DNA from: Bacteroidales bacterium
GTDB lineage: Bacteria; Bacteroidota; Bacteroidia; Bacteroidales; VadinHA17
Reading direction: 5' to 3'
Assembly (NCBI GenBank): GCA_022865305.1
Contig: JALHSP010000088.1
Location: 1 to 64,000, forward strand
DNA length: 64,000 nt
Shown here one piece after another: positions 1-64,000 of this stretch. Position 1 is the first letter of the stretch. Each line of letters opens with the position of its first letter. The notes beneath the pieces were generated by a model. It ran no database searches and was not told the origin of the DNA. It worked only from the letters and a program-made list of their open reading frames with translations. Position numbers and translations under genes: made by a program.

Positions 1-60
1 AAATTCTTGGGCAGTCTCGTAAATTCTTCGTATTTTTCTCATAGTATTTTTAGAAAATTA

Positions 61-100
61 CCCCGATTTTTAGCTTTTACGAGCTTTTTCGGGGTTTTTT
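61..100 (+). terminator. Hairpin followed by a T-run
   Basis: CCCCGA at 61-66 pairs with TCGGGG at 89-94, the inner AGCT at 72-75 can pair with AGCT at 82-85, and a run of T follows from 95. This is the form of a rho-independent terminator for a rightward gene that ends before the window. No gene within the window needs it in that direction. Confidence 0.55.
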
Positions 101-206
101 CTTAAAATTAATGAGATTTAACTATTTGTCAATCAGTACTTTTCACTATTTATGAACATCCCTATATATACAAAATGAAGAGATACAATCCCATCTTCCA
201 CCCCCA

Positions 207-243
207 GGGATCGCCATCGAAGCAAAGCGAAGATGGCAATCCC
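207..243. repeat. Intergenic inverted repeat
   Basis: GGGATCGCCATC at 207-218 and GATGGCAATCCC at 232-243 form a 12-base stem with one mismatch and a 13-base loop. It lies immediately before the stop codon of the leftward ccsBA-like gene, so it could end transcription entering from the left or be a dispersed palindrome. There is no T-run on either strand, which argues against a simple terminator. Confidence 0.45.
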
Positions 244-245
244 TA

Positions 246-3200
246 TCACTCTCCTGCTTTCTTAAATCTGTTATACCCAAAATATGCGCCCATGGAAAGC
301 AAAACCAGCACCAGAACAGTTATATAGACAAATACCGGCACCGGTACCGGATCGCCAGAAGCATAGGAATGAAGACCTGACAGGTAATAATTTACTCCAA
401 AATAGGTCATCAGTACTGATGAGAATGCGAACAGGGATAATAAATTAAATGTATATATATCTTTCATACCCGGGATAAGGCGGGAATGGATTACAAGACT
501 ATATATTACGATAGTTATAAGCGACCATGTTTCTTTTGGATCCCAGCCCCAGTACCTGCCCCATGACTCATTTGCCCATACTGCACCGAGGAAGGTGCCA
601 ATTGTAAGGAAGTACAGTCCGAGGGTAAGTGTTTTATAATTGATTACTGTCAGTTCATCAATCGTATCGGCTATTCTTTCCCTGTTTCTTCCGTTCGATA
701 ATACAAGCAGTATCATGGTTATCAGCCCCAATATGGCGCCAAGGCCAAGAAATCCGTAGCTGCCTGTTATAACAGAGACATGAAGTGTAAGCCAGTATGA
801 TTTCAGAACTGGTACCAGGTTAGTGATCTCCGGATCCATAAAACTAAGATGTGCCACCATCAGGGTCATACCGGCAAGAACTGCAGTGGCTGAAAGGGCA
901 AAGATCGATTTGCGGCTGAAAATAAATCCGGCAAGGAGAGTCACCCATGAAATGAATAACATTGACTCATATCCATTGCTCATAGGTGAGTGCCCTGCAA
1001 TATACCATCTCAGTCCTAATCCGAGAGTATGGAACAGGAATCCTGCAAAAAGCAGCCATCCAAGCCCCCTGACAAAAAGTGAAGATTTATTCCTTCCCCT
1101 TATTACAGCGATAATCAATCCTAAAAGCATTATCAGTCCTGTTGTTGCATAGAAAGGAAACAACTTTTCAAAGATGCTCAGTTTATAATAAAATAATTCA
1201 ATGCCGGTTTTTGCAGCGGAAGGGAGAGCATATTCCGTAAACCTGTCCTGGTACTCACGCACGGAAGCAGACAACCGGGCGGCTGTTACATCATTGTTTG
1301 TCTGAAGTGCTTCGGCAAGAGCCGGAATAATATTTTTAAGATACAGAGAATCATCTTTGCTGACAGCTTTTTCAAGAGCTTCATCCGGTGATCCCCAGTT
1401 ATGAGTCCCATCCTTCAGCGGGAATATCTTCATGAAATCGCCTTTATAAATCATGTAGACAATATTGACCCTTTCATCGACCTTCATCACCTCTTTATCC
1501 ATTTTATTCCTTTCACCGGGGGATTTTGCGTAGGCTGCGTTTACCTCTTCGGATAATTTATACATGCCATTCCCTTCGAGGTTAACCAGGTCAGAAAAAC
1601 TTGCAAGATTTCCTTTGATTCCGATACTTCGCTGAAGGTCCCTGCTGGTAACCCTGATAAGAGGAACATCTTTCCAGCTATTAAAATCAAAATAAAGCCC
1701 AAGAAAAACCTGCATTGAAGTTAATCCTTCAAATTTATTTTCCCGTGTTACTTTCCGCAGGATATCATTGCTTAATGTAAACAGAGGTTTGGTCCTTCCC
1801 TTTTGATCCTGAACAAGTACTTTGCCAAATTCATCTGAACCGGCTTTCCCGGCAACAAATTTCTGGGCATTTGCCACGGATAATCCTGACAGGATAAAAA
1901 TCAAAGCTAATGTTGTCACGGTTTTTCTCAGTGAAGAATGCCAGTATCCGGCATTAATATTACGAAATACTGAATTTTTGGAGAAGAGAGAAAGAATAAT
2001 AAACAGGAACAACATTGCATAACCCGTATATGTTACTATCATTCCTGCTCTGTCATGGCTGACTGATAGAATCGTGCCTTTTTCATCCTGATCGAATGAG
2101 GATTGATAGAACCGGTATCCCTTATATTTGAGTATATTATTCATGAAAACACTATACGGTTTTTCGACTTTGTCTCTTTCATCTATGAGTATTACTTCGC
2201 TGCGATATCCTGACGGGCTGTTGGAACCAGGATATCTTTCAAGAACAAAATCATCAAGCTTCAGGCTGAAAGGCAGTGTACTTATTTTTGATCCATATGT
2301 GATCTCAAATGTTTTTCCATCTATTATACATGAACCGGAAGTTATTTCTTCCGTATTCCTGTCCCACAGGTAAACCGTTTCAGACTGATCTCCGGCAAGC
2401 AGTTGAAAAATAAAAACATCCTGCCCGGTTTCCTGTTCTTCAGGATCGACAGAAGCAGGATTTACAGTGCCGGCAAGTGATAATTTCTGTGCCACAACCT
2501 TAATATCCTGAACGGTAATGACCTGCATCGGTTTTAGTTCTGATTGCTTCCCTGGTTCTGATATGGTGGTTTCCTGTGTCATCATGCTCATCTGTGCGAG
2601 AACATATATTGAGCTGATAAGGAATGTTCCGGAATCAAGTTTGACAGATACATCTGTCTTATTTGCAGTATTAAATCCGAAAGTCAAGCCCTGCAAGGTT
2701 TTTGATTCACCCTCTTTCAAAACCATGGTCTCTCTCAAATTCATATCCTTTGTAACAAGAAGGGAAACTGCCGGCTCTCCTTCAGGGCTATCAGTGATAG
2801 TTTCGGTTGCATTGGGCACTATCCCTGCCAGTATCAGCTTATAGTTTTTATTACCGACACTTATTTTCTTCTTATAATTATCGGCTGAAACAGAAGTTAT
2901 TGAATATTTCTGCGAATGACTTCTGATCAGTGAACCATCATTATCCTTTACTGTATACCCTATATAATTTTCATTTGAGAAACAGATGTTTGATGTCTCC
3001 CCCTCACGGATATGAATTACACCTTCCCACCCGAAATATCTTGTAATACCTGCTCCGATTATCATCAGGACGAATGAAATATGAAAAAGTGCAACAGGTA
3101 ATTTCACCCTCCTGAATAGTTTGAAAATGATCAGCTGTCCGATAAGATTAACAGCAAGAAGTAATAGTATTATCTCGAACCACCTGGTATCATAAACCAT

Positions 3201-3323
3201 TCCATATGCAGCAGATGTGCCAAAGTCGTTTTCGATAAAAGTAGCAACAGCCATTGCCACAGCAAAAATTACTAAAAAGACTCCCATGAATACGGGAGAA
3301 AAAATAAACTTTATTACTTTCAT
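246..3323 (-). CDS. Cytochrome c biogenesis protein, fused ResB-CcsA
   Basis: System II cytochrome c synthase: it moves heme across the inner membrane and ligates it to CXXCH apocytochromes. The 1025-residue product has ResB-type membrane helices at the N-terminus, a long periplasmic region, further helices, and a C-terminal CcsA part carrying the tryptophan-rich heme motif WGRYWGWDPKETW, followed by hydrophobic helices. The length fits the fused CcsBA form common in Bacteroidota and Epsilonproteobacteria. It lies 26 bases downstream of the crp/fnr gene on the same strand, so they probably form one transcript. The surrounding multiheme cytochromes are its likely clients. No break is visible. 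Confidence 0.93.
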   Translation of the reverse strand: MKVIKFIFSPVFMGVFLVIFAVAMAVATFIENDFGTSAAYGMVYDTRWFEIILLLLAVNLIGQLIIFKLFRRVKLPVALFHISFVLMIIGAGITRYFGWEGVIHIREGETSNICFSNENYIGYTVKDNDGSLIRSHSQKYSITSVSADNYKKKISVGNKNYKLILAGIVPNATETITDSPEGEPAVSLLVTKDMNLRETMVLKEGESKTLQGLTFGFNTANKTDVSVKLDSGTFLISSIYVLAQMSMMTQETTISEPGKQSELKPMQVITVQDIKVVAQKLSLAGTVNPASVDPEEQETGQDVFIFQLLAGDQSETVYLWDRNTEEITSGSCIIDGKTFEITYGSKISTLPFSLKLDDFVLERYPGSNSPSGYRSEVILIDERDKVEKPYSVFMNNILKYKGYRFYQSSFDQDEKGTILSVSHDRAGMIVTYTGYAMLFLFIILSLFSKNSVFRNINAGYWHSSLRKTVTTLALIFILSGLSVANAQKFVAGKAGSDEFGKVLVQDQKGRTKPLFTLSNDILRKVTRENKFEGLTSMQVFLGLYFDFNSWKDVPLIRVTSRDLQRSIGIKGNLASFSDLVNLEGNGMYKLSEEVNAAYAKSPGERNKMDKEVMKVDERVNIVYMIYKGDFMKIFPLKDGTHNWGSPDEALEKAVSKDDSLYLKNIIPALAEALQTNNDVTAARLSASVREYQDRFTEYALPSAAKTGIELFYYKLSIFEKLFPFYATTGLIMLLGLIIAVIRGRNKSSLFVRGLGWLLFAGFLFHTLGLGLRWYIAGHSPMSNGYESMLFISWVTLLAGFIFSRKSIFALSATAVLAGMTLMVAHLSFMDPEITNLVPVLKSYWLTLHVSVITGSYGFLGLGAILGLITMILLVLSNGRNRERIADTIDELTVINYKTLTLGLYFLTIGTFLGAVWANESWGRYWGWDPKETWSLITIVIYSLVIHSRLIPGMKDIYTFNLLSLFAFSSVLMTYFGVNYYLSGLHSYASGDPVPVPVFVYITVLVLVLLSMGAYFGYNRFKKAGE

Positions 3324-3349
3324 AATATCAGATAGTTAGATAATTATTG

Positions 3350-4045
3350 TTATCCTCTGTTTGAGATAACAATCAGTTTATCTTTATCAAGTATTTTTAT
3401 TTTTGAGGCATCAGAATAAATAACTCCGGATTCCTCGAGCTCTTTTAAAATCCTCCCCACAGATTCTTTAGCCATATTTGTCATTTCACCAAGCTCCTGA
3501 CGTGAAAGAATCATCTCATATTCATCCGATTTGAATATATCATCTGCGAAATAGAGTAATGCTTCTGCCAGTCTTCCCGGCATCTTTTTTTGCGCAAGGT
3601 TAACCATCCTGGTATGGGACCTCATAGATTTTACGCTGATATCTTCAAGCATGCCTTCAGCAAAAGCACCATTTACTCGCACTAGGTGACGGAATACCTC
3701 GAAGCTTATAAAACAAGCCTGGACATTTGTAATTGCCGCTACTGAATAGGTATGACGGGAGTTTACATATGCTCCGGGACCCATTATCAATCTGCCCGGC
3801 ATGGCTATACTCATAATAAAGTTCTTTCCGTTGATGCCTTCGATATATGTTTTAGCCATACCTGAGGCAAGAAATAATGCATTTGAAGCCGGGGATCCCT
3901 GCTTTAATAAAATTTCACCAGGTTTAAAAGTTGCTTCATACCAGTTTTCATTCACATGCTGCAATTCACTTTTCGTCAGAGTCCTGAAGTTCTTCCATCT
4001 TTCGGTACAACTTGCACAACTTTCAATCAAGTTCTTACCTGACAT
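3350..4045 (-). CDS. Crp/Fnr family transcriptional regulator
   Basis: The protein has an N-terminal cyclic-nucleotide-type beta-barrel and a C-terminal winged helix with a recognition stretch near RQELGEMTNMAKESVGRIL. I place the start at ATG 4045 (MSGKNLIESC), giving 231 residues; an in-frame ATG 42 bases upstream is also possible. The N-terminus has a CASC pair and there is a further Cys in the barrel, which recalls FNR, but I do not see the full four-cysteine FNR pattern, so sensing of oxygen through an iron-sulfur cluster is unproven. An FNR-type palindrome lies 79 bases upstream, between this gene and the divergent hexaheme cytochrome, which suggests that it controls both and itself. 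Confidence 0.88.
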   Translation of the reverse strand: MSGKNLIESCASCTERWKNFRTLTKSELQHVNENWYEATFKPGEILLKQGSPASNALFLASGMAKTYIEGINGKNFIMSIAMPGRLIMGPGAYVNSRHTYSVAAITNVQACFISFEVFRHLVRVNGAFAEGMLEDISVKSMRSHTRMVNLAQKKMPGRLAEALLYFADDIFKSDEYEMILSRQELGEMTNMAKESVGRILKELEESGVIYSDASKIKILDKDKLIVISNRG

Positions 4046-4123
4046 AATACTTAATATAAGGGGTTCAAAAGTGGCATTAAATAACACTAAAAACCATTAA
4101 ATTAACAAATATCATCCAATTAA

Positions 4124-4137
4124 TTGATATTTATCAC
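4124..4137. promoter_or_regulatory. FNR/CRP-type operator
   Basis: TTGATATTTATCAC matches the FNR consensus TTGAT-N4-ATCAA at nine of ten fixed positions. It lies between the divergent Crp/Fnr regulator (start 4045) and the hexaheme cytochrome (start 4250), centred about 120 bases before the cytochrome ATG. A second site of the same quality lies at 9069-9082. Regulation by the adjacent Crp/Fnr protein is inferred. Confidence 0.6.
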
Positions 4138-4249
4138 TTGCAAATCCTATTTCTATCAACATTATTTATTGCATATAGCATAAGTACTGTTTAAAAATAA
4201 CACAAGGTTTTTGTAGCTTGCCGTCCGAGTCAAACTCAACTAAAACAAT

Positions 4250-5443
4250 ATGAAAATCGCTATCAGGTTTTTAACACTAATTACACTTGCAGGTTTAATG
4301 TTTGCATCCTGTGAAGGACCAATGGGTCCTTCCGGAGCAGACGGGAAAGATGGAAAAGATGGAACGGATGCCAATGAGACCTGCAAACTGTGTCATAACA
4401 GCACTGTTGTTCAGGCGAAAGCTATTGAATATGAACACTCCCTGCATTTTACGGGAGAAGCTTTTGAAGAAGGAACAAGAAACTCCTGTGCCCCATGCCA
4501 TTCACACCAGGGATTCCTGGACGTAATCAAGAATAATACACCAGCTACTATAGTTGTCAATCCTTCAGATCCTGCGAAATATATAAACAACTATGTCGCT
4601 ACTGCTTCAGCACTTCCCTTACCCGGGGCAATCAGTTGTTTTACCTGCCACAGTTCACTGCATAAAAACTATGAGTCAACTGAATTCCTGCCTCTGGCAA
4701 CAACAGCTGCAGTTCCAATGACAATGTGGGGAGGTTCAAAGAGTATTAATTTCACCAAAACATCATCTAACCTTTGTGCAAAATGTCATCAGCCAAGACC
4801 AATCACTGCATCATCAGGGGCTTTAATTGATTATTCAAAACTGGTATCAGATCCGACTGCAACTTATAACCTTTCATCTGTATCTTACAGGACAGGTATT
4901 CACTACGGTGCACATGGAGCGATGGCTGCAGGTGTCGGCGGGATTGAATTCGGCACTGGTTACACAAATTCAGCTCACACAAATGCTGCTTCTTGCAGCT
5001 CCTGTCACATGGCTCCACCCTCAGGACTGGCCGGCGGACATTCATTCAATTCTGCCGGAAATTTTGCAGGATGTAATACTACCAGCTGTCATACTACAAT
5101 GAGTGCCACAAATACCACATTGACAACTGCACAGACTTATATTACAACAAAGCTTACTGAACTTGCAACCAAGATTAATGCACTCGGTGCAGGGCATGAT
5201 ATCCTTCAGAAAGATACTGAAGACAATCAATATCACGGATACATTGATATTTATGATGCAAGCTCAAATTCGACAGGATACTGGAAAAATCCGGATTTTG
5301 GAACTCCGGCATTCCCGGCACTGACCAATGCTCAATTTGGCGCAATCTTAAATTACCAGCTGGTTTTCAGAGATGCAAGTAAGGGTGTTCACAACTACCT
5401 CTATATAAAGAAGCTTCTCGAAAATACTATTGCAGCATTTTAA
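4250..5443 (+). CDS. Hexaheme c-type cytochrome lipoprotein with collagen-like linker
   Basis: A signal sequence ends in a lipobox (LMFASC, acylated Cys21), so the protein should be a lipoprotein, probably in the outer membrane. Six Gly-X-Y triplets with GPM, GPS and GKD units follow at once, then the heme domain. Heme sites are CXXCH at Cys45, 80, 130, 176 and 249, plus a CX4CH at Cys275 (CNTTSCH). Several free histidines could be distal ligands. The length is 397 residues. It is divergent from the Crp/Fnr gene and convergent with the leftward cytochrome operon, with a strong terminator between. I do not recognise a named family; electron transfer at the cell surface or to a periplasmic acceptor is inferred from the architecture. 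Confidence 0.85.
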   Translation: MKIAIRFLTLITLAGLMFASCEGPMGPSGADGKDGKDGTDANETCKLCHNSTVVQAKAIEYEHSLHFTGEAFEEGTRNSCAPCHSHQGFLDVIKNNTPATIVVNPSDPAKYINNYVATASALPLPGAISCFTCHSSLHKNYESTEFLPLATTAAVPMTMWGGSKSINFTKTSSNLCAKCHQPRPITASSGALIDYSKLVSDPTATYNLSSVSYRTGIHYGAHGAMAAGVGGIEFGTGYTNSAHTNAASCSSCHMAPPSGLAGGHSFNSAGNFAGCNTTSCHTTMSATNTTLTTAQTYITTKLTELATKINALGAGHDILQKDTEDNQYHGYIDIYDASSNSTGYWKNPDFGTPAFPALTNAQFGAILNYQLVFRDASKGVHNYLYIKKLLENTIAAF

Positions 5444-5474
5444 ATTAACCTGATCGGTTATTTATATAAAAGCA

Positions 5475-5502
5475 GTGGGGACGTTGCATTCAACGTCCCC
5501 AC
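5475..5502. terminator. Bidirectional terminator
   Basis: A perfect 12-base stem, GTGGGGACGTTG at 5475-5486 and CAACGTCCCCAC at 5491-5502, closes a four-base loop. T-rich DNA follows on the plus strand and A-rich DNA precedes it. It lies between the convergent hexaheme cytochrome (ends 5443) and class I cytochrome c (ends 5531) and can serve both. Confidence 0.85.
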
Positions 5503-5530
5503 TTCATTTTAATAATATTCTGGCAGAAAT

Positions 5531-5941
5531 TTATTTTTTAAAGGTCCTCATGTAGTTGACCAAATTCCAGATATCCTCATCTGATAGTTTACCTTCATAC
5601 TTTGGCATCTCGCCTCTTCCGAATTTGGTTTTGTAAAAATGTTCACCATCAGTCTGATTCTGGTAAGCTGCTCCTGAAAAGTCGCCCGGGAAATCTTTAA
5701 GTGCCCTTGCTTTGACACCATCTCCAAGACCTGTTTTTCCGTGACATGGAGCACAGGTCTTTGTATAAAGGGCCATTCCTGCTTTGTTACTGGCGTCTCC
5801 TTTGGCAACAGGATTTTTCATTGACTTGTAATTAGCAGGCGCATCCCATGGTTTTGGCTGTGCATTCACATTAAGTGAAATAAGTGACAAAGCCAGAACT
5901 AAAACTATTGGACCTGTAAAAATTGATTTGAAATTTCTCAT
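5531..5941 (-). CDS. Class I cytochrome c (periplasmic monoheme)
   Basis: The 136-residue product begins with a cleavable signal peptide ending near NVNAQ. One heme-binding CAPCH lies at residues 63-67, and the family's distal methionine is probably Met112 in GRGEMP. The C-terminal SDEDIWNLVNYMR helix is typical of cytochrome c/cbb3-type small domains. It is the last gene on the leftward cytochrome strand, 110 bases after the cytochrome b gene, so it may have its own promoter. It is a plausible soluble electron carrier linking the membrane cytochromes to other oxidases or reductases. Confidence 0.9.
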   Translation of the reverse strand: MRNFKSIFTGPIVLVLALSLISLNVNAQPKPWDAPANYKSMKNPVAKGDASNKAGMALYTKTCAPCHGKTGLGDGVKARALKDFPGDFSGAAYQNQTDGEHFYKTKFGRGEMPKYEGKLSDEDIWNLVNYMRTFKK

Positions 5942-6051
5942 AGCATTGATTTTTAATTTTGGTATTTATTACAATTATCGTGCAAAAGTTATCTGATCAT
6001 CCCAATCATAAAAAGTATAACATTTTCCCCCCCCATTTACTGCCTGACAGC

Positions 6052-6669
6052 TCAAGATTCATCTGATTCGTGGAAACCGGAAAGCATGCTTTTAAAGAGA
6101 GACGATGGTTTGGATCCCAGTGTACAGGTATAAATATGTATTATCATAAATAATGTCAGGAAGAAACCCATGGTAATATGCAGAATATCGGTCAGAATAA
6201 GACCACTGATCCCAAAAAAGCGGTTAAGAACGGTTTCGGGAAACATTAATCCCAGACCGGAAATGATAAGAAGCGGTAATGCTACATACATTGCAAGTAC
6301 ATAGGTTAATTTCTGCAGAGGATTAAATTTCCGATCAAGTGTAACAGGGAATGGGTGTTTTTCACTTTTAAACATGTTCCAGGAATAAAACTTAAGCTGT
6401 TTGCCAAGATCTGAAAAGAAATTCTTTTTACTGATCCGGTAATACCTGCCATTTTCAGATATTATATTCCCGGTAACGAATATTATATAATTGATAGTAA
6501 GAAGTATAGCACCTATATTATGCCATTTTACCGCTCTGGCAAAACTTACAACAAGTATATAGTCCTGCTTGCCTGTATACTGCATGCTGAGACCGGTAAC
6601 AATAAGTATTATGAATAAAATTACATTAATAACATGCCATAATCTGACCCATATCGGATATAAATACAT
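6052..6669 (-). CDS. Diheme cytochrome b561 family membrane protein
   Basis: The 205-residue protein has four hydrophobic helices and begins YPIWVRLWHVIN, the usual start of the hydrogenase/thiosulfate-reductase cytochrome b family. Histidines at 12, 50, 164 and 178, one in each helix, fit the two b-heme ligand pairs. It should take electrons from menaquinol and pass them to the periplasmic side. Its start is six bases after the stop of the heptaheme cytochrome, so the two are cotranscribed and are likely partners in one quinol-oxidising complex. No catalytic hydrogenase or molybdoenzyme subunit is nearby, which is why I assign it to the cytochrome module. Confidence 0.87.
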   Translation of the reverse strand: MYLYPIWVRLWHVINVILFIILIVTGLSMQYTGKQDYILVVSFARAVKWHNIGAILLTINYIIFVTGNIISENGRYYRISKKNFFSDLGKQLKFYSWNMFKSEKHPFPVTLDRKFNPLQKLTYVLAMYVALPLLIISGLGLMFPETVLNRFFGISGLILTDILHITMGFFLTLFMIIHIYTCTLGSKPSSLFKSMLSGFHESDES

Positions 6670-6675
6670 TTTATT

Positions 6676-7668
6676 TTATTTTATTTTAATTATCCTGAAA
6701 TAAATATGAACACCAATTATTGAAATTACAATTCCAAAGATCACCAGGCTTAGAATATTCAGATACTTATTCCTGTTTGCCCCTATCACATATGATTCGT
6801 TAAGGATTATCCCATTGAAAAAACCATCGCGGCGCTGTTCTTTCGACTGGAACTTATAAAGTGAAGCCATCAGCATTGAGTTCCTGGAATGGCACTCATT
6901 ACACCGCTTGACTGCATTTTCTTTCGGCTGGATTAAATGGGCAACAAGTATGGTGTCATTAATTTTTGTATGACATTCAATACACCTCACGCTTCTGAAA
7001 TGTGAAGACTGATCAGGCAGCCAGTCGTGCTTCTGTAAAATATTTATTTCCGCACGATCGGTAAGTAGCTGAAAGCGGTTGAAATCAGAGTGGCAACTCA
7101 GACAGATTGTATTGTTGTATAAAATTGTCTCTTTAAGATTTTCACTATTCCTGATGCTGATCCTGTAACTATGTGGATCATGGCATTTCCAGCATGTAAA
7201 GCCGTCGGCCTCAAGTTTAAAATGAGTACTCTGCTGATACTCTGATTCAATCTCTTCAAAATGAAACTGTGCAAATTTTTCATCACCGCCATGGCAATCT
7301 ATGCAGTTAAACTTCTGTTCCATTCTCAGTTCCCCGGCATGGGGGAAGTTTATATAATCTCCCGAATGGCAATCGGTACAACTGAAGTTTTTGTGATTAG
7401 AATTGTAGAAATCTTCTCTTTTTTTTATCCGGTTTGTACACATTAAAGCTTTTACCTGCAGACCAAGATTTTCGTTGGTATATTCATATCTTTCCTGTCC
7501 ATGGCATTTAAAGCAACGCTCATTATCTTCCTCGAAAGGTGAAATAAAGGAGATAGTATCCTGTAGTTTAAGTTTTTCCTTTCTAAAACTGAATCCTCCT
7601 GCGGTAACCGCAGAACTTAAAGAGATCAGGGTGATATAGAGCAGAAACCGGAATCCTGGCATTTTCAT
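6676..7668 (-). CDS. Heptaheme c-type cytochrome, membrane-anchored
   Basis: A signal peptide is followed by seven CXXCH motifs, at Cys52, 97, 122, 159, 189, 229 and 256, in a 330-residue protein. A single hydrophobic helix at about 303-325 and a basic tail (RIIKIK) anchor the C-terminus in the inner membrane, so the heme domain faces the periplasm. The heme-site spacing recalls NapC/NrfH/octaheme-type multiheme proteins, but I cannot assign a catalytic activity. It is six bases from the cytochrome b gene and 19 bases from the beta-barrel gene, so it is a central part of this operon. Confidence 0.88.
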   Translation of the reverse strand: MKMPGFRFLLYITLISLSSAVTAGGFSFRKEKLKLQDTISFISPFEEDNERCFKCHGQERYEYTNENLGLQVKALMCTNRIKKREDFYNSNHKNFSCTDCHSGDYINFPHAGELRMEQKFNCIDCHGGDEKFAQFHFEEIESEYQQSTHFKLEADGFTCWKCHDPHSYRISIRNSENLKETILYNNTICLSCHSDFNRFQLLTDRAEINILQKHDWLPDQSSHFRSVRCIECHTKINDTILVAHLIQPKENAVKRCNECHSRNSMLMASLYKFQSKEQRRDGFFNGIILNESYVIGANRNKYLNILSLVIFGIVISIIGVHIYFRIIKIK

Positions 7669-7687
7669 TCCTTTTTTTTGCTTGATA

Positions 7688-8551
7688 TTAGAATCTTACA
7701 GTAATATTAAAACCAACAAGATATTCTCCTTTTGTAAAATCGTTTGTATTGAAAACAAGATTGCGCTGATTAATGATCTGTGAATAATTTGCGACGAATA
7801 CCTGGAATGTATGGGTTGCCGTACCAATTTCCCATCCAAGAGACAGATTTGGCTTTGGCTGAACATCAAGTTCCTGTTTTGTAAGTAACTGGTCATATTC
7901 AAGCAGAACAGAATGTGATCCAAAAACAGTTGCTTTTGCTCCGGCAGACAATCCGAAGTTCAAATTCTTATATCCTGTATCATCCGAATATCGGGGAACA
8001 GCATTGAAATAGATAACTGACGGGGCCAGCTGAAATGAAAAAACATCATTAAATTTCCTGGCAACGATCAGCTGTGTGAAATAGGATAATCTATGTATAT
8101 CCCTGTAGCTTTCAAAGGGCCCGAAAGCTTCTTTCCTCTGTAAATCGAGAACAATATTACCATAATATGAAAGAGAAACAGGCATTTTGTTATCCTCAGT
8201 TTGCTGCAGAATGAGGTATTTCCACTGAATATCCTGAAGTTTATAATCTTTAGTGGTTCCGGCTCCTATCATAATCCTGTCAGTAATTCCATAATTCAGG
8301 CCAAGCCTTGTGTTTGCAGCTCCATAGATACCAAACAGGTTATTTATGTTTTCAATCAGGCTGAATCTGTGGTGTATTTCCAGTTCAAGTCCGCCTTTAT
8401 AAGGAGTGGCAACAGTTTGGTTATCAACCAGAATACTTGTTCCAAAAGTAAATCTCACAGGTTTGGATTTTTCTTCAGTCTGAGCTTCTTCCTGTGCCGA
8501 TAATGAAACCATAAAGGCCGAAAGCATCAATAATATAAAAGTCTTTTCCAT
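7688..8551 (-). CDS. DUF5777-like outer-membrane beta-barrel protein
   Basis: The 287-residue product has a signal peptide ending near LSAQE. The rest alternates hydrophobic and polar residues in beta-strand fashion, with many aromatic residues and a C-terminal strand ending in Phe (NITVRF), the outer-membrane barrel signature. I recognise it as close to the DUF5777 barrel family of Bacteroidota. No function is established to my knowledge. It sits inside a cytochrome operon, between a lipoprotein cytochrome and the heptaheme cytochrome, where a porin sheath for electron transfer or a channel for the substrate would fit. That role is inferred. Confidence 0.75.
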   Translation of the reverse strand: MEKTFILLMLSAFMVSLSAQEEAQTEEKSKPVRFTFGTSILVDNQTVATPYKGGLELEIHHRFSLIENINNLFGIYGAANTRLGLNYGITDRIMIGAGTTKDYKLQDIQWKYLILQQTEDNKMPVSLSYYGNIVLDLQRKEAFGPFESYRDIHRLSYFTQLIVARKFNDVFSFQLAPSVIYFNAVPRYSDDTGYKNLNFGLSAGAKATVFGSHSVLLEYDQLLTKQELDVQPKPNLSLGWEIGTATHTFQVFVANYSQIINQRNLVFNTNDFTKGEYLVGFNITVRF

Positions 8552-8581
8552 TTTATGTTGTTTTATTAATTTTTATACTGA

Positions 8582-8959
8582 TTAATTATCCTGAGCACCC
8601 TGCTGGATCCAGATCAGAATCTTTTGTTTTTCAACAGGCAGTGAAAATGATTCATGACTGCTGGAGGTGATTTTTACATACAGCCTGCTGGATTCTGCAG
8701 GCAGATTTACGAAATCACCTGTGGTAAGCGAAGTATATGAATTTCCTTCCCTGAGGTCAGGATTCCTTGTTCCTTTATGACATACAATACAGTTTGCAGT
8801 AAATATGGGTTGTATTTCTGTTTGAAAATGAACAGAGTCTACAGGATTAACAGTTTCAATTAAATATGTATATTTTTCACACGATGCAAACAGAGCAATC
8901 CCTGCAAGTATAAGAAAAGCCACTATCCCGAACTTTGAATTTTTTCCTTTTTGTTTCAT
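8582..8959 (-). CDS. Monoheme cytochrome c-like lipoprotein
   Basis: I choose ATG 8959 (MKQKGKNSKF), which places a normal lipoprotein signal at the N-terminus; the longer frame to 9028 would put 23 unlikely residues before it. The lipobox is LFASC with Cys27 as the acylated residue. One heme motif, CIVCH, begins near residue 57 after a segment FQTEIQPIFTANC, as in the cytochrome c-like domain found in many Bacteroidota surface proteins. The length is 125 residues. It is the first gene of the leftward cytochrome operon, 30 bases before the beta-barrel gene, with an FNR-type site 110 bases upstream. Confidence 0.82.
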   Translation of the reverse strand: MKQKGKNSKFGIVAFLILAGIALFASCEKYTYLIETVNPVDSVHFQTEIQPIFTANCIVCHKGTRNPDLREGNSYTSLTTGDFVNLPAESSRLYVKITSSSHESFSLPVEKQKILIWIQQGAQDN

Positions 8960-9068
8960 TTTCCGGTTATTGTTAATTGATTCACAAAGATATCCGGGAA
9001 TACTGATTAGTAATATATTACACCGCATATTTTTAGAGTTACTTTTATGCTCTTTATCATATTCAAAA

Positions 9069-9082
9069 TTGATCTATATCAT
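9069..9082. promoter_or_regulatory. FNR/CRP-type operator
   Basis: TTGATCTATATCAT matches TTGAT-N4-ATCAA at nine of ten fixed positions. It lies 110 bases before the first gene of the leftward cytochrome operon and 75 bases before the rightward GPP34 gene. Because the same motif occurs beside the Crp/Fnr gene (4124-4137), control of the cytochrome operon by that regulator is likely; which of the two flanking genes responds is not decided by position alone. Confidence 0.6.
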
Positions 9083-9157
9083 TCAATTCAATGATATTTG
9101 CTTTATATTTATATTATTAAATTTTATTTAAATCGCTGATAAATATAATCATGTAAT

Positions 9158-9823
9158 ATGGAACTTTCAATCCTTAAGCAATATGTTATTCTGGCCATCA
9201 ATCCTGATAAAGGGAAAGTGTCAGTCGATGGTATACGATTCCGTTATACTCTTAGTGGTGCTTTACTTATGGATTACCTCGAAAAAGGGGAGATTACCAT
9301 GGAAAACAAACTGCTTATTCTGTCATTCAGGAAAAACGGAGATCCTGCTCATGACCTGTATGCAGATTTAATCACAAAATCATCAAAAACAAGAAAAATA
9401 TCTTTCTGGGCAAGACGGCTGGCTGATAGAAGCAGGTATATTTTCAGGGAGACTGTCAGTTCACTTGAAAAAGAGAGAATCCTCAGGTGTGAACACAAAA
9501 AATTCCTGAATCTAATTCCCTACAACAGGTATTGGTTTATTGATAAAAGATTAAGAATTAATATTATAGAAGAGCTGAGAGGCGTTTTGCTATATAACAG
9601 GAAGGCTACCATTAAACAAAGTATGCTGCTGGGTCTGATAAAAGCATCAGAAGCACACAATCTACTCTCTAAAGAGAAAGGTGAATTGAAATTAATTCGT
9701 AAAAAGAATTCAGAATTTCTTAAAGGTGACGTTTTCAGTACTGAGATCAACCAGGCAATTAAAGAAACTCAGGCAGCAATAATTGGCTCTGTTGTTGCAG
9801 CATCTGTGGCAGCAAGAGGTTGA
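9158..9823 (+). CDS. GPP34 (GOLPH3/Vps74-like) family protein
   Basis: The 221-residue protein matches the pattern of the GPP34 fold: an N-terminal helical segment, TLSGALLMDYLEKGEI, then a region RNGDPAHDLYADLI, and a C-terminal helix rich in Ala ending in VVAASVAARG. Eukaryotic members (GOLPH3, Vps74) bind phosphatidylinositol 4-phosphate and Golgi enzymes; the bacterial proteins are uncharacterised and often occur singly, as here. No signal peptide or membrane helix is seen, so it is probably a cytoplasmic peripheral protein. It is monocistronic and converges on the acyl-CoA dehydrogenase gene, with a repeat between them. Confidence 0.85.
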   Translation: MELSILKQYVILAINPDKGKVSVDGIRFRYTLSGALLMDYLEKGEITMENKLLILSFRKNGDPAHDLYADLITKSSKTRKISFWARRLADRSRYIFRETVSSLEKERILRCEHKKFLNLIPYNRYWFIDKRLRINIIEELRGVLLYNRKATIKQSMLLGLIKASEAHNLLSKEKGELKLIRKKNSEFLKGDVFSTEINQAIKETQAAIIGSVVAASVAARG

Positions 9824-9850
9824 CATTAATTCCAGAATACTACCGAGAGC

Positions 9851-9919
9851 TGGCGCCGATTTGTAATCGGTGCCAGGTTCAAATTTGCATAAATAAGGCG
9901 CGGATTGCAAATCCGCACC
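9851..9919. repeat. Two tandem related hairpins
   Basis: Hairpin one is TGGCGCCGATT at 9851-9861 with AATCGGTGCCA at 9865-9875, loop TGT. Hairpin two is GGCGCGGATT at 9897-9906 with AATCCGCACC at 9910-9919, loop GCA. Each stem has a single G-T-type mismatch, and the two stems share the pattern GGCGC-(C/G)-GATT. They lie between convergent genes. They may act as a terminator, but with no T-run and two related units they look more like a REP-type mobile palindrome. Confidence 0.6.
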
Positions 9920-9943
9920 AGCGGATATAACCTTTTACTGGCA

Positions 9944-11722
9944 TCAGAATTTATAAGAATTGTCTTCAATAAGCTTATCGGCGATTTTCCGCCTGGTATC
10001 TTTTACATTTATTCCCCGAACCTTTGTCAGAATATCGACTGCCTTTATGATTGCCCGGGCGGTCTCATCTGCTGTAAATGAATAAACTGCCTCATATGCT
10101 GATTTTCTGATAAGCGCTGCTGTATCAAAAAGATTTACATCAAGGATGTCCTTATAAACAGAGATATTACCTTTCAGCATTTCCATTTTACCGACTCTTA
10201 ACAACAATGATTCTGTAACGTAAGTCTCCATAATCATATCAGAAATATTATTCAATACTTCCTGCTCATTGATCAGACTTTTTTCGAACTTTTTAACTGC
10301 CCCGTGAATACAGATCAGGATTACCTTCTTGAAATTGCTGATATATCTCGATTTTTCTATGAAATAACTTTCTCCCGGCACTTCACTATCGGAAATATTG
10401 TCCAGGCTATTGAAAAGAGTTTCGGCTTTTCCGAACAGGTCGAATTCACCTTTCATTGCCCTTTTCATAGCAGTATCCACAACAAGAAGGCGGTTTATCT
10501 CATTAGTCCCTTCGAATATCCTGTTAATTCTTGAATCGCGGTAACCTCTCTCGACAGCCATTTCTGCAGAATATCCCATTCCGCCATGTATCTGTACTGC
10601 CTCATCTGCGATAAAATCAAGCATTTCTGATCCGAATACTTTAAGTATAGCTGCCTCAACAGCGTAATGACTTATTGCTTCTATTGCTGCACGCCCTGTA
10701 TCGCCACAATCAGTCTTCAGTTTATCCATCATATCATCAATATCCTTGCTGACCCTGTATACAGCTGATTCTGATGCAAAAACTCTGATGACCTGCTCTG
10801 CCAGCTTATGTTTTATGGCACCAAATGTAGAGATAAGCACACCGAACTGTTTACGTTCATTAGCATATTTTACCGAGTCGTTTATTGCCTTTTTACCGGC
10901 TCCGATAACATTTGCACCAAGTTTCAGCCTTCCCATGTGAAGAATGCTTAAAGCAATCCTGAATCCTTCTCCCCTTTTACCCAGAAGGTTCTCCACCGGC
11001 ACTTTAACATCGTTAAAATAAATCTGTGCTGTGGAGGATCCTTTAATACCCATTTTATGTTCATCGGGTCCTATAACTACTCCCGGATAGTTGCGTTCAA
11101 CAATAAATGCACTCAAAACCCTGTCATTGTCAATTTTTGCGAAAACTACCAGTGTATCTGCAAAACCTGCGTTAGTGATCCACATTTTCTGCCCGTTAAG
11201 AATATAGTATTTCCCATCCTCTGACAGTTTTGCACTCGATTTTCCCGAATTTGCATCACTGCCGGCACCCGGTTCTGTCAGGCAATATGCTCCAAGAATT
11301 TCTCCGGAAGCAAGTTTCGTAACATAACGCTCACGCTGGTCTTTGTTCCCGTAGTACAATATTGGCAAAGTCCCGATACCGCAGTGTGCCATATAGGCTA
11401 CTGAAAATGAATAACCGGTGCCTGTTGTTTCAGCGACAAGCATCTGCGTGACAAATGACTGCCCGAAACCTCCGAATTCTTCCGGTATAGAAATACCCAT
11501 CAATCCAAGCTCACCTGATTTCTTTAAGAGGCTTTTCATAAGTTCCCTGTCGCCCTTCTCAAGAGCTTCAATATTCGGATACACTTCAGTTTCAATAAAA
11601 TCCCGGCAGGTCTGGGCGATCATGCGTTGTTCCTCATTGAATTCCTCAGGAATAAAAACGTCTTTAGATTCAATTTCACTTACAAGAAATTCTCCGCTTT
11701 TGAGGACTTTTCTGTTTTCCAT
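9944..11722 (-). CDS. Acyl-CoA dehydrogenase, long form
   Basis: This flavoenzyme oxidises acyl-CoA to trans-2-enoyl-CoA and gives electrons to ETF. The start is set at ATG 11722 (MENRKVLKSG), 28 bases after the preceding stop; the frame runs 51 bases further up but would overlap that gene. Hallmarks are YCLTEPGAGSDA, IHGGMGYSAEMAVERGYRD, and the catalytic glutamate in RIFEGTNEINRL. At 592 residues it exceeds the 380-residue standard form by a C-terminal helical domain, as in very-long-chain/ACAD9-type enzymes, so a long or branched substrate is possible. It is the last gene of the etf operon. Confidence 0.92.
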   Translation of the reverse strand: MENRKVLKSGEFLVSEIESKDVFIPEEFNEEQRMIAQTCRDFIETEVYPNIEALEKGDRELMKSLLKKSGELGLMGISIPEEFGGFGQSFVTQMLVAETTGTGYSFSVAYMAHCGIGTLPILYYGNKDQRERYVTKLASGEILGAYCLTEPGAGSDANSGKSSAKLSEDGKYYILNGQKMWITNAGFADTLVVFAKIDNDRVLSAFIVERNYPGVVIGPDEHKMGIKGSSTAQIYFNDVKVPVENLLGKRGEGFRIALSILHMGRLKLGANVIGAGKKAINDSVKYANERKQFGVLISTFGAIKHKLAEQVIRVFASESAVYRVSKDIDDMMDKLKTDCGDTGRAAIEAISHYAVEAAILKVFGSEMLDFIADEAVQIHGGMGYSAEMAVERGYRDSRINRIFEGTNEINRLLVVDTAMKRAMKGEFDLFGKAETLFNSLDNISDSEVPGESYFIEKSRYISNFKKVILICIHGAVKKFEKSLINEQEVLNNISDMIMETYVTESLLLRVGKMEMLKGNISVYKDILDVNLFDTAALIRKSAYEAVYSFTADETARAIIKAVDILTKVRGINVKDTRRKIADKLIEDNSYKF

Positions 11723-11750
11723 TTTCGTAAGTTTTATATTATGTACTTTT

Positions 11751-12545
11751 TTATAATCCCAGTGATTGTGCAATCAGTTCCGCAATGTCGAGGTTTTTAA
11801 CATCGTTCTCTTTGTTCTTGTATTTAAGCCCGTCAGTCAGCATGGTCATACAGAAAGGGCATGCAGTTGCTATCACAGATGCTTCAGTCTTCAGAGCATC
11901 CTCAGTTCTTTCAATGAAAATCTCCTTGTCACCTTTCTCAGCTTCCTTGAACATCTGGCCACCACCCGCACCGCAACATAATGCAAAGCTCCTGTTCCTG
12001 TGCATCTCGACAAAACCGCCGGTCAGCCTCTTTAAAATTGAACGCGGCTCCTGATAAATATCATTTGCCCTGCCAAGATAGCAGGGATCATGATACGTGA
12101 CTGAGATATTATTTAACGATGCCTGGTCAATTTTAAGTTTTCCTTCTTCAATGAACCTTTCCAGGAACTGAAGGTAATTTATAACTTCAAAGTTACCATC
12201 AAGATCCGGATACTCGTTTTTAAAAATATTGAAACAATGCGGACAAATAGTAATGATCTTTTTGACATCATATGCTTTTAACAACCTGATTACCTGCAGA
12301 GCCTGCATCTGATAAAGCATTTCATTGCCTGCCCGACGGGCAGGATCACCCGTACATGTCTCCTCCTTGCCGAGTACTGCATAACTGACATCAAGATGAG
12401 CAAGTATCTTAACAAATGCCCTTACCACCTTTTTGTACCTGTCGTCAAAGGCGCCGGCACAACCTACCCAGAAAAGGAATTCGGGTCTTTCACCTCGTGC
12501 AAAGAGGTCCGACATTACAGGTACTTCGATTTTCCGGGTGGCCAT
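11751..12545 (-). CDS. CCG-domain (heterodisulfide reductase D-type) FeS protein
   Basis: The 264-residue protein has two cysteine-rich CCG-type halves: VGCAGAFDDR with ICPHCFNIF, then YHDPCYLGRAN, ALCCGAGGGQMF and CPFCMTML. Such domains bind a non-cubane 4Fe-4S cluster in HdrB, GlpC and in the ETF:menaquinone oxidoreductase. It starts nine bases after the membrane FeS gene and is followed by the acyl-CoA dehydrogenase. In many organisms this domain is the C-terminus of the membrane protein, so here the enzyme is split over two genes. Its role in passing electrons from ETF to quinone is inferred from the operon. Confidence 0.9.
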   Translation of the reverse strand: MATRKIEVPVMSDLFARGERPEFLFWVGCAGAFDDRYKKVVRAFVKILAHLDVSYAVLGKEETCTGDPARRAGNEMLYQMQALQVIRLLKAYDVKKIITICPHCFNIFKNEYPDLDGNFEVINYLQFLERFIEEGKLKIDQASLNNISVTYHDPCYLGRANDIYQEPRSILKRLTGGFVEMHRNRSFALCCGAGGGQMFKEAEKGDKEIFIERTEDALKTEASVIATACPFCMTMLTDGLKYKNKENDVKNLDIAELIAQSLGL

Positions 12546-12554
12546 TTCGAGAAC

Positions 12555-13874
12555 TTAATTTATGTTTATTTCCAGGTCTTTAGCCCAGTTAAGGCGGTCT
12601 TCAGCGGAATATTGCCAGGGAGCGCCGTTGTTCTCTATATTATTGAAAACGGCTTTCAATTCTCCCGGAGCCGAAGCTTCTTCCATAACCAGGTACCTTC
12701 TCATATCAACAATCAGCGATGGATGATTGATATTTATCGGGCACTCTTTTGCACAGGCATTACAGGTTGTACATGCCCAAAGCTCTTCTTCCGAAATAAA
12801 ATCCCGCAATAACGAACGGTTATCATTGAAATCTCTTCCGTATTTCAGCACCGACGGACCTTTTTCTTTCATTCTTGCCCTCAGGTCCATCATTACCTTC
12901 CGGGGCGATAATTTTTTTCCTGTCAGGTTTGCCGGACACACAGAAGTACATCTGCCACACTCGGTGCATGATAATGAATCAAAATAGCTTTTCCAGTTCG
13001 CATCCTCCGCATCCTTTACCCCGAACCTTTCAACAGGTGCGTCTGCCGGGACAGCAGCAAGGGCTGCATCGTGATCAAGCATAAGTCTAACTTCCCTTGT
13101 AATATTATCCATGTTTGTCAGTTTACCAAGTGGCTCTAGTCTTGAAAGGAAAACATTCGGAACCGACATGAATACATGAAAATGCTTTGAATAAGGCAGG
13201 TAATTTGCAAAGATAAAAATCAGAAGGATATGGGTCCACCATGAAATTTGGTGCATAATACTGAAATTTCCGGAAGACATATCTGGAAAAAGTCCTGCCA
13301 GTACCCTGCTCAGGGGATATAAACCGTAAATCTTTTCACCTGCAATTGTCTTCCACCCGACATAACCTGTATTCATTGCAAGCAGGGAGATCATCAGTAA
13401 AAGGATTAAAGAAAGCGCGGCAGCAGCATCTATATGAGATCTTTTCTTCATTTCAGTCCCCTCGAAACGTCTGATATGAAAGAAGAGACGGCGGATCATA
13501 AAAATGATGATCGAAGCGGCGACCAGAAGAGCAAAAATATCTCCTGATGCCATAAAAAAGTCATGCACAGGCCCTAGAAATTTAAGAGCTTTTTCTGTTC
13601 CGGTCAGACCATCTATTACCATTTCAATGCTCCCGAAAATAATAACACAGAAGCCCCAGAATACCAGTGCATGAGCAAATCCGATAACCGGCCGGCGGAA
13701 TATTTTCGTTTGACCAAATGCAACTTTCATCATCAGACCGAATCGCTTCCATAAGTTTCTCACAGGAAATGCAGGCCTGGTCAGTCTGAAGTATCTGACG
13801 ATCCTATTAATCGTATAAAAGAAAACTACGAATGTTATTAAAAGTGTGATAGCAAATATTATCTGCCTGGTCAT
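12555..13874 (-). CDS. Membrane FeS oxidoreductase, ETF:menaquinone oxidoreductase-like
   Basis: The N-terminal half of this 439-residue protein has about five hydrophobic helices with histidines (68, 208, 215, 231, 233) suited to b-heme, like NarI. The C-terminal half has two 4Fe-4S sites, Cys303/306/309/313 (CTECGRCTSVCP) and Cys368/371/374/378 (CTTCNACAKECP). This is the membrane part of the enzyme that oxidises reduced ETF and reduces menaquinone, known as EMO in syntrophic fatty-acid oxidisers. The CCG domains normally fused at its C-terminus are the next gene. It lies 76 bases after etfA on the same strand. Confidence 0.88.
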   Translation of the reverse strand: MTRQIIFAITLLITFVVFFYTINRIVRYFRLTRPAFPVRNLWKRFGLMMKVAFGQTKIFRRPVIGFAHALVFWGFCVIIFGSIEMVIDGLTGTEKALKFLGPVHDFFMASGDIFALLVAASIIIFMIRRLFFHIRRFEGTEMKKRSHIDAAAALSLILLLMISLLAMNTGYVGWKTIAGEKIYGLYPLSRVLAGLFPDMSSGNFSIMHQISWWTHILLIFIFANYLPYSKHFHVFMSVPNVFLSRLEPLGKLTNMDNITREVRLMLDHDAALAAVPADAPVERFGVKDAEDANWKSYFDSLSCTECGRCTSVCPANLTGKKLSPRKVMMDLRARMKEKGPSVLKYGRDFNDNRSLLRDFISEEELWACTTCNACAKECPININHPSLIVDMRRYLVMEEASAPGELKAVFNNIENNGAPWQYSAEDRLNWAKDLEININ

Positions 13875-13950
13875 TTTTAACAGTTATCCTATTATTTACC
13901 AACCTAATACATGTACCTTAATGATACTTCGTGCTACCCTTCCAAAGGTT

Positions 13951-14919
13951 TTATTTCTTTAACTCCTTAACAGCCGTTACAAGTTTTGGCAGGACCTTCA
14001 TTGCATCGCCTACAATTCCGTATTGAGCGGCTTCAAAAATCGGAGCATCCTTATCGGTATTGATGGCAACAATATACCGTGAAGAACTTATACCTGCAAG
14101 ATGCTGAGTAGCTCCGGAAATGCCAACAGCAATATACAGATTCGGTGCAATGATCTTTCCTGTCTGCCCTGTATGTTCCTCATGAGGGCGCCATCCCTCA
14201 TCTGATACCGGGCGTGAACAGGCTGTCGCCCCTCCCAGCACTGAAGCCAGTTCTACAAGAGGAGCCCAGTTATCAGGAGATTTCATTCCTCTTCCACCCG
14301 ATACAACAACGTCAGCATCAGTCAGTAAAATCCTGCCAGTCTGTTTATGTACATCGTTAACTTTTGTCTTTATCAGGTAACTGTCAACAGGAATATCCAT
14401 TTTCACAATGGTTGCACTGCTCCCTGTTTCGATCAGACTGAAGGAGTTCTGTGCAAGGGTAAGTATCTTAATTTCAGACTTTATTACAACATGTGCAAAG
14501 GCATTTCCTGAATATGTTCTTTTATATAATGTAAACGGAATAATGCTCAAAGGCAGTTTACTGACGCCGGATCCTATGCCGGCTTTCAGCCTTACTGATA
14601 ATCTTGGCGCAACAGCTTTCCCGGTGTTATTATTCGATAATACGATTACTGAAGCTGTTTCTTTTTGTGCAATTTCACCAAGGACTATTGCATAAGCCTG
14701 ATTATCAAGAGTCGACAGATGGTTATTTTCAATGCTGATTATCTTTGCTGCACCATAATTTCCAAGCTTTCTTAGTTCGGTTTCATCCACTTTTCCGATC
14801 GATACGGCTGTTACAGAAGAGTTTACCATTTTAGCAATTTCGGATGCATAGGAAACCAGTTCAAAAGTTAGTTTCTTAAATTTTCCCTCCCAGTTCTCGG
14901 TATATACTAAAACTGACAT
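13951..14919 (-). CDS. etfA: Electron transfer flavoprotein alpha subunit
   Basis: The 322-residue protein carries the FAD-binding C-terminal domain with SGGRGM, ATACSRPVSDEGW, EEHTGQTG and GISGATQHLAGI. With EtfB it takes electrons from acyl-CoA dehydrogenases. It follows etfB after 26 bases, the usual order and spacing. There is no ferredoxin extension, and no sign in the neighbouring genes of a bifurcating partner such as a ferredoxin-reducing subunit. Electrons probably go to the membrane FeS protein encoded next. Confidence 0.95.
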   Translation of the reverse strand: MSVLVYTENWEGKFKKLTFELVSYASEIAKMVNSSVTAVSIGKVDETELRKLGNYGAAKIISIENNHLSTLDNQAYAIVLGEIAQKETASVIVLSNNNTGKAVAPRLSVRLKAGIGSGVSKLPLSIIPFTLYKRTYSGNAFAHVVIKSEIKILTLAQNSFSLIETGSSATIVKMDIPVDSYLIKTKVNDVHKQTGRILLTDADVVVSGGRGMKSPDNWAPLVELASVLGGATACSRPVSDEGWRPHEEHTGQTGKIIAPNLYIAVGISGATQHLAGISSSRYIVAINTDKDAPIFEAAQYGIVGDAMKVLPKLVTAVKELKK

Positions 14920-14945
14920 ATTGTAGTAATTTATTTATGTTTTAA

Positions 14946-15695
14946 CTAGATAACTTTTGCTTCATTCTGCAGGAGTTCAATGAGCTGTGCAGGGTTCTCC
15001 GCATCAATGAATTTACATGCAGTACGGGGAGCAGGCTTTTCGAAAATTGTGATTTCAGTCAGAGGCTCAGCGGCCACAGGTTCAAATACTTTCACAGGTT
15101 TTGTCCTTGTCATCATAATACCTCTCATAGCAGCGATGCGAGGCTCTTTAGCAATACCTTTCTGGACTATTGCAACAAAAGGAGCAGGTACTGAAACCAC
15201 CTCTTTCCCGCCATCTATTTCACGGATTAATATCGGTTGCCCATTTTCAATTTTAATCCCCGAAACAGCTGATACTGAAGGTATACCAAGATACTCGGAG
15301 ATCATTCCTCCTACCATGGATCCGTTGAAATCGCTTGATTCGATACCGCACAGTACAATATCAAAATGTTCCTTTTTAATCACTTCAGCCAGCTGGGCCG
15401 CAACATAATAAGCATCTGCAGATTCTGAATTTATTCGTATCCCGTCATCGGCACCTATTGCCAGCGCTTTGCGTATTGTCGGTTCGGATGATCCAGGTCC
15501 GACATGAGCCACGGTTACAGATTTAATCCCGTTTGCGGGATCATCCTTCAGTTCAAGGGCACGTGTGAGCGACAGTTCATCCCATGGATTAATAACCCAT
15601 TGAATGCCTGCTGTATCAATTGATCTGTTGCCTTCAGTAAATTTTATTTTTGTGGTTGTGTCGGGAACATTACTTATACATACCAGAATTTTCAT
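14946..15695 (-). CDS. etfB: Electron transfer flavoprotein beta subunit
   Basis: The 249-residue protein starts MKILVCISNVPDT and contains WVINPWDELSLTRALEL, the AMP/FAD-contact region of EtfB, and VLCGIESSDFNGSMVGG. It is the first gene of the leftward operon that continues with etfA, the membrane and CCG FeS proteins, and the acyl-CoA dehydrogenase. The 302-base upstream gap holds the promoter region shared with the divergent EamA gene. Confidence 0.95.
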   Translation of the reverse strand: MKILVCISNVPDTTTKIKFTEGNRSIDTAGIQWVINPWDELSLTRALELKDDPANGIKSVTVAHVGPGSSEPTIRKALAIGADDGIRINSESADAYYVAAQLAEVIKKEHFDIVLCGIESSDFNGSMVGGMISEYLGIPSVSAVSGIKIENGQPILIREIDGGKEVVSVPAPFVAIVQKGIAKEPRIAAMRGIMMTRTKPVKVFEPVAAEPLTEITIFEKPAPRTACKFIDAENPAQLIELLQNEAKVI

Positions 15696-15997
15696 TTATC
15701 CCTGATTTAGTGTTTATATTAATCATTTTCTGTTTACATTAATCCCAGGCTCAGCTACTCAGTCTTTGAGGCGGCAAATATAATAATTTATGCTTCACTT
15801 CCAAACCGGGATCAAATCATTTTTCATCATGTTCGAAACAACGCTGCTTACTATCTGATTATATTTCTGGCTTATATATCAAAATAAACTTCCATGTATA
15901 AATGATGGTCGAAATGTTTGAAATCAGATTAAACAGGTAATTCAAGTTTTTAGTATAAATTCGCACGCCGGAAATTTTTTAAAATCCGAAAACAGAA
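15696..15997. other. Divergent intergenic region, no gene
   Basis: This 302-base AT-rich stretch separates leftward etfB from the rightward EamA transporter gene. It must hold both promoters, but I see no clear TAnnTTTG element, operator palindrome, hairpin or short reading frame in it. Confidence 0.5.
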
Positions 15998-16921
15998 TTG
16001 AATAAATTTCTCCGGACATATATTGCGGTAGCGCTGGCGATGATCTTCTGGTCCTTCTCCTTTATCTGGTTCAAGGTTGCCAATGAAACATTTCGCCCTC
16101 TGACTATTGTGTTTATACGGCTTGTCTTAGCGGTTATTCTCCTGACATTATTTATTTTCCTTACCGGGAATTATGTGAAGATAAAGAAGGGTGATAAAAA
16201 GTTATTCTTCTTACTGTCGGTCTTTGAGCCATTTTTATACTTTTTAGGTGAAAGTTTCGGACTTACATATGTTTCAGCAACTGTCGGATCAGTAATTATA
16301 TCTACAATCCCTGTTGTTGCAACTCTTGGTGCATGTATCATTTTGAGGGAAAGGCTCAGGGTAATTAATTATGCAGGAATCCTTATTTCGTTTATCGGCA
16401 TTCTGGTGTTTATTCTTAACAAAGACGGAAGTATTTCATTTAACATTAAAGGCCTAGGATTACTGAGTATTGCTATTCTTTCAGCTGTTGGCTACAATTT
16501 AACTTTAAGCAGACTTTTAGGTTCTTACAGCCCCGTCTTTATAGTTTATATCCAGAATATAATCGGATCTCTGCTATTTCTACCCATATTCGTAATTGCC
16601 GATTTCCGCCATTTTATAAATACCTCCTTTCCCTTAACGGACTTTTTGCCAATAATTGAACTTTCCGTTTTTGCATCTTGTGGTGCATTTATTCTTTTTG
16701 CCTGGTCAGTGAAAAATATAGGAATATCAAGAGCAAATGTATTCTGTAATTTTATCCCCATTTTCACTGCATCCTTTTCATTTATTATATTCGGTGACAA
16801 GCTTTCTCTCCAGAACATTGCAGGAATGCTTATTGTCATAAGCGGGATTTTCCTGTCGCAGATTAACGGACGTCAAAAGAGCATTAATAATGCTCTTACA
16901 CTTACAGGAAAAACTGCCTGA
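15998..16921 (+). CDS. EamA/DMT family transporter
   Basis: The 307-residue protein is very hydrophobic, with about ten membrane helices and the two-repeat EamA layout: ALAMIFWSFSFIWFK at the first helix, and a second repeat beginning near ILSAVGYNLTLSRLL. The substrate cannot be told; family members export amino acids, nucleosides or other metabolites. The frame opens at a TTG (15998), and the next in-frame ATG lies inside helix one, so TTG is the likely start. It is a single gene between etfB and porQ. Confidence 0.85.
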   Translation: MNKFLRTYIAVALAMIFWSFSFIWFKVANETFRPLTIVFIRLVLAVILLTLFIFLTGNYVKIKKGDKKLFFLLSVFEPFLYFLGESFGLTYVSATVGSVIISTIPVVATLGACIILRERLRVINYAGILISFIGILVFILNKDGSISFNIKGLGLLSIAILSAVGYNLTLSRLLGSYSPVFIVYIQNIIGSLLFLPIFVIADFRHFINTSFPLTDFLPIIELSVFASCGAFILFAWSVKNIGISRANVFCNFIPIFTASFSFIIFGDKLSLQNIAGMLIVISGIFLSQINGRQKSINNALTLTGKTA

Positions 16922-16992
16922 TTTATAAGGATTATCCATATCCTGTTCATTAATACTAATTTATATAGTTTATCCGTTATATAAAATCAATT

Positions 16993-17000
16993 TATCTTTG
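16993..17000 (+). promoter_or_regulatory. Bacteroidota-type -7 promoter element
   Basis: TATCTTTG fits the -7 consensus TAnnTTTG of Bacteroidota housekeeping promoters. It ends 15 bases before the porQ ATG at 17016, implying a very short leader. The -33 element is weak here, so the call is tentative. Confidence 0.45.
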
Positions 17001-17015
17001 GAGTATTTCTGTAAT

Positions 17016-18050
17016 ATGGGCAGGAGAATCCTATATATTATTTTAACCAGTATACTGGTATTGCCATTAAATGCACAAACAGGAGGAGATAATGTTTATG
17101 AATTCCTGAATCTGACTCACTCAGGACTAGTATCTTCCTTAGGTGGCTCAAACGTTTCATTGAATACAGATAATCCGAATCTTATATATCATAATCCGGC
17201 TTTATTAAATACCAGGATGGATAAAAGTCTGGCGTTAAATTATGTAAACTATTTTGCAGGTATTAACTACGGATTTGCCGTATACGCCAGAACATTTCCC
17301 GGTGCAGGTAATTTTGCCGCCGGACTTACCTGTCTGAATTATGGTTCCTTTACCGAAGCTGATGCTTCAGGGATTATCACAGGGACTTTCAGTGCTTCTG
17401 AATATGCCTTCTCCTTAATATATTCACGGGAAATAGATTCATTATTTACCCTTGGTATAAACTTTAAGCCGGTATTATCACATCTTGAAAAATATACCTC
17501 ATTCGGCATTGCGCTTGATGCAGGAGCTGCTTACCACACCAGAACAGGTCTGTTTTCGGCGGGTATTGTCGTCAGGAATACAGGACTTCAGGTTACCACC
17601 TATGCCGGGGAAAAACGGCAGAAACTGCCATTCGAAATCCAGGCAGGCGTATCATATAAGCTTGCCCATGCACCATTTCGTTTTTCATTGACACTCAGGC
17701 ACCTTGAGAAGTTTGATCTTACACATCAATACGTGAATACTGTTTCAGCTGATGAAAACACTTCACATTCATCCGAATTCTTTGAAAATATTTTACGGCA
17801 TGCAATTCCTGGTGTTGAACTTATCCCTCACAAAAATTTTTATATAAGTGCCGGATATAACTACCAGAGAAGAAGGGAACTGCAACATGACACAAAAATA
17901 TCAACAGCCGGATTTTCCTGGGGATTTGGAATTAATACTACATGGCTGAATGTTGAATTTGGCAGGGCAACTTATCATCTTGCAGGATCTTCAAATAACA
18001 TATCTGTTATTTTACGGACTGACCGTATTTATAACAGGTTCCGAAAATAA
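17016..18050 (+). CDS. porQ: Type IX secretion system protein PorQ
   Basis: Start ATG 17016 gives MGRRILYIILTSILVLPLNAQ, a signal peptide ending at Ala-Gln; the TTG further up lies in the promoter. After it comes TGGDNVYEFLNLTHSGLVSSLGG, the typical PorQ opening, followed by a FadL/PorV-like beta-barrel to the C-terminus. PorQ works with the PorV/PorU/PorZ attachment complex, which processes and anchors secreted proteins in the outer membrane. The length, 344 residues, is normal. It is followed after a repeat by cmk, an arrangement seen in many Bacteroidota. Confidence 0.9.
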   Translation: MGRRILYIILTSILVLPLNAQTGGDNVYEFLNLTHSGLVSSLGGSNVSLNTDNPNLIYHNPALLNTRMDKSLALNYVNYFAGINYGFAVYARTFPGAGNFAAGLTCLNYGSFTEADASGIITGTFSASEYAFSLIYSREIDSLFTLGINFKPVLSHLEKYTSFGIALDAGAAYHTRTGLFSAGIVVRNTGLQVTTYAGEKRQKLPFEIQAGVSYKLAHAPFRFSLTLRHLEKFDLTHQYVNTVSADENTSHSSEFFENILRHAIPGVELIPHKNFYISAGYNYQRRRELQHDTKISTAGFSWGFGINTTWLNVEFGRATYHLAGSSNNISVILRTDRIYNRFRK

Positions 18051-18095
18051 CATTTTTGATTTTACATTTGTAATCCTTAATTTTAATCTTTGTAA

Positions 18096-18162
18096 CCCCC
18101 CCACCCCCCTAGGGGGCTAAAAAAACGATTAAATTAACCCCCCTTTAGAGGACAGGGGGGTC
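18096..18162. repeat. GC-rich double palindrome, copy 1
   Basis: A C-tract followed by the palindrome CCCCCTAGGGGG (18105-18116), about 21 AT-rich bases, then CCCCCC (18138-18143) and GGGGGG (18155-18160). This two-hairpin layout recurs at 49643, 52084, 59390 and, in shorter form, 62300. It lies between porQ and cmk. Confidence 0.75.
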
Positions 18163-18189
18163 AGTAAGAAGGATAGTAAAATCCCTGTT

Positions 18190-18885
18190 ATGGAGAAGAA
18201 ACTGATAATAGCAATCGACGGGTATTCATCCTGCGGGAAAAGTACATTTGCCAGGGCTATTGCAAAGGAGCTTGATTATATTTTTATCGACAGCGGGGCC
18301 ATGTACAGGGCAGTGACTCTATATTGCATAAGAAGAGGCTTCGTTGGAAAAGGGATATTGAACACTGAAGGAATTATTAACGAACTTAATGATATACATA
18401 TTGAATTTGTCTATAATCCTGATATCCTTGAATGTGAAACATACCTGAACTCCGAGAATGTCGAAAGGGAAATAAGGGGCGTAGAGGTTACTTCTCATGT
18501 TAGCAGGATAAGCCAGATTGCGGAGGTACGTGCCCGGATGGTTGAACTGCAGCGACAGATCGGCGTTTTTAAGGGGATAGTAATGGATGGAAGGGATATT
18601 GGAACAGTAGTATTTCCCGATGCCGATTTAAAGATTTTTATGACAGCTTCTGTTGATATAAGAGCTAAAAGAAGATTTGACGAGCTGATAAACAAAGGAT
18701 TAGAAGTAAATTTTGAAGAGGTCAGGAAAAATATTATTGTCAGAGACATTACAGATGAAAACCGTGACATAAGTCCTTTACGCAAAGCAGACGATGCAAT
18801 AGTACTTGACAACAGCAGAATGACTGTCGAAGAGCAAATGATCTGGGTTCGCCAGATAATTGAAAAGAAAATGTATGGTAGTTGA
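18190..18885 (+). CDS. cmk: Cytidylate kinase
   Basis: CMP/dCMP kinase of 231 residues. The P-loop GYSSCGKST is at the N-terminus, the substrate segment DSGAMYRAVTLY follows, and DGRDIGTVVFPDADLKIFMTAS is the conserved core. C-terminal RDITDENRDISPLRKADDA is also typical. Its last four codons overlap the start of ispH, so translation of the two is coupled. Length and motifs are normal. Confidence 0.96.
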   Translation: MEKKLIIAIDGYSSCGKSTFARAIAKELDYIFIDSGAMYRAVTLYCIRRGFVGKGILNTEGIINELNDIHIEFVYNPDILECETYLNSENVEREIRGVEVTSHVSRISQIAEVRARMVELQRQIGVFKGIVMDGRDIGTVVFPDADLKIFMTASVDIRAKRRFDELINKGLEVNFEEVRKNIIVRDITDENRDISPLRKADDAIVLDNSRMTVEEQMIWVRQIIEKKMYGS

Positions 18886-19756
18886 GATTGATAAAAAGTC
18901 AGGATTCTGTTTCGGAGTACAAAATGCTGTTGAGACAGCTGAAAAAGCTCTTTTAAAAGGAGAGAAAGTATATTCGCTCGGACAAATTGTTCACAATGAT
19001 CAGGAGGTCCAGCGCCTTGCATTACTGGGTCTTGTTACAATTAATGATGATAAATTCAGGAAACTAAGAAACTGTAAAGTCCTGATCAGGGCTCATGGTG
19101 AACCTCCCGAAACCTATATGACGGCTGAAGAAAACAACATTACAATTATTGAGGCTACATGCCCGATAGTGAAAAGATTACAATCTCATATCAAAGAAAC
19201 ATGGCTTAAATCCAGGGAAAATAACGGGCAGATTGTGATATTTGGAAAATCCGGACATGCTGAAGGTGTTGGATTACTGGGACAAACATTAAATGAAGGG
19301 ATTCTTGTTTCGGGTCCTGAGGATATAGAAAAGATCGATCTTACCAGGCCAGTCTGGCTATTTGCACAGACAACCATGAGTTTAAAAGAGTATACTTATT
19401 TTGCAAACCTTTTGCGCTTGAAAATGATTGAAAAAGGGATTTCTGAGCCCGGGAAATTCTTGTTTGTTAATAAAACAATCTGCGGGCAGGTTTCAAACAG
19501 GGAGCCTCATCTGAAAGCTTTTGCCAGAAAACATGATATTCTGATCTTTGTAAGTGGCAAAGAGAGCTCAAACGGGAAAATGCTCTTTTCTGTCTGCAGG
19601 AGTATTAATCCCGAAACTTATTTTGTGTCATCACCGGAAGAGATAGACCAATCCTGGTTCACGGGCAAAAAATCCGCCGGGATATGCGGAGCCACTTCAA
19701 CTCCTAAATGGCTGATCCAAAAAGTACATTATCATATTTTAAACTTTACAAAGTAG
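18875..19756 (+). CDS. ispH: 4-hydroxy-3-methylbut-2-enyl diphosphate reductase
   Basis: Last enzyme of the MEP isoprenoid pathway, making isopentenyl and dimethylallyl diphosphate with a 4Fe-4S cluster. The three cluster cysteines are visible in SGFCFGVQ, EATCPIVKRL and GICGATSTPKW. I choose ATG 18875 (MVVEIDKKSG), which overlaps the end of cmk by 11 bases; the open frame continues upstream only to a TTG inside cmk. The length is 293 residues. Confidence 0.95.
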   Translation: MVVEIDKKSGFCFGVQNAVETAEKALLKGEKVYSLGQIVHNDQEVQRLALLGLVTINDDKFRKLRNCKVLIRAHGEPPETYMTAEENNITIIEATCPIVKRLQSHIKETWLKSRENNGQIVIFGKSGHAEGVGLLGQTLNEGILVSGPEDIEKIDLTRPVWLFAQTTMSLKEYTYFANLLRLKMIEKGISEPGKFLFVNKTICGQVSNREPHLKAFARKHDILIFVSGKESSNGKMLFSVCRSINPETYFVSSPEEIDQSWFTGKKSAGICGATSTPKWLIQKVHYHILNFTK

Positions 19757-19769
19757 AAGAGGAACAGAT

Positions 19770-20888
19770 ATGCTAAAATCAGAAGTCTGGTTTACGAACC
19801 TGAGGGTAAAACCATCACAGAATCTGCTCAAAAAACTTGAGACGCTTGTCATTAAAGCTGGTATTGAAAAGATTGATTTTAAGCGAAAAATAGTTGCAAT
19901 AAAAATTCACTTCGGAGAGCCCGGCAACCTTGCTTATCTGCGACCAAACTTTGCTGCACATATTGTCAGATTGCTGAAATCCAAAGAAGCAATTCCTTTT
20001 CTTACAGATTGCAATACACTTTATTATGGGAGACGATCAAATGCTCCCTCACACCTTGAGGCAGCCTTTGAGAACGGATATAATCCGATAGCAACAAATT
20101 GTCCGGTTATTATTGCCGACGGAGTAAAGGGAACCGATTTCAGGGAGATTGAGGTAAACCTTGAATTGTGCAGATCAGCAAAAATCGGGGCTGCTGTGGC
20201 CGATGCAGATATAATCATTTCAATGACCCACTTTAAAGGACATGAGATGACAGGATTTGGCGGCACTCTCAAGAACCTGGGAATGGGTTGTGCTTCAGTG
20301 GGTGGAAAATTATTTCTTCATTCAGGCTCTTCCCCAAGGATTTATGAAAAAAACTGTACCGGCTGCAGGATTTGTGAAAAATATTGTGCTCATGATGCAA
20401 TAAAGGTTGGAAAAGACAAAATTGCCCATATCAACTATGAAAAATGTGTTGGCTGCGGGCAATGTGTTGCAGTCTGCCAGTATGATTCCGCTAGAGTCGT
20501 CTGGCAGAATTCTTCAGAAACAGTATGCAGAAGAGTTTCTGAATATGCTTTAGCCGCCATAAAAGACAAACCTTCTTTTCATATTAATTTTATTATGGAT
20601 GTCTCGCCTGACTGCGATTGCTATGGATTCAACGATTACCCGCTTGTTCCTGATATAGGAATTGCTGCATCATACGATCCGGTAGCTCTCGACCAGGCGT
20701 GTGCCGATCTCGTTACTGCTGCCCCGGCTCTTCCGGGCAGCAGAATCTGCGAAAACCATCAGCATGGCGATCTGAGCAACAAGGATAAATTTAAACTGAC
20801 ACATCCCGATACCTTCTGGCAGGCTGGCCTGGAGCATGCTGAAAAGATTGGATTGGGGAATACCAGTTATGAATTGATTAGTGTCTGA
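19770..20888 (+). CDS. DUF362 family protein with two 4Fe-4S sites
   Basis: A 372-residue protein. The N-terminal two thirds is the DUF362 domain (VAIKIHFGEPGNLAYLRP; MTHFKGHEMTGFGGTLKNLG), interrupted at about residues 193-240 by a ferredoxin pair, CTGCRICEKYC and CVGCGQCVAVC. DUF362 ferredoxin-like proteins are widespread in anaerobes and their reaction is not known to me. It follows ispH by 13 bases, so it probably shares that transcript; a role in electron supply to FeS enzymes is only a guess. Confidence 0.88.
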   Translation: MLKSEVWFTNLRVKPSQNLLKKLETLVIKAGIEKIDFKRKIVAIKIHFGEPGNLAYLRPNFAAHIVRLLKSKEAIPFLTDCNTLYYGRRSNAPSHLEAAFENGYNPIATNCPVIIADGVKGTDFREIEVNLELCRSAKIGAAVADADIIISMTHFKGHEMTGFGGTLKNLGMGCASVGGKLFLHSGSSPRIYEKNCTGCRICEKYCAHDAIKVGKDKIAHINYEKCVGCGQCVAVCQYDSARVVWQNSSETVCRRVSEYALAAIKDKPSFHINFIMDVSPDCDCYGFNDYPLVPDIGIAASYDPVALDQACADLVTAAPALPGSRICENHQHGDLSNKDKFKLTHPDTFWQAGLEHAEKIGLGNTSYELISV

Positions 20889-20918
20889 CATAAATTTCTG
20901 TTTACTTTATTTTCTAAT

Positions 20919-20926
20919 TATCTTTG
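20919..20926 (+). promoter_or_regulatory. Bacteroidota-type -7 promoter element
   Basis: TATCTTTG matches TAnnTTTG and lies 24 bases before the ATG of the CDF transporter gene at 20951. The TTG at its end is the apparent start of a longer reading frame, which I reject in favour of the ATG. The -33 region has only TTTCTG, so the promoter call is moderate. Confidence 0.45.
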
Positions 20927-20950
20927 ATAAACCGCTGCCTCAGAAATGTT

Positions 20951-21799
20951 ATGAATGTAAAAGTTAAAACGGCCCGCCTGTCGATTATGTCAAATACTCT
21001 TTTGATCATAATGAAGATTGTGGTTGGAATTATCAGCGGTTCCGTAAGTATTATCTCCGAAGCAATCCATTCATCGATGGATCTTGTGGCTGCCATAATA
21101 GCTTTCTTTTCAGTAAAAGTCTCGGATACCCCACCCGATACAAGACATCCCTACGGCCATGGGAAGGTTGAAAATATTTCAGGTGTCATTGAAGCAATAT
21201 TAATTTTTGCTGCTGCCATATGGATCATTTATGAAGCTGTCAAAAAACTTACAGGAGAAGAAATCGTACTGGAATCAATATGGATCGGATCGGTGGTTAT
21301 GCTGATTTCAGCATTAGTTAATATCATTGTTTCGCGGAAACTTTATAAAGTTGCCCGGGAAACGAAGTCAGTTGCTCTCGAAGCAGATGCCCTGCATCTT
21401 AAAACAGATGTTTACACCTCTGTCGGAGTAGCAGTCGGTTTAGGACTGATCTTAATCACCGGCATTAAATGGTTTGATCCTGTTGTTGCGATTCTCGTTG
21501 CACTTATGATCTTAAAAGAATCACATAATCTTCTTAAGCGGGCTTTTACGCCTCTGCTCGATACCGCCTGGGAAGATGATGAGATTGAAGATTTAGAAAG
21601 AAAATTGAATATCATGAATGTTAACTATCATGACCTCCGGACACGTATAGCAGGGAACTACCGGTTTATTGATATCCATGTGGAAATACCTGAAAATGAG
21701 TCTGTAGGTAATGCCCATCATTATTGCGATATGATTGAAGAGGAGTTAATAAAAAATTATGAAAACCTGAGTGTGACAATCCACGTCGAACCATCCTAA
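20951..21799 (+). CDS. Cation diffusion facilitator transporter
   Basis: The 282-residue protein from ATG 20951 (MNVKVKTARL) has six membrane helices and a C-terminal cytoplasmic domain ending VTIHVEPS. Metal sites are visible as SEAIHSSMD in helix two, HPYGHGKVENI in the loop, and LEADALHLKTD in helix five. Members export zinc, iron or manganese in exchange for protons. Helix-five HxxxD fits zinc or a broad divalent range, but the metal is not settled by the sequence. It converges on the serpin gene with only five bases between. Confidence 0.92.
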   Translation: MNVKVKTARLSIMSNTLLIIMKIVVGIISGSVSIISEAIHSSMDLVAAIIAFFSVKVSDTPPDTRHPYGHGKVENISGVIEAILIFAAAIWIIYEAVKKLTGEEIVLESIWIGSVVMLISALVNIIVSRKLYKVARETKSVALEADALHLKTDVYTSVGVAVGLGLILITGIKWFDPVVAILVALMILKESHNLLKRAFTPLLDTAWEDDEIEDLERKLNIMNVNYHDLRTRIAGNYRFIDIHVEIPENESVGNAHHYCDMIEEELIKNYENLSVTIHVEPS

Positions 21800-21804
21800 A
21801 CTCC

Positions 21805-23052
21805 TTAATTTAATGTTGGATCACCAACTCTTCCCATGAATAATATTGTGCCGGTTGAGGTCTCACGGATGAAATAAAGAAACGGATGATTGATTTTGAC
21901 CTCGTTAGTAAATGGCGAAGCAGTGTCTTTAAACTCCACAATTGTCGCAGCAGCAGCTTCGGTACCCTCCTCGTTGGTCTCAATGAATGCCTGATGCAAT
22001 ACTCTGTTTATCATCAGACCCTGATCGCTGATATTGCTGAAGTTGGCCTGGGCAGAAAAAGCGACACCCATACCAAGGTCAATAAGATCATCATTGAGAA
22101 GTCTCTTGTACATATACTTGAACCGTGGCAAGGTCAGATCGACCTCCTGTGTATTACCAGACAGCATATCCATCCAATCCTGCCATACTGAGGGTGTGAG
22201 AGCCTCGGCCACTTCAACAGTAGTCACATTTTCATCAGGTAAAACCACAACCATTGTGAAGTTCCCCTGTCCATAGGGTAATTCAACAATAATTAAATTG
22301 TTGGTCCTGGCAACTTTGAGATTCTCCGTCTGATGCATCATGGGAACATCTTTTGGAGTTGAGGCAGTTACATAAAATGGTTCGTCGTAGGTATCATCCT
22401 TATCGAACTGATATCTCCACTTCCCGTTGAAATAGATGGCATTAATAAGAAGCATAGCCAGTTGAGGATCTAAATAATCCAGCATATCGGTGATCTTATC
22501 ATGTGTCTTTTCTGCAATCCACCCGTTGACAATATCCACTGCATCCGCATCTGTTACGTCGATATTACGCGACTCGGCTTTGTACCATGTTTGAAGTGCC
22601 GTGATAAAAGACTGTTTCACCGTGACATGTTTTTCCACCCATACCGAGTTGGCTATTTCAACTAAAACACGCTTATCAACAGGGACCATCTCAGTCATCA
22701 GCTTAAGGTATGTCTCATTTATTTGCTGAAGGATTTTGTCCTCCAGCCTGAGTGTCTTTCTGATAGCCTCGAATGTCTCCCCTGCAGCACCATTGAGTGT
22801 CATAGAAAGGGCACTGGTAATACTGTACGGAGATATCATTATGTTTTCTGTACCCTTGCCATCGGCAATAACAGGCTTGAAGAGATCAAATGCAAACCTG
22901 TTTGCAGAGTCAATTACCTGCTTTTGATAAACCTCAGTAATAATATTTACCGGGTCACCAGGCAGATCATTTGTACCACTCATCTCACATGAGGTCAGTA
23001 TAACCGATGAGCCTGTTAAGGTTAGGAGTAATCCCCAAATAATATTTTTCAT
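21805..23052 (-). CDS. Serpin-family protease inhibitor lipoprotein
   Basis: Start ATG 23052 (MKNIIWGLLL) gives a lipoprotein signal with lipobox LTSC; the frame begins 33 bases further up. The serpin fold is full length (about 415 residues). Near the C-terminus the hinge EEGTEAAAAT is the small-residue type needed for loop insertion, so the protein should be inhibitory, and INHPFLYFIRETSTGTILFMGRV is the conserved end. The scissile bond lies in FKDTASPFTN; the loop is about two residues longer than in alpha-1-antitrypsin, so the P1 residue is uncertain. A cell-surface shield against serine or cysteine proteases is likely. Confidence 0.92.
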   Translation of the reverse strand: MKNIIWGLLLTLTGSSVILTSCEMSGTNDLPGDPVNIITEVYQKQVIDSANRFAFDLFKPVIADGKGTENIMISPYSITSALSMTLNGAAGETFEAIRKTLRLEDKILQQINETYLKLMTEMVPVDKRVLVEIANSVWVEKHVTVKQSFITALQTWYKAESRNIDVTDADAVDIVNGWIAEKTHDKITDMLDYLDPQLAMLLINAIYFNGKWRYQFDKDDTYDEPFYVTASTPKDVPMMHQTENLKVARTNNLIIVELPYGQGNFTMVVVLPDENVTTVEVAEALTPSVWQDWMDMLSGNTQEVDLTLPRFKYMYKRLLNDDLIDLGMGVAFSAQANFSNISDQGLMINRVLHQAFIETNEEGTEAAAATIVEFKDTASPFTNEVKINHPFLYFIRETSTGTILFMGRVGDPTLN

Positions 23053-23169
23053 GATATAGGTTTTTAGGATATAATTATCAGGCACAAAAATTATACCAAC
23101 GATAAGTCACTTTAAATTTTCCTGTCTGAACAGATTCTTCTTATCTTTATTTTCTAAAATTCCTCCCGG

Positions 23170-26100
23170 ATGAAATTCATCGGAGATTTTCATTTACACT
23201 CACATTATTCACTGGCAACAAGCAAGGAGCTTCGCCCTGATTTCCTCGATTACTGGGCAAGGTTAAAAGGCATAAAAGTGATTGGTTCAGGTGATTTTAC
23301 CCATCCCGGCTGGCTCCAGGAATTACAGGATCAGCTTGAGCCTGCAGAGGAAGGACTTTTCAAACTGAAAAAGGAAAACAAAAAGAAGATCTCTCCTCCG
23401 GTCGAAGAAGATGCCAGTTTTATCCTTACCGCTGAAATCAGCAATATATACAAGAAAAAAGGGGAAGTCAGAAAAGTGCATAATGTAGTTTTTGCTCCAT
23501 CTTTCAGTGTGGTTGAAAAAATACAGAATAAGCTGGCAATCCATGGTTTTAATATTACTTCCGATGGCAGACCGATAATAGGGATGGATAGCAGGGACCT
23601 CCTTGAATTATGCCTGGAAGCTTCCGAAGATATTTTCTTTGTACCCGCACATATCTGGACGCCATGGTTTTCTGTGCTGGGTTCAAAATCAGGATTTGAT
23701 ACTGTAAATGAATGTTATGAAGACCTATCGGCATATATCACTGCTGTCGAAATGGGCCTTTCTACCGATCCGCCGATGAACTGGATGTGCAGCTTCCTTG
23801 ATACATATACATTAATTGCCAATTCGGATGCCCATTCACCGGAAAAGCTGGGACGGAATGCCAATATCTTTGAAACTGACCTGTCGTACAATGGAATTAT
23901 TGATGCCATGAAATCAGGCAATCAAGAGAATTTCCTCGGTACAATAAATTTCTTCCCTCAGGAAGGTAAATATCATTATGACGGTCACAGGAAGTGCGGA
24001 ATCCGCTGGAGCCCAATTGACACATTGCAACATGATGAAATTTGTCCCATATGCGGAAAAAAGATCACCGTCGGCGTAATGAACCGTATCGCCCAGCTTG
24101 CCAACCGGGATAATATTATAGAACGACCAAACCGTCACCCTTTTTACAGTCTGATACCATTAAAAGAAATCTTATCGGAAATAGAAGGTGTTTCGCCTGA
24201 CTCCAATAAAGTGGATCAGCATTATAAACAACTGGTTCATAAAGCAGGTTCGGAGTTTAACATTTTATTACATTTTGATCTTAACCATGTTAAGACAATT
24301 GGCGGAGAATTGTTATGTGAAGCAGTCAGGCGGATGCGAAACAGGGAAGTTCATATACAGGAGGGATTTGACGGGGAATTTGGTATTATAAAAGTCTTCA
24401 GAGAAGGTGAAACCAGAAGTCTCAACCATTCTGAATCTCTATTTAAAGAATCTGAAAGCAGATATTTTGTTGTAAATGCCCCTTGTCCGTTAGTCAGCTT
24501 TGACCTGGAGGCTTTCCGTAAATTAAAACAACAAAAACCGTTGACAGAAGCTGAAGAAACCGGGTCCTTTAAACCGGAAATCCTTACCGGCGAAAGACCT
24601 GCAGGCTTAAATAATGAACAAACAGAATCAGCGGAACATTTTAGCGGCCCGGCAATAATACTGGCTGGTCCGGGAACCGGGAAAACACAAGTTCTGACAA
24701 CCCGCATTGCTTTTTTAATTCAGAAAAGAAATATAAATCCGGGCAGCATTTTAGCTATTACTTTTACGAATAAAGCAGCCAGGGAAATGAAAGAGAGGCT
24801 GGCTCTTATGCTTGATAGCCAGATCCTGAATGATCTCAGAATTTACACTTTTCATTCATTCGGATTGTCGATAATTAAAGAGTATCTCAAAAATTCAGGA
24901 GTGACAGATTACTTAACTGTAATAGATGAAGATGATAAAAGGCAGATCCTGTCAGAAATTAATGTTGACAAATCCATTATTGCTAAAACGAGTGAAAAGA
25001 TATCTGAGATAAAACAATCATTAATCTCTGAAAACCAGGTTGCTGACACAGTCCTTGCCAAAATTTTCAATAAATACAACCATATAATGAGACAATCGAA
25101 CGCATATGATTTTGATGATCTTGTGAGTTTTCCGGTGCAGATCTTTCAGAAGCACCCGGATATCCTGTATGAATACCAAAGAAAAACAGAATGGATACTG
25201 GTTGATGAATATCAGGACATTAACCTCCCGCAATACATGATGATAAGAATGCTGATGTCAGAACCAGACTCAAATCTGTTTGTAATAGGTGATCCCGATC
25301 AGGCAATTTACGGATTCCGGGGAGCTGATGTCAGGTATATTCAGATGTTCAGGGATGATTATAAGGATGCTGCAGTTTTTAAATTGAAGAAAAGTTATCG
25401 CTGTACTGACTCAATACTTAAGGCCTCAGGCAACGTTTTGAAAACAAATCAGAAGTTCCTGGAAGGAGTGCAAAGAGGAGTAAGGATTAAAATATCAGAG
25501 AATGCAATAGATAAAAGCGAGGCTGAATTTGTTGCCCGTAAAATAGAAAAGATGATCGGAGGTATGGGATTCTTTTCTATCGACAGCCAGGTTGCTGAAG
25601 GTACAAAAGACGAAGGAATCGAAAGTCTTTCGGACTTTGCTGTCTTATGCAGGATCAGCAGGCAGATGCCTCCGATAGAAAAAGCATTAAGAGATCATAA
25701 TATCCCTTACCAGAAGATTGGCGAAGATTCAATCCTGAAACAGGAACCTGTTAAAACTATATTGGATGTATACAGGTTTACTTCAAACCCGGGAAATACC
25801 TTTCTGAAATCACGGCTTGTCAAACAAAAAATTATAAGCGAAAAAGGTCTGATGCAATTAGTTGAAATGATCGCGGATAAAAATCTTGTAGAAAAACTGG
25901 AATTTATAGTCAGCAATTACTTCCGGAACCATATTGAGGAGCACAAATTCATGATCACATTTCTGATAGATATAGCAGAACAATATGAAAGTAATGAAGA
26001 GGATTTCTTACAGCACATTCTGCTTGGCACAGGGATCGATTCATGGAAACCAAAAGTTGAAGCTGTAAACCTCATGACCATTCATGCTTCCAAGGGACTG

Positions 26101-26394
26101 GAATTCAATTGTGTATTTATTACAGGTTGCGAAGAAAACCTGATGCCCTATTCACTGTTTGAAGAACAACATGCCGATCCTGAAGAAGAAAGACGGTTAT
26201 TATATGTTGGAATGACCCGTGCGAAAAACTATTTGTTTCTGACAAGCGCTCAGCAACGGTTCTTGATGGGCAGGGAATATTTTCAGAAGAGGAGTCATTT
26301 TCTTGAGGAAATTGAAAAGGAATTAATAGAAACAGAGGTCCCTCAAACAAAAATAAAAGAGAAAAAAGACCGGGAGCAATTAAAATTGTTTTAA
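23170..26394 (+). CDS. Endonuclease Q-like PHP nuclease fused to UvrD/PcrA helicase
   Basis: A 1074-residue two-part protein. Residues 1 to about 410 match the endonuclease Q/PHP family: His8-x-His10, Asp42, Glu89, His104, His161 and Asp220-x-His222 are the metal-site pattern, and Cys276, Cys292, Cys295 with a nearby His form a zinc site. Residues from about 480 are a superfamily 1A helicase: Walker A AGPGTGKT (499-506), DEYQD (679-683), GDPDQAIYGFRG (707-718), HASKGLEF (972-979) and LLYVGMTRA (1010-1018). The C-terminus ends QLKLF, like the sliding-clamp motif. EndoQ cuts 5' of deaminated bases and abasic sites. It is followed after 19 bases by a GH30 gene, an unrelated partner. Confidence 0.9.
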   Translation: MKFIGDFHLHSHYSLATSKELRPDFLDYWARLKGIKVIGSGDFTHPGWLQELQDQLEPAEEGLFKLKKENKKKISPPVEEDASFILTAEISNIYKKKGEVRKVHNVVFAPSFSVVEKIQNKLAIHGFNITSDGRPIIGMDSRDLLELCLEASEDIFFVPAHIWTPWFSVLGSKSGFDTVNECYEDLSAYITAVEMGLSTDPPMNWMCSFLDTYTLIANSDAHSPEKLGRNANIFETDLSYNGIIDAMKSGNQENFLGTINFFPQEGKYHYDGHRKCGIRWSPIDTLQHDEICPICGKKITVGVMNRIAQLANRDNIIERPNRHPFYSLIPLKEILSEIEGVSPDSNKVDQHYKQLVHKAGSEFNILLHFDLNHVKTIGGELLCEAVRRMRNREVHIQEGFDGEFGIIKVFREGETRSLNHSESLFKESESRYFVVNAPCPLVSFDLEAFRKLKQQKPLTEAEETGSFKPEILTGERPAGLNNEQTESAEHFSGPAIILAGPGTGKTQVLTTRIAFLIQKRNINPGSILAITFTNKAAREMKERLALMLDSQILNDLRIYTFHSFGLSIIKEYLKNSGVTDYLTVIDEDDKRQILSEINVDKSIIAKTSEKISEIKQSLISENQVADTVLAKIFNKYNHIMRQSNAYDFDDLVSFPVQIFQKHPDILYEYQRKTEWILVDEYQDINLPQYMMIRMLMSEPDSNLFVIGDPDQAIYGFRGADVRYIQMFRDDYKDAAVFKLKKSYRCTDSILKASGNVLKTNQKFLEGVQRGVRIKISENAIDKSEAEFVARKIEKMIGGMGFFSIDSQVAEGTKDEGIESLSDFAVLCRISRQMPPIEKALRDHNIPYQKIGEDSILKQEPVKTILDVYRFTSNPGNTFLKSRLVKQKIISEKGLMQLVEMIADKNLVEKLEFIVSNYFRNHIEEHKFMITFLIDIAEQYESNEEDFLQHILLGTGIDSWKPKVEAVNLMTIHASKGLEFNCVFITGCEENLMPYSLFEEQHADPEEERRLLYVGMTRAKNYLFLTSAQQRFLMGREYFQKRSHFLEEIEKELIETEVPQTKIKEKKDREQLKLF

Positions 26395-26413
26395 TCCACA
26401 TAAATCCAATCAC

Positions 26414-27910
26414 ATGTCAAAGTTCTTATTTAAATTAGTTTTGGCTGCAGTAATAATGCTGAAAGCAAGTTCCATTATTGCCCAGGATGATAAACCTGTT
26501 CAGATAGAAGCCTGGGTGACAAACCCTGATCGTACTGCCTTGTTTGCAAGACAGCCTGATAACATATTTTTTTCTGATATGAATAACAATCGTGGTGGCT
26601 CAGTAATAGTCATTGACGATTTACAACAAATGCAGACCATAGATGGTTTTGGCTTTGCTCTTACCGGAGGAAGTGCCGGTCAACTTATTAAGATGAATGC
26701 TGGCGAACGTGCCAGAATACTGAAAGAGCTATTTGCTTTTGATGATAAAAATATAGGTGTTAGCTACCTGCGTCTGTCTATAGGAGCATCCGATCTTAAT
26801 AGTTTTGTTTTTTCTTATAATGATTTACCTGAAGGAGAAACTGATTATGAACTAATAAAATTCAACCTTGCTCAGGACTTAAACGATGTTATCCCGGTAA
26901 TGAAGGAGATACTGGCAATAAATCCGGCAATAAAAGTATTAGGGTCGCCATGGTCAGCTCCGGCCTGGATGAAAACCAATAATAATATCAGGGGAGGCCA
27001 GTTAAAGAAAGAGTGTTATGGAGTTTATGCCTTGTATTTTGTAAAATATATTCTGTCAATGAGAGTGCATGGCATTACAATTGATGCCATTACTATTCAA
27101 AATGAGCCTCTTAATTCCCGTAACACTCCAAGTATGTTCTGGTTTGAAAATGAACAGGCTGATTTTATTAAAAACTATTTGGGACCAGCTTTTAAGAAAG
27201 CAGGTATAAAAACAAAGATTATACTTTTCGATCACAATCTCGACAGACCTGACTATCCCCTGGTTCTGCTTAGCGATCCGGACGTGTCAAAGTATGTCGA
27301 CGGTTCAGGATTTCATAATTACGCCGGAGATTTTAATGCAATGAGCCTTGTTCACCTGGCTCGTCCTGATAAAAACCTGTATTTCACCGAACAAATGGTA
27401 ACTGAAAGGCCAGGTAGTCCGACAATAAATATAACCGGTCCGGTAAAACGTCTTATCCTGGGGGCAACCATGAACTGGAGTAAAAACGTAATATTATGGA
27501 ATCTTGCGGCAGATCCATTAAACGATCCTCATACCGATAAAGGGGGATGCTCCATGTGCCAGGGGGCAATAACTATAGATGGAAACAATGTCACAAGAAA
27601 CGTTGCTTATTATACCATAGCCCATGCTTCAAAATTTGTCCTTCCCGGTTCGGTAAGGATTGTGTCAACCAATAAAGGGGAGAAATCTGTCGCCTTATAT
27701 GAAGACGAACAACGACCAGGGGTTTTCCGTACAGCTCTGATCGAAAATACGGATGTTTTGCCAAATGTGGTATTTAAAACACCTGAAGGAAAAATTGTAC
27801 TGATTGTTGTTAATGATACCTGGTCAACAAATTCATTCAGGATTCAGTACAGAGGGAAATATGCGAGTTTAAGGCTTAATCCGGGAGCAGCAGGAACATA
27901 TGTGTGGTAA
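26414..27910 (+). CDS. GH30 family glycoside hydrolase, secreted
   Basis: A 498-residue protein with a signal peptide ending near IIAQ. The GH30 barrel is clear: MQTIDGFGFALTGGSA opens the domain, GSPWSAPAWMK follows, the acid/base is Glu231 in TIQNEP, and the nucleophile is Glu326 in YFTEQM. A small C-terminal beta domain is formed with the N-terminal strands. Family members act on glucosylceramide-like beta-glucosides, beta-1,6-glucans or related sugars; the exact substrate is not readable. The next gene encodes another secreted polysaccharide enzyme, so the two may attack the same glycan, perhaps a beta-glucan. Confidence 0.92.
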   Translation: MSKFLFKLVLAAVIMLKASSIIAQDDKPVQIEAWVTNPDRTALFARQPDNIFFSDMNNNRGGSVIVIDDLQQMQTIDGFGFALTGGSAGQLIKMNAGERARILKELFAFDDKNIGVSYLRLSIGASDLNSFVFSYNDLPEGETDYELIKFNLAQDLNDVIPVMKEILAINPAIKVLGSPWSAPAWMKTNNNIRGGQLKKECYGVYALYFVKYILSMRVHGITIDAITIQNEPLNSRNTPSMFWFENEQADFIKNYLGPAFKKAGIKTKIILFDHNLDRPDYPLVLLSDPDVSKYVDGSGFHNYAGDFNAMSLVHLARPDKNLYFTEQMVTERPGSPTINITGPVKRLILGATMNWSKNVILWNLAADPLNDPHTDKGGCSMCQGAITIDGNNVTRNVAYYTIAHASKFVLPGSVRIVSTNKGEKSVALYEDEQRPGVFRTALIENTDVLPNVVFKTPEGKIVLIVVNDTWSTNSFRIQYRGKYASLRLNPGAAGTYVW

Positions 27911-28021
27911 ACTTGATGTTACATCTGTAATACCAAAGGAAATTTTGTAATTAAATATTCTGAAATATCTAATTTAAAAATCATTACTTTTCTCTAACGA
28001 ACTTATATTATTTTGAACCAT

Positions 28022-31021
28022 ATGAAAAAAATTGCTTTTATTATACTGATAATTTTCTTAAACAGTTACATTATCAATGCATTTGCTGCTATAAAACCTG
28101 GCAATTCATTCTATCCCCGGAAACCTGATGATCCCGAAGCGGTTTTTTTTATATCGGAGAATTTCGCAATTACAGCTGACGGTAAGACTGATGTTTCTGA
28201 AGAGCTTCAAAAAGCAATAAATCTATTAAAAACGGAAAGGAACTTTGGAATCCTGTTTATTCCAGAAGGTACTTACATAATATCGAAAACAATATACATT
28301 CCGGCAGCAATAAGGTTAATCGGATATGGTAAAAACCGGCCGGTATTTATCCTTAAGAAGAACTCTCCGGGTTTTCAGATTTCAAATCCTGACGATAAGG
28401 GAAAAGCATCATATATGTTTTGGTTTACCAGTGGTATTACCGAACCCGGGAAACCTGTCCGGGATGCCGGAGCCGGTACATTTTACAGTGCAATGTCGAA
28501 CATCGACTTAAGAATTGAAGATGGAAATCCTGCAGCTGTGGCTTTACGAACACACTTCGCTCAGCACAGTTTTGTGTCTCACTGTGATATTCATATTGGT
28601 AACGGTAAAGCCGGTCTGTTCGACATCGGAAATATGATCGAAGATGTGAAATTTTATGGAGGTGAATATGGTATTTATACTACAAAAGCTTCTCCCGGAT
28701 GGCAGTTTATGATGCTTGACACTTATTTTGAAGGTCAGCGCATAACAGCTATTAAAACGCATGAGGCTGGTTTCACCATCGTTCGAATGAGTGTAAAGAA
28801 TGTTCCGTCAGCCATACTGGTAGATGAGAATTACTGGGAAAAGCTTTTCATGGAGGATTGCCGGTTCGAGAATATTGCAGGACCTGCTATCGAAGTCAGT
28901 AATGAAGCTAACGCTCACATGCAGGTAAACATCAGGAACCTTATCTGCAGGAATGTTCCGACGCTGGTTCGGTATCCAAAACTTAATATCAAAACCACTG
29001 CTCCTGCAGATATTTACCGTGTGAAACGGTTCATCTACGGTCTCCAGATGGATGATTTAGACGTGACAGCTCAAATTAAGACAACTTACGAAACCGAAAT
29101 ACTTAAATCACTTTCACCTGAATCAATTTCTGACATTCCTAAACTCCCTGAAATGGGAACATGGGTGAATCTTAGATCGCTTGGTGCAAAAGGCGATGGA
29201 CTGACTGATGACACAAAAGCCATTCAGGATGCTGTTGACAGATATCCAACTATTTACGTTCCGCAAGGTTCATACCGGGTAACTGAAACACTGAAGCTTA
29301 AACCAAATACTGTTTTAATCGGTCTGCATCCAATGGCAACCCATTTTGCAATTGCTGAAGCTGCTCCTGCATTTGGAAGCTTTGGAGCCCCAAAACCATT
29401 GATTGAGGCACCGCAGGGCGGAACAAATATCATTACCGGGATTGGTCTTTATACAGCTCAGAGTAATTACAGGGCAGTGGCGTGTAAATGGATGGCCGGT
29501 GAGAAATCGATGATTGATGATGTGAAGTTCATTGGTGGTCACGGAACAATGCGTCCGGGACCAAAGGTTCCCTGGAAATGGGAGGAACTACAGCAACAGC
29601 AGGGTCAACCAGTTACTGCAGGTTCCGAGCAACTATGGGGCACACAATACTGGAGCCTGTGGGTGACTAATAACGGAGGAGGTATTTTCAAAAATATCTG
29701 GACTGCAAGTACTTTTGCCATTTCAGGCTTCTATGCCTTGAATACCAGCACACGGGGACGTATTTATGCAATGTCGGTCGAACATCATGTACGCAACGAA
29801 GTACGTTTTAAAGACGTCTCCAACTGGAAGGTCTATGCCCTTCAGCTTGAGGAGGAGAGCAGGGAAGGTCCGGAATGCCAGCCTCTGGAAATAGAGAAGT
29901 GCACTGACATGGTCTTTGCAAACCTTTATTTGTTCCGTGTCATCCGTTTAAAAGTACCATACCCCTATTCGGTAAGAACCTGGGATTGTTCGAATCTTGA
30001 AATACTTAATATTCACAATTACAGCCAGATCAAATACACAACCGACAATCCCTTGTACGACATAAACACCGGGATAGAGGTTCGTCCTGTTGAGATGGCA
30101 CGGTTGTTCATAAGCGGTAATACTCCAAAACTCAGTTCAGTTAACTCAATTAATCAGGTTCAGCTTCTGGCTAAAGGATTTGAGTTTGTAATGGGATTAT
30201 GTAACGATTCAAAAGGCAATGTTTATTTCTGTGAACAGCGTATGAAACGTATATATAAATGGTCGGTTGAAACCAATTCTCTTAGCCTGGTTGCTGATTT
30301 CCCATGGGAACCTCTTTCACTGGCATGTGATTCAAAAGACAATCTGTTAGTCGTCTTCAGGTACAATCCGCAACCCGGATACATAATAAACGGAGAACCT
30401 GAAAGGTACACTAATCCACCGGATGCATCAGGAACCTCATTCAGCGCCTGGGGAAATTCAGGATTCGGGACACTGGTATATGCTGTAGATCCTGAAAATC
30501 CGGAAGAGACTATAAAGAAGCTGGAAAAAATTCCTATGGGGAGTATCAACAATATTCATAAAGCGCTTTATCCATCAAACCGCTGGCGCGATTCTCACGA
30601 TTTCAATTCCATTACGATAGCCAGAAATAGTGAATGTTTTGTTGCTCCTGATGGAAAAACCATTATTCCGGTATGTTATGACCTGGCCCGCTCCTGTGCA
30701 CTGGCAGAGGCATTTCCTTATAAGCCTGTATATATAGCAGATGAATATGACAAACGCACTGTGAAACTGGATGTTGATTCCCAAGGATACGTCTCAGATC
30801 TGGTCTATTTTGCCGAAAAAGGTGAATTCAGTTCAGTTCCTGATTACCAGGGTAATGTGTATGTAGCTGATGGTGAAATTTACGTCTTCGGCCCTGACGG
30901 TAAACAGATTACCATGATCCATGTTCCGGATCGTCCTTCAACTATCGTTTTCGGCGGTAAGGATGGTAAAACACTTTTCATTACCGGACGATCTGTTTTG
31001 TTCAGATCAATTATAAATTAA
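28022..31021 (+). CDS. Secreted double beta-helix protein with C-terminal propeller, GH55-like
   Basis: The start is ATG 28022; the TTG nine bases up gives only three extra residues. After the signal peptide the 999-residue product has two pectate-lyase-3-type openings, FAITADGKTDVSEELQKAI near residue 55 and LGAKGDGLTDDTKAIQDAV near 390, each starting a right-handed beta-helix. Paired helices of this kind occur in GH55 beta-1,3-glucanases, so that is my best guess, not pectin cleavage. From about residue 715 an NHL/SMP-30-like propeller begins (GLCNDSKGNVYFCE, LACDSKDNLLVVF). I cannot name catalytic residues. It follows the GH30 gene by 111 bases. Confidence 0.72.
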   Translation: MKKIAFIILIIFLNSYIINAFAAIKPGNSFYPRKPDDPEAVFFISENFAITADGKTDVSEELQKAINLLKTERNFGILFIPEGTYIISKTIYIPAAIRLIGYGKNRPVFILKKNSPGFQISNPDDKGKASYMFWFTSGITEPGKPVRDAGAGTFYSAMSNIDLRIEDGNPAAVALRTHFAQHSFVSHCDIHIGNGKAGLFDIGNMIEDVKFYGGEYGIYTTKASPGWQFMMLDTYFEGQRITAIKTHEAGFTIVRMSVKNVPSAILVDENYWEKLFMEDCRFENIAGPAIEVSNEANAHMQVNIRNLICRNVPTLVRYPKLNIKTTAPADIYRVKRFIYGLQMDDLDVTAQIKTTYETEILKSLSPESISDIPKLPEMGTWVNLRSLGAKGDGLTDDTKAIQDAVDRYPTIYVPQGSYRVTETLKLKPNTVLIGLHPMATHFAIAEAAPAFGSFGAPKPLIEAPQGGTNIITGIGLYTAQSNYRAVACKWMAGEKSMIDDVKFIGGHGTMRPGPKVPWKWEELQQQQGQPVTAGSEQLWGTQYWSLWVTNNGGGIFKNIWTASTFAISGFYALNTSTRGRIYAMSVEHHVRNEVRFKDVSNWKVYALQLEEESREGPECQPLEIEKCTDMVFANLYLFRVIRLKVPYPYSVRTWDCSNLEILNIHNYSQIKYTTDNPLYDINTGIEVRPVEMARLFISGNTPKLSSVNSINQVQLLAKGFEFVMGLCNDSKGNVYFCEQRMKRIYKWSVETNSLSLVADFPWEPLSLACDSKDNLLVVFRYNPQPGYIINGEPERYTNPPDASGTSFSAWGNSGFGTLVYAVDPENPEETIKKLEKIPMGSINNIHKALYPSNRWRDSHDFNSITIARNSECFVAPDGKTIIPVCYDLARSCALAEAFPYKPVYIADEYDKRTVKLDVDSQGYVSDLVYFAEKGEFSSVPDYQGNVYVADGEIYVFGPDGKQITMIHVPDRPSTIVFGGKDGKTLFITGRSVLFRSIIN

Positions 31022-31116
31022 ATGATGATAAATTATTCCAAATAAGAATTCCTCCGGAACTTCCTTCAGGCAGGTAATATCAAGGATTTTATTTTTAATA
31101 GTATTTTCTGTTGATT

Positions 31117-31135
31117 AAGTGTACAAAATACACTT
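31117..31135. terminator. Small hairpin between convergent genes
   Basis: AAGTGTA at 31117-31123 pairs with TACACTT at 31129-31135 across a CAAAA loop. It overlaps nothing and lies one base before the stop of the leftward esterase gene and 96 bases after the propeller protein. A weak terminator for the rightward gene is plausible; T-rich DNA follows. Confidence 0.4.
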
Positions 31136-31136
31136 A

Positions 31137-32045
31137 TTATTTTGTGGATTCCCTGATAAAAAAGTCAGCCATCATCCTGAAATATTTCTCTTCAAACAGA
31201 CCCGGGCCATGTTTTCCTCCGGGAACAAGAACCATCTCGCTCTTAACTCCTTTATCCTGCAGTGCTTTATATAGCATTTCGCTTTGGCAGTGAGGCACAA
31301 GCGGATCTGCATCGCCATGAAGAATGAGGAATGGCGGGTCATCTTTGTCAACATAAGTTATTGGATTGGCTAAAGCGCACTTGTCATGGTTATCCTGAAT
31401 CGGACCTCCGATAAGAGTTGATTCAGGTGAACCCGCAGCGTCGTGCGAAGAACTGTTCGCACAGGAATCCATCAGGTGGAATGCAGTAGGTCCGAACCAG
31501 TCAACAACTGCGTCCACAGAACTGCTGGTTCCTGTGAAGGAACCAACATTACCCTCCAGGTCAGCTGAAGCCTTGTTAACCTCATACCTGCCTACAGAAC
31601 CGGATGTACCCAGGAGGGCTGAAAGATGCCCGCCGGAAGAGTAACCTGTTACTCCTATAAATGATTTATCAATCTTATATTTCCTGGCATTTGCCCTGAT
31701 AAACCTCACAGCAGCTTTAATGTCATTTATCTGTGCCGGGAAAATAGCGTCCCTGCTTGACCTGTGGTTTACCGCCACCACTGCAAAGCCATTATTGAGC
31801 AATGTTTTTCCATAATTCCTGAATGCCGCAGATTTCAGGTTGTTTCCGAACCACGCACTTCCGTATATTACTATTACAGCAGGGTAAGAGGATTTGCTGA
31901 TTTCAGGCAAATAAATATCTAACTTATGATATGTCATTGTATCACCGGCATAGTTTATATTAGTCCAGTTTTTTACATTCTTCTGGGCTGTGCAACCGGT
32001 AATCAGAATTATAAAAGTAAGTGTAAGCGCAGTAAAGTGTTTCAT
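31137..32045 (-). CDS. Alpha/beta-hydrolase (carboxylesterase-like) lipoprotein
   Basis: A lipobox (ITGC, Cys18) puts this 302-residue protein in the envelope. The nucleophile elbow GYSSG has Ser136; the acid is probably in LHGDADPLVP and the catalytic His in GGKHGPG. The usual oxyanion HGG is replaced by IYGSAWFG, as in the BD-FAE/esterase D-like group. An acetyl or feruloyl esterase for decorated polysaccharide is a reasonable guess given the GH genes upstream, but it is transcribed from the other strand. Confidence 0.85.
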   Translation of the reverse strand: MKHFTALTLTFIILITGCTAQKNVKNWTNINYAGDTMTYHKLDIYLPEISKSSYPAVIVIYGSAWFGNNLKSAAFRNYGKTLLNNGFAVVAVNHRSSRDAIFPAQINDIKAAVRFIRANARKYKIDKSFIGVTGYSSGGHLSALLGTSGSVGRYEVNKASADLEGNVGSFTGTSSSVDAVVDWFGPTAFHLMDSCANSSSHDAAGSPESTLIGGPIQDNHDKCALANPITYVDKDDPPFLILHGDADPLVPHCQSEMLYKALQDKGVKSEMVLVPGGKHGPGLFEEKYFRMMADFFIRESTK

Positions 32046-32248
32046 AATCTTTTACATAAAGGATAATTAATCTTAATTGCCAGTTTCAAGTTACATATTG
32101 CAAGTTAAGGTATTTTCCCCTTTAATTTATTCAATTTGAGTGAACCTCAATATGTGTGCTGATTTTAATTAAAGAGAATCAGGAAATATGTATTTTTACC
32201 TGTAAGAAGATCACTTATAAGAAGCTTTTTCACAAATATCTGTAAGAC

Positions 32249-32707
32249 ATGAAAAATATCCTGCTTATCACTGCATTGACAATCGGTCTTGTTTCGGTTT
32301 CTTTCCTATCCAGTAAGTATAACGAACAGGAGCCAATAATAGCTTCTAAAACCATAACCCAGGTTGGTGTTATTGTAAAAGATATTGACAAAGCCAGAAA
32401 TGCCTGGGCCGAAGTGCTGGGTGTGAAAGCTCCTGAGGTGAGTGTTGCTGAATCACACTTCTCAAGGCCAACTCTTTACCAGGGAAGTCCCTCAGATGCA
32501 AAAGCAAAACTTGCTTTTTTTGCAATGAGTAATCTGCAAATAGAACTGATCCAGCCGCTTGGCGGAAAAAGTACCTGGCAGGAATTTCTGAATAAAAATG
32601 GAGAAGGGATTCATCATGTCGCGTTTGCGGTAAAAAATATTGATGGTATTGAAAAGCGATTATTGAATGCGTGGGTGCAAAATCTCTGGCTGACCTGGGC
32701 AGAGTAA
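32249..32707 (+). pseudogene. Exported VOC/glyoxalase-fold protein, 3'-truncated
   Basis: An N-terminal signal-like helix leads into a VOC (glyoxalase/epimerase) domain: ITQVGVIVKDIDKARNAWAEVLGV and the second-half motif EGIHHVAFAVKNID. After IEKR at residue 137 the frame continues into an unrelated 16-residue tail and stops. The VOC fold needs about 30 more residues, including the last strands and a metal ligand, so the domain is cut short. From 32656 a different frame encodes the end of a YqeY protein, showing a join of two genes. A residual exported half-domain could still be made. Confidence 0.65.
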
Positions 32708-32790
32708 TGGGTGTTGCAATGAAAGAACTTGCAGGAAAAGCCGATGGAAAAGAGATCTCTGTAAAAGTAAAGCAACTGCTGGGGCAATGA
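32656..32790 (+). pseudogene. Remnant of the C-terminus of a GatB/YqeY protein
   Basis: Read in the frame that is +2 to the VOC gene, this stretch encodes 44 residues, beginning AIIECVGAKSLADLGRVMGV, then KELAGKADGKEIS and ending KQLLGQ before TGA. This is the conserved end of the YqeY family (GatB/tRNA-Asn amidotransferase-like), with the typical GKVMG and GKADGK motifs. No YqeY start or N-terminal domain lies upstream, so it is a fragment joined to the VOC gene. Confidence 0.7.
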
Positions 32791-32804
32791 TTAGCTTTGT
32801 TTTC

Positions 32805-33371
32805 TTACTCTCCTAATTTACCGTCTTTCATCATTTTTAATATTCCTCTTCTTTTAGCAACCAGGTCTGTTAGTTCGATGACCATGTCTTTATTTACCTT
32901 CCGTGCCATTGGAATCACAAATTGTTCAGTCTGATCGAGGTAATCAGAAATATTCTGGTCGGTATGGGTATCACGGTGAAGATCGGTAAGGTTGCTGATC
33001 CGGTCGGCACATTTGAGCAGCATTGCATTCCTGGAACCGTTGTTGAGTAACCGCTGCAGGTATTGGACCTTTGTTTCCTCCCTTCGTTTTGTCACTTCCA
33101 GAACCAGTTCAACCACCCGTGAACCCTCATTGTCAATTCCCCTGATCTCATCTACTTTGGTCTCCGGCAGGTCTTCGAGGAGGTCGTGAAGCAGGGAGGC
33201 TTTCAGCAGTATACTGTCGTCGAAAAACTTATAATCAAGCAGGATCCCCAATGTGAAAAAACAATGTCGGAACTGGTTGCCACCCACTTTCCGTTCTACT
33301 CCTATCAAAGCGGTTGCTTTCAGGATATAGGGGGCAAGCACAAGGTTTTTTAAAGTTTCAAGAGCGGTCAT
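32805..33371 (-). CDS. HD-domain phosphohydrolase
   Basis: The 188-residue protein has the HD pattern: a His in GGNQFRHCFFTLGILLD, the HD pair in KASLLHDLLEDLPE, and a distal Asp in MLLKCADRISNL. The layout resembles the hydrolase domain of RelA/SpoT and small alarmone hydrolases, so breakdown of (p)ppGpp or another nucleotide is possible but not shown. It stands alone, with no synthetase or TGS domain. Length and motifs appear intact, in contrast to the broken genes on both sides. Confidence 0.78.
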   Translation of the reverse strand: MTALETLKNLVLAPYILKATALIGVERKVGGNQFRHCFFTLGILLDYKFFDDSILLKASLLHDLLEDLPETKVDEIRGIDNEGSRVVELVLEVTKRREETKVQYLQRLLNNGSRNAMLLKCADRISNLTDLHRDTHTDQNISDYLDQTEQFVIPMARKVNKDMVIELTDLVAKRRGILKMMKDGKLGE

Positions 33372-33507
33372 GATTGAAATGGTTTTGTATTTAACAAAAT
33401 TAGCTGGTTTATAGTCTCCGCAAGCAAACCGGATACCATAAATTTTATATGGCTTAATATCATAGAATTACAATCCCGGAGGCAGCATATAATCGGATAA
33501 AAATTAA

Positions 33508-33882
33508 TTACTTCTTTTTCATCTCACCCCAGCCGACAACATATAAGCCACCACCATCATCGTAAACTAATTTTGGTAAATACTCTTGCATTTAATGAAT
33601 TGTCGCCATATCCTCCACCTTCTTTGTAAAAATTTATATTTCTGTATTTATCAGTAGAATTAGTATAACCCTGGACCGGACTTAATGTAAAAGTACTTGT
33701 TTCATCTTGCTGAGATGCCAAGGAGGGTTCGTCATCTGTTTGAGTAGTACAGTACCAACCCATGTGCCCTGCATATCTTTTATAACCTTTTCTTCATCAT
33801 TGATATCTACTTTGAAAAAAGAGCCAATTATTGCTACAAGTACGATAATTGCTATAATAGTTCCACAGCCAATTTTTTTCAT
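33508..33882 (-). pseudogene. Small membrane-anchored protein, two frameshifts
   Basis: The start (MKKIGCGTIIAIIVLVAIIG, then NDEEKVIKDMQGTW) encodes one membrane helix and the opening of a lipocalin-like small domain. After about 33760 the reasonable reading moves to a second frame (DDEPSLASQQDETSTF, YTNSTDKYRNINFY). A third frame carries the likely end, YLPKLVYDDGGGLYVVGWGE, stopping at 33508. No single frame spans it. Either the gene is dead or the assembly has two indels here; the close neighbour 33899 is intact, so both remain possible. Confidence 0.6.
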
Positions 33883-33898
33883 GTTACAAAAATTTTAG

Positions 33899-34390
33899 TT
33901 ATTCTTCTAAAAACCCGCCAAAAATACCAAGAGCGCCATCTTCATTTTCATAGGCAGACATTGCTACCTGTCCCATATAAAGAGGTTCGAAATTGATAGA
34001 ATTATCATATGAAACTCTATAATACAAGCAGTACCCGTTAACTCCGTTGCTACTGGAATATTTAATAATTGAATAATTGTTATGGTCAAGACCATATTTT
34101 TTCACAGCTAGCCTGACTTCATCAGGAATTTCTTTAATAACTTCCCAATTACCGGTAAAATAGGCACGGTCAACAGAATTAAAACCAGTCATCCGGGATA
34201 CTGCACCAGATTCAAAAGTACCATCACATTTTAAAGTTGTGCCAGTGTCGAAAGAAACTCCTTCTGATATCGCACTTGGAGTACTGCTTGTGTACCTTTT
34301 ACCACAAATGTCTTCATTCTTTATATTTGAGACATTACTGCACGACAACATTATAAAAATCGTCAAAAGAAAAACTAAAACTTTTTTCAT
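33899..34390 (-). CDS. Hypothetical lipoprotein
   Basis: The 163-residue protein has a lipoprotein signal with lipobox MLSC (Cys17). After it comes a beta-rich domain with GTTLKCDGTFESG and YFTGNWEVI, suggesting a small lipocalin-like or copper-resistance-like sandwich, but I cannot assign a family. The frame is complete. It lies 16 bases upstream of the broken small membrane protein gene on the same strand, so the two once formed a transcription unit. Confidence 0.6.
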   Translation of the reverse strand: MKKVLVFLLTIFIMLSCSNVSNIKNEDICGKRYTSSTPSAISEGVSFDTGTTLKCDGTFESGAVSRMTGFNSVDRAYFTGNWEVIKEIPDEVRLAVKKYGLDHNNYSIIKYSSSNGVNGYCLYYRVSYDNSINFEPLYMGQVAMSAYENEDGALGIFGGFLEE

Positions 34391-34850
34391 TACATCAACT
34401 GGAGATTATTTATGGACGATTCCACAATAACTTTCATATCAAGCAAGCTAAAATAATCGTCAGACAAAAAATAGCTATTTGTTTAATGTTTTATTAACAG
34501 GGTAGATTGCTTCATTAACAGGATAATAATTATAAATATCCTATTACCAGTTATTTAAGTTCGAATTCAATTCTGTTCGTATTAGTAAGAATATAAATTA
34601 AAGAATAAATAAATGGACGGTTATAAAATATTAATAATACAGGGTGGATAAGGAAAGGTGCCGTTAGAATATTAACTGGGGTAGCCGACCTTAGAAACAA
34701 TCAGTACAAAATCCTCGTAACTTGCTGATATTGAATTATTATTTGTCGGGGTGAGAATTAATAGTCTGCCCCAATCACTTGTCATTTCTTATAGGTGAGG
34801 GTGCGTATGCTAAAGGGTGTAATCTGTTTGAAGATTATTTGTCCAACCAT
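34391..34850. other. Intergenic region with a copy of a tRNA-Pro 3' end
   Basis: No gene is visible in these 460 AT-rich bases. At 34745-34757 it has GTCGGGGTGAGAA, identical to the 13 bases at 44353-44365 that are the 3' end of tRNA-Pro(CGG) read on the complementary strand plus one flanking base. Such a direct repeat is what an integrated element leaves when it uses the 3' end of a tRNA. There is no integrase beside it. Confidence 0.45.
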
Positions 34851-35516
34851 TTAAGGGGCTAATACACCAGAAGCCATACAAATTAAACTAAATCCCCTGG
34901 TTAACGAAGATTTTAGTCCAACATCATCTATTTGTAACATCGAATTGGGTAATAGCTGTTTTAGATCTTTTTTGGAATACCGATAAATTTTAGTTTGTTG
35001 AAAAAGAGCTCCCATTTTATAAAACAAAGTCCATAGGCCTCGGTGAGGAGCAGTAAAGATGAACTTCTTTTTAGATAAAGACAAGCAGCGTTCGATAAAA
35101 ACATTGGGATTTGTTATATAGTCAAGCACTCCAATAGCAATTACATGGTCAAAACTAAAAGCTGAGTCGAATTGTTCGAAATATTTTTCGTGAAGCTCGA
35201 TATTTGTTATTTGATGTAGAGTTGCTTTTTCCCTTAACTGTTGAGCCATACCTTTCGCAGGTTCTATTGCTGTCAAATGTTTTACTAAAGAAGCGATAGT
35301 AAGGGAATAATATCCTGTGCCAGCACCAATTTCTAATACTATATCATCCTTACTAAGATTTTCCTGGAAAAGCTGGGTTAGTAGCTTTGTTTCATCCCGT
35401 CGAATCTGGCGTGCAAAGGGAGCTTTTAATAATTGTTCATAGTCCAATGCAATTTTTTCTTTCTGAAAAGGATTATTAATCTCTATTTGGGAGAAAGTAT
35501 TTAATCCAGTATTCAA
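34851..35516 (-). CDS. Class I SAM-dependent methyltransferase
   Basis: Residues VLEIGAGTGYYSLTIASLV form the SAM-binding motif I, AIEPAKGMAQQL is motif II, and FDHVIAIGVLDYI is the post-motif III region. The 221-residue protein has no membrane helix, but a C-terminal aromatic-rich stretch (GLWTLFYKMGALFQ) suggests a lipid- or quinone-like acceptor. It precedes, on the other strand, a GT4 glycosyltransferase and a deacetylase, so modification of a glycolipid is possible. The substrate is not known. Confidence 0.8.
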   Translation of the reverse strand: MNTGLNTFSQIEINNPFQKEKIALDYEQLLKAPFARQIRRDETKLLTQLFQENLSKDDIVLEIGAGTGYYSLTIASLVKHLTAIEPAKGMAQQLREKATLHQITNIELHEKYFEQFDSAFSFDHVIAIGVLDYITNPNVFIERCLSLSKKKFIFTAPHRGLWTLFYKMGALFQQTKIYRYSKKDLKQLLPNSMLQIDDVGLKSSLTRGFSLICMASGVLAP

Positions 35517-35945
35517 TATGTTCGTATTTTATTAATCATGAATTTGTTTTTCGATACAAAAATAATAATATTATAATCGATGCATTTAATCATTCTTTTC
35601 CTTACAAAATCGGTCTCCCAGGCCTTGGAATTAGAGTATTTTATAAAATTTAATAGATATAATGCAAAAAAAACTGCATTATATTATATTGATAAAAGAG
35701 TACTGTTTGTAATGCCACGAACCATCGGCCACCTGTAAAACCAAACTCATTTGTAATTCTCGATATAGAAACACTGAAATAATTATTATTTATATTCTCG
35801 ATTGGTGATTTAGGAAAGTATACATGTTTCTTTAAATCAACAATTTATATATTATAATTTCTTCCTTTCCAGCCAATCTTAGTTCTTAAAAAATGAAAAA
35901 TATTATACCTTTGAGTTTTACAAATTACTAGATGACACTCCCTGT
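35517..35945. other. Divergent AT-rich intergenic region with hairpin
   Basis: No gene is visible in 429 bases between the leftward methyltransferase and rightward GT4. A perfect 9-base stem, TATAATGCA at 35658-35666 with TGCATTATA at 35675-35683, has an 8-base A-rich loop. Promoters for both genes should lie here, but no clear TAnnTTTG element is seen near either start. Confidence 0.45.
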
Positions 35946-37055
35946 ATGAAAATTCTGCATGTAATTGATGGTTCAATTTATAACTATGATGGAGTTTCTA
36001 CCTATATCAATGAATTATTGGAATGTGCCCATAAAGGGGGAGAAAAATTAATGGTATTTTCTTCAATGCCTTTAATCCCTGAAAAACGCAGGTTAGTCAT
36101 CCATAAGGTTGAAGTTAAGGAATTTAAAAATCTTGAGATCTTCAGCTCGGATCAATTTAATTTCTCTTTGCCCGGAGGAATGAAAAAAGCCCTGAATAAG
36201 TTTAAACCCGATATTATATGGATACATACTATTGGTCCTCTTGGACTGAGAGCTGCCCATCTGGCTAAAAATAAATATCCTGTTATTTACACCAAGCATT
36301 GTTTTGATGGCGATTTATGGTGCAATCATCTAAAAATCCCGGTAGGTTTTCAATGGTTTTTTCAGTTAGTCGCAATTTTTGTTGAGAGGACAGTGTTAAA
36401 ACATTCTGATGTTGCTTTTTACCATCTAAATAATACTGAAAAGATACGGAGCAATAAATTTTTCAGCAAGTTTAAGTACGTGCCTCCACCTATAAACGAA
36501 AGATTTGTGAATGAGAAATCATATCGGAATGGAGATCACAATAATGATATTTTAACAATTGGTTTCTGTGGCAGGCTCGAACCTGAAAAAAGTATTGAAC
36601 AACTTTTCAAAGCAGCCGATATTTATCAGAAGAAATATAATAAGAATAATATCAGATTGTTATTAATCGGTGGAGGATCTGAGGCTGGCACGTTAGTAAG
36701 TCAATATCCCCATGTTAACACGACAATTACAGGATTTGTGGATGATGTAATCCCGTATTTGGATCAATTAGATGCCTATGTCTTGGCTTCCAAAACGGAA
36801 ATGTATTCTCTTTCTTCTTTGGAGGCTTATTCCAGGGGACTTCCTGTTTTTTCAACCCCTGTAGGTTATTTAGGTCAAAATGCCGATAAGTTTCGCCATA
36901 TTTATAATTTTAATACTGCCGAGGAATTAGCATCGCTTATCAATGAGGTCCTGAATGTAAAAAAGATTTCCGTAAAACCTCTTCCTGTCGACCTCGAAGC
37001 ATCGATTATTACATTTTCAAAACTCCACGAAATGGTGGCTAGCGAGTATTTATGA
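35946..37055 (+). CDS. Glycosyltransferase family 4
   Basis: The 369-residue protein has the GT-B layout: an N-terminal acceptor domain (HVIDGSIYNYDGVSTYIN) and a C-terminal donor domain with GFCGRLEPEKSIEQLF, LLIGGGSE and the EX7E motif region SKTEMYSLSSLEAYSRGLP. It should transfer a sugar from a nucleotide donor to a lipid or growing glycan on the cytoplasmic face. Its stop overlaps the ATG of the next gene by four bases (ATGA), so it is coupled to a deacetylase-like protein, as in glycolipid synthesis from GlcNAc-type sugars. Confidence 0.88.
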   Translation: MKILHVIDGSIYNYDGVSTYINELLECAHKGGEKLMVFSSMPLIPEKRRLVIHKVEVKEFKNLEIFSSDQFNFSLPGGMKKALNKFKPDIIWIHTIGPLGLRAAHLAKNKYPVIYTKHCFDGDLWCNHLKIPVGFQWFFQLVAIFVERTVLKHSDVAFYHLNNTEKIRSNKFFSKFKYVPPPINERFVNEKSYRNGDHNNDILTIGFCGRLEPEKSIEQLFKAADIYQKKYNKNNIRLLLIGGGSEAGTLVSQYPHVNTTITGFVDDVIPYLDQLDAYVLASKTEMYSLSSLEAYSRGLPVFSTPVGYLGQNADKFRHIYNFNTAEELASLINEVLNVKKISVKPLPVDLEASIITFSKLHEMVASEYL

Positions 37056-37750
37056 AGAAAGTTGCATTATGTATTCACGATTTAAGGGTTTCAGACAGGG
37101 AAAAAATTGTCGAAACAATTAAAAGTGTTCGGGAATTCTTCAAATCCGGTCCAATTACAATACATCTTGTGATGGATAAAGATGTGAGTGGTGATGATGA
37201 AACTTTTCGCTTTTTGAAAAAGGAGGTTGATAATAAACAATTAGAAATAGTTTTTCATGGAGTATCGCATCAATGCCCCGTTGGCACTGGAAAATTATTT
37301 TCATGGTATCATAAATATCAGGCAGAATTCATAAGCAATACTTTTCAGGCGGAAGTAAATAAGTTTAGATATAATAAATTAAATGAAATACTTCAAATTA
37401 AAACTGGTATCTGTCCACCCTGCTGGATTGCAATTCCAACAGGCTGGAAGTTTATAAAGAGCTTATCACCATTGTACTTTGAGAAACTATTGTCTATTAA
37501 CTATAAAAGCAAACGCTATTTTTCACTTCCAATTTCAATGGGAAGCGAGAATAAAAACGAACTTTATTTTCTGAAAATACTGGTGTCTTTCATCTCAACA
37601 ATTGCTATTCTTTTCAATCATCCGCGATTAAGATTTGTTGTACACACTATCGATCTTTCAAATAAAGAATCTATTAAATTCTTTCGTCAAAAATATTTCA
37701 CACTGATATTAAAAGGTTTTTCTCCGGTTTTACAAAAAGAGCTTGCTTGA
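37052..37750 (+). CDS. Polysaccharide deacetylase-like (DUF2334-type) protein
   Basis: The 232-residue protein begins VALCIHDLRVSDREKIVETI, where the His-Asp resembles the catalytic base region of carbohydrate esterase 4/DUF2334, and has IVFHGVSHQCPVGTG, the His site of the family. The C-terminal half has ICPPCWIAIPTGW and a hydrophobic stretch. It is translationally coupled to the GT4 gene by an ATGA overlap. Removal of an acetyl group from the sugar added by the GT is the natural guess; metal-ligand completeness cannot be judged by eye. Confidence 0.72.
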   Translation: MKKVALCIHDLRVSDREKIVETIKSVREFFKSGPITIHLVMDKDVSGDDETFRFLKKEVDNKQLEIVFHGVSHQCPVGTGKLFSWYHKYQAEFISNTFQAEVNKFRYNKLNEILQIKTGICPPCWIAIPTGWKFIKSLSPLYFEKLLSINYKSKRYFSLPISMGSENKNELYFLKILVSFISTIAILFNHPRLRFVVHTIDLSNKESIKFFRQKYFTLILKGFSPVLQKELA

Positions 37751-37924
37751 TTTGTAAAACAGGATGGGAAACCTTTTAAAAGTATATCCGGAATTTGATG
37801 AGACTCCTCTCGTAAGGATGCCCGATAAATATGTATGGCCAAATATTGATAAACTAAAAGTTACAAATTATATGGTGCAAATTGTTATGAATCAAATTTT
37901 TATCACAACAATTAGAATCACTGA

Positions 37925-38587
37925 TTACCAAACACATATTTTCCAGCCCTTTTCACGGGCAATCCGTGAGAGCTTTTTATCCGGTGTTATGCAAACAGGA
38001 TGTCCGACAACTTCAAATGCGGGAAGATCTGAAACGGAATCAGCATAATACCATGCTTCTGCAGGATCGTATTGATTCTTTTCACAAAAAGATAAAAGCC
38101 GGATCCGTTTTTCATCTCCAAAACAGAAATTACCTGCAGGACCACCAGTCATAATTCCTTCAGCGGTTTCCATAGTAGTGCAAATAATTTCTTCAACTCC
38201 TAAATGTCTGCCAATCGGAAAACAGATTGATGAAATAGCTGAAGAAAGAATGACCAAACAGGCATTATTTTCTCTATGAAAGCCCATCTCTTTAATAATT
38301 TCAGGGCGGATGGACCTGATTAAATACTTATCAACCACCTCTTTAGACAGTTCATCAATAACCTCATGACGTAAACCTTTTAACCATGTTCCCATTTTCA
38401 AAATTATCAGATTTGTATCCCTGAGTTTAAATTTATACAGGTAAGACTGAAAGTGAGCATTAATGAGATTTACGGTGCTCATCACTCCGTTTTTGTATGC
38501 CTGCCAGACAACCAATGAACCGCTGTTCCGACTGATAAGAGTCTGGTCAAGATCAAAAAATACTATATAGCTTTTCGGGGCATTCAT
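37925..38587 (-). CDS. HAD-IB family phosphatase
   Basis: The 220-residue protein has the HAD nucleophile motif FFDLDQTLI, motif II with LSSAISSI, the conserved Lys in FGDEKRIRLL, and motif III YYADSVSDLPAFEVVG. This is the SerB-like IB subclass with a helical cap. It is last in a leftward run PlsC - lipid kinase - HAD; HAD-IB enzymes are often linked to PlsC, so a lipid-phosphate or glycerophosphate substrate is more likely than phosphoserine. It starts 26 bases after the stop of the lipid kinase. Confidence 0.82.
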   Translation of the reverse strand: MNAPKSYIVFFDLDQTLISRNSGSLVVWQAYKNGVMSTVNLINAHFQSYLYKFKLRDTNLIILKMGTWLKGLRHEVIDELSKEVVDKYLIRSIRPEIIKEMGFHRENNACLVILSSAISSICFPIGRHLGVEEIICTTMETAEGIMTGGPAGNFCFGDEKRIRLLSFCEKNQYDPAEAWYYADSVSDLPAFEVVGHPVCITPDKKLSRIAREKGWKICVW

Positions 38588-38613
38588 TAAAAGCAGAGAC
38601 TTTAAAATCGGAA

Positions 38614-39543
38614 TTAATCCGTTTTGCTAAAATAATGGGGCCCCGAGGGATTATAAATAATATTCAATGCCCCTGGCATTATCCCGACTTCAAAATGTTG
38701 CGAAAAATACAACTCACCATCCAAATGAAACGGAACCTCGCCAGGGAATTCCAGCGATAGCTTATTTGTCTGGTAATAGTTAACCTTCTTATCATTTATA
38801 TGAGTCCCCTTCGGGACCATGAGTAATATCTTAAGTCTCTGCGGAAGTGATAATCTTTTTATCGAGCAAACATCCAGAAGTCCGTCATTTGCTACAGCTT
38901 TTGGAGTCAGAAGGAAGCCTCCGGCAAATCTTCTGCCGTTGGCGATAGTATTAATAAAGCAATCTGTCTCCGATTTTTTACCCTCAGACAGAACTGTCAT
39001 TTTTTTCTCTTTGAAAAACAGGAGTGTTTTGAGGATATGCCAGATATATTTATTTTTTCCGCCACGTTTTACTTCACCGGGCTCAGTATAATTCTCTGCA
39101 GCCACCTGGGCATCAAAACCCAGTCCCATACCGTTAAAAAATAGCATCCCGTTGCATTTACCTACATCCATCTGAATTACATTTTTTTCGAAAAATATTC
39201 CCCAGTGCTGCTCTTCAAAACGGTCAGGAAAACCCAGTATCTGGATGAAATCATTCCCTGTTCCTCCGGAGATCAGCCCCGTTGTGATATTCCTATTATT
39301 AATCAGTGGCGAAGCAATTTCGTTAAATGTACCATCACCCCCGACACCGATAATATAAGAATATCCCATGGCGGCATATTTTTCAGAGAGCTCAGTGGCA
39401 TGACCTTTTCTTTCTGTGAAAACCATATCAGCATCCACATTGTGCTTCTGTATCTTATTTTTCAGCTCTTCAGCAAGGGTCAGGGCAAAACCGTTTCCGG
39501 CAATCGGATTAATGATAAAGACCCATTTCCTTTCCTCATTCAT
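38614..39543 (-). CDS. Diacylglycerol/lipid kinase (YegS/DagK-like)
   Basis: The 309-residue protein shows FIINPIAGNG at the N-terminus, GVGGDGTFNEIASPL and ISGGTGNDFIQIL, the nucleotide-binding motifs of the DAGK catalytic family, and a C-terminal beta-sandwich with FHLDGELY. It probably phosphorylates diacylglycerol or a similar lipid. It lies between the PlsC and HAD genes on the same strand, 55 and 26 bases apart, so the three likely form a phosphatidic acid/lipid phosphate remodelling operon. Confidence 0.88.
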   Translation of the reverse strand: MNEERKWVFIINPIAGNGFALTLAEELKNKIQKHNVDADMVFTERKGHATELSEKYAAMGYSYIIGVGGDGTFNEIASPLINNRNITTGLISGGTGNDFIQILGFPDRFEEQHWGIFFEKNVIQMDVGKCNGMLFFNGMGLGFDAQVAAENYTEPGEVKRGGKNKYIWHILKTLLFFKEKKMTVLSEGKKSETDCFINTIANGRRFAGGFLLTPKAVANDGLLDVCSIKRLSLPQRLKILLMVPKGTHINDKKVNYYQTNKLSLEFPGEVPFHLDGELYFSQHFEVGIMPGALNIIYNPSGPHYFSKTD

Positions 39544-39598
39544 AATTTTCTGGTATATAATAATTATAATGATTTTCAGTATATTATATTACTTTATA

Positions 39599-40315
39599 TT
39601 AATGTAATACTGAGGATTCAATTCTGCTTTTAACTGTGTCAATAATTTCCGAATCATTCCTGCTTATCAACTCTTCGCGAGGGATCGGTTTATGAATGAT
39701 CACGTACAATTTTGAATTAAAACCAATATAAAACCTGTTTTTTGGCTTTAAACCATAGAATCCGTTAAGTGTAACAGGAAGTACATCAATTTCAGCTCTT
39801 CTGAGAAGAATTACAAACCCCCGGTAGAAATCATTAACCTTCCCGTTAAGCGTTCTGGTTCCTTCAGGAAAGATTGCAATTGTATGCCCCTTTGATTTTT
39901 CGATAAGCTGATTGATCATCTCCTTTGTATTTTTAATGCTTGTCTTTTTCAGTGGAATGTAGTCGGTTAGTTCAAGAACCTTACGGAACACCGGTATCCT
40001 GGTAAGACGTTCATGTCCGAACCATGATAAACCGGGGAAAAATGATATGATGGCTACTATATCGAACAGACTTGAATGGTTGGCAATCAGAATATATTTC
40101 TCATCTTTTTTTATATTCTCAACACCTTCAATATGAAGTTTTTTTCCAATAAGGGAAAAAACTGTTTTGGCCCAGAACTGCATTAAGAACGTGACCGTTT
40201 TTTTCATTTTGAAAAACAAAAAAGGCATCAGGATGATTATTATTACTGTAGTAAAGAAATAGAGGATACCAAAAGCAGTAACAGTCAATACTGAGTATAT
40301 TCTTATTTTCCACAT
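39599..40315 (-). CDS. 1-acylglycerol-3-phosphate acyltransferase (PlsC family)
   Basis: The 238-residue protein has one or two N-terminal membrane helices (TAFGILYFFTTVIIIILMPF), the catalytic NHSSLFD (HX4D), the second motif around RIPVFRKVLEL, and FPEGTRTLNG, all hallmark PlsC motifs. It adds the second acyl chain to lysophosphatidic acid. It is the first gene of the leftward lipid operon with a lipid kinase and a HAD phosphatase. Confidence 0.9.
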   Translation of the reverse strand: MWKIRIYSVLTVTAFGILYFFTTVIIIILMPFLFFKMKKTVTFLMQFWAKTVFSLIGKKLHIEGVENIKKDEKYILIANHSSLFDIVAIISFFPGLSWFGHERLTRIPVFRKVLELTDYIPLKKTSIKNTKEMINQLIEKSKGHTIAIFPEGTRTLNGKVNDFYRGFVILLRRAEIDVLPVTLNGFYGLKPKNRFYIGFNSKLYVIIHKPIPREELISRNDSEIIDTVKSRIESSVLH

Positions 40316-40427
40316 GTGAAAAACTATTTCATCTACAATCAGTTATAATCATCGGCTGTCAGGTGCTCCCTGAAGGAGCCGGCAAAACTATTGGTAATGT
40401 ACTGTTTTTCCCCGATTTATAGGTGAT

Positions 40428-40841
40428 TCACCATTTCCTGATACTTTCAGAATAGGATTTGATCTCCTCCAGTGAAAGGTAGTTTTCATTTATCCTTCCA
40501 TGCTTTTTGTCAAAATATTGGATCTTTGAAAGTTCGTATAATTGCCTGCCATAACCTTTTTCAATGGTGAGCCTGTCTGTTGCCCTCTCCTCTGATGTCT
40601 GTACTTTGCGTGATGTTATGAATCAAACGGCAAGCCTGAGGTAGCGAAAAATCCCCATTTCAAGATATTGTTTCTGGTGATGAAGCTCTTGCGCTATTAT
40701 TCCTGTGAGAACGGAATCACTAAAATCTTTATGAAAGGCGGAATCCAGACTGTATATGCCAAAATCAAGGTCGGCATTATCAAGTTGGAAAAGTTCTCTC
40801 AACAGACTTTTAAGCTGTTCTTTTACTTCAAGTTTTGCCAT
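40428..40841 (-). pseudogene. Chimera of type III Mod N-terminus and a metallopeptidase fragment
   Basis: Residues 1-31 (MAKLEVKEQLKSLLRELFQL then NADLDFGIY) are the opening of an adenine methyltransferase of the type III Mod group. The frame then changes identity to SLDSAFHKDFSDSVLTGIIA followed by QELHHQKQY, like an M48-type HExxH site with the first His changed to Gln. A TGA at 40623-40625 interrupts, and the same frame continues with EERATDRLTIEKGYGRQLYE, the expected third-ligand region, to a stop at 40428. Neither parent gene is whole, so this is a deletion joint that has decayed further. Confidence 0.6.
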
Positions 40842-40961
40842 TAATTTCGAATATCGTTAGGTTAAAAACGAAATATAAAAATACGCAGTATATGTGAGAA
40901 TCAGTAAAAGTTTTCGAAGAATTAAATACCGATTATTGGTAAAGATTTTGGTGTTTGCACA

Positions 40962-41114
40962 TCAAGTAAGTAATGATTGAATAAACTTACTGCACTGAAA
41001 TATGGCTTCAGGGTTTTCTTCTTTGTCTTGAAAATAGTGAATCAAATATATTCCTGCCCCTGTAACAGTCCCAACAATTGCACCCACCGCTAAATGTTTT
41101 TTAAAATTTGCCAT
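40962..41114 (-). CDS. Small hypothetical protein, one membrane helix
   Basis: A 50-residue frame starts ATG 41114 (MANFKKHLAVGAIVGTVTGA) and has one hydrophobic helix, then an acidic tail with DKEENPEA. The opening resembles the N-terminus of YdjM-type membrane metal-dependent hydrolases (MANFKTH), so it may be a fragment of such a gene or an independent short protein. It lies 13 bases from the truncated PIN gene on the same strand. Confidence 0.4.
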   Translation of the reverse strand: MANFKKHLAVGAIVGTVTGAGIYLIHYFQDKEENPEAIFQCSKFIQSLLT

Positions 41115-41127
41115 ACAATAACTCTTT

Positions 41128-41235
41128 TTATTTCAGTTTATTAATCCGTTTTTCAATTTCATTTCTTGGTAGCCAGCTACTTGTAGCTATTAACTGCTCC
41201 AGCAATACATTTGTGTCTGTGATAATCAGCCTCAT
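41128..41235 (-). pseudogene. Truncated PIN-domain protein
   Basis: A 35-residue frame starts with MRLIITDTNVLLEQL, the first strand and acidic residue (DTN) of a PIN-type ribonuclease, then leaves the family pattern and stops. Its ATG overlaps the stop of the ImmA/IrrE gene by four bases (ATGA), the usual coupling of ImmA-PIN toxin-antitoxin-like pairs. The catalytic remainder of the domain is missing, so no active toxin is expected. Confidence 0.55.
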
Positions 41236-41825
41236 ACCAGTTGATGTAATTGTTCTCTGAATTCCCAGACACTTTTCCCTGAATAATATGCAGCTTCATT
41301 CACGGAAATTAATTCTTTACCCAAAGCAAAATATATTAGCCTTTCAAATTTTACAGGTTTTTCTTTGCTTAAAAAAGTTGCTGGCTCATGCAAGTGCAAC
41401 ATTCGGGAACGGTATCCAATATTCAGATTCCTAAAAACATATTCATTTATTATGCCCAACCTTAAAGCTCTATTAAATATAGCTGAAAATGAAATACCCC
41501 ACCGTTCCTTAACCATTTCGAGTTCTTTCTGGTAAAAATGAAATCTATCATAGTGCAATTCTTTTATTGCCATTTCTTCAGGATATAACACAGCTGAAGC
41601 AAATACATGGCATAGCTTCTCTCTGTCCTTCTCAGATAAATCATTTGGAAATTTTAATGAATGATGAGCCAGTTCATGCAATGCAGTAAAACGTTTACGA
41701 ACGACATCTCCATTGTAATCCTGACGCAGAACAATAACTTTCTTATCACCAGCCTCAGCCTTCATACCATCAAAATCCTTTGATACTTCGACTTCAATAA
41801 CCAAATAACCTTTGTCTTCAAGCAT
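41232..41825 (-). CDS. ImmA/IrrE family metallopeptidase, 5'-truncated
   Basis: The active site is HELAHH, with ASAVLYPEEMAIKEL as the distal ligand region. Complete relatives begin with a helix-turn-helix domain of about 70 residues; here the family match continues upstream of the ATG as [15 protein letters not shown] and then stops abruptly near 41855, where the opposite-strand membrane protein begins. The remaining 197-residue protease could still be translated. It is coupled to the truncated PIN gene. With its DNA-binding domain gone and its partner cut, the pair is probably defunct. Confidence 0.72.
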   Translation of the reverse strand: MLEDKGYLVIEVEVSKDFDGMKAEAGDKKVIVLRQDYNGDVVRKRFTALHELAHHSLKFPNDLSEKDREKLCHVFASAVLYPEEMAIKELHYDRFHFYQKELEMVKERWGISFSAIFNRALRLGIINEYVFRNLNIGYRSRMLHLHEPATFLSKEKPVKFERLIYFALGKELISVNEAAYYSGKSVWEFREQLHQLV

Positions 41826-42345
41826 TTTTACAATATCAGGTATCGGGTCTCTTATTAGAAAAGATTTGATTATTACATTTGAAGGTATAGATACTATAAT
41901 TCATTATAACTTAATTGTTGAAAAAGATTTAGAAGCATCAAAATTCATCGTTCAACGTGTGGATTCAATTTCATTGAAATTAAAATGGAAGTTTTTTGAT
42001 CCAAATGACGTTGTAAAGATTCAGTTGATCTATTTCGGTATCCCGATAATTCAACCTGAGATGAAAGGCAAAATATTTGGGACAAGATTTAAGGAATTTG
42101 ACACTAAAAATAAATTAAGATTATCATTAATATCAATTATTTTATGGTCATTAACCAGTATATTATTTTTTATACTTGGACATCTTTGGAACAACCCTGA
42201 TAAATATCCTAACCTTCCTGAAGTGGTTCTTGATTTATTGCCTGGCTTAGTATTCATTATATTTATAATTACAGCTATTGTTTCAATATATAGCAGCATT
42301 AACGTATATAGAATATTTATTAAGTTCTTTTTAATGAGTAAATAA
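41812..42345 (+). CDS. Hypothetical membrane protein, possibly 5'-truncated
   Basis: The 177-residue frame has a beta-rich cytoplasmic part ([36 protein letters not shown]) and two C-terminal membrane helices near residues 105-125 and 140-165. I know no family. Its first 14 codons lie on the complement of the ImmA gene and are probably not original, since the ImmA match ends near 41855; the true 5' part was likely lost at that join. The rest is open with no stop. Confidence 0.45.
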
Positions 42346-42478
42346 TCGATTCTAAGCCAATTTTGTTTACTTCCGCTAAAAGATTTCTTTTATGAAAACA
42401 ATTATTCTGATTATGCTTTATTGGTAATGTCACTGCAGATTCACTCAAGATCAAAATTGCTAATGACCACACGTCATG

Positions 42479-42665
42479 GTCCGAAATGGTATGATGGGGA
42501 GACCTGAATGGTCTTTTGGTCATCAATGCAGTATGGTCATCTATCTTGCCGGCTACAGAATGTATTTTTGTTGTTTCAAGGGCTTCCTCAAGGGTTAGCG
42601 GCGGGATGATTGTCGGTAATCGTTTTGCTTACATTGTCTTACCTTCTCCGGGAGGACCAATTATA
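42479..42665 (-). pseudogene. Fragment of comM/yifB (Mg-chelatase-like ATPase)
   Basis: One minus-strand frame encodes IIIGPPGEGKTM, a stop at 42629-42631 where the family has Leu, then [29 protein letters not shown] and [14 protein letters not shown]. These are the Walker A and following motifs of ComM/YifB. The match starts near 42665 and ends after Asp at 42479; nothing of the rest of this roughly 510-residue protein is present nearby. The changed Walker A (GPPGEGKT) and the stop show it is dead. Confidence 0.7.
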
Positions 42666-42803
42666 ATAAAAACGTGAATTGCTACTGTTTCGAATTTACT
42701 ACCTTTGAAATGCCGACACCCACAAGCTCTTTTCGACTGCAGACAAGTTGAATTTCTTTTGGCTTAAAGGTGTTGGTTCTTTATTTCCCGATTTAAAATA
42801 AAA

Positions 42804-42834
42804 TTGACTTTGGCTTATACAAAGTTTATCTTTG
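42804..42834 (+). promoter_or_regulatory. Bacteroidota-type promoter
   Basis: TTG at 42804-42806 and TATCTTTG at 42827-42834 are separated by 20 bases, a good fit to the -33/-7 promoter of Bacteroidota. It lies 45 bases before the ATG of the lysine-rich small protein and reads toward it. Confidence 0.55.
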
Positions 42835-42879
42835 ATAAATAGAAAAGAAAGTTTTGTATAACCTTTAATCTTCAGTACT

Positions 42880-42975
42880 ATGAAAAAAACAAAAAAAGCA
42901 ACAAAAAAAGCAGCACCCGTTAAAAAAGTGAAGACAGCTAAACCAAAAGCGGCGAAGAAAAAAGTGAAGAAGTAA
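42880..42975 (+). CDS. Lysine/alanine-rich histone H1-like small protein
   Basis: A 31-residue product, MKKTKKATKKAAPVKKVKTA then KPKAAKKKVKK, is about half lysine with Ala, Pro and Val, like the tail of histone H1 or chlamydial Hc1. It is too short for a folded domain and would bind DNA or RNA through charge. It has a good promoter at 42804-42834 and a terminator at 43027-43057, which supports a real, highly expressed short gene. Confidence 0.65.
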   Translation: MKKTKKATKKAAPVKKVKTAKPKAAKKKVKK

Positions 42976-43026
42976 ATAAGTTCGCCACGGTTTTTTTCGA
43001 TAAAATAAAGCATTTTGGAAATAAGC

Positions 43027-43057
43027 AGCCCTCGGAATCAGCTCCGGGGGCTTTTTT
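43027..43057 (+). terminator. Rho-independent terminator
   Basis: AGCCCTCGGA at 43027-43036 pairs with TCCGGGGGCT at 43043-43052 (one G-T mismatch), followed by six T. It ends the transcript of the lysine-rich small protein, whose stop is 51 bases upstream. Confidence 0.8.
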
Positions 43058-43066
43058 ATTTACGTT

Positions 43067-43225
43067 ATGGAAGCAGACGAAATAAAACACTTGCGCGAAC
43101 TCCTCAGATTAAAAGACGTAAGTATTAAAGTTCTGGAAGATTATATTAAGACATTAGAAGAATCTTTGAGGCGGTTTGATGACAGTCCGCATCGTGTGAT
43201 CTATAATAAAGAGTTAAATAATTAA
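43067..43225 (+). CDS. Small hypothetical charged helical protein
   Basis: A 52-residue frame from ATG 43067 (MEADEIKHLRELLRLKDVSI) is strongly helical with heptad-like leucines and many charges, suggesting a short coiled coil. It follows the terminator by 10 bases and precedes the RRM gene on the other strand. I know no family. Codon use and composition look coding, but a short random frame cannot be excluded. Confidence 0.45.
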   Translation: MEADEIKHLRELLRLKDVSIKVLEDYIKTLEESLRRFDDSPHRVIYNKELNN

Positions 43226-43318
43226 GATTTACATTACATAATGTAATTTCAAATCTGTCAGAATGTGAATTTTCGGCGGATGCGTTTGCAGATGTTAAGC
43301 CAGTAATGGATTAATTTT

Positions 43319-43636
43319 CTACCTGTTGTTCCACCTATTTCCTCCTCCTCCTCCGCGGCGACTGTCACCACCCCCGGAATTACTTCTTCTGTCAGTTCGT
43401 TCAATAGACTCATTCACAATAATGTTCCTTCCCTGAACTTCAGCACCATTAAGTTCTTTTATGGCCTTTTTTGCTTCGGCTTCATTAGGCATTCCTACGA
43501 AACCAAATCCTTTGCTTTTCCCAGAGTATTTGTCCATAATGATTTTTACGGATGTTACTTCGCCATACTCTTTAAATAATTCATTTAATTCTGCTTCATT
43601 CGTTTGATAAGGAAGCTTTCCGACGTAAATGTTCAT
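43319..43636 (-). CDS. RRM-domain RNA-binding protein
   Basis: The 105-residue protein is one RNA recognition motif with a glycine/arginine tail. RNP-2 is MNIYVGKLPY and RNP-1 is SKGFGFVGM, with the aromatic residues expected for RNA contact; the tail (RRGGGGGNRWNN) is RGG-like. Such proteins in Bacteroidota and Cyanobacteria bind single-stranded RNA and have been linked to global post-transcriptional control and cold response. It is complete and monocistronic. Confidence 0.93.
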   Translation of the reverse strand: MNIYVGKLPYQTNEAELNELFKEYGEVTSVKIIMDKYSGKSKGFGFVGMPNEAEAKKAIKELNGAEVQGRNIIVNESIERTDRRSNSGGGDSRRGGGGGNRWNNR

Positions 43637-43911
43637 AATTCAATTATTAATGTGTTATTACAACAGTGTCAAATGTCATATTTTTTTTTGAAAGGGAAAA
43701 TATTATGGCATAATATTTTGGATTTAAGTCACTTTTAAAGGTATTCCCTATTTATCAGATCAATCAGGCTGTTTTCAGATTTTCTTTTAATGCTCTTTGC
43801 CGGCCTTCCTTTATAATGAGATTTCCCTTCTGTTGTAGAATTGTTGTAGAAATAGGCATAAATAAAGAATCGCACCCCGTTAAATATCAACTGATTGCGC
43901 TTATTTTCAAG

Positions 43912-43953
43912 TGATTCCGGTGCGACTCGAACGCGCGACCCACAGCTTGGAAG
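43912..43953 (-). pseudogene. 3' half of a tRNA, probably tRNA-Arg(TCT)-derived
   Basis: The complement reads from an anticodon-loop-like CTTCCAA through GCTGT, then GGGTCG, the T-arm GCGCG-TTCGAGT-CGCAC and an acceptor end CCGGAATCA. A 5' half is absent. The T-stem has one C-A mismatch, and the loop as written reads TCC (Gly); both differ by single transitions from a normal tRNA-Arg(TCT), as I recall it. This is how a decayed attachment site looks after insertion of an element into a tRNA gene. Confidence 0.5.
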
Positions 43954-44004
43954 ACTATTGCCAGTCAAAAGAATAATTAAATTGTATTCTGGAATCAGCT
44001 CCAT

Positions 44005-44353
44005 CAGGATAATGCACTAAGGTAGGTTCTCAGAACAATCATTTTATAACTTTAATAAAGAGTGAATTATGGACATTATCTCAAGTATTAATTGATGTTA
44101 ATGCTTTAATTATCAGTTAGTTAATGAGATATACACTTTCAATTATGTGAACTAACTGCGAGATAATACTAATTTTGTATATGGTTTTCTATAAACATGA
44201 TAATCTTTTGCACAGAAAAATATATTTTAAGGACCGTTTAAATCATCAGGTATTTTTTAATGAGTTTTAAACATTGTGGTAGATTAGTGGTGAAACTTAT
44301 AAAAATAAATAAACGCAATCAACTGATATAATGTTAATTGCGTTTAATAAAGG
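44005..44353. other. Intergenic AT-rich region, no gene
   Basis: This is the DNA between the tRNA-fragment region and the 3' end of tRNA-Pro. I find no supported gene, promoter or repeat in it. The reading frame that runs 43735-44004 beside it crosses the tRNA fragment and is not trusted. Confidence 0.4.
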
Positions 44354-44427
44354 TCGGGGTGAGAAGACTCGAACTTCCGACCTCCACGTCCCGAACGTGG
44401 CGCGCTAACCAACTGTGCTACACCCCG
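44354..44427 (-). tRNA. tRNA-Pro (anticodon CGG)
   Basis: The complement folds as a full cloverleaf of 74 bases: acceptor CGGGGTG with CACCCCG and discriminator A, D-arm with AGTTGGTTAGC, anticodon stem CCACG-TTCGGGA-CGTGG giving anticodon CGG, and T-arm GGAAG-TTCGAGT-CTTCT closing normally. CCA is not encoded. It reads proline codon CCG. Its 3' end lies to the left, toward the degraded region, and 13 bases of that end recur at 34745. Confidence 0.93.
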
Positions 44428-44493
44428 AAAATAAGCTGGAAGACAAAATTAATAAAATTTTGTAATCTTTACATCCTTAATCATCCCTGCTCA

Positions 44494-45684
44494 ATGAATA
44501 AACAAAACAGGATCCTTTCAATTGATATTATGCGAGGTCTTACTCTGCTCCTTATGCTGTTTGTAAACGACCTGAATATGAAAGTTGCTCCTTCATGGCT
44601 TGGTCATATGGACGCTGATTTTGACGGCATGGGGCTGGCTGACTGGGTATTTCCAGGATTTCTTTTTATTGTCGGAATGGCTATCCCGTTTGCATTTTCA
44701 AAGAGATTTTCAAGGGGAGACTCAATTCATGATATCAGCAGTCACATACTGACAAGATCTCTTAGCCTTATCATTATCGGAGTGCTCATGCTCAATACCG
44801 GCAGGGTTAATCCTGAGCTGACAGGTTTTAGTAAAAGCTTATGGGCGCTATTAATGTATATTGCTGTATTTCTCTTTTGGAATGATTATCCTGATAAGGA
44901 AAACAAATTTTTTACAATAACAGGGCTAAAACTGGCAGGACTTGGAATTTTAATTTTCCTGGTCTTTAAATTCAGGTCGGGTGAACCTGAAAATAATGGT
45001 TCCCTGATTACAGGCTGGTGGGGTATTCTTGGACTTATTGGATGGGGATATCTTGTTTCTGCTTTTACTTACCTAGTTTGCCGGGATTCAATTTTCAAAA
45101 CAGCGGTTGTTACAGTTTTTTTCCTTGCAATGAATATGCTTTCAGGGTGGAATTTACTTGATTATCTCAACCCTGCGAAACCTTATTTCGGAGTTATTAT
45201 CGACGGGAACGTTCCATTTATCGTATTAACAGGATTACTTGCAGGACTTATTATCAAAAAATTACCTTCAACGGAATTTAAAACCATTATTCCCGTTTTT
45301 GTTGGTCTCGGAATCTTATGCATTATCTCAGGATTTGTTTTGCGAAACTGGTTTATCATCTCAAAAATAAAGGCTGCACCCAGCTGGGGCATGATATGCA
45401 ATGGAATCAGCTTCCTGTTATTCATACTTATTTACTGGATTGTCGATGTGAAGAATAAAAATACATGGGCTGCATTCTTAAAACCTGCTGCGGAAAACTC
45501 ACTTACAACTTATCTTGCACCTGACATTCTTTATCATCTGATTTGGATGTCAGGGCTTCCTGTACTTATTTACAAGCAATCATCCGAACCTCTGATAGTG
45601 GTTGCCGGTTCAATAATATGGGCTCTGCTTATGGCCGGACTGACAGCTTTGCTGGCACGAATTAATATCAGGCTGAAGCTTTAA
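44494..45684 (+). CDS. DUF5009/heparan-alpha-glucosaminide N-acetyltransferase-like membrane protein
   Basis: I set the start at ATG 44494 (MNKQNRILSIDIMRGLTLLL); the open frame begins at 44338, but that part crosses the complement of tRNA-Pro and is not real. The 396-residue protein has about ten membrane helices, a SIDIMRG start and LADWVFPGFLFIVGMAIPFAF, the marks of the HGSNAT/NagX-like acyltransferase group. It probably transfers acetyl groups across the membrane to a sugar. It converges with the GH92 gene, a common partner in glycan loci. Confidence 0.87.
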   Translation: MNKQNRILSIDIMRGLTLLLMLFVNDLNMKVAPSWLGHMDADFDGMGLADWVFPGFLFIVGMAIPFAFSKRFSRGDSIHDISSHILTRSLSLIIIGVLMLNTGRVNPELTGFSKSLWALLMYIAVFLFWNDYPDKENKFFTITGLKLAGLGILIFLVFKFRSGEPENNGSLITGWWGILGLIGWGYLVSAFTYLVCRDSIFKTAVVTVFFLAMNMLSGWNLLDYLNPAKPYFGVIIDGNVPFIVLTGLLAGLIIKKLPSTEFKTIIPVFVGLGILCIISGFVLRNWFIISKIKAAPSWGMICNGISFLLFILIYWIVDVKNKNTWAAFLKPAAENSLTTYLAPDILYHLIWMSGLPVLIYKQSSEPLIVVAGSIIWALLMAGLTALLARINIRLKL

Positions 45685-45705
45685 ATTGTTAACCCGGGAA
45701 ACATG

Positions 45706-48027
45706 TTACTTCTCGCTGCTCATGGAATAGGGATATGCATCTTCATTTATACCTCTTCTATAATCGGGTTTATTGCTCATATCAAACAGAAGCTTGCCGC
45801 CCTTCTGAAGCTCACTGTGCCGGATGTAGTTCTTATCTAAAGTCTTACCATTGAGCTTAATAGCCCAAACATAAACATTTTGCTTACTGTTCCCGGGTGC
45901 TTCTATGACAAGTTCTTTGCCATTTTCAAAATTCAGTATTGCTTTATTAAACAACGGAGAACCTAAAACATATTCATCAGTTCCGGGAGTCACGGGGTAA
46001 AATCCAAGAGCTGAGAATACATACCATGCGGAAGTCTGCCCGTTATCTTCATCGCCGCAATATCCGTCCGGAGTATAATTGTACAGTTTGTCGAGAACCT
46101 CACGTATCCGGCATTGAGATTTCCATGGCTGACCGGCATAATTATAGAGGTATATCATATGCTGGATGGGTTGATTACCATGTGCATAATTGCCCATATT
46201 CATGATCTGCATTTCGCGTATTTCATGGATCACAAGGCCATAATAAGAATAGTCGAAAACTGGTGGTACCTCAAAGATTGAATCAAGCTTTGCAGCGAAC
46301 TTTTCCCTTCCTCCCATCAGATCTGCAAGTCCTGCAATATCCTGAAATACGCTCCATGTATAATTCCAGCTGTTGCCTTCTGTAAAAGCATCTCCCCATT
46401 TATACGGGCTGAAAGGTGACTGAAATGTGCCGTCTTCATTACGCCCACGCATAAGCTTTCTGCCGGGATCAAATACGTTTTTATAATTCATTGCCCTCTT
46501 TGCAAACAGGTTAATCTCTTCTTCAGGACGATCAAGTACTTTTGCAAGCTTCCAGATACAGAAATCCGCATATGCATATTCCAGAGTACGGGCAGCATTC
46601 TCATTGATCCCGACATTATAAGGCACATAACCAAGCTTGTTATAGTAAGCGGCCCCAAGTCTTCCAACTGATGAGACAGGTCCGACACTGTCGGTATTTT
46701 TCAGGATCGCCTTATACAGAGTTTCAATATCATACCCTCTGATACCTTTTAAATATGAATCGGTTATGAGTGAGGCTGAATTTGATCCTATCATGCAGTC
46801 GCGATGGCCGGGACTTGCCCATTCCGGAAGCCAGCCGCTCTCTTTATATGTATTTACCAACCCTTCCATTATCCTGCTGTTCAGTTCAGGATACATTAAT
46901 GTTGTAAAAGGGAAAAGAGCTCTGAAGGTATCCCAGAATCCATTATCAGTGAACATATAACCGGGAAGAACCTCACCGTTATAAGGACTGTAATGAATGA
47001 CTTCATTCTTTTCATTTAATTCATAAAAACTCCGCGGAAACAAAATCATTCGGTACAGACATGAGTAAAATGTCCTTTGCTGGTCGATAGTGCCTCCTTC
47101 AACTCTAATCCGGTTGAGCTCTTTATTCCAGGCATCTTTCCCCTCCTTCCTTATTTGCTCAAAATCCTTTCCGCCTGTCTCACGTTTCAGGTTCAGTTCA
47201 GCCTGTTCAGGGCTGATGAATGATGAAGCAACATAAACATTTATCTTTTCACCTCTGCCAGTTTTAAATCCCAGAACTGCCCCTGTATGATTGCTTTCTT
47301 CAGTTAATTTGTCAACATTCAGTGTATCTCCATGCCATGTATGATTTGAAGTGAAATCCTTATCAAAGACTACAACGAACCAGTTGTGGAAGTTACCCGG
47401 GACTCCTCCGCTATTATTCCGACAGTAACCTGTAACCTTTCGTTCGGACGGAATTATATTTACCATCGATCCTTCATTAAATGCATCCAGCAGGATAAAT
47501 GATGAATCGCTTTCCGGAAATGTAAACCTGAAAATAGCGGCTCGTTCAGTTGGTGTTACTTCAGCAGTTACATCATAATCAGCAAGATAAACACTGTAAT
47601 AATACGGTTTTACTATTTCTGCTTTATGGGAGAACCATGAAGCTCTGTCTGTTTCCTTTAGCTTAAGGGTGCCGGTTTCAGCCATAAGCGAAAAAGCTGC
47701 ATAATCGTTTATCCATGGGCTGGGCTGATGGGTTTGTTTAATGCCCATAATTTTGTTGTCATTATATGTATATGCCCATCCATTGCCCATTACACGGGTT
47801 TGAGGAGTCCAGAAATTCATTCCCCAGGGCAATGCAATGGCAGGATAAGTATTCCCTGTGGAAAGCCTGAATTCAGAATCAGTGCCCATTAAAGGATTTA
47901 CCAGTTCAACAGGATCAAATTCTGTTTCGGTTTTATTTTCCGAACAGCCAATAAGTTGTAAAACAAAAATTGCCGTGAGTATTGTTAAAATATTAACAAT
48001 ACGATTAAAAGAAATATTCTTCCACAT
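45706..48027 (-). CDS. GH92 family alpha-mannosidase lipoprotein
   Basis: A lipobox (LIGC, Cys28) places this 773-residue enzyme in the outer membrane or periplasm. The family marks are VNPLMGTDS at the start, AIALPWGMNFWTPQT, GIKQTHQPSPWINDYA, and near the C-terminus YCGDEDNGQTSAWYVFSALG, which holds the conserved Asp/Glu pair of the calcium-dependent active site. GH92 enzymes remove alpha-1,2-, 1,3-, 1,4- or 1,6-linked mannose; the linkage is not readable. It is a single gene on its strand. Confidence 0.95.
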   Translation of the reverse strand: MWKNISFNRIVNILTILTAIFVLQLIGCSENKTETEFDPVELVNPLMGTDSEFRLSTGNTYPAIALPWGMNFWTPQTRVMGNGWAYTYNDNKIMGIKQTHQPSPWINDYAAFSLMAETGTLKLKETDRASWFSHKAEIVKPYYYSVYLADYDVTAEVTPTERAAIFRFTFPESDSSFILLDAFNEGSMVNIIPSERKVTGYCRNNSGGVPGNFHNWFVVVFDKDFTSNHTWHGDTLNVDKLTEESNHTGAVLGFKTGRGEKINVYVASSFISPEQAELNLKRETGGKDFEQIRKEGKDAWNKELNRIRVEGGTIDQQRTFYSCLYRMILFPRSFYELNEKNEVIHYSPYNGEVLPGYMFTDNGFWDTFRALFPFTTLMYPELNSRIMEGLVNTYKESGWLPEWASPGHRDCMIGSNSASLITDSYLKGIRGYDIETLYKAILKNTDSVGPVSSVGRLGAAYYNKLGYVPYNVGINENAARTLEYAYADFCIWKLAKVLDRPEEEINLFAKRAMNYKNVFDPGRKLMRGRNEDGTFQSPFSPYKWGDAFTEGNSWNYTWSVFQDIAGLADLMGGREKFAAKLDSIFEVPPVFDYSYYGLVIHEIREMQIMNMGNYAHGNQPIQHMIYLYNYAGQPWKSQCRIREVLDKLYNYTPDGYCGDEDNGQTSAWYVFSALGFYPVTPGTDEYVLGSPLFNKAILNFENGKELVIEAPGNSKQNVYVWAIKLNGKTLDKNYIRHSELQKGGKLLFDMSNKPDYRRGINEDAYPYSMSSEK

Positions 48028-48153
48028 TTCATGAGTATTTATAAATTCCCTAGTGAATCTTTAAGTCTTTGCACCTTTGCGGCAAATAAATGCGACCAAG
48101 GCACCAGGTCTTTAAGTTCCACAAAGGGAGGCCTTTGAACAAACATTTTCAAA

Positions 48154-49182
48154 TTAAACAATTTTCAAATTGACCAGTTTTTCGAACACCTTCTCAGGAG
48201 TAAGCCAGTTCATACAAGCAAGGTCACCCCTTCGGCACCTGCCTTTTCCGTATATCGTGCAGGGACGGCAGGTCAGTTCACTGACAGGAATCCTTATGGA
48301 GTAATCATCAGGCTGCTTCCATGCCCCGAAACCTGTTAAAGGATCGGTACCTCCCCATATTGAAATTACCCGTGTACCGACCAGGGAGGCCATATGCATA
48401 TTTGCAGAATCCATGGTTATCATAAAATCCAATTTACTGATAAGGGTAAGCTCCTCATCCAGTCCGTGCTTACCGGCCACAACGGAAGAAGAAATCACTT
48501 TACTCTGAAAGGCAACAAGACGCTCATATTCGTCAATGCCACCAAACAGCCAGAATTTAACTTTTAGCTTTTCAGAAATCAAGTTGAGAAGCCTGACCAT
48601 ATTTTCTTCAGGCCACATTTTGAGAGCATGTTTAGCATAAGGTGCCACACCAATGTTTAGTATCCCGGGGGCACCTAATAGGGCAGAAATTTCCCCTTGT
48701 TTCTCGGTTGCAGGAATTATCCATGGTCCGTCTTCTGGCTGTACAGAGAATCCCGCCCTTGCAAAAACATCATAATATCTCTCGACTGTATGCTTCAGAT
48801 GTATTTTCTTTTTCCCCTTTATTACCTGTCTTTTTTCAGTTCTTCCCTTATCAATAACCGCTACCGGAACTCCTGTGAGTTTAAAAAACCATCTGAGGAA
48901 TTTAGATCTCAAAACATCGTGAAGATCAATAACATAATCTATTCTATATTGTTTTTTTATGTCCCTGAAAAGACGAAATAACCCATATAATCCTTTGTGT
49001 CTTTTTTTAAAATCGGGATAAAAAAGCTGCAGGTTCCGGATGGAACGGAAAAATGATCCAAAAGCAGATTGCGTGACTAATGTGATTTCAATTTGCGGGT
49101 ATTGCTTTAATATCTCTGTGATAACGGGTGCTGCAAGAGCTACGTCACCCATGGATGAGGTACGGATAACAAGGAAACGCAT
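48154..49182 (-). CDS. Glycosyltransferase family 9 (heptosyltransferase-like)
   Basis: I choose ATG 49182 (MRFLVIRTSSMGDVALAAPV), the standard GT9 opening, one base after the stop of the DUF6165 gene; a longer frame starts 30 bases upstream. The C-terminal half has ITMDSANMHMASLVGTRVIS and WGGTDPLTGF, the donor-binding end typical of WaaF/WaaC-like enzymes. The length is 342 residues. It should add heptose or another sugar to lipopolysaccharide core. The C-terminal CRPCTIYGKGRCRRGDLAC cluster is usual for the family. Confidence 0.92.
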   Translation of the reverse strand: MRFLVIRTSSMGDVALAAPVITEILKQYPQIEITLVTQSAFGSFFRSIRNLQLFYPDFKKRHKGLYGLFRLFRDIKKQYRIDYVIDLHDVLRSKFLRWFFKLTGVPVAVIDKGRTEKRQVIKGKKKIHLKHTVERYYDVFARAGFSVQPEDGPWIIPATEKQGEISALLGAPGILNIGVAPYAKHALKMWPEENMVRLLNLISEKLKVKFWLFGGIDEYERLVAFQSKVISSSVVAGKHGLDEELTLISKLDFMITMDSANMHMASLVGTRVISIWGGTDPLTGFGAWKQPDDYSIRIPVSELTCRPCTIYGKGRCRRGDLACMNWLTPEKVFEKLVNLKIV

Positions 49183-49183
49183 T

Positions 49184-49555
49184 TCAATATTCTTCGTAAG
49201 ATTTTTCTTCAATCAGTCCTGAAGATGTTCTGATATTTATTTCCCTTTTTAGCCCGGCTCGTTTATCATTCATTAAATAAACCTGGCGTGCTGTTGAAAT
49301 AAAGTCATCTCCAAAATCCTTTTTCCGCTCCAGATCCCGTATATGATCTTCAATATCCCATAAATCACAATTAATTCTGTAAAGAGCTTCAAATAAGGGA
49401 TCTGATTTACTCATTATTGATGAAGTCACCCGGATAAGTTCATCATATTCCTTTCTCAGGTTTTTAAGCTTGGCTTTATCCCTTATGCGTTCCATTTTTA
49501 TCTGAATAATGGTCAGCTTATCGATGATCTCGCCGTTTGAGACTTCAATTTTCAT
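49184..49555 (-). CDS. DUF6165 family protein
   Basis: The 123-residue protein begins MKIEVSNGEIIDKLTIIQIK and is almost all charged helix. It fits the DUF6165 family, which I recall as often lying next to GT9 glycosyltransferases; here its stop is one base before the GT9 start. That tight coupling suggests a scaffold or regulator for lipopolysaccharide core assembly. No catalytic motif is visible. Confidence 0.8.
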   Translation of the reverse strand: MKIEVSNGEIIDKLTIIQIKMERIRDKAKLKNLRKEYDELIRVTSSIMSKSDPLFEALYRINCDLWDIEDHIRDLERKKDFGDDFISTARQVYLMNDKRAGLKREINIRTSSGLIEEKSYEEY

Positions 49556-49642
49556 AAAGTGTATTATTACTCAAAATTAGTATTATTTCCTGCATGAATT
49601 TTAAATTTTGATCCTCTTTTTCATTGTTATTACTATTTCAAA

Positions 49643-49757
49643 ACCTCACCCCCTCCTGTCCCCCGCTCCCAGGAGAGCGGGGGATGATAATTCATTATTT
49701 TTATTTTCGAACTGTTTTAAGCCCCTCTCTCCTGGGAGAGGGGTTTGGGGAGAGGTG
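49643..49757. repeat. GC-rich double palindrome, copy 2
   Basis: Outer arms CCTCACCCCC (from 49644) and GGGGAGAGGTG (to 49757) are roughly inverted. Inside are two hairpins, CCCCCGCTC with GAGCGGGGG (49670-49684) and CCCCTCTCTCC with GGGAGAGGGG (49722-49743), separated by an AT-rich spacer. The layout matches the copies at 18096, 52084 and 59390. It lies between DUF6165 and priA. Confidence 0.75.
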
Positions 49758-49763
49758 AATTTT

Positions 49764-52052
49764 TCAATACGGATCCACATCAATTGCTATTCTAAGCGAA
49801 GAAGCTCCTTTAAACATTTCAAGCCGTTCAATTGATTCAAGGATAAGTTGCCTGCTTTTTGCGCCAGAAATCTCCTTTTCGATTTTTATGAGGATGGTTT
49901 TAATGTACCATGACTGTATACGCGAAATAAGCGGGTATTCCGGCCCCAGTATTCTTTTCCCGAAAAGTGTTTTCAGGTCACCTCCAAGTATACCTGCATA
50001 ATTGTTTAACTGAGCCCTGTCCTTATGCTTTAAGCTGATCCTTATCATTCGGCAGAAAGGGGGATAATTGAAAGTTTTTCTCTCTTCAGCCTGCATTTTA
50101 AACATGCTTAAATAATCATGCCGTAATACCATCCTGATAATTTTATTTGCAGGATCTGCAGTCTGAATTATTACTTTTCCCTGTTTTTGTCTTCGTCCTG
50201 CTCTTCCGCTTACCTGTTCGAGGAGTTGAAAGCTTCTCTCATGTGCCCTGAAATCGGGGTAATTTAAAAGGTTGTCAGCATTGAGTACTCCGACCACTGT
50301 AAGATTTTCAAAATCTAGGCCTTTGGAGATCATTTGTGTGCCAATAAGAATATCTATGCGTTGTTCTTCAAAAGCCCTGATTATTTTATGAAATGCGTTT
50401 TTATTTCTTGTCGTATCCTGGTCCATTCTTGCAACACGTGCCGATGGAAACACAATTTTTATTTCGTCTTCAATTTTCTCAGTTCCAAATCCCCTTGTAA
50501 CCATTCCCGTTGAATTACAGCTTCCGCACCGTGATGGCAAACTGGTTGTAAAACCGCAGTAATGACAGACCAGTTTATTAATCCCTTTATGATATGTCAG
50601 GTTAACTGCACACTGAATGCATACCGGTATCCAACCGCATTCCGAACATTCTATATATGGAGAAAAACCTCTCCTGTTCTGAAAAAGAATTACCTGTTCA
50701 TTTTTGCCAAGAGCTTCTTCAACAGCATGAAGCAATTCCGGTGTAAAATGTGAAACCATAAGCCTTTTTCTATATGCTTCACGAGTGTTTGCCAGGATGA
50801 TTTCCGGTAGTTTTATTAACCCGTATCTTTCCTTCAGTACTGCGAATCCATATTTCCCCTGAACCACATTGTTATAACTTTCAACAGAGGGAGAAGCTGA
50901 GCCTAGCAGAGTTTTTGCCTTATGGAGTCCAGCCAGAATTATTGCAGAATCCCGTGCGTGATATCTTGGAGCCGGATCGTGCTGCTTATATGAACCGTCA
51001 TGTTCTTCATCTATAATGACCAGTCCGAGGTTACTGAATGGCAGAAAAATTGAGGACCTCACCCCAAGTAATAACCGGTAACCGGTGCAGGGATTCTCAT
51101 CTGCGACTTTCTTCCAGATTTCAACCCTCTCCTGATCGTTAAACCTGGAGTGATAGATGCCGGTAACATTTCCGAAGTGTTTCTTTAACCTTAATATTAT
51201 CTGTGATGTCAGCGCTATTTCAGGCAGCGTATAGAGAACCTGTTTCCCCTTTTTCAGCTGTTCCTCAATGAAATGAATATATATTTCCGTTTTACCGCTC
51301 GAAGTCACTCCGTGAAGTAACGTAATTTCTTTTCCTTTAAATGCATTACATATTGAATTATAAGTAATTAACTGAGCTTCACTCAATTTTCTTAAAGGTT
51401 CAGGAATGTTTTCGGTATTTTTCAGTCTACCCACCTCTATTGAAACAGCTGTTAATATGCTTTTTACCGATAAAACTTCAATAATGCCGGGAGAGGATTC
51501 TGCTTCTTTCAGTAACAAAGATTTCCTGACTGGCTTTATTTCCATTCCTGAGGCATATCCTGTCAGCCTGAGATAAGCAGAAAGCGTTTCATATTGTTTT
51601 GGTGCTCTGGACAGGCTATCCAGAATCTCATTTAATTTCTTTTCGGTAAACTCTGATGCCAGTTTAATAAATGACTCTTCTTTTGGTTTGTATTTTTCAA
51701 TAACAGGGACACTGGTTTCTCCCTCCGGGAAAAATGCTGCCGGCATTGCTGCTTTCATCACTTCTCCCTCGCTGCACATATAATAATCAGAAATCCACTG
51801 CCAGTGTTTTAACTGTATATCATTAACAACAGGCGAGGTATCAATTACATCTTTTACAGGTCTTATATTCTCTATGCCGGGAGTATCGTTATGCAGTCTG
51901 CAGACTACACCGGAATAGAGTTTTTTATTGCCAAACTGGACCAGGACTCTTTTACCTTGTTTTATTGTTTCAGAAAATTCATCAGGGATTAAATAAGTGA
52001 ATCTTCCCCTTATTGCCAGCGGTAAAATAATATCTGCAAACTTGAAAGTCAT
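49764..52052 (-). CDS. priA: Primosomal protein N', replication restart helicase
   Basis: The 762-residue protein has the N-terminal DNA-binding domain (TFKFADIILPLAIRGRFTYL), Walker A GVTSSGKTEIY, DEEH in IDEEHDGSYKQ, eight zinc-binding cysteines (CSECGWIPVCIQC and CHYCGFTTSLPSRCGSC), and GTQMISKGLDFENLTVVGV with the C-terminal helicase motifs. PriA reloads the replisome at stalled forks. Its length and motifs are normal. GC-rich repeats flank both ends. Confidence 0.96.
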   Translation of the reverse strand: MTFKFADIILPLAIRGRFTYLIPDEFSETIKQGKRVLVQFGNKKLYSGVVCRLHNDTPGIENIRPVKDVIDTSPVVNDIQLKHWQWISDYYMCSEGEVMKAAMPAAFFPEGETSVPVIEKYKPKEESFIKLASEFTEKKLNEILDSLSRAPKQYETLSAYLRLTGYASGMEIKPVRKSLLLKEAESSPGIIEVLSVKSILTAVSIEVGRLKNTENIPEPLRKLSEAQLITYNSICNAFKGKEITLLHGVTSSGKTEIYIHFIEEQLKKGKQVLYTLPEIALTSQIILRLKKHFGNVTGIYHSRFNDQERVEIWKKVADENPCTGYRLLLGVRSSIFLPFSNLGLVIIDEEHDGSYKQHDPAPRYHARDSAIILAGLHKAKTLLGSASPSVESYNNVVQGKYGFAVLKERYGLIKLPEIILANTREAYRKRLMVSHFTPELLHAVEEALGKNEQVILFQNRRGFSPYIECSECGWIPVCIQCAVNLTYHKGINKLVCHYCGFTTSLPSRCGSCNSTGMVTRGFGTEKIEDEIKIVFPSARVARMDQDTTRNKNAFHKIIRAFEEQRIDILIGTQMISKGLDFENLTVVGVLNADNLLNYPDFRAHERSFQLLEQVSGRAGRRQKQGKVIIQTADPANKIIRMVLRHDYLSMFKMQAEERKTFNYPPFCRMIRISLKHKDRAQLNNYAGILGGDLKTLFGKRILGPEYPLISRIQSWYIKTILIKIEKEISGAKSRQLILESIERLEMFKGASSLRIAIDVDPY

Positions 52053-52083
52053 AATGCAAAGTAAGAAGAAATAAGGAGAGATT

Positions 52084-52190
52084 GACCCCCCACCCCCCGT
52101 AAAGGGGGGCTAATATTATCAACATATTGAAATACAACTTCACTAATCCCCCTTTCAGGGGGGATGTTGCGAAGCGACAGGGAGGACAAA
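52084..52190. repeat. GC-rich double palindrome, copy 3
   Basis: CCCCCC and GGGGGG around GTAAA form the first hairpin (52094-52109). After about 38 AT-rich bases, CCCCC-TTTCA-GGGGG forms the second (52148-52162). A tail TTGCGAAGCGACAGGGAGG follows. Layout and the flanking ACCCCCCACCCCCC start match copy 1. It lies between priA and the hybrid kinase gene, just before its stop. Confidence 0.75.
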
Positions 52191-52197
52191 TCTAAAA

Positions 52198-54093
52198 TTA
52201 GTCCGATTTGATAAACGAAGACATTATCGTAAGAAGGTGTTCTTTTCTGATTGGTTTTATCAGGCAGGCATCGCAGCCTGCTTCAAGAATTATGTCTTTC
52301 TCGTCTTCAAAAATATAGGCAGTCTGAGCTATAATGGGAAGATCCTTTTTTATCTTCCTGATCTCTTTTGCTGCTTCAATGCCGTTCATTTCTGGCATCT
52401 GCATATCGAGCAGAACAACATCAATATCCGGGGTGTTTTTAATCAGTTCAATAGCATCAAATCCTGACCGGGCTGTGATGATTGTTATACCGGTATCTGT
52501 GAGTACCCGGGTCAGGTAAATAAGGACATCTTTGTTGTCATCCACAAGAAGGCATTTTCTCGAACTCCAGTTTATCGGATTTACGAGCTGATCTTTAATA
52601 AAGGCCTGCATTTTTGTCTTGGTGGTTCCGGCAGGCCGGTAAGGAATAGAAAAGCTGAATTCGGAACCCATGCCTTTTTCTGACTGAACAAAAATCCTGC
52701 CGCCCATCCTCTCAATTACTTCTTTTGCAAGAGTTAATCCGATGCCAAGCCCTTCAAAAGGACGATGATGCCCGTCAATTTCCTGCCTGAATTCTTCAAA
52801 AATACGTCCCAGATTTTCTTTATTAATGCCAATACCGGTATCCTTAATTTTAAAAACCAGATTCTCATTTTCCCTGTAATAGGATAATTCAATCGATCCG
52901 TCGAGAGTGAATTTAACTGCATTGTCCATAAGATGGCTTAATACACGTTTAAGCCATATTCTGTCAGTAAAGATCAGATCTGCGTTTTCCTCAAACTGAT
53001 TTTTTACATTCAGGATAATTGATTTTTCATTTCGCCTGATTACCTTCCGGGCTTCATCAATGATCTCATTAACAATAGCATTTACTGATGCTTCTTCATA
53101 TGTAATTTCAATCTGTGAGCTTTCAAGCCTGGAGAGATCAATAATATCCCCTATTATCTGTAATAGTTTTTCGCTATTGTGGTTAATATGTTCAATATAT
53201 TCTTCTTTGGCTTCTCTGGTTATATCATTTGAAAGTAGAAGGTTCGAGAATCCTACCACACTGTTCAGAGGAGTTCGTATTTCATGTGAAATATTGGCAA
53301 GAAAACTGGTTTTAAGCCTGTTGCTTGTTTCAACTTCCACATTTGCCTTAATTAATTCTTCATGCGCTTGCTTAAGTTTGGTAATATCCCTCGAAATCGT
53401 AAGTGAACCGAGAACCTCTCCACTATCATCTATAACAGCCACAGACCTTGAGGAGAGGGAGACATAATGTCCATCCTTATGTCTTAGCCTGAGTTCACAT
53501 TCAAAAAATCCATTATCAATAATTGATTTTACCCTTTTTACGAGATATTCCTGATCATCAGGGTGTACAAAATCAGCCGGATTACTTGAGAGATATGATT
53601 CCCTGTCATGGCCTATCAAAGAATAAAATGCTGAATTTGCGAATTTCAGGTTCCAGTCCCTGTCGTAAAATGAAATACCATCATCAGCTGATTGTATCAA
53701 CATTCTATAGAATTTATCGGATTCGGAATGTTCTTTTGTAACCAGGTCTTTCTGGATTGCCAGCTCTTTATTTTTGTTTTGAAGATCTTTGTTGATTTTT
53801 TCAATCTGTTGATTTCTGTTCCGGAGTTCCCTGTTAACCTTTTTAAGTTTTTTCGAAAAAATTATAATAATGATGCAGATGATGATAAGAGCACCCAGGA
53901 GTGTAAGAAGCAGGTGAAGAAGCGATTTAGAGAATATAGTAACAGAATTCAGAGTGATAGCTGGAAAATAAAATATGCTTCTATCTGCACAAAAAGATTG
54001 AACAGGCAATAGAGTTATAATAAACGTTAACACCAGATATGCCAAATATCTGCCGGATCTGTCTTTTACTATTTTCCCAACTCCTCTTGTCAT
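52198..54093 (-). CDS. Hybrid sensor histidine kinase with PAS and receiver domains
   Basis: A 631-residue protein: an N-terminal signal or membrane helix, a second helix (LLLTLLGALIIICIIIIIF), a coiled coil with NRQQ-type repeats, then PAS (YRMLIQSADDGISFYDRDWN), HisKA with phospho-His in FLANISHEIRTPLNS, HATPase (LSHLMDNAVKFT, IKDTGIGINKENLGRIFEEF, FEGLGIGLTLAKE), and a receiver domain with phospho-Asp in VVLLDMQMPEMNG. No partner response regulator is adjacent, so it may act through a separate phosphotransfer or output protein. The signal sensed is not known. Confidence 0.93.
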   Translation of the reverse strand: MTRGVGKIVKDRSGRYLAYLVLTFIITLLPVQSFCADRSIFYFPAITLNSVTIFSKSLLHLLLTLLGALIIICIIIIIFSKKLKKVNRELRNRNQQIEKINKDLQNKNKELAIQKDLVTKEHSESDKFYRMLIQSADDGISFYDRDWNLKFANSAFYSLIGHDRESYLSSNPADFVHPDDQEYLVKRVKSIIDNGFFECELRLRHKDGHYVSLSSRSVAVIDDSGEVLGSLTISRDITKLKQAHEELIKANVEVETSNRLKTSFLANISHEIRTPLNSVVGFSNLLLSNDITREAKEEYIEHINHNSEKLLQIIGDIIDLSRLESSQIEITYEEASVNAIVNEIIDEARKVIRRNEKSIILNVKNQFEENADLIFTDRIWLKRVLSHLMDNAVKFTLDGSIELSYYRENENLVFKIKDTGIGINKENLGRIFEEFRQEIDGHHRPFEGLGIGLTLAKEVIERMGGRIFVQSEKGMGSEFSFSIPYRPAGTTKTKMQAFIKDQLVNPINWSSRKCLLVDDNKDVLIYLTRVLTDTGITIITARSGFDAIELIKNTPDIDVVLLDMQMPEMNGIEAAKEIRKIKKDLPIIAQTAYIFEDEKDIILEAGCDACLIKPIRKEHLLTIMSSFIKSD

Positions 54094-54248
54094 AACAAAA
54101 TCAAGTAATGGCTGATTTTAAGACTTTCTCAATTTATAAATTCAGGATATGGCGCAAATATAAAGATTCAAAGGATCAATTCATGATCTTTTTTTCACAA
54201 AAAGTGTTAAATTGCAAACAGTTGCCCGGTTAAAAAATCACTTTTAAA

Positions 54249-54758
54249 ATGGAAAGAGAAAAATCGTTTTCAGGTAATAGAAAATACAGCAATAAAGAAA
54301 TAACCGTATACTGGAAACCATCTGCCTGTGTACATGCATCATACTGTTACAGGGAGCTTATTGAGGTTTTTGATCCAAGCAGCAGGCCATGGGTGGATAT
54401 GAATGGAGCTCCAACAGCCAGGATTATTGAAACAGTCAATATGTGCCCGACCGAAGCTCTTACATGGAAGTGGAATGATGAAGAAAGGAATAAAACAGTT
54501 GGTAATGATCAGACTAACCATATCAAGTTCAGAAGACCGGAACTTATTGAGGAATCTACTCCTGAATCAAAAGAGAATCCTGTTTCAGTAAAAATTATGG
54601 CTGACGGACCAGTTGTTATTAAAGGGAATTTTACCCTGATATATAGCGGGAACAACAAAGAAATAAACGAAAGCCTGATCTCAATATGCCGGTGCGGTGC
54701 AAGCGATCATATGCCTTTCTGTGATGGAAAGCACAGACATATTGGTTTTAACGGTTAA
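54249..54758 (+). CDS. Mono-cluster 4Fe-4S (YjdI-like) plus CDGSH FeS protein
   Basis: The 169-residue protein has two FeS parts. Residues about 18-75 match the divergent 4Fe-4S mono-cluster domain (WKPSACVHASYCYREL, NMCPTEALTW). After a linker, residues about 110-169 match a CDGSH domain, with ICRCGASDHMPFCDGKHRHIG supplying three Cys and one His for a 2Fe-2S cluster. It is followed four bases later by a second CDGSH protein. Role: redox or cluster transfer; not shown for this family in bacteria to my knowledge. Confidence 0.87.
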   Translation: MEREKSFSGNRKYSNKEITVYWKPSACVHASYCYRELIEVFDPSSRPWVDMNGAPTARIIETVNMCPTEALTWKWNDEERNKTVGNDQTNHIKFRRPELIEESTPESKENPVSVKIMADGPVVIKGNFTLIYSGNNKEINESLISICRCGASDHMPFCDGKHRHIGFNG

Positions 54759-54762
54759 TTCA

Positions 54763-54960
54763 ATGAATATGGAAGAAAAGAAAGAGAATAAATCACAGGC
54801 AGTGGTCGAGGTAATAGATTCCGGACCTCTGAAAATTTCAGGGAATTTACTGTTAAAAGACCTGAAAAAGGATATAACTGATAATTCTGGTGAAGTGTAC
54901 CTGTGCAGATGTGGTCGCTCGGGTAATAAGCCGTACTGCGACAGGTCGCATAAGAAATGA
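54763..54960 (+). CDS. Small CDGSH iron-sulfur protein
   Basis: I choose ATG 54763 (MNMEEKKENKSQ), which lies just beyond the preceding stop; the frame extends to 54697 but would overlap the first CDGSH gene. The 65-residue protein has a single CDGSH-type motif, LCRCGRSGNKPYCDRSH, with the three Cys and the His. It follows the two-domain FeS protein by four bases, so both are made together. Confidence 0.85.
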   Translation: MNMEEKKENKSQAVVEVIDSGPLKISGNLLLKDLKKDITDNSGEVYLCRCGRSGNKPYCDRSHKK

Positions 54961-54973
54961 AGATTAAAGTATT

Positions 54974-56170
54974 TTAATTGTCATTCAAAGCAAATTTTAC
55001 TCTTTCAGCTGCCTCTTTGAAAGATATCGCAGAAGATACTGCAAGCCCTGAGTTGTCAATGATATCTTTAGCCTCTCTGGCATTTGTTCCCTGCAACCTT
55101 ACTATTACAGGAATATTGATTTTTCCGATAGATTTATAAGCCTCTACCACGCCATTTGCCACCCTGTCGCATCTTACAATTCCACCGAAGATATTGATAA
55201 GTATAGCCTTTACAGCAGGATCTTTCAGGATGATCCTGAATCCGGCTTCGACTGTTTTTGCACTGGCTCCACCCCCTACATCAAGGAAATTTGCCGGAGA
55301 TCCTCCCGAAAGTTTTATTATGTCCATTGTTGCCATTGCAAGACCTGCTCCGTTTACCATGCAACCGACATTACCATCGAGTTTTACGAAGTTCAGGTTA
55401 TAATTTCCGGCTTCTACTTCAACCGGATCTTCTTCGGTTATATCTCTCATTTCTGCCAGGTCAGGATGCCGGTACAGTGCATTATCGTCAAGGACAAGTT
55501 TGCAATCAACGGCAAGTATCCTGTTGTCACTGGTCTTAAGCACCGGATTTACTTCAAGTAACTGGGCATCACATCCAATGAAAGTTTCATAAATCCCTGA
55601 CAAAAATTTCTGCATATTCTTAAATGAGATACCTGACAAACCCAGATTAAATGCTATGTTTCGGCATTGAAATAACTGCAGACCGATTCCCGGATTGATT
55701 TCTTCTGTAAAAATTAAATCAGGTGTTTTTTCTGCAACTTCTTCAATCGACATTCCTCCCTGCGGAGAATACAATATAATATATCTTCCTTTGCTCCGGT
55801 CGAGAAGAATACTGACATAGAATTCTTTTGGTTCCGATTCTCCCTTATAATAAACATCCTGTGCGATCAAAACCCTGTTTACTCTTTTACCGCCAGGACC
55901 TGTCTGAGGTGTAATTAACTGCATACCGATCATCTGTTCTGCAAGGCGTCCGGCTTCTTCTGCTGATCTGGCCAGTTTTACACCACCACCTTTACCTCTG
56001 CCTCCGGCATGTATCTGTGCTTTCACAACAAAATACTCTGATCCGAATTTCTCTTTTAGCTGCCCGGCTACCATTACTGCCTGTTCAGGTGTTTCAGCTA
56101 CGAATCCTTCCTGAATATCAACATTATATGCTCTTAATAAAGATTTACCCTGGAATTCGTGAATATTCAT
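54974..56170 (-). CDS. sucC: Succinyl-CoA synthetase beta subunit (ADP-forming)
   Basis: The 398-residue protein has the ATP-grasp domain ([34 protein letters not shown]) and the CoA-ligase half with [32 protein letters not shown] and [15 protein letters not shown]. It makes succinate and ATP from succinyl-CoA in the citric acid cycle or in propionate metabolism. Its usual partner sucD is not adjacent in the window; the neighbours are unrelated. Confidence 0.95.
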
Positions 56171-56272
56171 CGGTTACAGTTTAATTAAAATAACACTCTC
56201 TTAATCATAGATTTCAATGATACAAAATAAAAATAATAAATGAAATTTTTGGTTATTTTCGTACAAAAAAGA

Positions 56273-56806
56273 ATGCGTAAGCTTCTCAATAGCGAACTTG
56301 GAAGAAAAACTGTAAAGCAATACCGCGAATCTGAAAAATCCCCCTTTGTAATTGTCCTCGACAATGTAAGGAGCAATAGTAATGTGGGGTCAATTTTCAG
56401 AACAGCTGATGCTTTTCTTGTTGAAAGAATTTATCTGTGCGGTATTACTTCCAGGCCACCTCACAGGGAAATTAATAAGACTGCCCTTGGAGCAACCGAA
56501 TCTGTCGCATGGAAATATTTTCAGAGAACATCTGATGCCTTAAAAGAACTCAAAAATCTCGGTTACAAAATAATTGGGATCGAGCAGGCAGCAGGATCTG
56601 CGGGGCTTGGTGATTTTGAAGTTAAAAATGGACTCAGATATGCTTTGGTTTTCGGGCATGAGGTAAACGGTGTTGAACAGGAAATTCTTAATGAATGTGA
56701 TTATGTTGTTGAGATACCACAGTTTGGTACCAAGCACTCGTTTAATATTGCGGTGAGTGCGGGGATTGTTCTTTGGGAGTTGAATAAAATAAGGCCGCAT
56801 TTGTGA
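56273..56806 (+). CDS. TrmH/SpoU family RNA 2'-O-methyltransferase
   Basis: I choose ATG 56273 (MRKLLNSELGRKTVKQY), the usual opening of this family; the frame runs 33 bases further up but those residues are unrelated. The 177-residue protein has the SPOUT knot motifs LDNVRSNSNVGSIFRTADAF, LVFGHEVNGVEQEIL and IPQFGTKHSFNIAVSAGIVL. It modifies a tRNA or rRNA ribose; the site is not clear. Its last codons overlap a strong terminator. Confidence 0.9.
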   Translation: MRKLLNSELGRKTVKQYRESEKSPFVIVLDNVRSNSNVGSIFRTADAFLVERIYLCGITSRPPHREINKTALGATESVAWKYFQRTSDALKELKNLGYKIIGIEQAAGSAGLGDFEVKNGLRYALVFGHEVNGVEQEILNECDYVVEIPQFGTKHSFNIAVSAGIVLWELNKIRPHL

Positions 56807-56818
56807 TGCGGCCTTATT
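56788..56818. terminator. Bidirectional terminator overlapping a stop codon
   Basis: AATAAGGCCGCAT at 56788-56800 and ATGCGGCCTTATT at 56806-56818 form a perfect 13-base stem with loop TTGTG; the methyltransferase stop TGA is at 56804-56806 in the loop edge. The convergent TPR lipoprotein gene ends 17 bases beyond. It can stop transcripts from both sides. Confidence 0.85.
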
Positions 56819-56835
56819 ATTTATAAGATTCTTAA

Positions 56836-58551
56836 TTACTGGACTGCTGATTTGAAAGTATCATCATTCCAGAACTTAGCTAATTCAAGATCAGTTTTTG
56901 CATAATCTTTCCAATCAGCTTTAAATCCGATTGCTTCCCGTAAGCCGTTAAGCATATAGTTTCTGTCATCAAGACGAGCACCAATAACTGCTTTCAGGTA
57001 TGAAGGTTTTCCGCATTTGCACATTTCCTTCATGCCGTCAAGCATAGTTTTTGCTTTATTGACATCGCCTTTAAGAACCAGTGCAAGAGCATTGTTGAAG
57101 CATGGCTCTGTACCAAAATAGTTAACTGCTTTGTCATATTCGCCTTTTGTTATTGCTATAACGCCAAGACCCCACTTTGATTCAGTTGTTGCAGCGGTCA
57201 TCGAATTGAAATACTCTTCAGCTTTTGCGAGATCTCCTTTTACCAGTGAGCCGAAGCCGAGGTTATTCTTGACCACGTCGTTATTCTCGATAGTTTTTGC
57301 TCTTTCGAAAGCAGCAACTGCCTCATCGGTTTTGCCTAAAGCCATATAAGCATAACCTACATTGTTTGCTGCACGAATGTCAGTGGGATTACTTTCAAGT
57401 GCTGCCTGATAGAATTTGAGCTGCTCATTAGCATCAGTTGTAAGAGAAGCAGCGTACAACGTCTCCTCGAGACTAAGTACTTTGGGATCTGCTTTAGCCT
57501 GAGCAAGAATCTGTTCATCACTGCGGCCTACTTTATCAACGCTGATAAGCATTTTTGATCTTCTGAGTTTTGGAAGAATGTCGTTTTTCAGAGACTCAAA
57601 TGCAGATGACATGTTCCTGATTTCTTTTTCGCGTACATCAGGGTCGGAATACATTGAAAGGACACGCAGAATAAGGTCTCTGTCCTGTAATGTTGAATTC
57701 TCAACTTCTGTCTTAAATCCGTCCCAGTCTTCAGCAGTGGTTTTTGCATCAAAGAAACCCGGAGCTTTAGCAGCTTCAACTTTCTCAAATTCTTTCTTAA
57801 TGAATTTATCAGCTGATGCACCTCTGTTAACCGAAAGCTTTTCGTTGAAGTCAAATTTGCCATCCGGTGAAGCATATGAACTGATAGCAGCAGTTTTTAA
57901 CTGCCGATTCGGATCTGTGCTGACAGATTTAATATAATCTTTGAGAAGAGTAATATCTTCAGCTTTCAGCTCATTGCTGCGAATATCATATCTGTTGATT
58001 ACATAGTTTATATCTGCAACCTGACTTTCCGGAGTAATCCTGACAAAATTATCCTTCAACATCATAGCTCTTCCATGTATTTGAACAAGGGTTGACGTTG
58101 CAATTACGCCGTCTGCTAATTTTACAGGATCAAAATCGAGGCTTTTTGCACCTCTTGCAGCAGTTACTCTTAACATCAGTTCTGAGACCTTCATGGCGTC
58201 CTTATAAGGAACCGCAGCAGTATAGGTAAAATTACCTCCGCTATAAGTAATCACCTGGTTGTTAGCCTGAACGCTCTCACCCTGAAGAACCTGAACCTTT
58301 TCAAAAGCGGTTTCACCACCGGTATAAGTAAGTACAGGTGTAGCTGTCAGTGTAGTCTTTTTGTCGAAATACTTCTCGGGGAATACACCTTTGATTGTGA
58401 CATTAACAAGGCCTGCATGGGTCTCCAGTACTTTTGGTGTAACCTCATACTTTATTAAGTCTGAGTTTTTCTTCATCTTATTCAGTCCACTGCAACTGGT
58501 CATTACAATTGCGGCCAGAATAAGGATAAAATAGCTTCTGATTTTTTTCAT
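56836..58551 (-). CDS. TPR-containing lipoprotein
   Basis: A 571-residue lipoprotein (lipobox MTSC, Cys20). The N-terminal half is beta-rich with TYTGGETAFEKVQVLQGES, then an OmpA-like-looking stretch, ISSYASPDGKFDFNEKLSVN followed by RGASADKFI, which may contact peptidoglycan. The C-terminal half has tetratricopeptide repeats (AANNVGYAYMALGKTDEAVA, VKNNLGFGSLVKGDLAKAEE). A scaffold in the envelope of Bacteroidota is likely; no enzyme motif is present. It is monocistronic and ends against the trmH-like gene. Confidence 0.8.
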   Translation of the reverse strand: MKKIRSYFILILAAIVMTSCSGLNKMKKNSDLIKYEVTPKVLETHAGLVNVTIKGVFPEKYFDKKTTLTATPVLTYTGGETAFEKVQVLQGESVQANNQVITYSGGNFTYTAAVPYKDAMKVSELMLRVTAARGAKSLDFDPVKLADGVIATSTLVQIHGRAMMLKDNFVRITPESQVADINYVINRYDIRSNELKAEDITLLKDYIKSVSTDPNRQLKTAAISSYASPDGKFDFNEKLSVNRGASADKFIKKEFEKVEAAKAPGFFDAKTTAEDWDGFKTEVENSTLQDRDLILRVLSMYSDPDVREKEIRNMSSAFESLKNDILPKLRRSKMLISVDKVGRSDEQILAQAKADPKVLSLEETLYAASLTTDANEQLKFYQAALESNPTDIRAANNVGYAYMALGKTDEAVAAFERAKTIENNDVVKNNLGFGSLVKGDLAKAEEYFNSMTAATTESKWGLGVIAITKGEYDKAVNYFGTEPCFNNALALVLKGDVNKAKTMLDGMKEMCKCGKPSYLKAVIGARLDDRNYMLNGLREAIGFKADWKDYAKTDLELAKFWNDDTFKSAVQ

Positions 58552-58663
58552 AGTTAAACTTATTTGTTTATGATCGGTTTTATTGAATAAATAACATACA
58601 ATATACTAATTATATGCAAATCTAAAAAAAAAGTTAGAGTATCTGTCAAATTTTCTTAAATAA

Positions 58664-59305
58664 TTATAAAATCAATTTATTCAATCCTGTCGGATAATCG
58701 TCAAAAAAGATGGCATTTACCAGTCTTTCATAATGATCTGTATTTGCCACAAAATCTAGTCCATTTATATCAATAACAAGGTATTTGTTTCCCGGATTCT
58801 GTTTAAAAAAGGTGAAATAACTGTCCTGTATTTTTTCGAGATATTTTAAAGTTATTGATTTTTCATAGCTCCGGCCCCGTTTTTTAATATTCTGAAGCAA
58901 TCTTTCAGGGCTCAGATGAAGATAGACATAGATATCGGGTTTAGGCAGAGATCCATAAATAATATAGAAAATCTGCCGGTAGAGATTATATTCCTCTCCT
59001 TTCAGGGTTGATGCTGCAAAAACAAGCGATTTCATGAAATAATAATCCGCAATTGTAAATTCTTTAAACAGATCCTGCGGTACCAGTTCTTCTTTCAGTT
59101 GTTTGTAACGGCTGGCAAGAAATGACAATTCAAGAGGGAAAGAGTATTTCTCCGGATCATCATAGAATTTTGGTAGAAAAGGATTATCGGCAAAATGCTC
59201 GAGGATAAGGTGTGCATTAAACTGTTCCGCAATTCTGCATGCAAGGGTTGTTTTACCTGCGCCTATATTGCCCTCAATAACCACATAATTGTACCTGATT
59301 TTCAT
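58664..59305 (-). CDS. Deoxynucleoside kinase
   Basis: The 213-residue protein has a P-loop (IEGNIGAGKTTLACRIAEQF), substrate motif LSFLASRYKQL, and the lid KKRGRSYEKSITLKYLEKIQ, matching the deoxyadenosine/deoxyguanosine kinase family. It salvages deoxynucleosides. The specific base is uncertain. It is a single gene upstream of a repeat and pnp on the same strand. Confidence 0.9.
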   Translation of the reverse strand: MKIRYNYVVIEGNIGAGKTTLACRIAEQFNAHLILEHFADNPFLPKFYDDPEKYSFPLELSFLASRYKQLKEELVPQDLFKEFTIADYYFMKSLVFAASTLKGEEYNLYRQIFYIIYGSLPKPDIYVYLHLSPERLLQNIKKRGRSYEKSITLKYLEKIQDSYFTFFKQNPGNKYLVIDINGLDFVANTDHYERLVNAIFFDDYPTGLNKLIL

Positions 59306-59389
59306 CCTTAAATGAATTGCTGATTCAATTAATCAAATTTAGGAATTGAAAAAGGGAATAACAATAAAGAGTTAAGAAAATCCAAGAGA

Positions 59390-59510
59390 TACCCCCCTTT
59401 GTCCCCCCTGAAGGGGGGATAAATATCTTCCATTTAGGAAGATCCATGTAAAAGAATTGATTTTTCTCCCCCTTCAGGGGGAGTTCCGCTTTAGCGGGAG
59501 GGGACCTCCT
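59390..59510. repeat. GC-rich double palindrome, copy 4
   Basis: CCCCCC-TGAA-GGGGGG (59403-59418) forms hairpin one, preceded by ACCCCCC. After about 50 AT-rich bases, CTCCCCC-TTCA-GGGGGAG (59466-59483) forms hairpin two, then CCGC-TTTA-GCGG. It lies between the deoxynucleoside kinase and pnp, and could also end the pnp transcript. Confidence 0.75.
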
Positions 59511-59513
59511 TAA

Positions 59514-61676
59514 TCAGTTTTTCTGATCCTCAGGCTTTTTGTGTTCCTGTTCCTGTTTAGGCGGGCGTGGAAGGAGCGCTTTTCTGGATAATTTCAGTTT
59601 CCCGCTTTTGGGATCAATATCAATAAGCTTTACTTCAACCTCATCGCCTACCTTCAGAACCTCGTCAACTGTTTTAATCTTTTTCCAGTCAATCTCTGAG
59701 ATGTGAAGAAGTCCATCCTTATTCGGAAGGATTTCAACAAATGCCCCGAACTGAACAATGGTCTTAACTTTCCCTTTATACACCTGTCCTACTTCAGGAA
59801 CCGTAACAATCTTTTTCACCCATTCGACAGCAGCGGAAATTATTTCCTTGTTCTCACCGAAAATATTGACATCACCCCGACCTTCAATTTCTTCAACAAT
59901 TATGGTTGCACCGGTTACACGTTGTATCTCCTGTATCACTTTTCCACCAGGACCAATAAGGGCACCGATCATATCTTTAGGTATTGACAGCATTTCAATT
60001 CTCGGGGCATGAGGCTTAAGTTCCGGACGCGGTTCTGAAATAGTCTGGTTCATAATATTCAGTATATGCATTCTGCCTGCTTTCGCCTGTTCAAGAGCTT
60101 TTGCCAGAATTTCGAAGGATAATCCTTCTACCTTTATATCCATTTGCGTTGCAGTAATACCATCGCGAGTACCTGCTACTTTGAAATCCATGTCGCCAAG
60201 ATGATCCTCATCACCAAGAATATCGGAAAGAATCGCATATTTATTTGTATCCTTATCTGTAATCAGTCCCATAGCAATCCCTGAAACCGGCTTACTGAGC
60301 TTTATTCCGGCATCCATAAGTGCAAGAGTACTGGCGCAGACTGTTGCCATGGAAGAAGAACCGTTGGATTCAAGGATATCTGAAACGACTCTTATTGCAT
60401 AAGGATTTTCTTCATCGGGCGGCATCATATTTTTAATTGCCCTGTGAGCAAGGTTTCCATGACCTATCTCTCTTCTGCTTATACCCCTGGCAGGCTTTGC
60501 ATCACCGGTCGAAAATGGTGGAAAATTATAATGCAAAGTAAATTTCTCTGAGCCCTGATTCAAAACATCATCAATAATCTTTTCATCTAATTTGGTACCA
60601 AGAGTAACCGTTGTAAGCGATTGTGTTTCACCTCTGGTAAACAACGCTGAGCCATGTGTGGCCGGAAGAGGATCAATTTCGCATATTATAGGACGTATAT
60701 CATCAGGTTTTCTTCCGTCGAGACGTGTCTGTTCATCAAGTACAAGTCTTCTTGCAGCTTCTTTAAGAACTTCATTGAAGTACTTTCTTACAAGTACTTC
60801 ATTAATTTCATCTTCTTTAGTGTACTGAGCAAGAAAATCTGTTACAACGGTTTCAAAAGCCTGCATCCGTTTTTGCTTATTTGCAATGGATGACTTTGCT
60901 ATCTGATAGCATTTGTCATAAGTCTCCTTCCGTACTTTTCCCCTGAGATCATCATCATTAACTTCATGACAATATTCCCGTTTAACAGTTGATCCAACCT
61001 CTGAGGCAAATTCCATTTGAGCTTTACAGTGCCCTTTTATAGCTTCGTGAGCAATTTTCAGGGCTTCAAGCATATCAGCTTCGGAAACCTCTTTCAATTC
61101 TCCTTCAACCATAAGAATGTTATCGTATGTTGCACCTACCATCAGATCAATATCAGCTTCTTTCAGCTGGGTAGCTGTAGGATTTATAATAAATTTATTG
61201 TTAATTCTTGCGACTCTGACTTCCGAAATAGGCCCTTTGAAGGGGATATCTGAAACTGTTAAAGCAGCTGATGCAGCAAGTCCTGCAAGGGAATCCGGGA
61301 TAATATCAATATCTGCCGAAATCAAGCTGATTGTAACAAAAGTTTCTGCATGAAAATCATCAGGGAAAAGCGGCCGCAATGCCCTGTCAACCAGTCTGGA
61401 AATAAGAATTTCATAATCTGAAGGTCTGGCCTCCCTTTTCAGAAATCCGCCAGGAATACGCCCTGATGAAGCATATTTTTCCTTATATTCCACTGATAAT
61501 GGCATGAAGTCAGTATCTTCTTTTGCCTCTTTTGCTGCAACAACTGTTGCAAGTAACATTGTTTTTCCCATTTTCAATAATACTGAACCGTCAGCCTGTC
61601 TGGCTAACCGCCCTGTTTCCAGGATAATACTTCTCCCGTCACCAAGATCAATAGTTTTCTCTTTTACTTTAAACAT
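59514..61676 (-). CDS. pnp: Polyribonucleotide nucleotidyltransferase
   Basis: I set the start at ATG 61676 ([20 protein letters not shown]); the frame runs 60 bases up into the leader. The 720-residue enzyme has two RNase PH domains ([18 protein letters not shown] site, GIAMGLITD), a KH domain ([20 protein letters not shown]) and an S1 domain ([20 protein letters not shown]). It degrades RNA 3' to 5' by phosphorolysis. rpsO lies upstream on the same strand, the standard order. Confidence 0.97.
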
Positions 61677-61729
61677 TATTTTATGATTTATGATTGCTGA
61701 AATTACAAGATGTAAAAATAGTATGAAAA

Positions 61730-61750
61730 AAGGCAATTCAAAATTGCCTT
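61730..61750 (-). terminator. rpsO-pnp intergenic terminator/processing hairpin
   Basis: On the minus strand AAGGCAATT and AATTGCCTT form a 9-base stem with a three-base loop, followed by six T. It lies directly after the rpsO stop and 54 bases before the pnp ATG. In many bacteria a hairpin here partly ends the rpsO transcript and is cut for pnp autoregulation. Confidence 0.8.
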
Positions 61751-61756
61751 CTTCAT

Positions 61757-62026
61757 CTACTTACGTAATTTCAGTGCTTTTATTATTTCCCGATACCGGT
61801 TGATATCTTTTACTCTCAGATAATCCAGAAGCCTTCTTCTTTTCCCTACTAGCTTTATAAGCGCCTGCTGTGTACTGAAATCTTTTTTATTCTTTTTGAG
61901 ATGCTCAGTCAGATGATTGATCCTGTATGAAAATAGTGCAATCTGCCCTTCAGCTGTCCCTGTATCAATCTCAGACGTTCCAAAAGTTTTGAAAAATTCC
62001 TGTTTCTTTTCAGTTGTTAAATACAT
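61757..62026 (-). CDS. rpsO: 30S ribosomal protein S15
   Basis: Start ATG 62026 ([20 protein letters not shown]) gives 89 residues, the normal length; the frame runs 93 bases upstream but only into leader sequence. Marks are [30 protein letters not shown] and [15 protein letters not shown]15 binds 16S rRNA in the platform of the 30S subunit and helps assemble it. pnp follows after the hairpin. Confidence 0.96.
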
Positions 62027-62299
62027 GTCTCTTACTAAAATATTGTTTATCCACAAATAAATTAAATCTCCAATTTTGGAACGCAAAAATAAGGCTTTTT
62101 TATGTAAATTATCAAACAATTGACTTTTTTTTTAAAATTTATACTCCTCTATTCTTCTTTCAGTAACGAACTCCATTAAAAAAATATTGCTTCTATTTTA
62201 GAAAAGACGCAAAAATTATACTAAACGTTGCGTGGAAGTACATAATTATTGAACTGTTTATCAAACAATTTCAACAATTGGTCAAAAGATGTTAAGAAA

Positions 62300-62360
62300 C
62301 CCACCCCAGACCTCCCGACGCTTCGGTCGGGACAGGCTCTCCCAGGAGGGGATCCTTTTT
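62300..62360. repeat. GC-rich palindrome, copy 5 (short)
   Basis: CCCGAC at 62314-62319 pairs with GTCGGG at 62326-62331, nested between CCACCCC before and AGGAGGGG after. It keeps the C-tract start and G-tract end of the longer copies but has only one inner hairpin. It lies between DUF2851 and rpsO. A second T-run after 62355 could allow termination. Confidence 0.55.
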
Positions 62361-62382
62361 ATAACATCTCCCACTCTCCCAT

Positions 62383-63723
62383 TCAACCCTTCTTTCTTAA
62401 ATTTGGTTCAAGTATAAGATCTTCCTTATTCTTAAACTGCTTTCCCATGCTGATTAATTTACTGCCTACCCGGCAATCGAGGCATCTTCTTTTTTTACAA
62501 TAGTTATTTCTCAGCTGTATAAGTGCCTGTGAATAGAAAGCTGATTCTGCTATGATCCCGGCGGTTTTCCATTCATTGATTATTGAGTTTTGCTCTGCAT
62601 GAATATTTTCCAGAAAATCCAGTGCTCTTTCACATATATGCGGGGAATTTCTGCTTTGTCCAAAAACAAATATTGCCGGTATGACAGCATTAATCAGAAA
62701 AATATCCGTTGCCTGCGATCCGGCGTTCTTGGAATAAGCTCTGCTGGATTTTCCGAAAATAAAATGATCATCCCAATATTCAGATGCTGTCACCTCAAAT
62801 ATTTTTTTAAGTTGTCGTATATCGCTAGCTTCCAGAGCTTTGGAAAACAAACCGCCTGTAACAGAAAGCATAGCAGCCAGCTGTGAAAGTCTCACAGTCG
62901 GAAAATTCGCCGGTCGTAATCTGCTAAATTTCCAGATCCATCCATGAATCGGTTGAAGAGAATACTTGACCGAAAGAATTTTATATTCCCGGATCAATTT
63001 AATGTAATAATCATCATGTATTGCCTCTTTGAAAAGTCCCTCTTCAAGCATGCCTGCTGTACCAAAAAGCAAAGCTTCAATCTGAAACCTGTTATCAGCA
63101 TGTTTCCGTATTATTTTGAAAGGCAAAGCTGTAGCAAGCATTTCAAATGGTTCGGTATTTACCCTGAATCCAAAATAACGAGATAATATCCTGTAAAATG
63201 TCTCGTCCCAGTCGTGTCCTGTTTCTGAAAATATCTTCAGCATCATTTCTGATTTATCCTGAAATCTTTCAATAACAAGTGAATTCATCCAATGGTGAAG
63301 AAAAAACTTATCCAGCTTACTAATTTCATCCTGACAGGCTATAATAAAAGGATTATTCACGAGGTTAAGGTATTTATCATAAAGGGTCGTATCAAAAATC
63401 AGTTCAGTTGTCAGCAACTCTTCACCTTTTGTATTGAAAACCTTCCTGTCGTTTTCAGCTACCACATGAAGGATAACATTATCATAAGCCTGATCAAGAT
63501 GATGGCCGTGAGAGTAATATTGAGAAGCCCGGGTATGTATTTCAACATTACCTGCCCAATCAGTATCATTAATACGTATCCTGGCATTGAAAAAATCAGG
63601 ACCTGAATCACGGTTATATTCACCCGGATGGATGACAATGATTTGGTTCTGTTCATTGTCGAAAAGACAATCAGGATCATAAAGACTGTATTTCCACAGG
63701 TAATGAAGGAATTCCTCTTTCAT
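62383..63723 (-). CDS. DUF2851 family protein
   Basis: I choose ATG 63723 (MKEEFLHYLWKYSLYDPDC), a start seen throughout this family; the frame goes up 75 bases into a hydrophobic stretch that is not conserved. The 446-residue protein has IVIHPGEYNRDSGPDFFNAR and WAGNVEIHTRASQYYSHGHH in its N-terminal half, suggesting a PD-(D/E)XK-like metal site, and four Cys at the C-terminus (NNYCKKRRCLDCRVG). Its function is not known to me. It is followed on the upstream side by pyrF. Confidence 0.87.
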   Translation of the reverse strand: MKEEFLHYLWKYSLYDPDCLFDNEQNQIIVIHPGEYNRDSGPDFFNARIRINDTDWAGNVEIHTRASQYYSHGHHLDQAYDNVILHVVAENDRKVFNTKGEELLTTELIFDTTLYDKYLNLVNNPFIIACQDEISKLDKFFLHHWMNSLVIERFQDKSEMMLKIFSETGHDWDETFYRILSRYFGFRVNTEPFEMLATALPFKIIRKHADNRFQIEALLFGTAGMLEEGLFKEAIHDDYYIKLIREYKILSVKYSLQPIHGWIWKFSRLRPANFPTVRLSQLAAMLSVTGGLFSKALEASDIRQLKKIFEVTASEYWDDHFIFGKSSRAYSKNAGSQATDIFLINAVIPAIFVFGQSRNSPHICERALDFLENIHAEQNSIINEWKTAGIIAESAFYSQALIQLRNNYCKKRRCLDCRVGSKLISMGKQFKNKEDLILEPNLRKKG

Positions 63724-63822
63724 GGCAGCACGGATTAAATGAAACAGCAGCGAAACTATAAAGATAAGAAAAAAGGCATAAAGGCAAAAAAAAACCACAC
63801 GACCGCACGACTTAAAAAAACT

Positions 63823-64000
63823 TCAGATCAGGTTTTTTTCAGAGAGATACTTTTCCATTTCCATTTGTAATTCCCTGGCTTTCGCTCCTGCGACCTTATC
63901 AAAATTCCGGGAATTATCCGCAAAGATTATCCCCCTGGAGGAATTCACAAGCAATCCGCAATGGCTGTTCATACCATACTTTACAACTTCCGCAAGGCTT
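63823..64000 (-). CDS. pyrF: Orotidine 5'-phosphate decarboxylase, C-terminal part
   Basis: The window cuts this gene. In the minus frame the last 58 residues read SLAEVVKYGMNSHCGLLVNS then SRGIIFADNSRNFDKVAGAK, ending MEKYLSEKNLI before a stop at 63823. This is the phosphate-loop and C-terminal helix of the long (type 2) PyrF found in Bacteroidota, which makes UMP from OMP. The rest of the gene lies beyond 64000. Confidence 0.75.
   Translation of the reverse strand, partial: SLAEVVKYGMNSHCGLLVNSSRGIIFADNSRNFDKVAGAKARELQMEMEKYLSEKNLI

Follow-up and report, generated by a model that had tools for sequence, protein, structure and literature searches.

A predicted endonuclease Q–UvrD-type helicase fusion with putative sliding-clamp-binding motifs in a Bacteroidales genome and its bacterial relatives

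The window analysed here is the whole stretch of 64,000 nucleotides at positions 1 to 64,000 of contig JALHSP010000088.1 (assembly GCA_022865305.1, Bacteroidales bacterium). It carries one ORF, with an ATG start and no interruption, that coincides exactly with 23170-26394 of the plus strand and joins an endonuclease Q (EndoQ) part to an SF1A UvrD-type helicase part (Table 1). The union of an EndoQ-like nuclease and a UvrD/PcrA helicase in a single protein, as claimed in a preliminary description, is thereby borne out. Between the window gene and its nearest relative (75% amino acid identity) dN/dS is 0.06 over the whole gene, with dS near saturation, and by part it is 0.048 for EndoQ, 0.072 for the helicase and 0.119 for the linker, the least conserved part of the fusion; these ratios indicate that purifying selection acts on the gene. 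A misassembly or chance ORF is ruled out by this selection and by the occurrence of 61 two-domain ORFs among the matches listed. A scan for promoters and terminators found sites in numbers not above those in shuffled sequences.

Table 1. Position of the fusion gene and its features in the window
Feature	Position	Strand	Remarks
EndoQ-UvrD fusion gene, 1074 aa	23170..26394	+	single ORF
EndoQ part, aa 1-415: PHP catalytic domain, zinc ribbon, C-terminal domain	23170..24414	+	PfuEndoQ 5zb8, TIGR00375
Glu89 (Pfu E76), catalytic zinc ligand	23434..23436	+	invariant, 73/73 fused, 17/17 unfused
His104 (Pfu H84), catalytic zinc ligand	23479..23481	+	invariant, 73/73 fused, 17/17 unfused
His161 (Pfu H139), zinc ligand and base discriminator	23650..23652	+	invariant, 73/73 fused, 17/17 unfused
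Gly196, Ser198 (Pfu G169, S171), pocket excluding T and A	23755..23763	+	73/73 fused, 17/17 unfused
Zinc ribbon His273-Cys276-Cys292-Cys295	23986..24054	+	among 73 fused: His273 72, Cys276 73, Cys292 73, Cys295 72
Linker, aa 416-476, with SESLF at aa 421-425	24415..24597	+	QxxLF at this place in many other fusions
SF1A UvrD-type helicase, aa 477-1056	24598..26337	+	Pfam UvrD-helicase, UvrD_C; PcrA 1pjr
Motif I, GPGTGKT	24667..24687	+	GPG[TSA]GKT in 61/61
Motif II, VDEYQD	25201..25218	+	61/61
Motif III, GDPDQAIYGFRGA	25288..25326	+	61/61 in form
Motif V, TIHASKGLEF	26077..26106	+	60/61 with small variants, missing in L090
Motif VI, ERRLLYVGMTRA	26188..26223	+	60/61, missing in L090
Putative beta-clamp-binding motif QLKLF, aa 1070-1074	26377..26391	+	QxxLF consensus, last five residues

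The Pyrococcus enzyme PfuEndoQ (5zb8) matches aa 4-412 of the window protein (E 1.5e-51), and TIGR00375 matches aa 6-407 (E 1.1e-43) with 150 bits, short of its curated cut-off of 326.6. No frame, not even the short stand-alone ones, attained that cut-off in 395 Bacteroidota genomes or in 247 genomes of the phylum that contains Desulfonema and Geobacter, so it does not mark the boundary of EndoQ in these bacteria; the name is used here because of the residues and the full-length alignment. In PfuEndoQ, E76 and H84 are catalytic zinc ligands, H139 is both a zinc ligand and a base discriminator, and G169 and S171 form a pocket that keeps out T and A (PMC8307549). Their counterparts were counted in an alignment of 73 fused and 17 unfused relatives drawn from the matches listed. 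The PHP metal residues, earlier said to be kept, are present as E89, H104 and H161, and the statement that the zinc cysteines are kept holds for three of the four Pfu cysteines, with CPICG present, the first being replaced by His273. As the same histidine occurs in 16 of the 17 unfused bacterial forms, this is probably a bacterial variant and not a loss. The alignment supports an intact active site and lesion pocket, and specificity for uracil, hypoxanthine and abasic sites would be expected. The archaeal enzymes (PfuEndoQ, TkoEndoQ, MacEndoQ) resemble the window protein in their PHP, zinc-ribbon and C-terminal domains over the full EndoQ length, in the shared Pfu catalytic and discriminating residues and in having a C-terminal clamp motif. 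However, that motif is a PCNA-interacting PIP box rather than QxxLF, the zinc ribbon of Pfu has four cysteines, and the P. furiosus protein aligned here has no helicase. Stand-alone bacterial EndoQ, in print for Bacillus pumilus and found here in Nitrospirota and others, is the same nuclease, also without a helicase. It is hardly credible that the EndoQ part has lost its cutting activity and merely guides the helicase to lesions, given that the catalytic residues are invariant in all 73 fused rows and that this part has the lowest dN/dS.

The C-terminal part is matched by Pfam UvrD-helicase (E 3.3e-74, aa 480-732), UvrD_C (E 1.1e-41) and PcrA 1pjr (E 1.2e-85), and the earlier claim that all helicase motifs are kept agrees with the finding of SF1 motifs I, Ia, II, III, IV, V and VI. 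Motifs I, II, III and IV occur in all 61 two-domain fusions and motif VI in 60, while the strict forms of Ia and V occur in 57 and 53, the others being conservative variants save in L090, which appears broken near its end and lacks V and VI. UvrD, PcrA and Rep share motifs I-VI and both Pfam domains with the fusion, whereas the fusion has a nuclease on the same chain, a shorter IV-V interval, a usually lost GIG motif and a C-terminal clamp motif. The comparison used 21 ordinary UvrD-family helicases, the 600-900 aa subset of 30 helicase loci in 16 genomes that carry EndoQ, some of them without a fusion; the nine loci outside the length limit are fused, paired, partial or odd frames, such as the 907 aa frame of L129, whose plus-strand frame has no clamp motif. 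Common fused forms have a motif III of the type GDP[DN]Q, as against GDDxQ in common ordinary helicases. The IV-V interval spans 225 residues in the window and a median of 270 in the ordinary set, which rules out a whole loss of 2B. GIG, the autoinhibitory duplex contact of 2B, occurs in 16 of the 21 ordinary helicases, in 8 of the 61 fusions and in none of four helicases paired with EndoQ in adjacent genes, and a search of the window helicase did not find it. Its loss suggests that the EndoQ part may activate the helicase. As monomers, SF1A helicases move along DNA 3'-5', and partner proteins, RepD and MutL among them, activate them (PMC13238157); by family kinship the fused helicase would unwind with 3'-5' polarity. 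A regular expression for an insert with GG in the IV-V interval matched 48 of 61 fused and 1 of 21 ordinary forms. The window helicase is not a PcrA orthologue, at 414.9 bits with the PcrA equivalog model TIGR01073 against a curated cut-off of 911.2. A separate 751 aa PcrA-like protein (770.5 bits) is encoded in the same genome.

Relatives in many phyla occur as fusions, as adjacent EndoQ and UvrD genes or as EndoQ alone, and the fusion is therefore not peculiar to the window genome. The sample comprises 95 EndoQ loci, the window included, 80 of which are the best 80 of at least 582 matches to an alignment of eight fused rows and one unfused row, so that its ratio of fused to unfused forms is biased. 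Among the matches listed, 61 loci, the window's among them, are two-domain ORFs visible from end to end, and four have adjacent EndoQ and UvrD genes; a further 12 have begun the helicase before a contig end or frameshift and were placed in the EndoQ tree outside the 61, giving 73 fused rows. Another 13 loci have EndoQ alone, among which L102 stops 72 bases before its stretch ends and L121 is possibly a fusion with a frameshift, and three at contig ends (L062, L067 and L096) are unassigned to a class. L041 and L042 are split by frameshifts inside EndoQ, and their helicase ends bring the fused C-termini to 63; the two splits fall at different places, which speaks against a programmed frameshift. 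An alignment of 55 rows served the conservation list only. EndoQ has been said to occur in few bacterial genera (PMC4357722). A strong match was found in 13 of 395 Bacteroidota genomes and, in the genus of the window, in 2 of 36 (window included, many of these genomes being incomplete); of 247 genomes of the phylum to which Desulfonema and Geobacter belong, 162 have a match, three of them weak. The distribution is patchy.

In the EndoQ tree one clade of 80 rows includes all 73 fused rows (SH-aLRT 90). Four stand-alone EndoQ genes lie inside it, L121 and L102 among them possibly broken or cut, and the helicase may thus be dispensable within the clade. The helicase tree, with 34 of the 61 fused rows, sets the ordinary helicases apart by a single branch (SH-aLRT 85); the paired helicases join the fusion helicases and not the ordinary ones, L092 only loosely. 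With midpoint rooting, 6 of the 34 fused and one of the four paired rows fall on the ordinary side, which leaves room for more than one helicase origin.

The clamp motifs were overlooked in the preliminary description. QLKLF conforms to the QxxLF beta-clamp consensus (PMC12309361) and would be expected to bind the clamp. QxxLF lies within the last 15 residues of 55 of the 63 fused C-termini, the window included, against a shuffle expectation of 0.28 of 61, and in none of the 21 ordinary helicases; of the eight without the strict form, only L053, L069 and L090 also lack the relaxed form (60/63 present). A second QxxLF is found at the EndoQ/helicase junction, at the position where stand-alone EndoQ ends, in 39 of the 73 fusions, as against 0.8 of 72 expected from shuffling; in the window it has decayed to SESLF. 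All four paired helicases have a clamp motif at or within seven residues of the end, and stand-alone EndoQ without a nearby helicase has one too. The fusion probably arose from two neighbouring genes, each ending in a clamp motif. Archaeal EndoQ is bound and stimulated by PCNA through its C-terminal PIP box, and a beta-clamp motif in bacterial EndoQ homologues is already in print (PMC4858679).

The intact frame, the active-site and pocket residues, the helicase and clamp motifs, the two-gene forms and purifying selection, as read from the sequence, are consistent with a model of a clamp-tethered nickase-helicase for deaminated and abasic bases followed by long-patch resynthesis, for which we estimate a probability of roughly two in three. 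This model proposes that QLKLF tethers the protein to the beta sliding clamp, a hold to which the junction motif would probably add in many relatives, and that the EndoQ part flips the lesion (uracil, hypoxanthine or an abasic site) out and cleaves the bond on its 5' side, which leaves a 3'-OH. The helicase part would then load onto the intact strand at the nick and travel along it 3'-5', a direction that leads past the lesion, possibly displacing the damaged strand, which would become a 5' flap. The clamp would pass the 3'-OH to a polymerase, which would carry out long-patch resynthesis, and a flap nuclease and ligase would complete repair; the order of nicking, unwinding and resynthesis is our inference. 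The earlier suggestion that the protein nicks and then unwinds is favoured by the apparently intact active site, lesion pocket and helicase, by the conserved linkage as fused or adjacent genes, and by a family-derived polarity that would fit unwinding of the damaged strand from the EndoQ nick. A parallel is provided by RepD and PcrA of rolling-circle plasmids: the nickase RepD makes a 3' end available to the polymerase, and it brings in and stimulates PcrA, an SF1A motor, which unwinds from the cut (PMC4797284), although RepD is sequence-specific, becomes covalently attached at the 5' end, is separate from PcrA and serves plasmid replication and not repair. The fusion is proposed to work as that pair does on its plasmid, except that a single chain carries both nickase and motor.

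Alternatively, EndoQ and helicase may share delivery by the clamp and yet serve different lesions or steps, the nuclease acting on deaminated bases and the motor clearing proteins or acting at stalled forks. The clamp motif of stand-alone EndoQ without a nearby helicase, the long and weakly conserved linker and the many roles of SF1A translocases (PMC13238157) would suit such a division. However, it appears improbable, as fused and two-gene forms are retained across phyla, the paired helicases group with fusion helicases (L092 loosely) and not with ordinary ones, and GIG loss suggests activation by the EndoQ part.

The Gabija helicase GajB is also UvrD-type and also has a nuclease partner. That partner, GajA, is of the OLD/TOPRIM type, unrelated to EndoQ. 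By loose parallel, the fusion could serve anti-phage defence, the nuclease attacking uracil- or hypoxanthine-containing phage DNA and the helicase opening it, and the match of the window helicase to PADLOC GajB (3.2e-91), the patchy distribution and an antiviral role suggested for bacterial EndoQ (PMC8307549) speak for this. It is nevertheless quite unlikely: GajB models would match UvrD-type helicases through kinship, and a match occurs in most genomes of the Desulfonema phylum. Among the 10 flanking ORFs of the window no defence system was found and none matched GajA, the only hit being one of 24 bits to VakA (ORF 18190-18885). No match was found in 72,556 plasmid and 50,697 phage records or in viral contigs scanned twice with a pattern as seed, which also disfavours a mobile or phage origin. 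A chromosomal housekeeping repair enzyme is the best explanation of the sequence evidence.

The earlier claim that the protein replaces a multi-protein excision pathway does not hold, as polymerase, flap nuclease and ligase would still be required and 23 of the 25 genomes searched carry a UDG-superfamily gene, among them all 21 that have a fusion, two of these frameshifted; replacement of base excision repair is thereby ruled out, and the coexistence makes a need for the proposed pathway less certain. If true, the clamp-tethered nickase-helicase would place nickase and SF1A motor within one chain. For the step after the EndoQ cut, flap or exonuclease routes have been proposed (PMC4357722); the fused and two-gene forms point to helicase unwinding as a candidate step and to the sliding clamp as a platform, and the pathway becomes testable in culturable bacteria such as Geobacter. 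It is about an even call whether many bacteria practise a glycosylase-independent, clamp-coupled long-patch excision by one polypeptide with up to two clamp sites, in which EndoQ is both nickase and activator of a motor without the 2B autoinhibitory contact; such a route would be a further way of repair beside BER and UvrABC, widespread in the phylum that includes Desulfonema and Geobacter. The function had been called undescribed, and among open-licence PMC papers no account of the fused enzyme was found.

Gene neighbours are otherwise mostly unrelated, and a conserved operon partner was not found across loci besides the separate UvrD genes. The lack of such a partner makes it very unlikely that the fusion marks strands for mismatch repair, in a scheme where the nascent strand would be nicked, on the clamp, at uracil or another base analogue and opened by the attached motor for mismatch excision, as the clamp motif, the UvrD-type motor and the activation of UvrD by MutL (PMC13238157) might otherwise suggest. 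In Geobacter argillaceus a UDG gene lies directly upstream of the fusion gene, and in another Geobacteraceae genome a NUDIX hydrolase gene does. A dnaN-like gene lies within 5.5 kb in seven Desulfobacterales/Deltaproteobacteria loci (dnaN confirmed by Pfam in one), four of which also have a gyrB-like gene nearby, so named from its sequence; this proximity may reflect shared map position only.

The gene is a single 1074-aa open reading frame on contig C52 of a 4.98 Mb, 99% complete genome, which its closest named relatives would place in the phylum Bacteroidota. Its residues 4-412 resemble Pyrococcus furiosus (Pfu) EndoQ (5zb8, E 1.5e-51) and its residues from about 477 to 1056 resemble PcrA/UvrD/Rep, so the preliminary description of an EndoQ-like nuclease joined to a UvrD/PcrA helicase stands. 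Annotation of the gene as a helicase alone would be likely, because Pfam finds the helicase and, beyond it, only a weak PHP_C match; no paper on a fused EndoQ-UvrD protein was found in the open-licence literature under EndoQ, COG1379/TIGR00375 or PHP-domain/UvrD fusion. Compared with its nearest relative (locus L043, 75% amino-acid identity), the gene has an overall dN/dS of 0.06, the values of its parts running from 0.048 in EndoQ up to 0.119 in the linker, with dS near saturation. No defence system was found among the ten window neighbours scanned.

Coordinates of the fusion gene, its window neighbours and features at related loci
Feature	Sequence	Positions	Strand	Remark
EndoQ-UvrD fusion	window	23170-26394	+
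Serpin (bacterial)	window	21805-23085	-	Pfam Serpin 3e-112; directly upstream of fusion, divergent
Glycosyl hydrolase family 30	window	26414-27910	+	begins 19 bases past fusion
Pectate-lyase-like protein, 1002 aa	window	28013-31021	+	SMP-30-like C-terminal region; after GH30 gene
PriA primosomal helicase	window	49764-52052	-	about 23 kb off fusion
UDG-superfamily gene	L091	5176-5997	+	Geobacter argillaceus; directly upstream of EndoQ-UvrD gene, stops 3 bases short of it
Fusion ORF	L090	4389-7514	+	Gemmatimonadetes; V, VI and clamp motif lost at end, as if frameshifted
EndoQ-UvrD gene	L041	7252-10514	-	frameshift-split inside EndoQ
EndoQ-UvrD gene	L042	7634-10875	-	frameshift-split inside EndoQ, at a position differing from L041

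Both halves appear equipped for catalysis. In Pfu EndoQ, alanine mutants of the zinc ligands E76, H84 and H139 are dead, and T and A are kept out of the pocket by H139, G169 and S171 (PMC8307549). The window counterparts of these five residues (E89, H104, H161, G196 and S198) are invariant in the alignment (73/73 fused, 17/17 unfused relatives), as are D6, H8, H10, D220 and H222, in agreement with the PHP metal residues first described as kept. The accompanying statement that the zinc cysteines are kept is inexact, because the first Pfu cysteine is replaced by histidine (in 72/73 fused and 16/17 unfused forms): the window ribbon is His273-Cys276-Cys292-Cys295, with the last three cysteines present. 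The helicase motifs are retained as claimed, I, II, III and IV occurring in 61/61 fusions, the window included, and VI in 60/61; Ia and V fit strict patterns in 57/61 and 53/61, the remainder being conservative variants except in L090, which lacks V and VI in a frame that looks broken near its end. In the window, the stretch from motif IV to motif V spans 225 residues, against medians of 243 for fused and 270 for ordinary helicases. The GIG motif belongs to the 2B/duplex DNA contact, a contact thought to autoinhibit SF1A monomers (PMC13238157); the motif occurs in 16/21 ordinary helicases, 8/61 fused and 0/4 paired forms, and was not found in the window's helicase.

The fusions also carry putative sites for the beta clamp, whose binding consensus is QL[S/D]LF, in general form QxxLF (PMC12309361). 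Clamp-motif counts are not independent events, because the sequences are related; QxxLF lies within the last 15 residues of 55/63 fused C-termini (61 ORFs, plus two frameshifted genes represented by their helicase ends) and a relaxed form in 60/63, with L053, L069 and L090 fitting neither, where shuffling of the last 60 residues predicts 0.28/61. It occurs there in none of 21 UvrD-family helicases (600-900 aa) from 16 EndoQ-bearing genomes. At the EndoQ/helicase junction of the 73 fusions, QxxLF is present in 39 (shuffle expectation 0.8/72), only LF in 17, including the window's SESLF, and neither in 16, while one has no anchor. Among 17 unfused EndoQs (13 alone and 4 paired), 13 carry QxxLF, and most stand-alone forms terminate in it at the place matching the junction. 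The presence of a clamp motif in bacterial EndoQ homologues is known, having been stated in 2016 (PMC4858679); no published description of a doubled motif, or of one closing a fused helicase, was found in the open-licence literature searched.

These features allow a model to be proposed. EndoQ cuts 5' of a lesion to leave a 3'-OH and a 5'-phosphate (PMC4357722), and SF1A motors move 3'-5' (PMC13238157), so that a motor would run past the lesion, displacing the damaged strand, if it sat on the intact strand, and would head away from the lesion if it sat on the nicked one. The intact-strand geometry is that of RepD-PcrA, in which a nickase both provides the 3' end used in synthesis and recruits PcrA, stimulating it (PMC4797284). 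As nick polarity, motor direction and this geometry fit, the EndoQ part may nick 5' of the lesion, the motor would then be activated by its built-in partner in the same chain, the damaged strand would be displaced, and the clamp would direct resynthesis.

Such an enzyme had been expected to replace a multi-protein excision pathway. Replacement of base excision repair is ruled out: UDG-superfamily genes occur in 23/25 genomes searched, and the two without a match (G433 and G461, a pattern of two cases, the latter genome being 0.9 Mb) each carry EndoQ alone with no helicase nearby. The fusion therefore adds to base excision repair. In Geobacter argillaceus, the 3-base spacing suggests a UDG and EndoQ-UvrD operon. 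The gene directly upstream of the fusion is a NUDIX gene in another Geobacteraceae genome (L108) and yaaA in a Lachnospiraceae genome (L104); most other close neighbours look unrelated, as judged by reading, not scans. At L072, L073, L080, L093, L098, L099 and L106, the fusion has a dnaN-like (beta clamp) gene no more than 5.5 kb away and, at L073, L080, L098 and L106, a gyrB-like gene as well, on the opposite strand.

The phylogeny for which the preliminary description had called was built separately for each half. In the EndoQ tree (91 rows), one 80-row clade (SH-aLRT 90, not starred) holds all 73 fused rows, 4 alone and 3 paired, and the remaining stand-alones and the L092 pair lie outside; the fused state requires 8 changes versus a shuffled mean of 16.7. 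The tree is read as a fusion that arose once, early on, and was later split or lost in places, although 38/88 inner branches are weak and other histories may apply. In the helicase tree (34/61 fused rows, 4 paired, 21 ordinary), a branch with SH-aLRT 85 sets the ordinary helicases apart; under midpoint rooting, six fused rows are grouped on their side together with the helicase of L092, and the fused helicase part may thus have had a second origin. The pairs at L058, L071 and L088 have a separate UvrD-type gene (507-554 aa) downstream of EndoQ and in the same orientation, the spacing ranging from a 4-base overlap to a 90-base gap; the second frame at L092 is longer, its start not being fixed. 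All four second proteins carry QLTLF, QMTLF, QLKLF or QLELF at most 7 residues from the end.

Strong TIGR00375 matches (E < 1e-30) occur in 13/395 Bacteroidota genomes, or 15 with two weak ones added; 11 of the 13 are single frames of at least 1004 aa and 2 are frameshift-split within EndoQ. The splits at L041 and L042, in two related Bacteroidota genomes of the same family, may be decay or assembly error. Of 60 genomes close to that of the window, 9 give a match, strong in three cases: the window's own and G427, both with a fusion, and G433, with EndoQ alone. The phylum to which Desulfonema magnum belongs (Thermodesulfobacteriota in NCBI, Desulfobacterota in GTDB) has matches in 162/247 genomes, three of which are weak; taking frame length as a proxy for fusion, 60 of the 150 matches listed lie in open frames of at least 850 aa, 86 in frames of at most 520 aa and 4 between. 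No relatives were found in the viral contigs, plasmids or phages scanned. The named-genome scan gave at least 582 relatives, and among the best 80, fused forms occur in Bacteroidota, Thermodesulfobacteriota, Chloroflexota, Gemmatimonadota, Spirochaetota, Planctomycetota, Bacillota (Lachnospiraceae), Elusimicrobiota and others.
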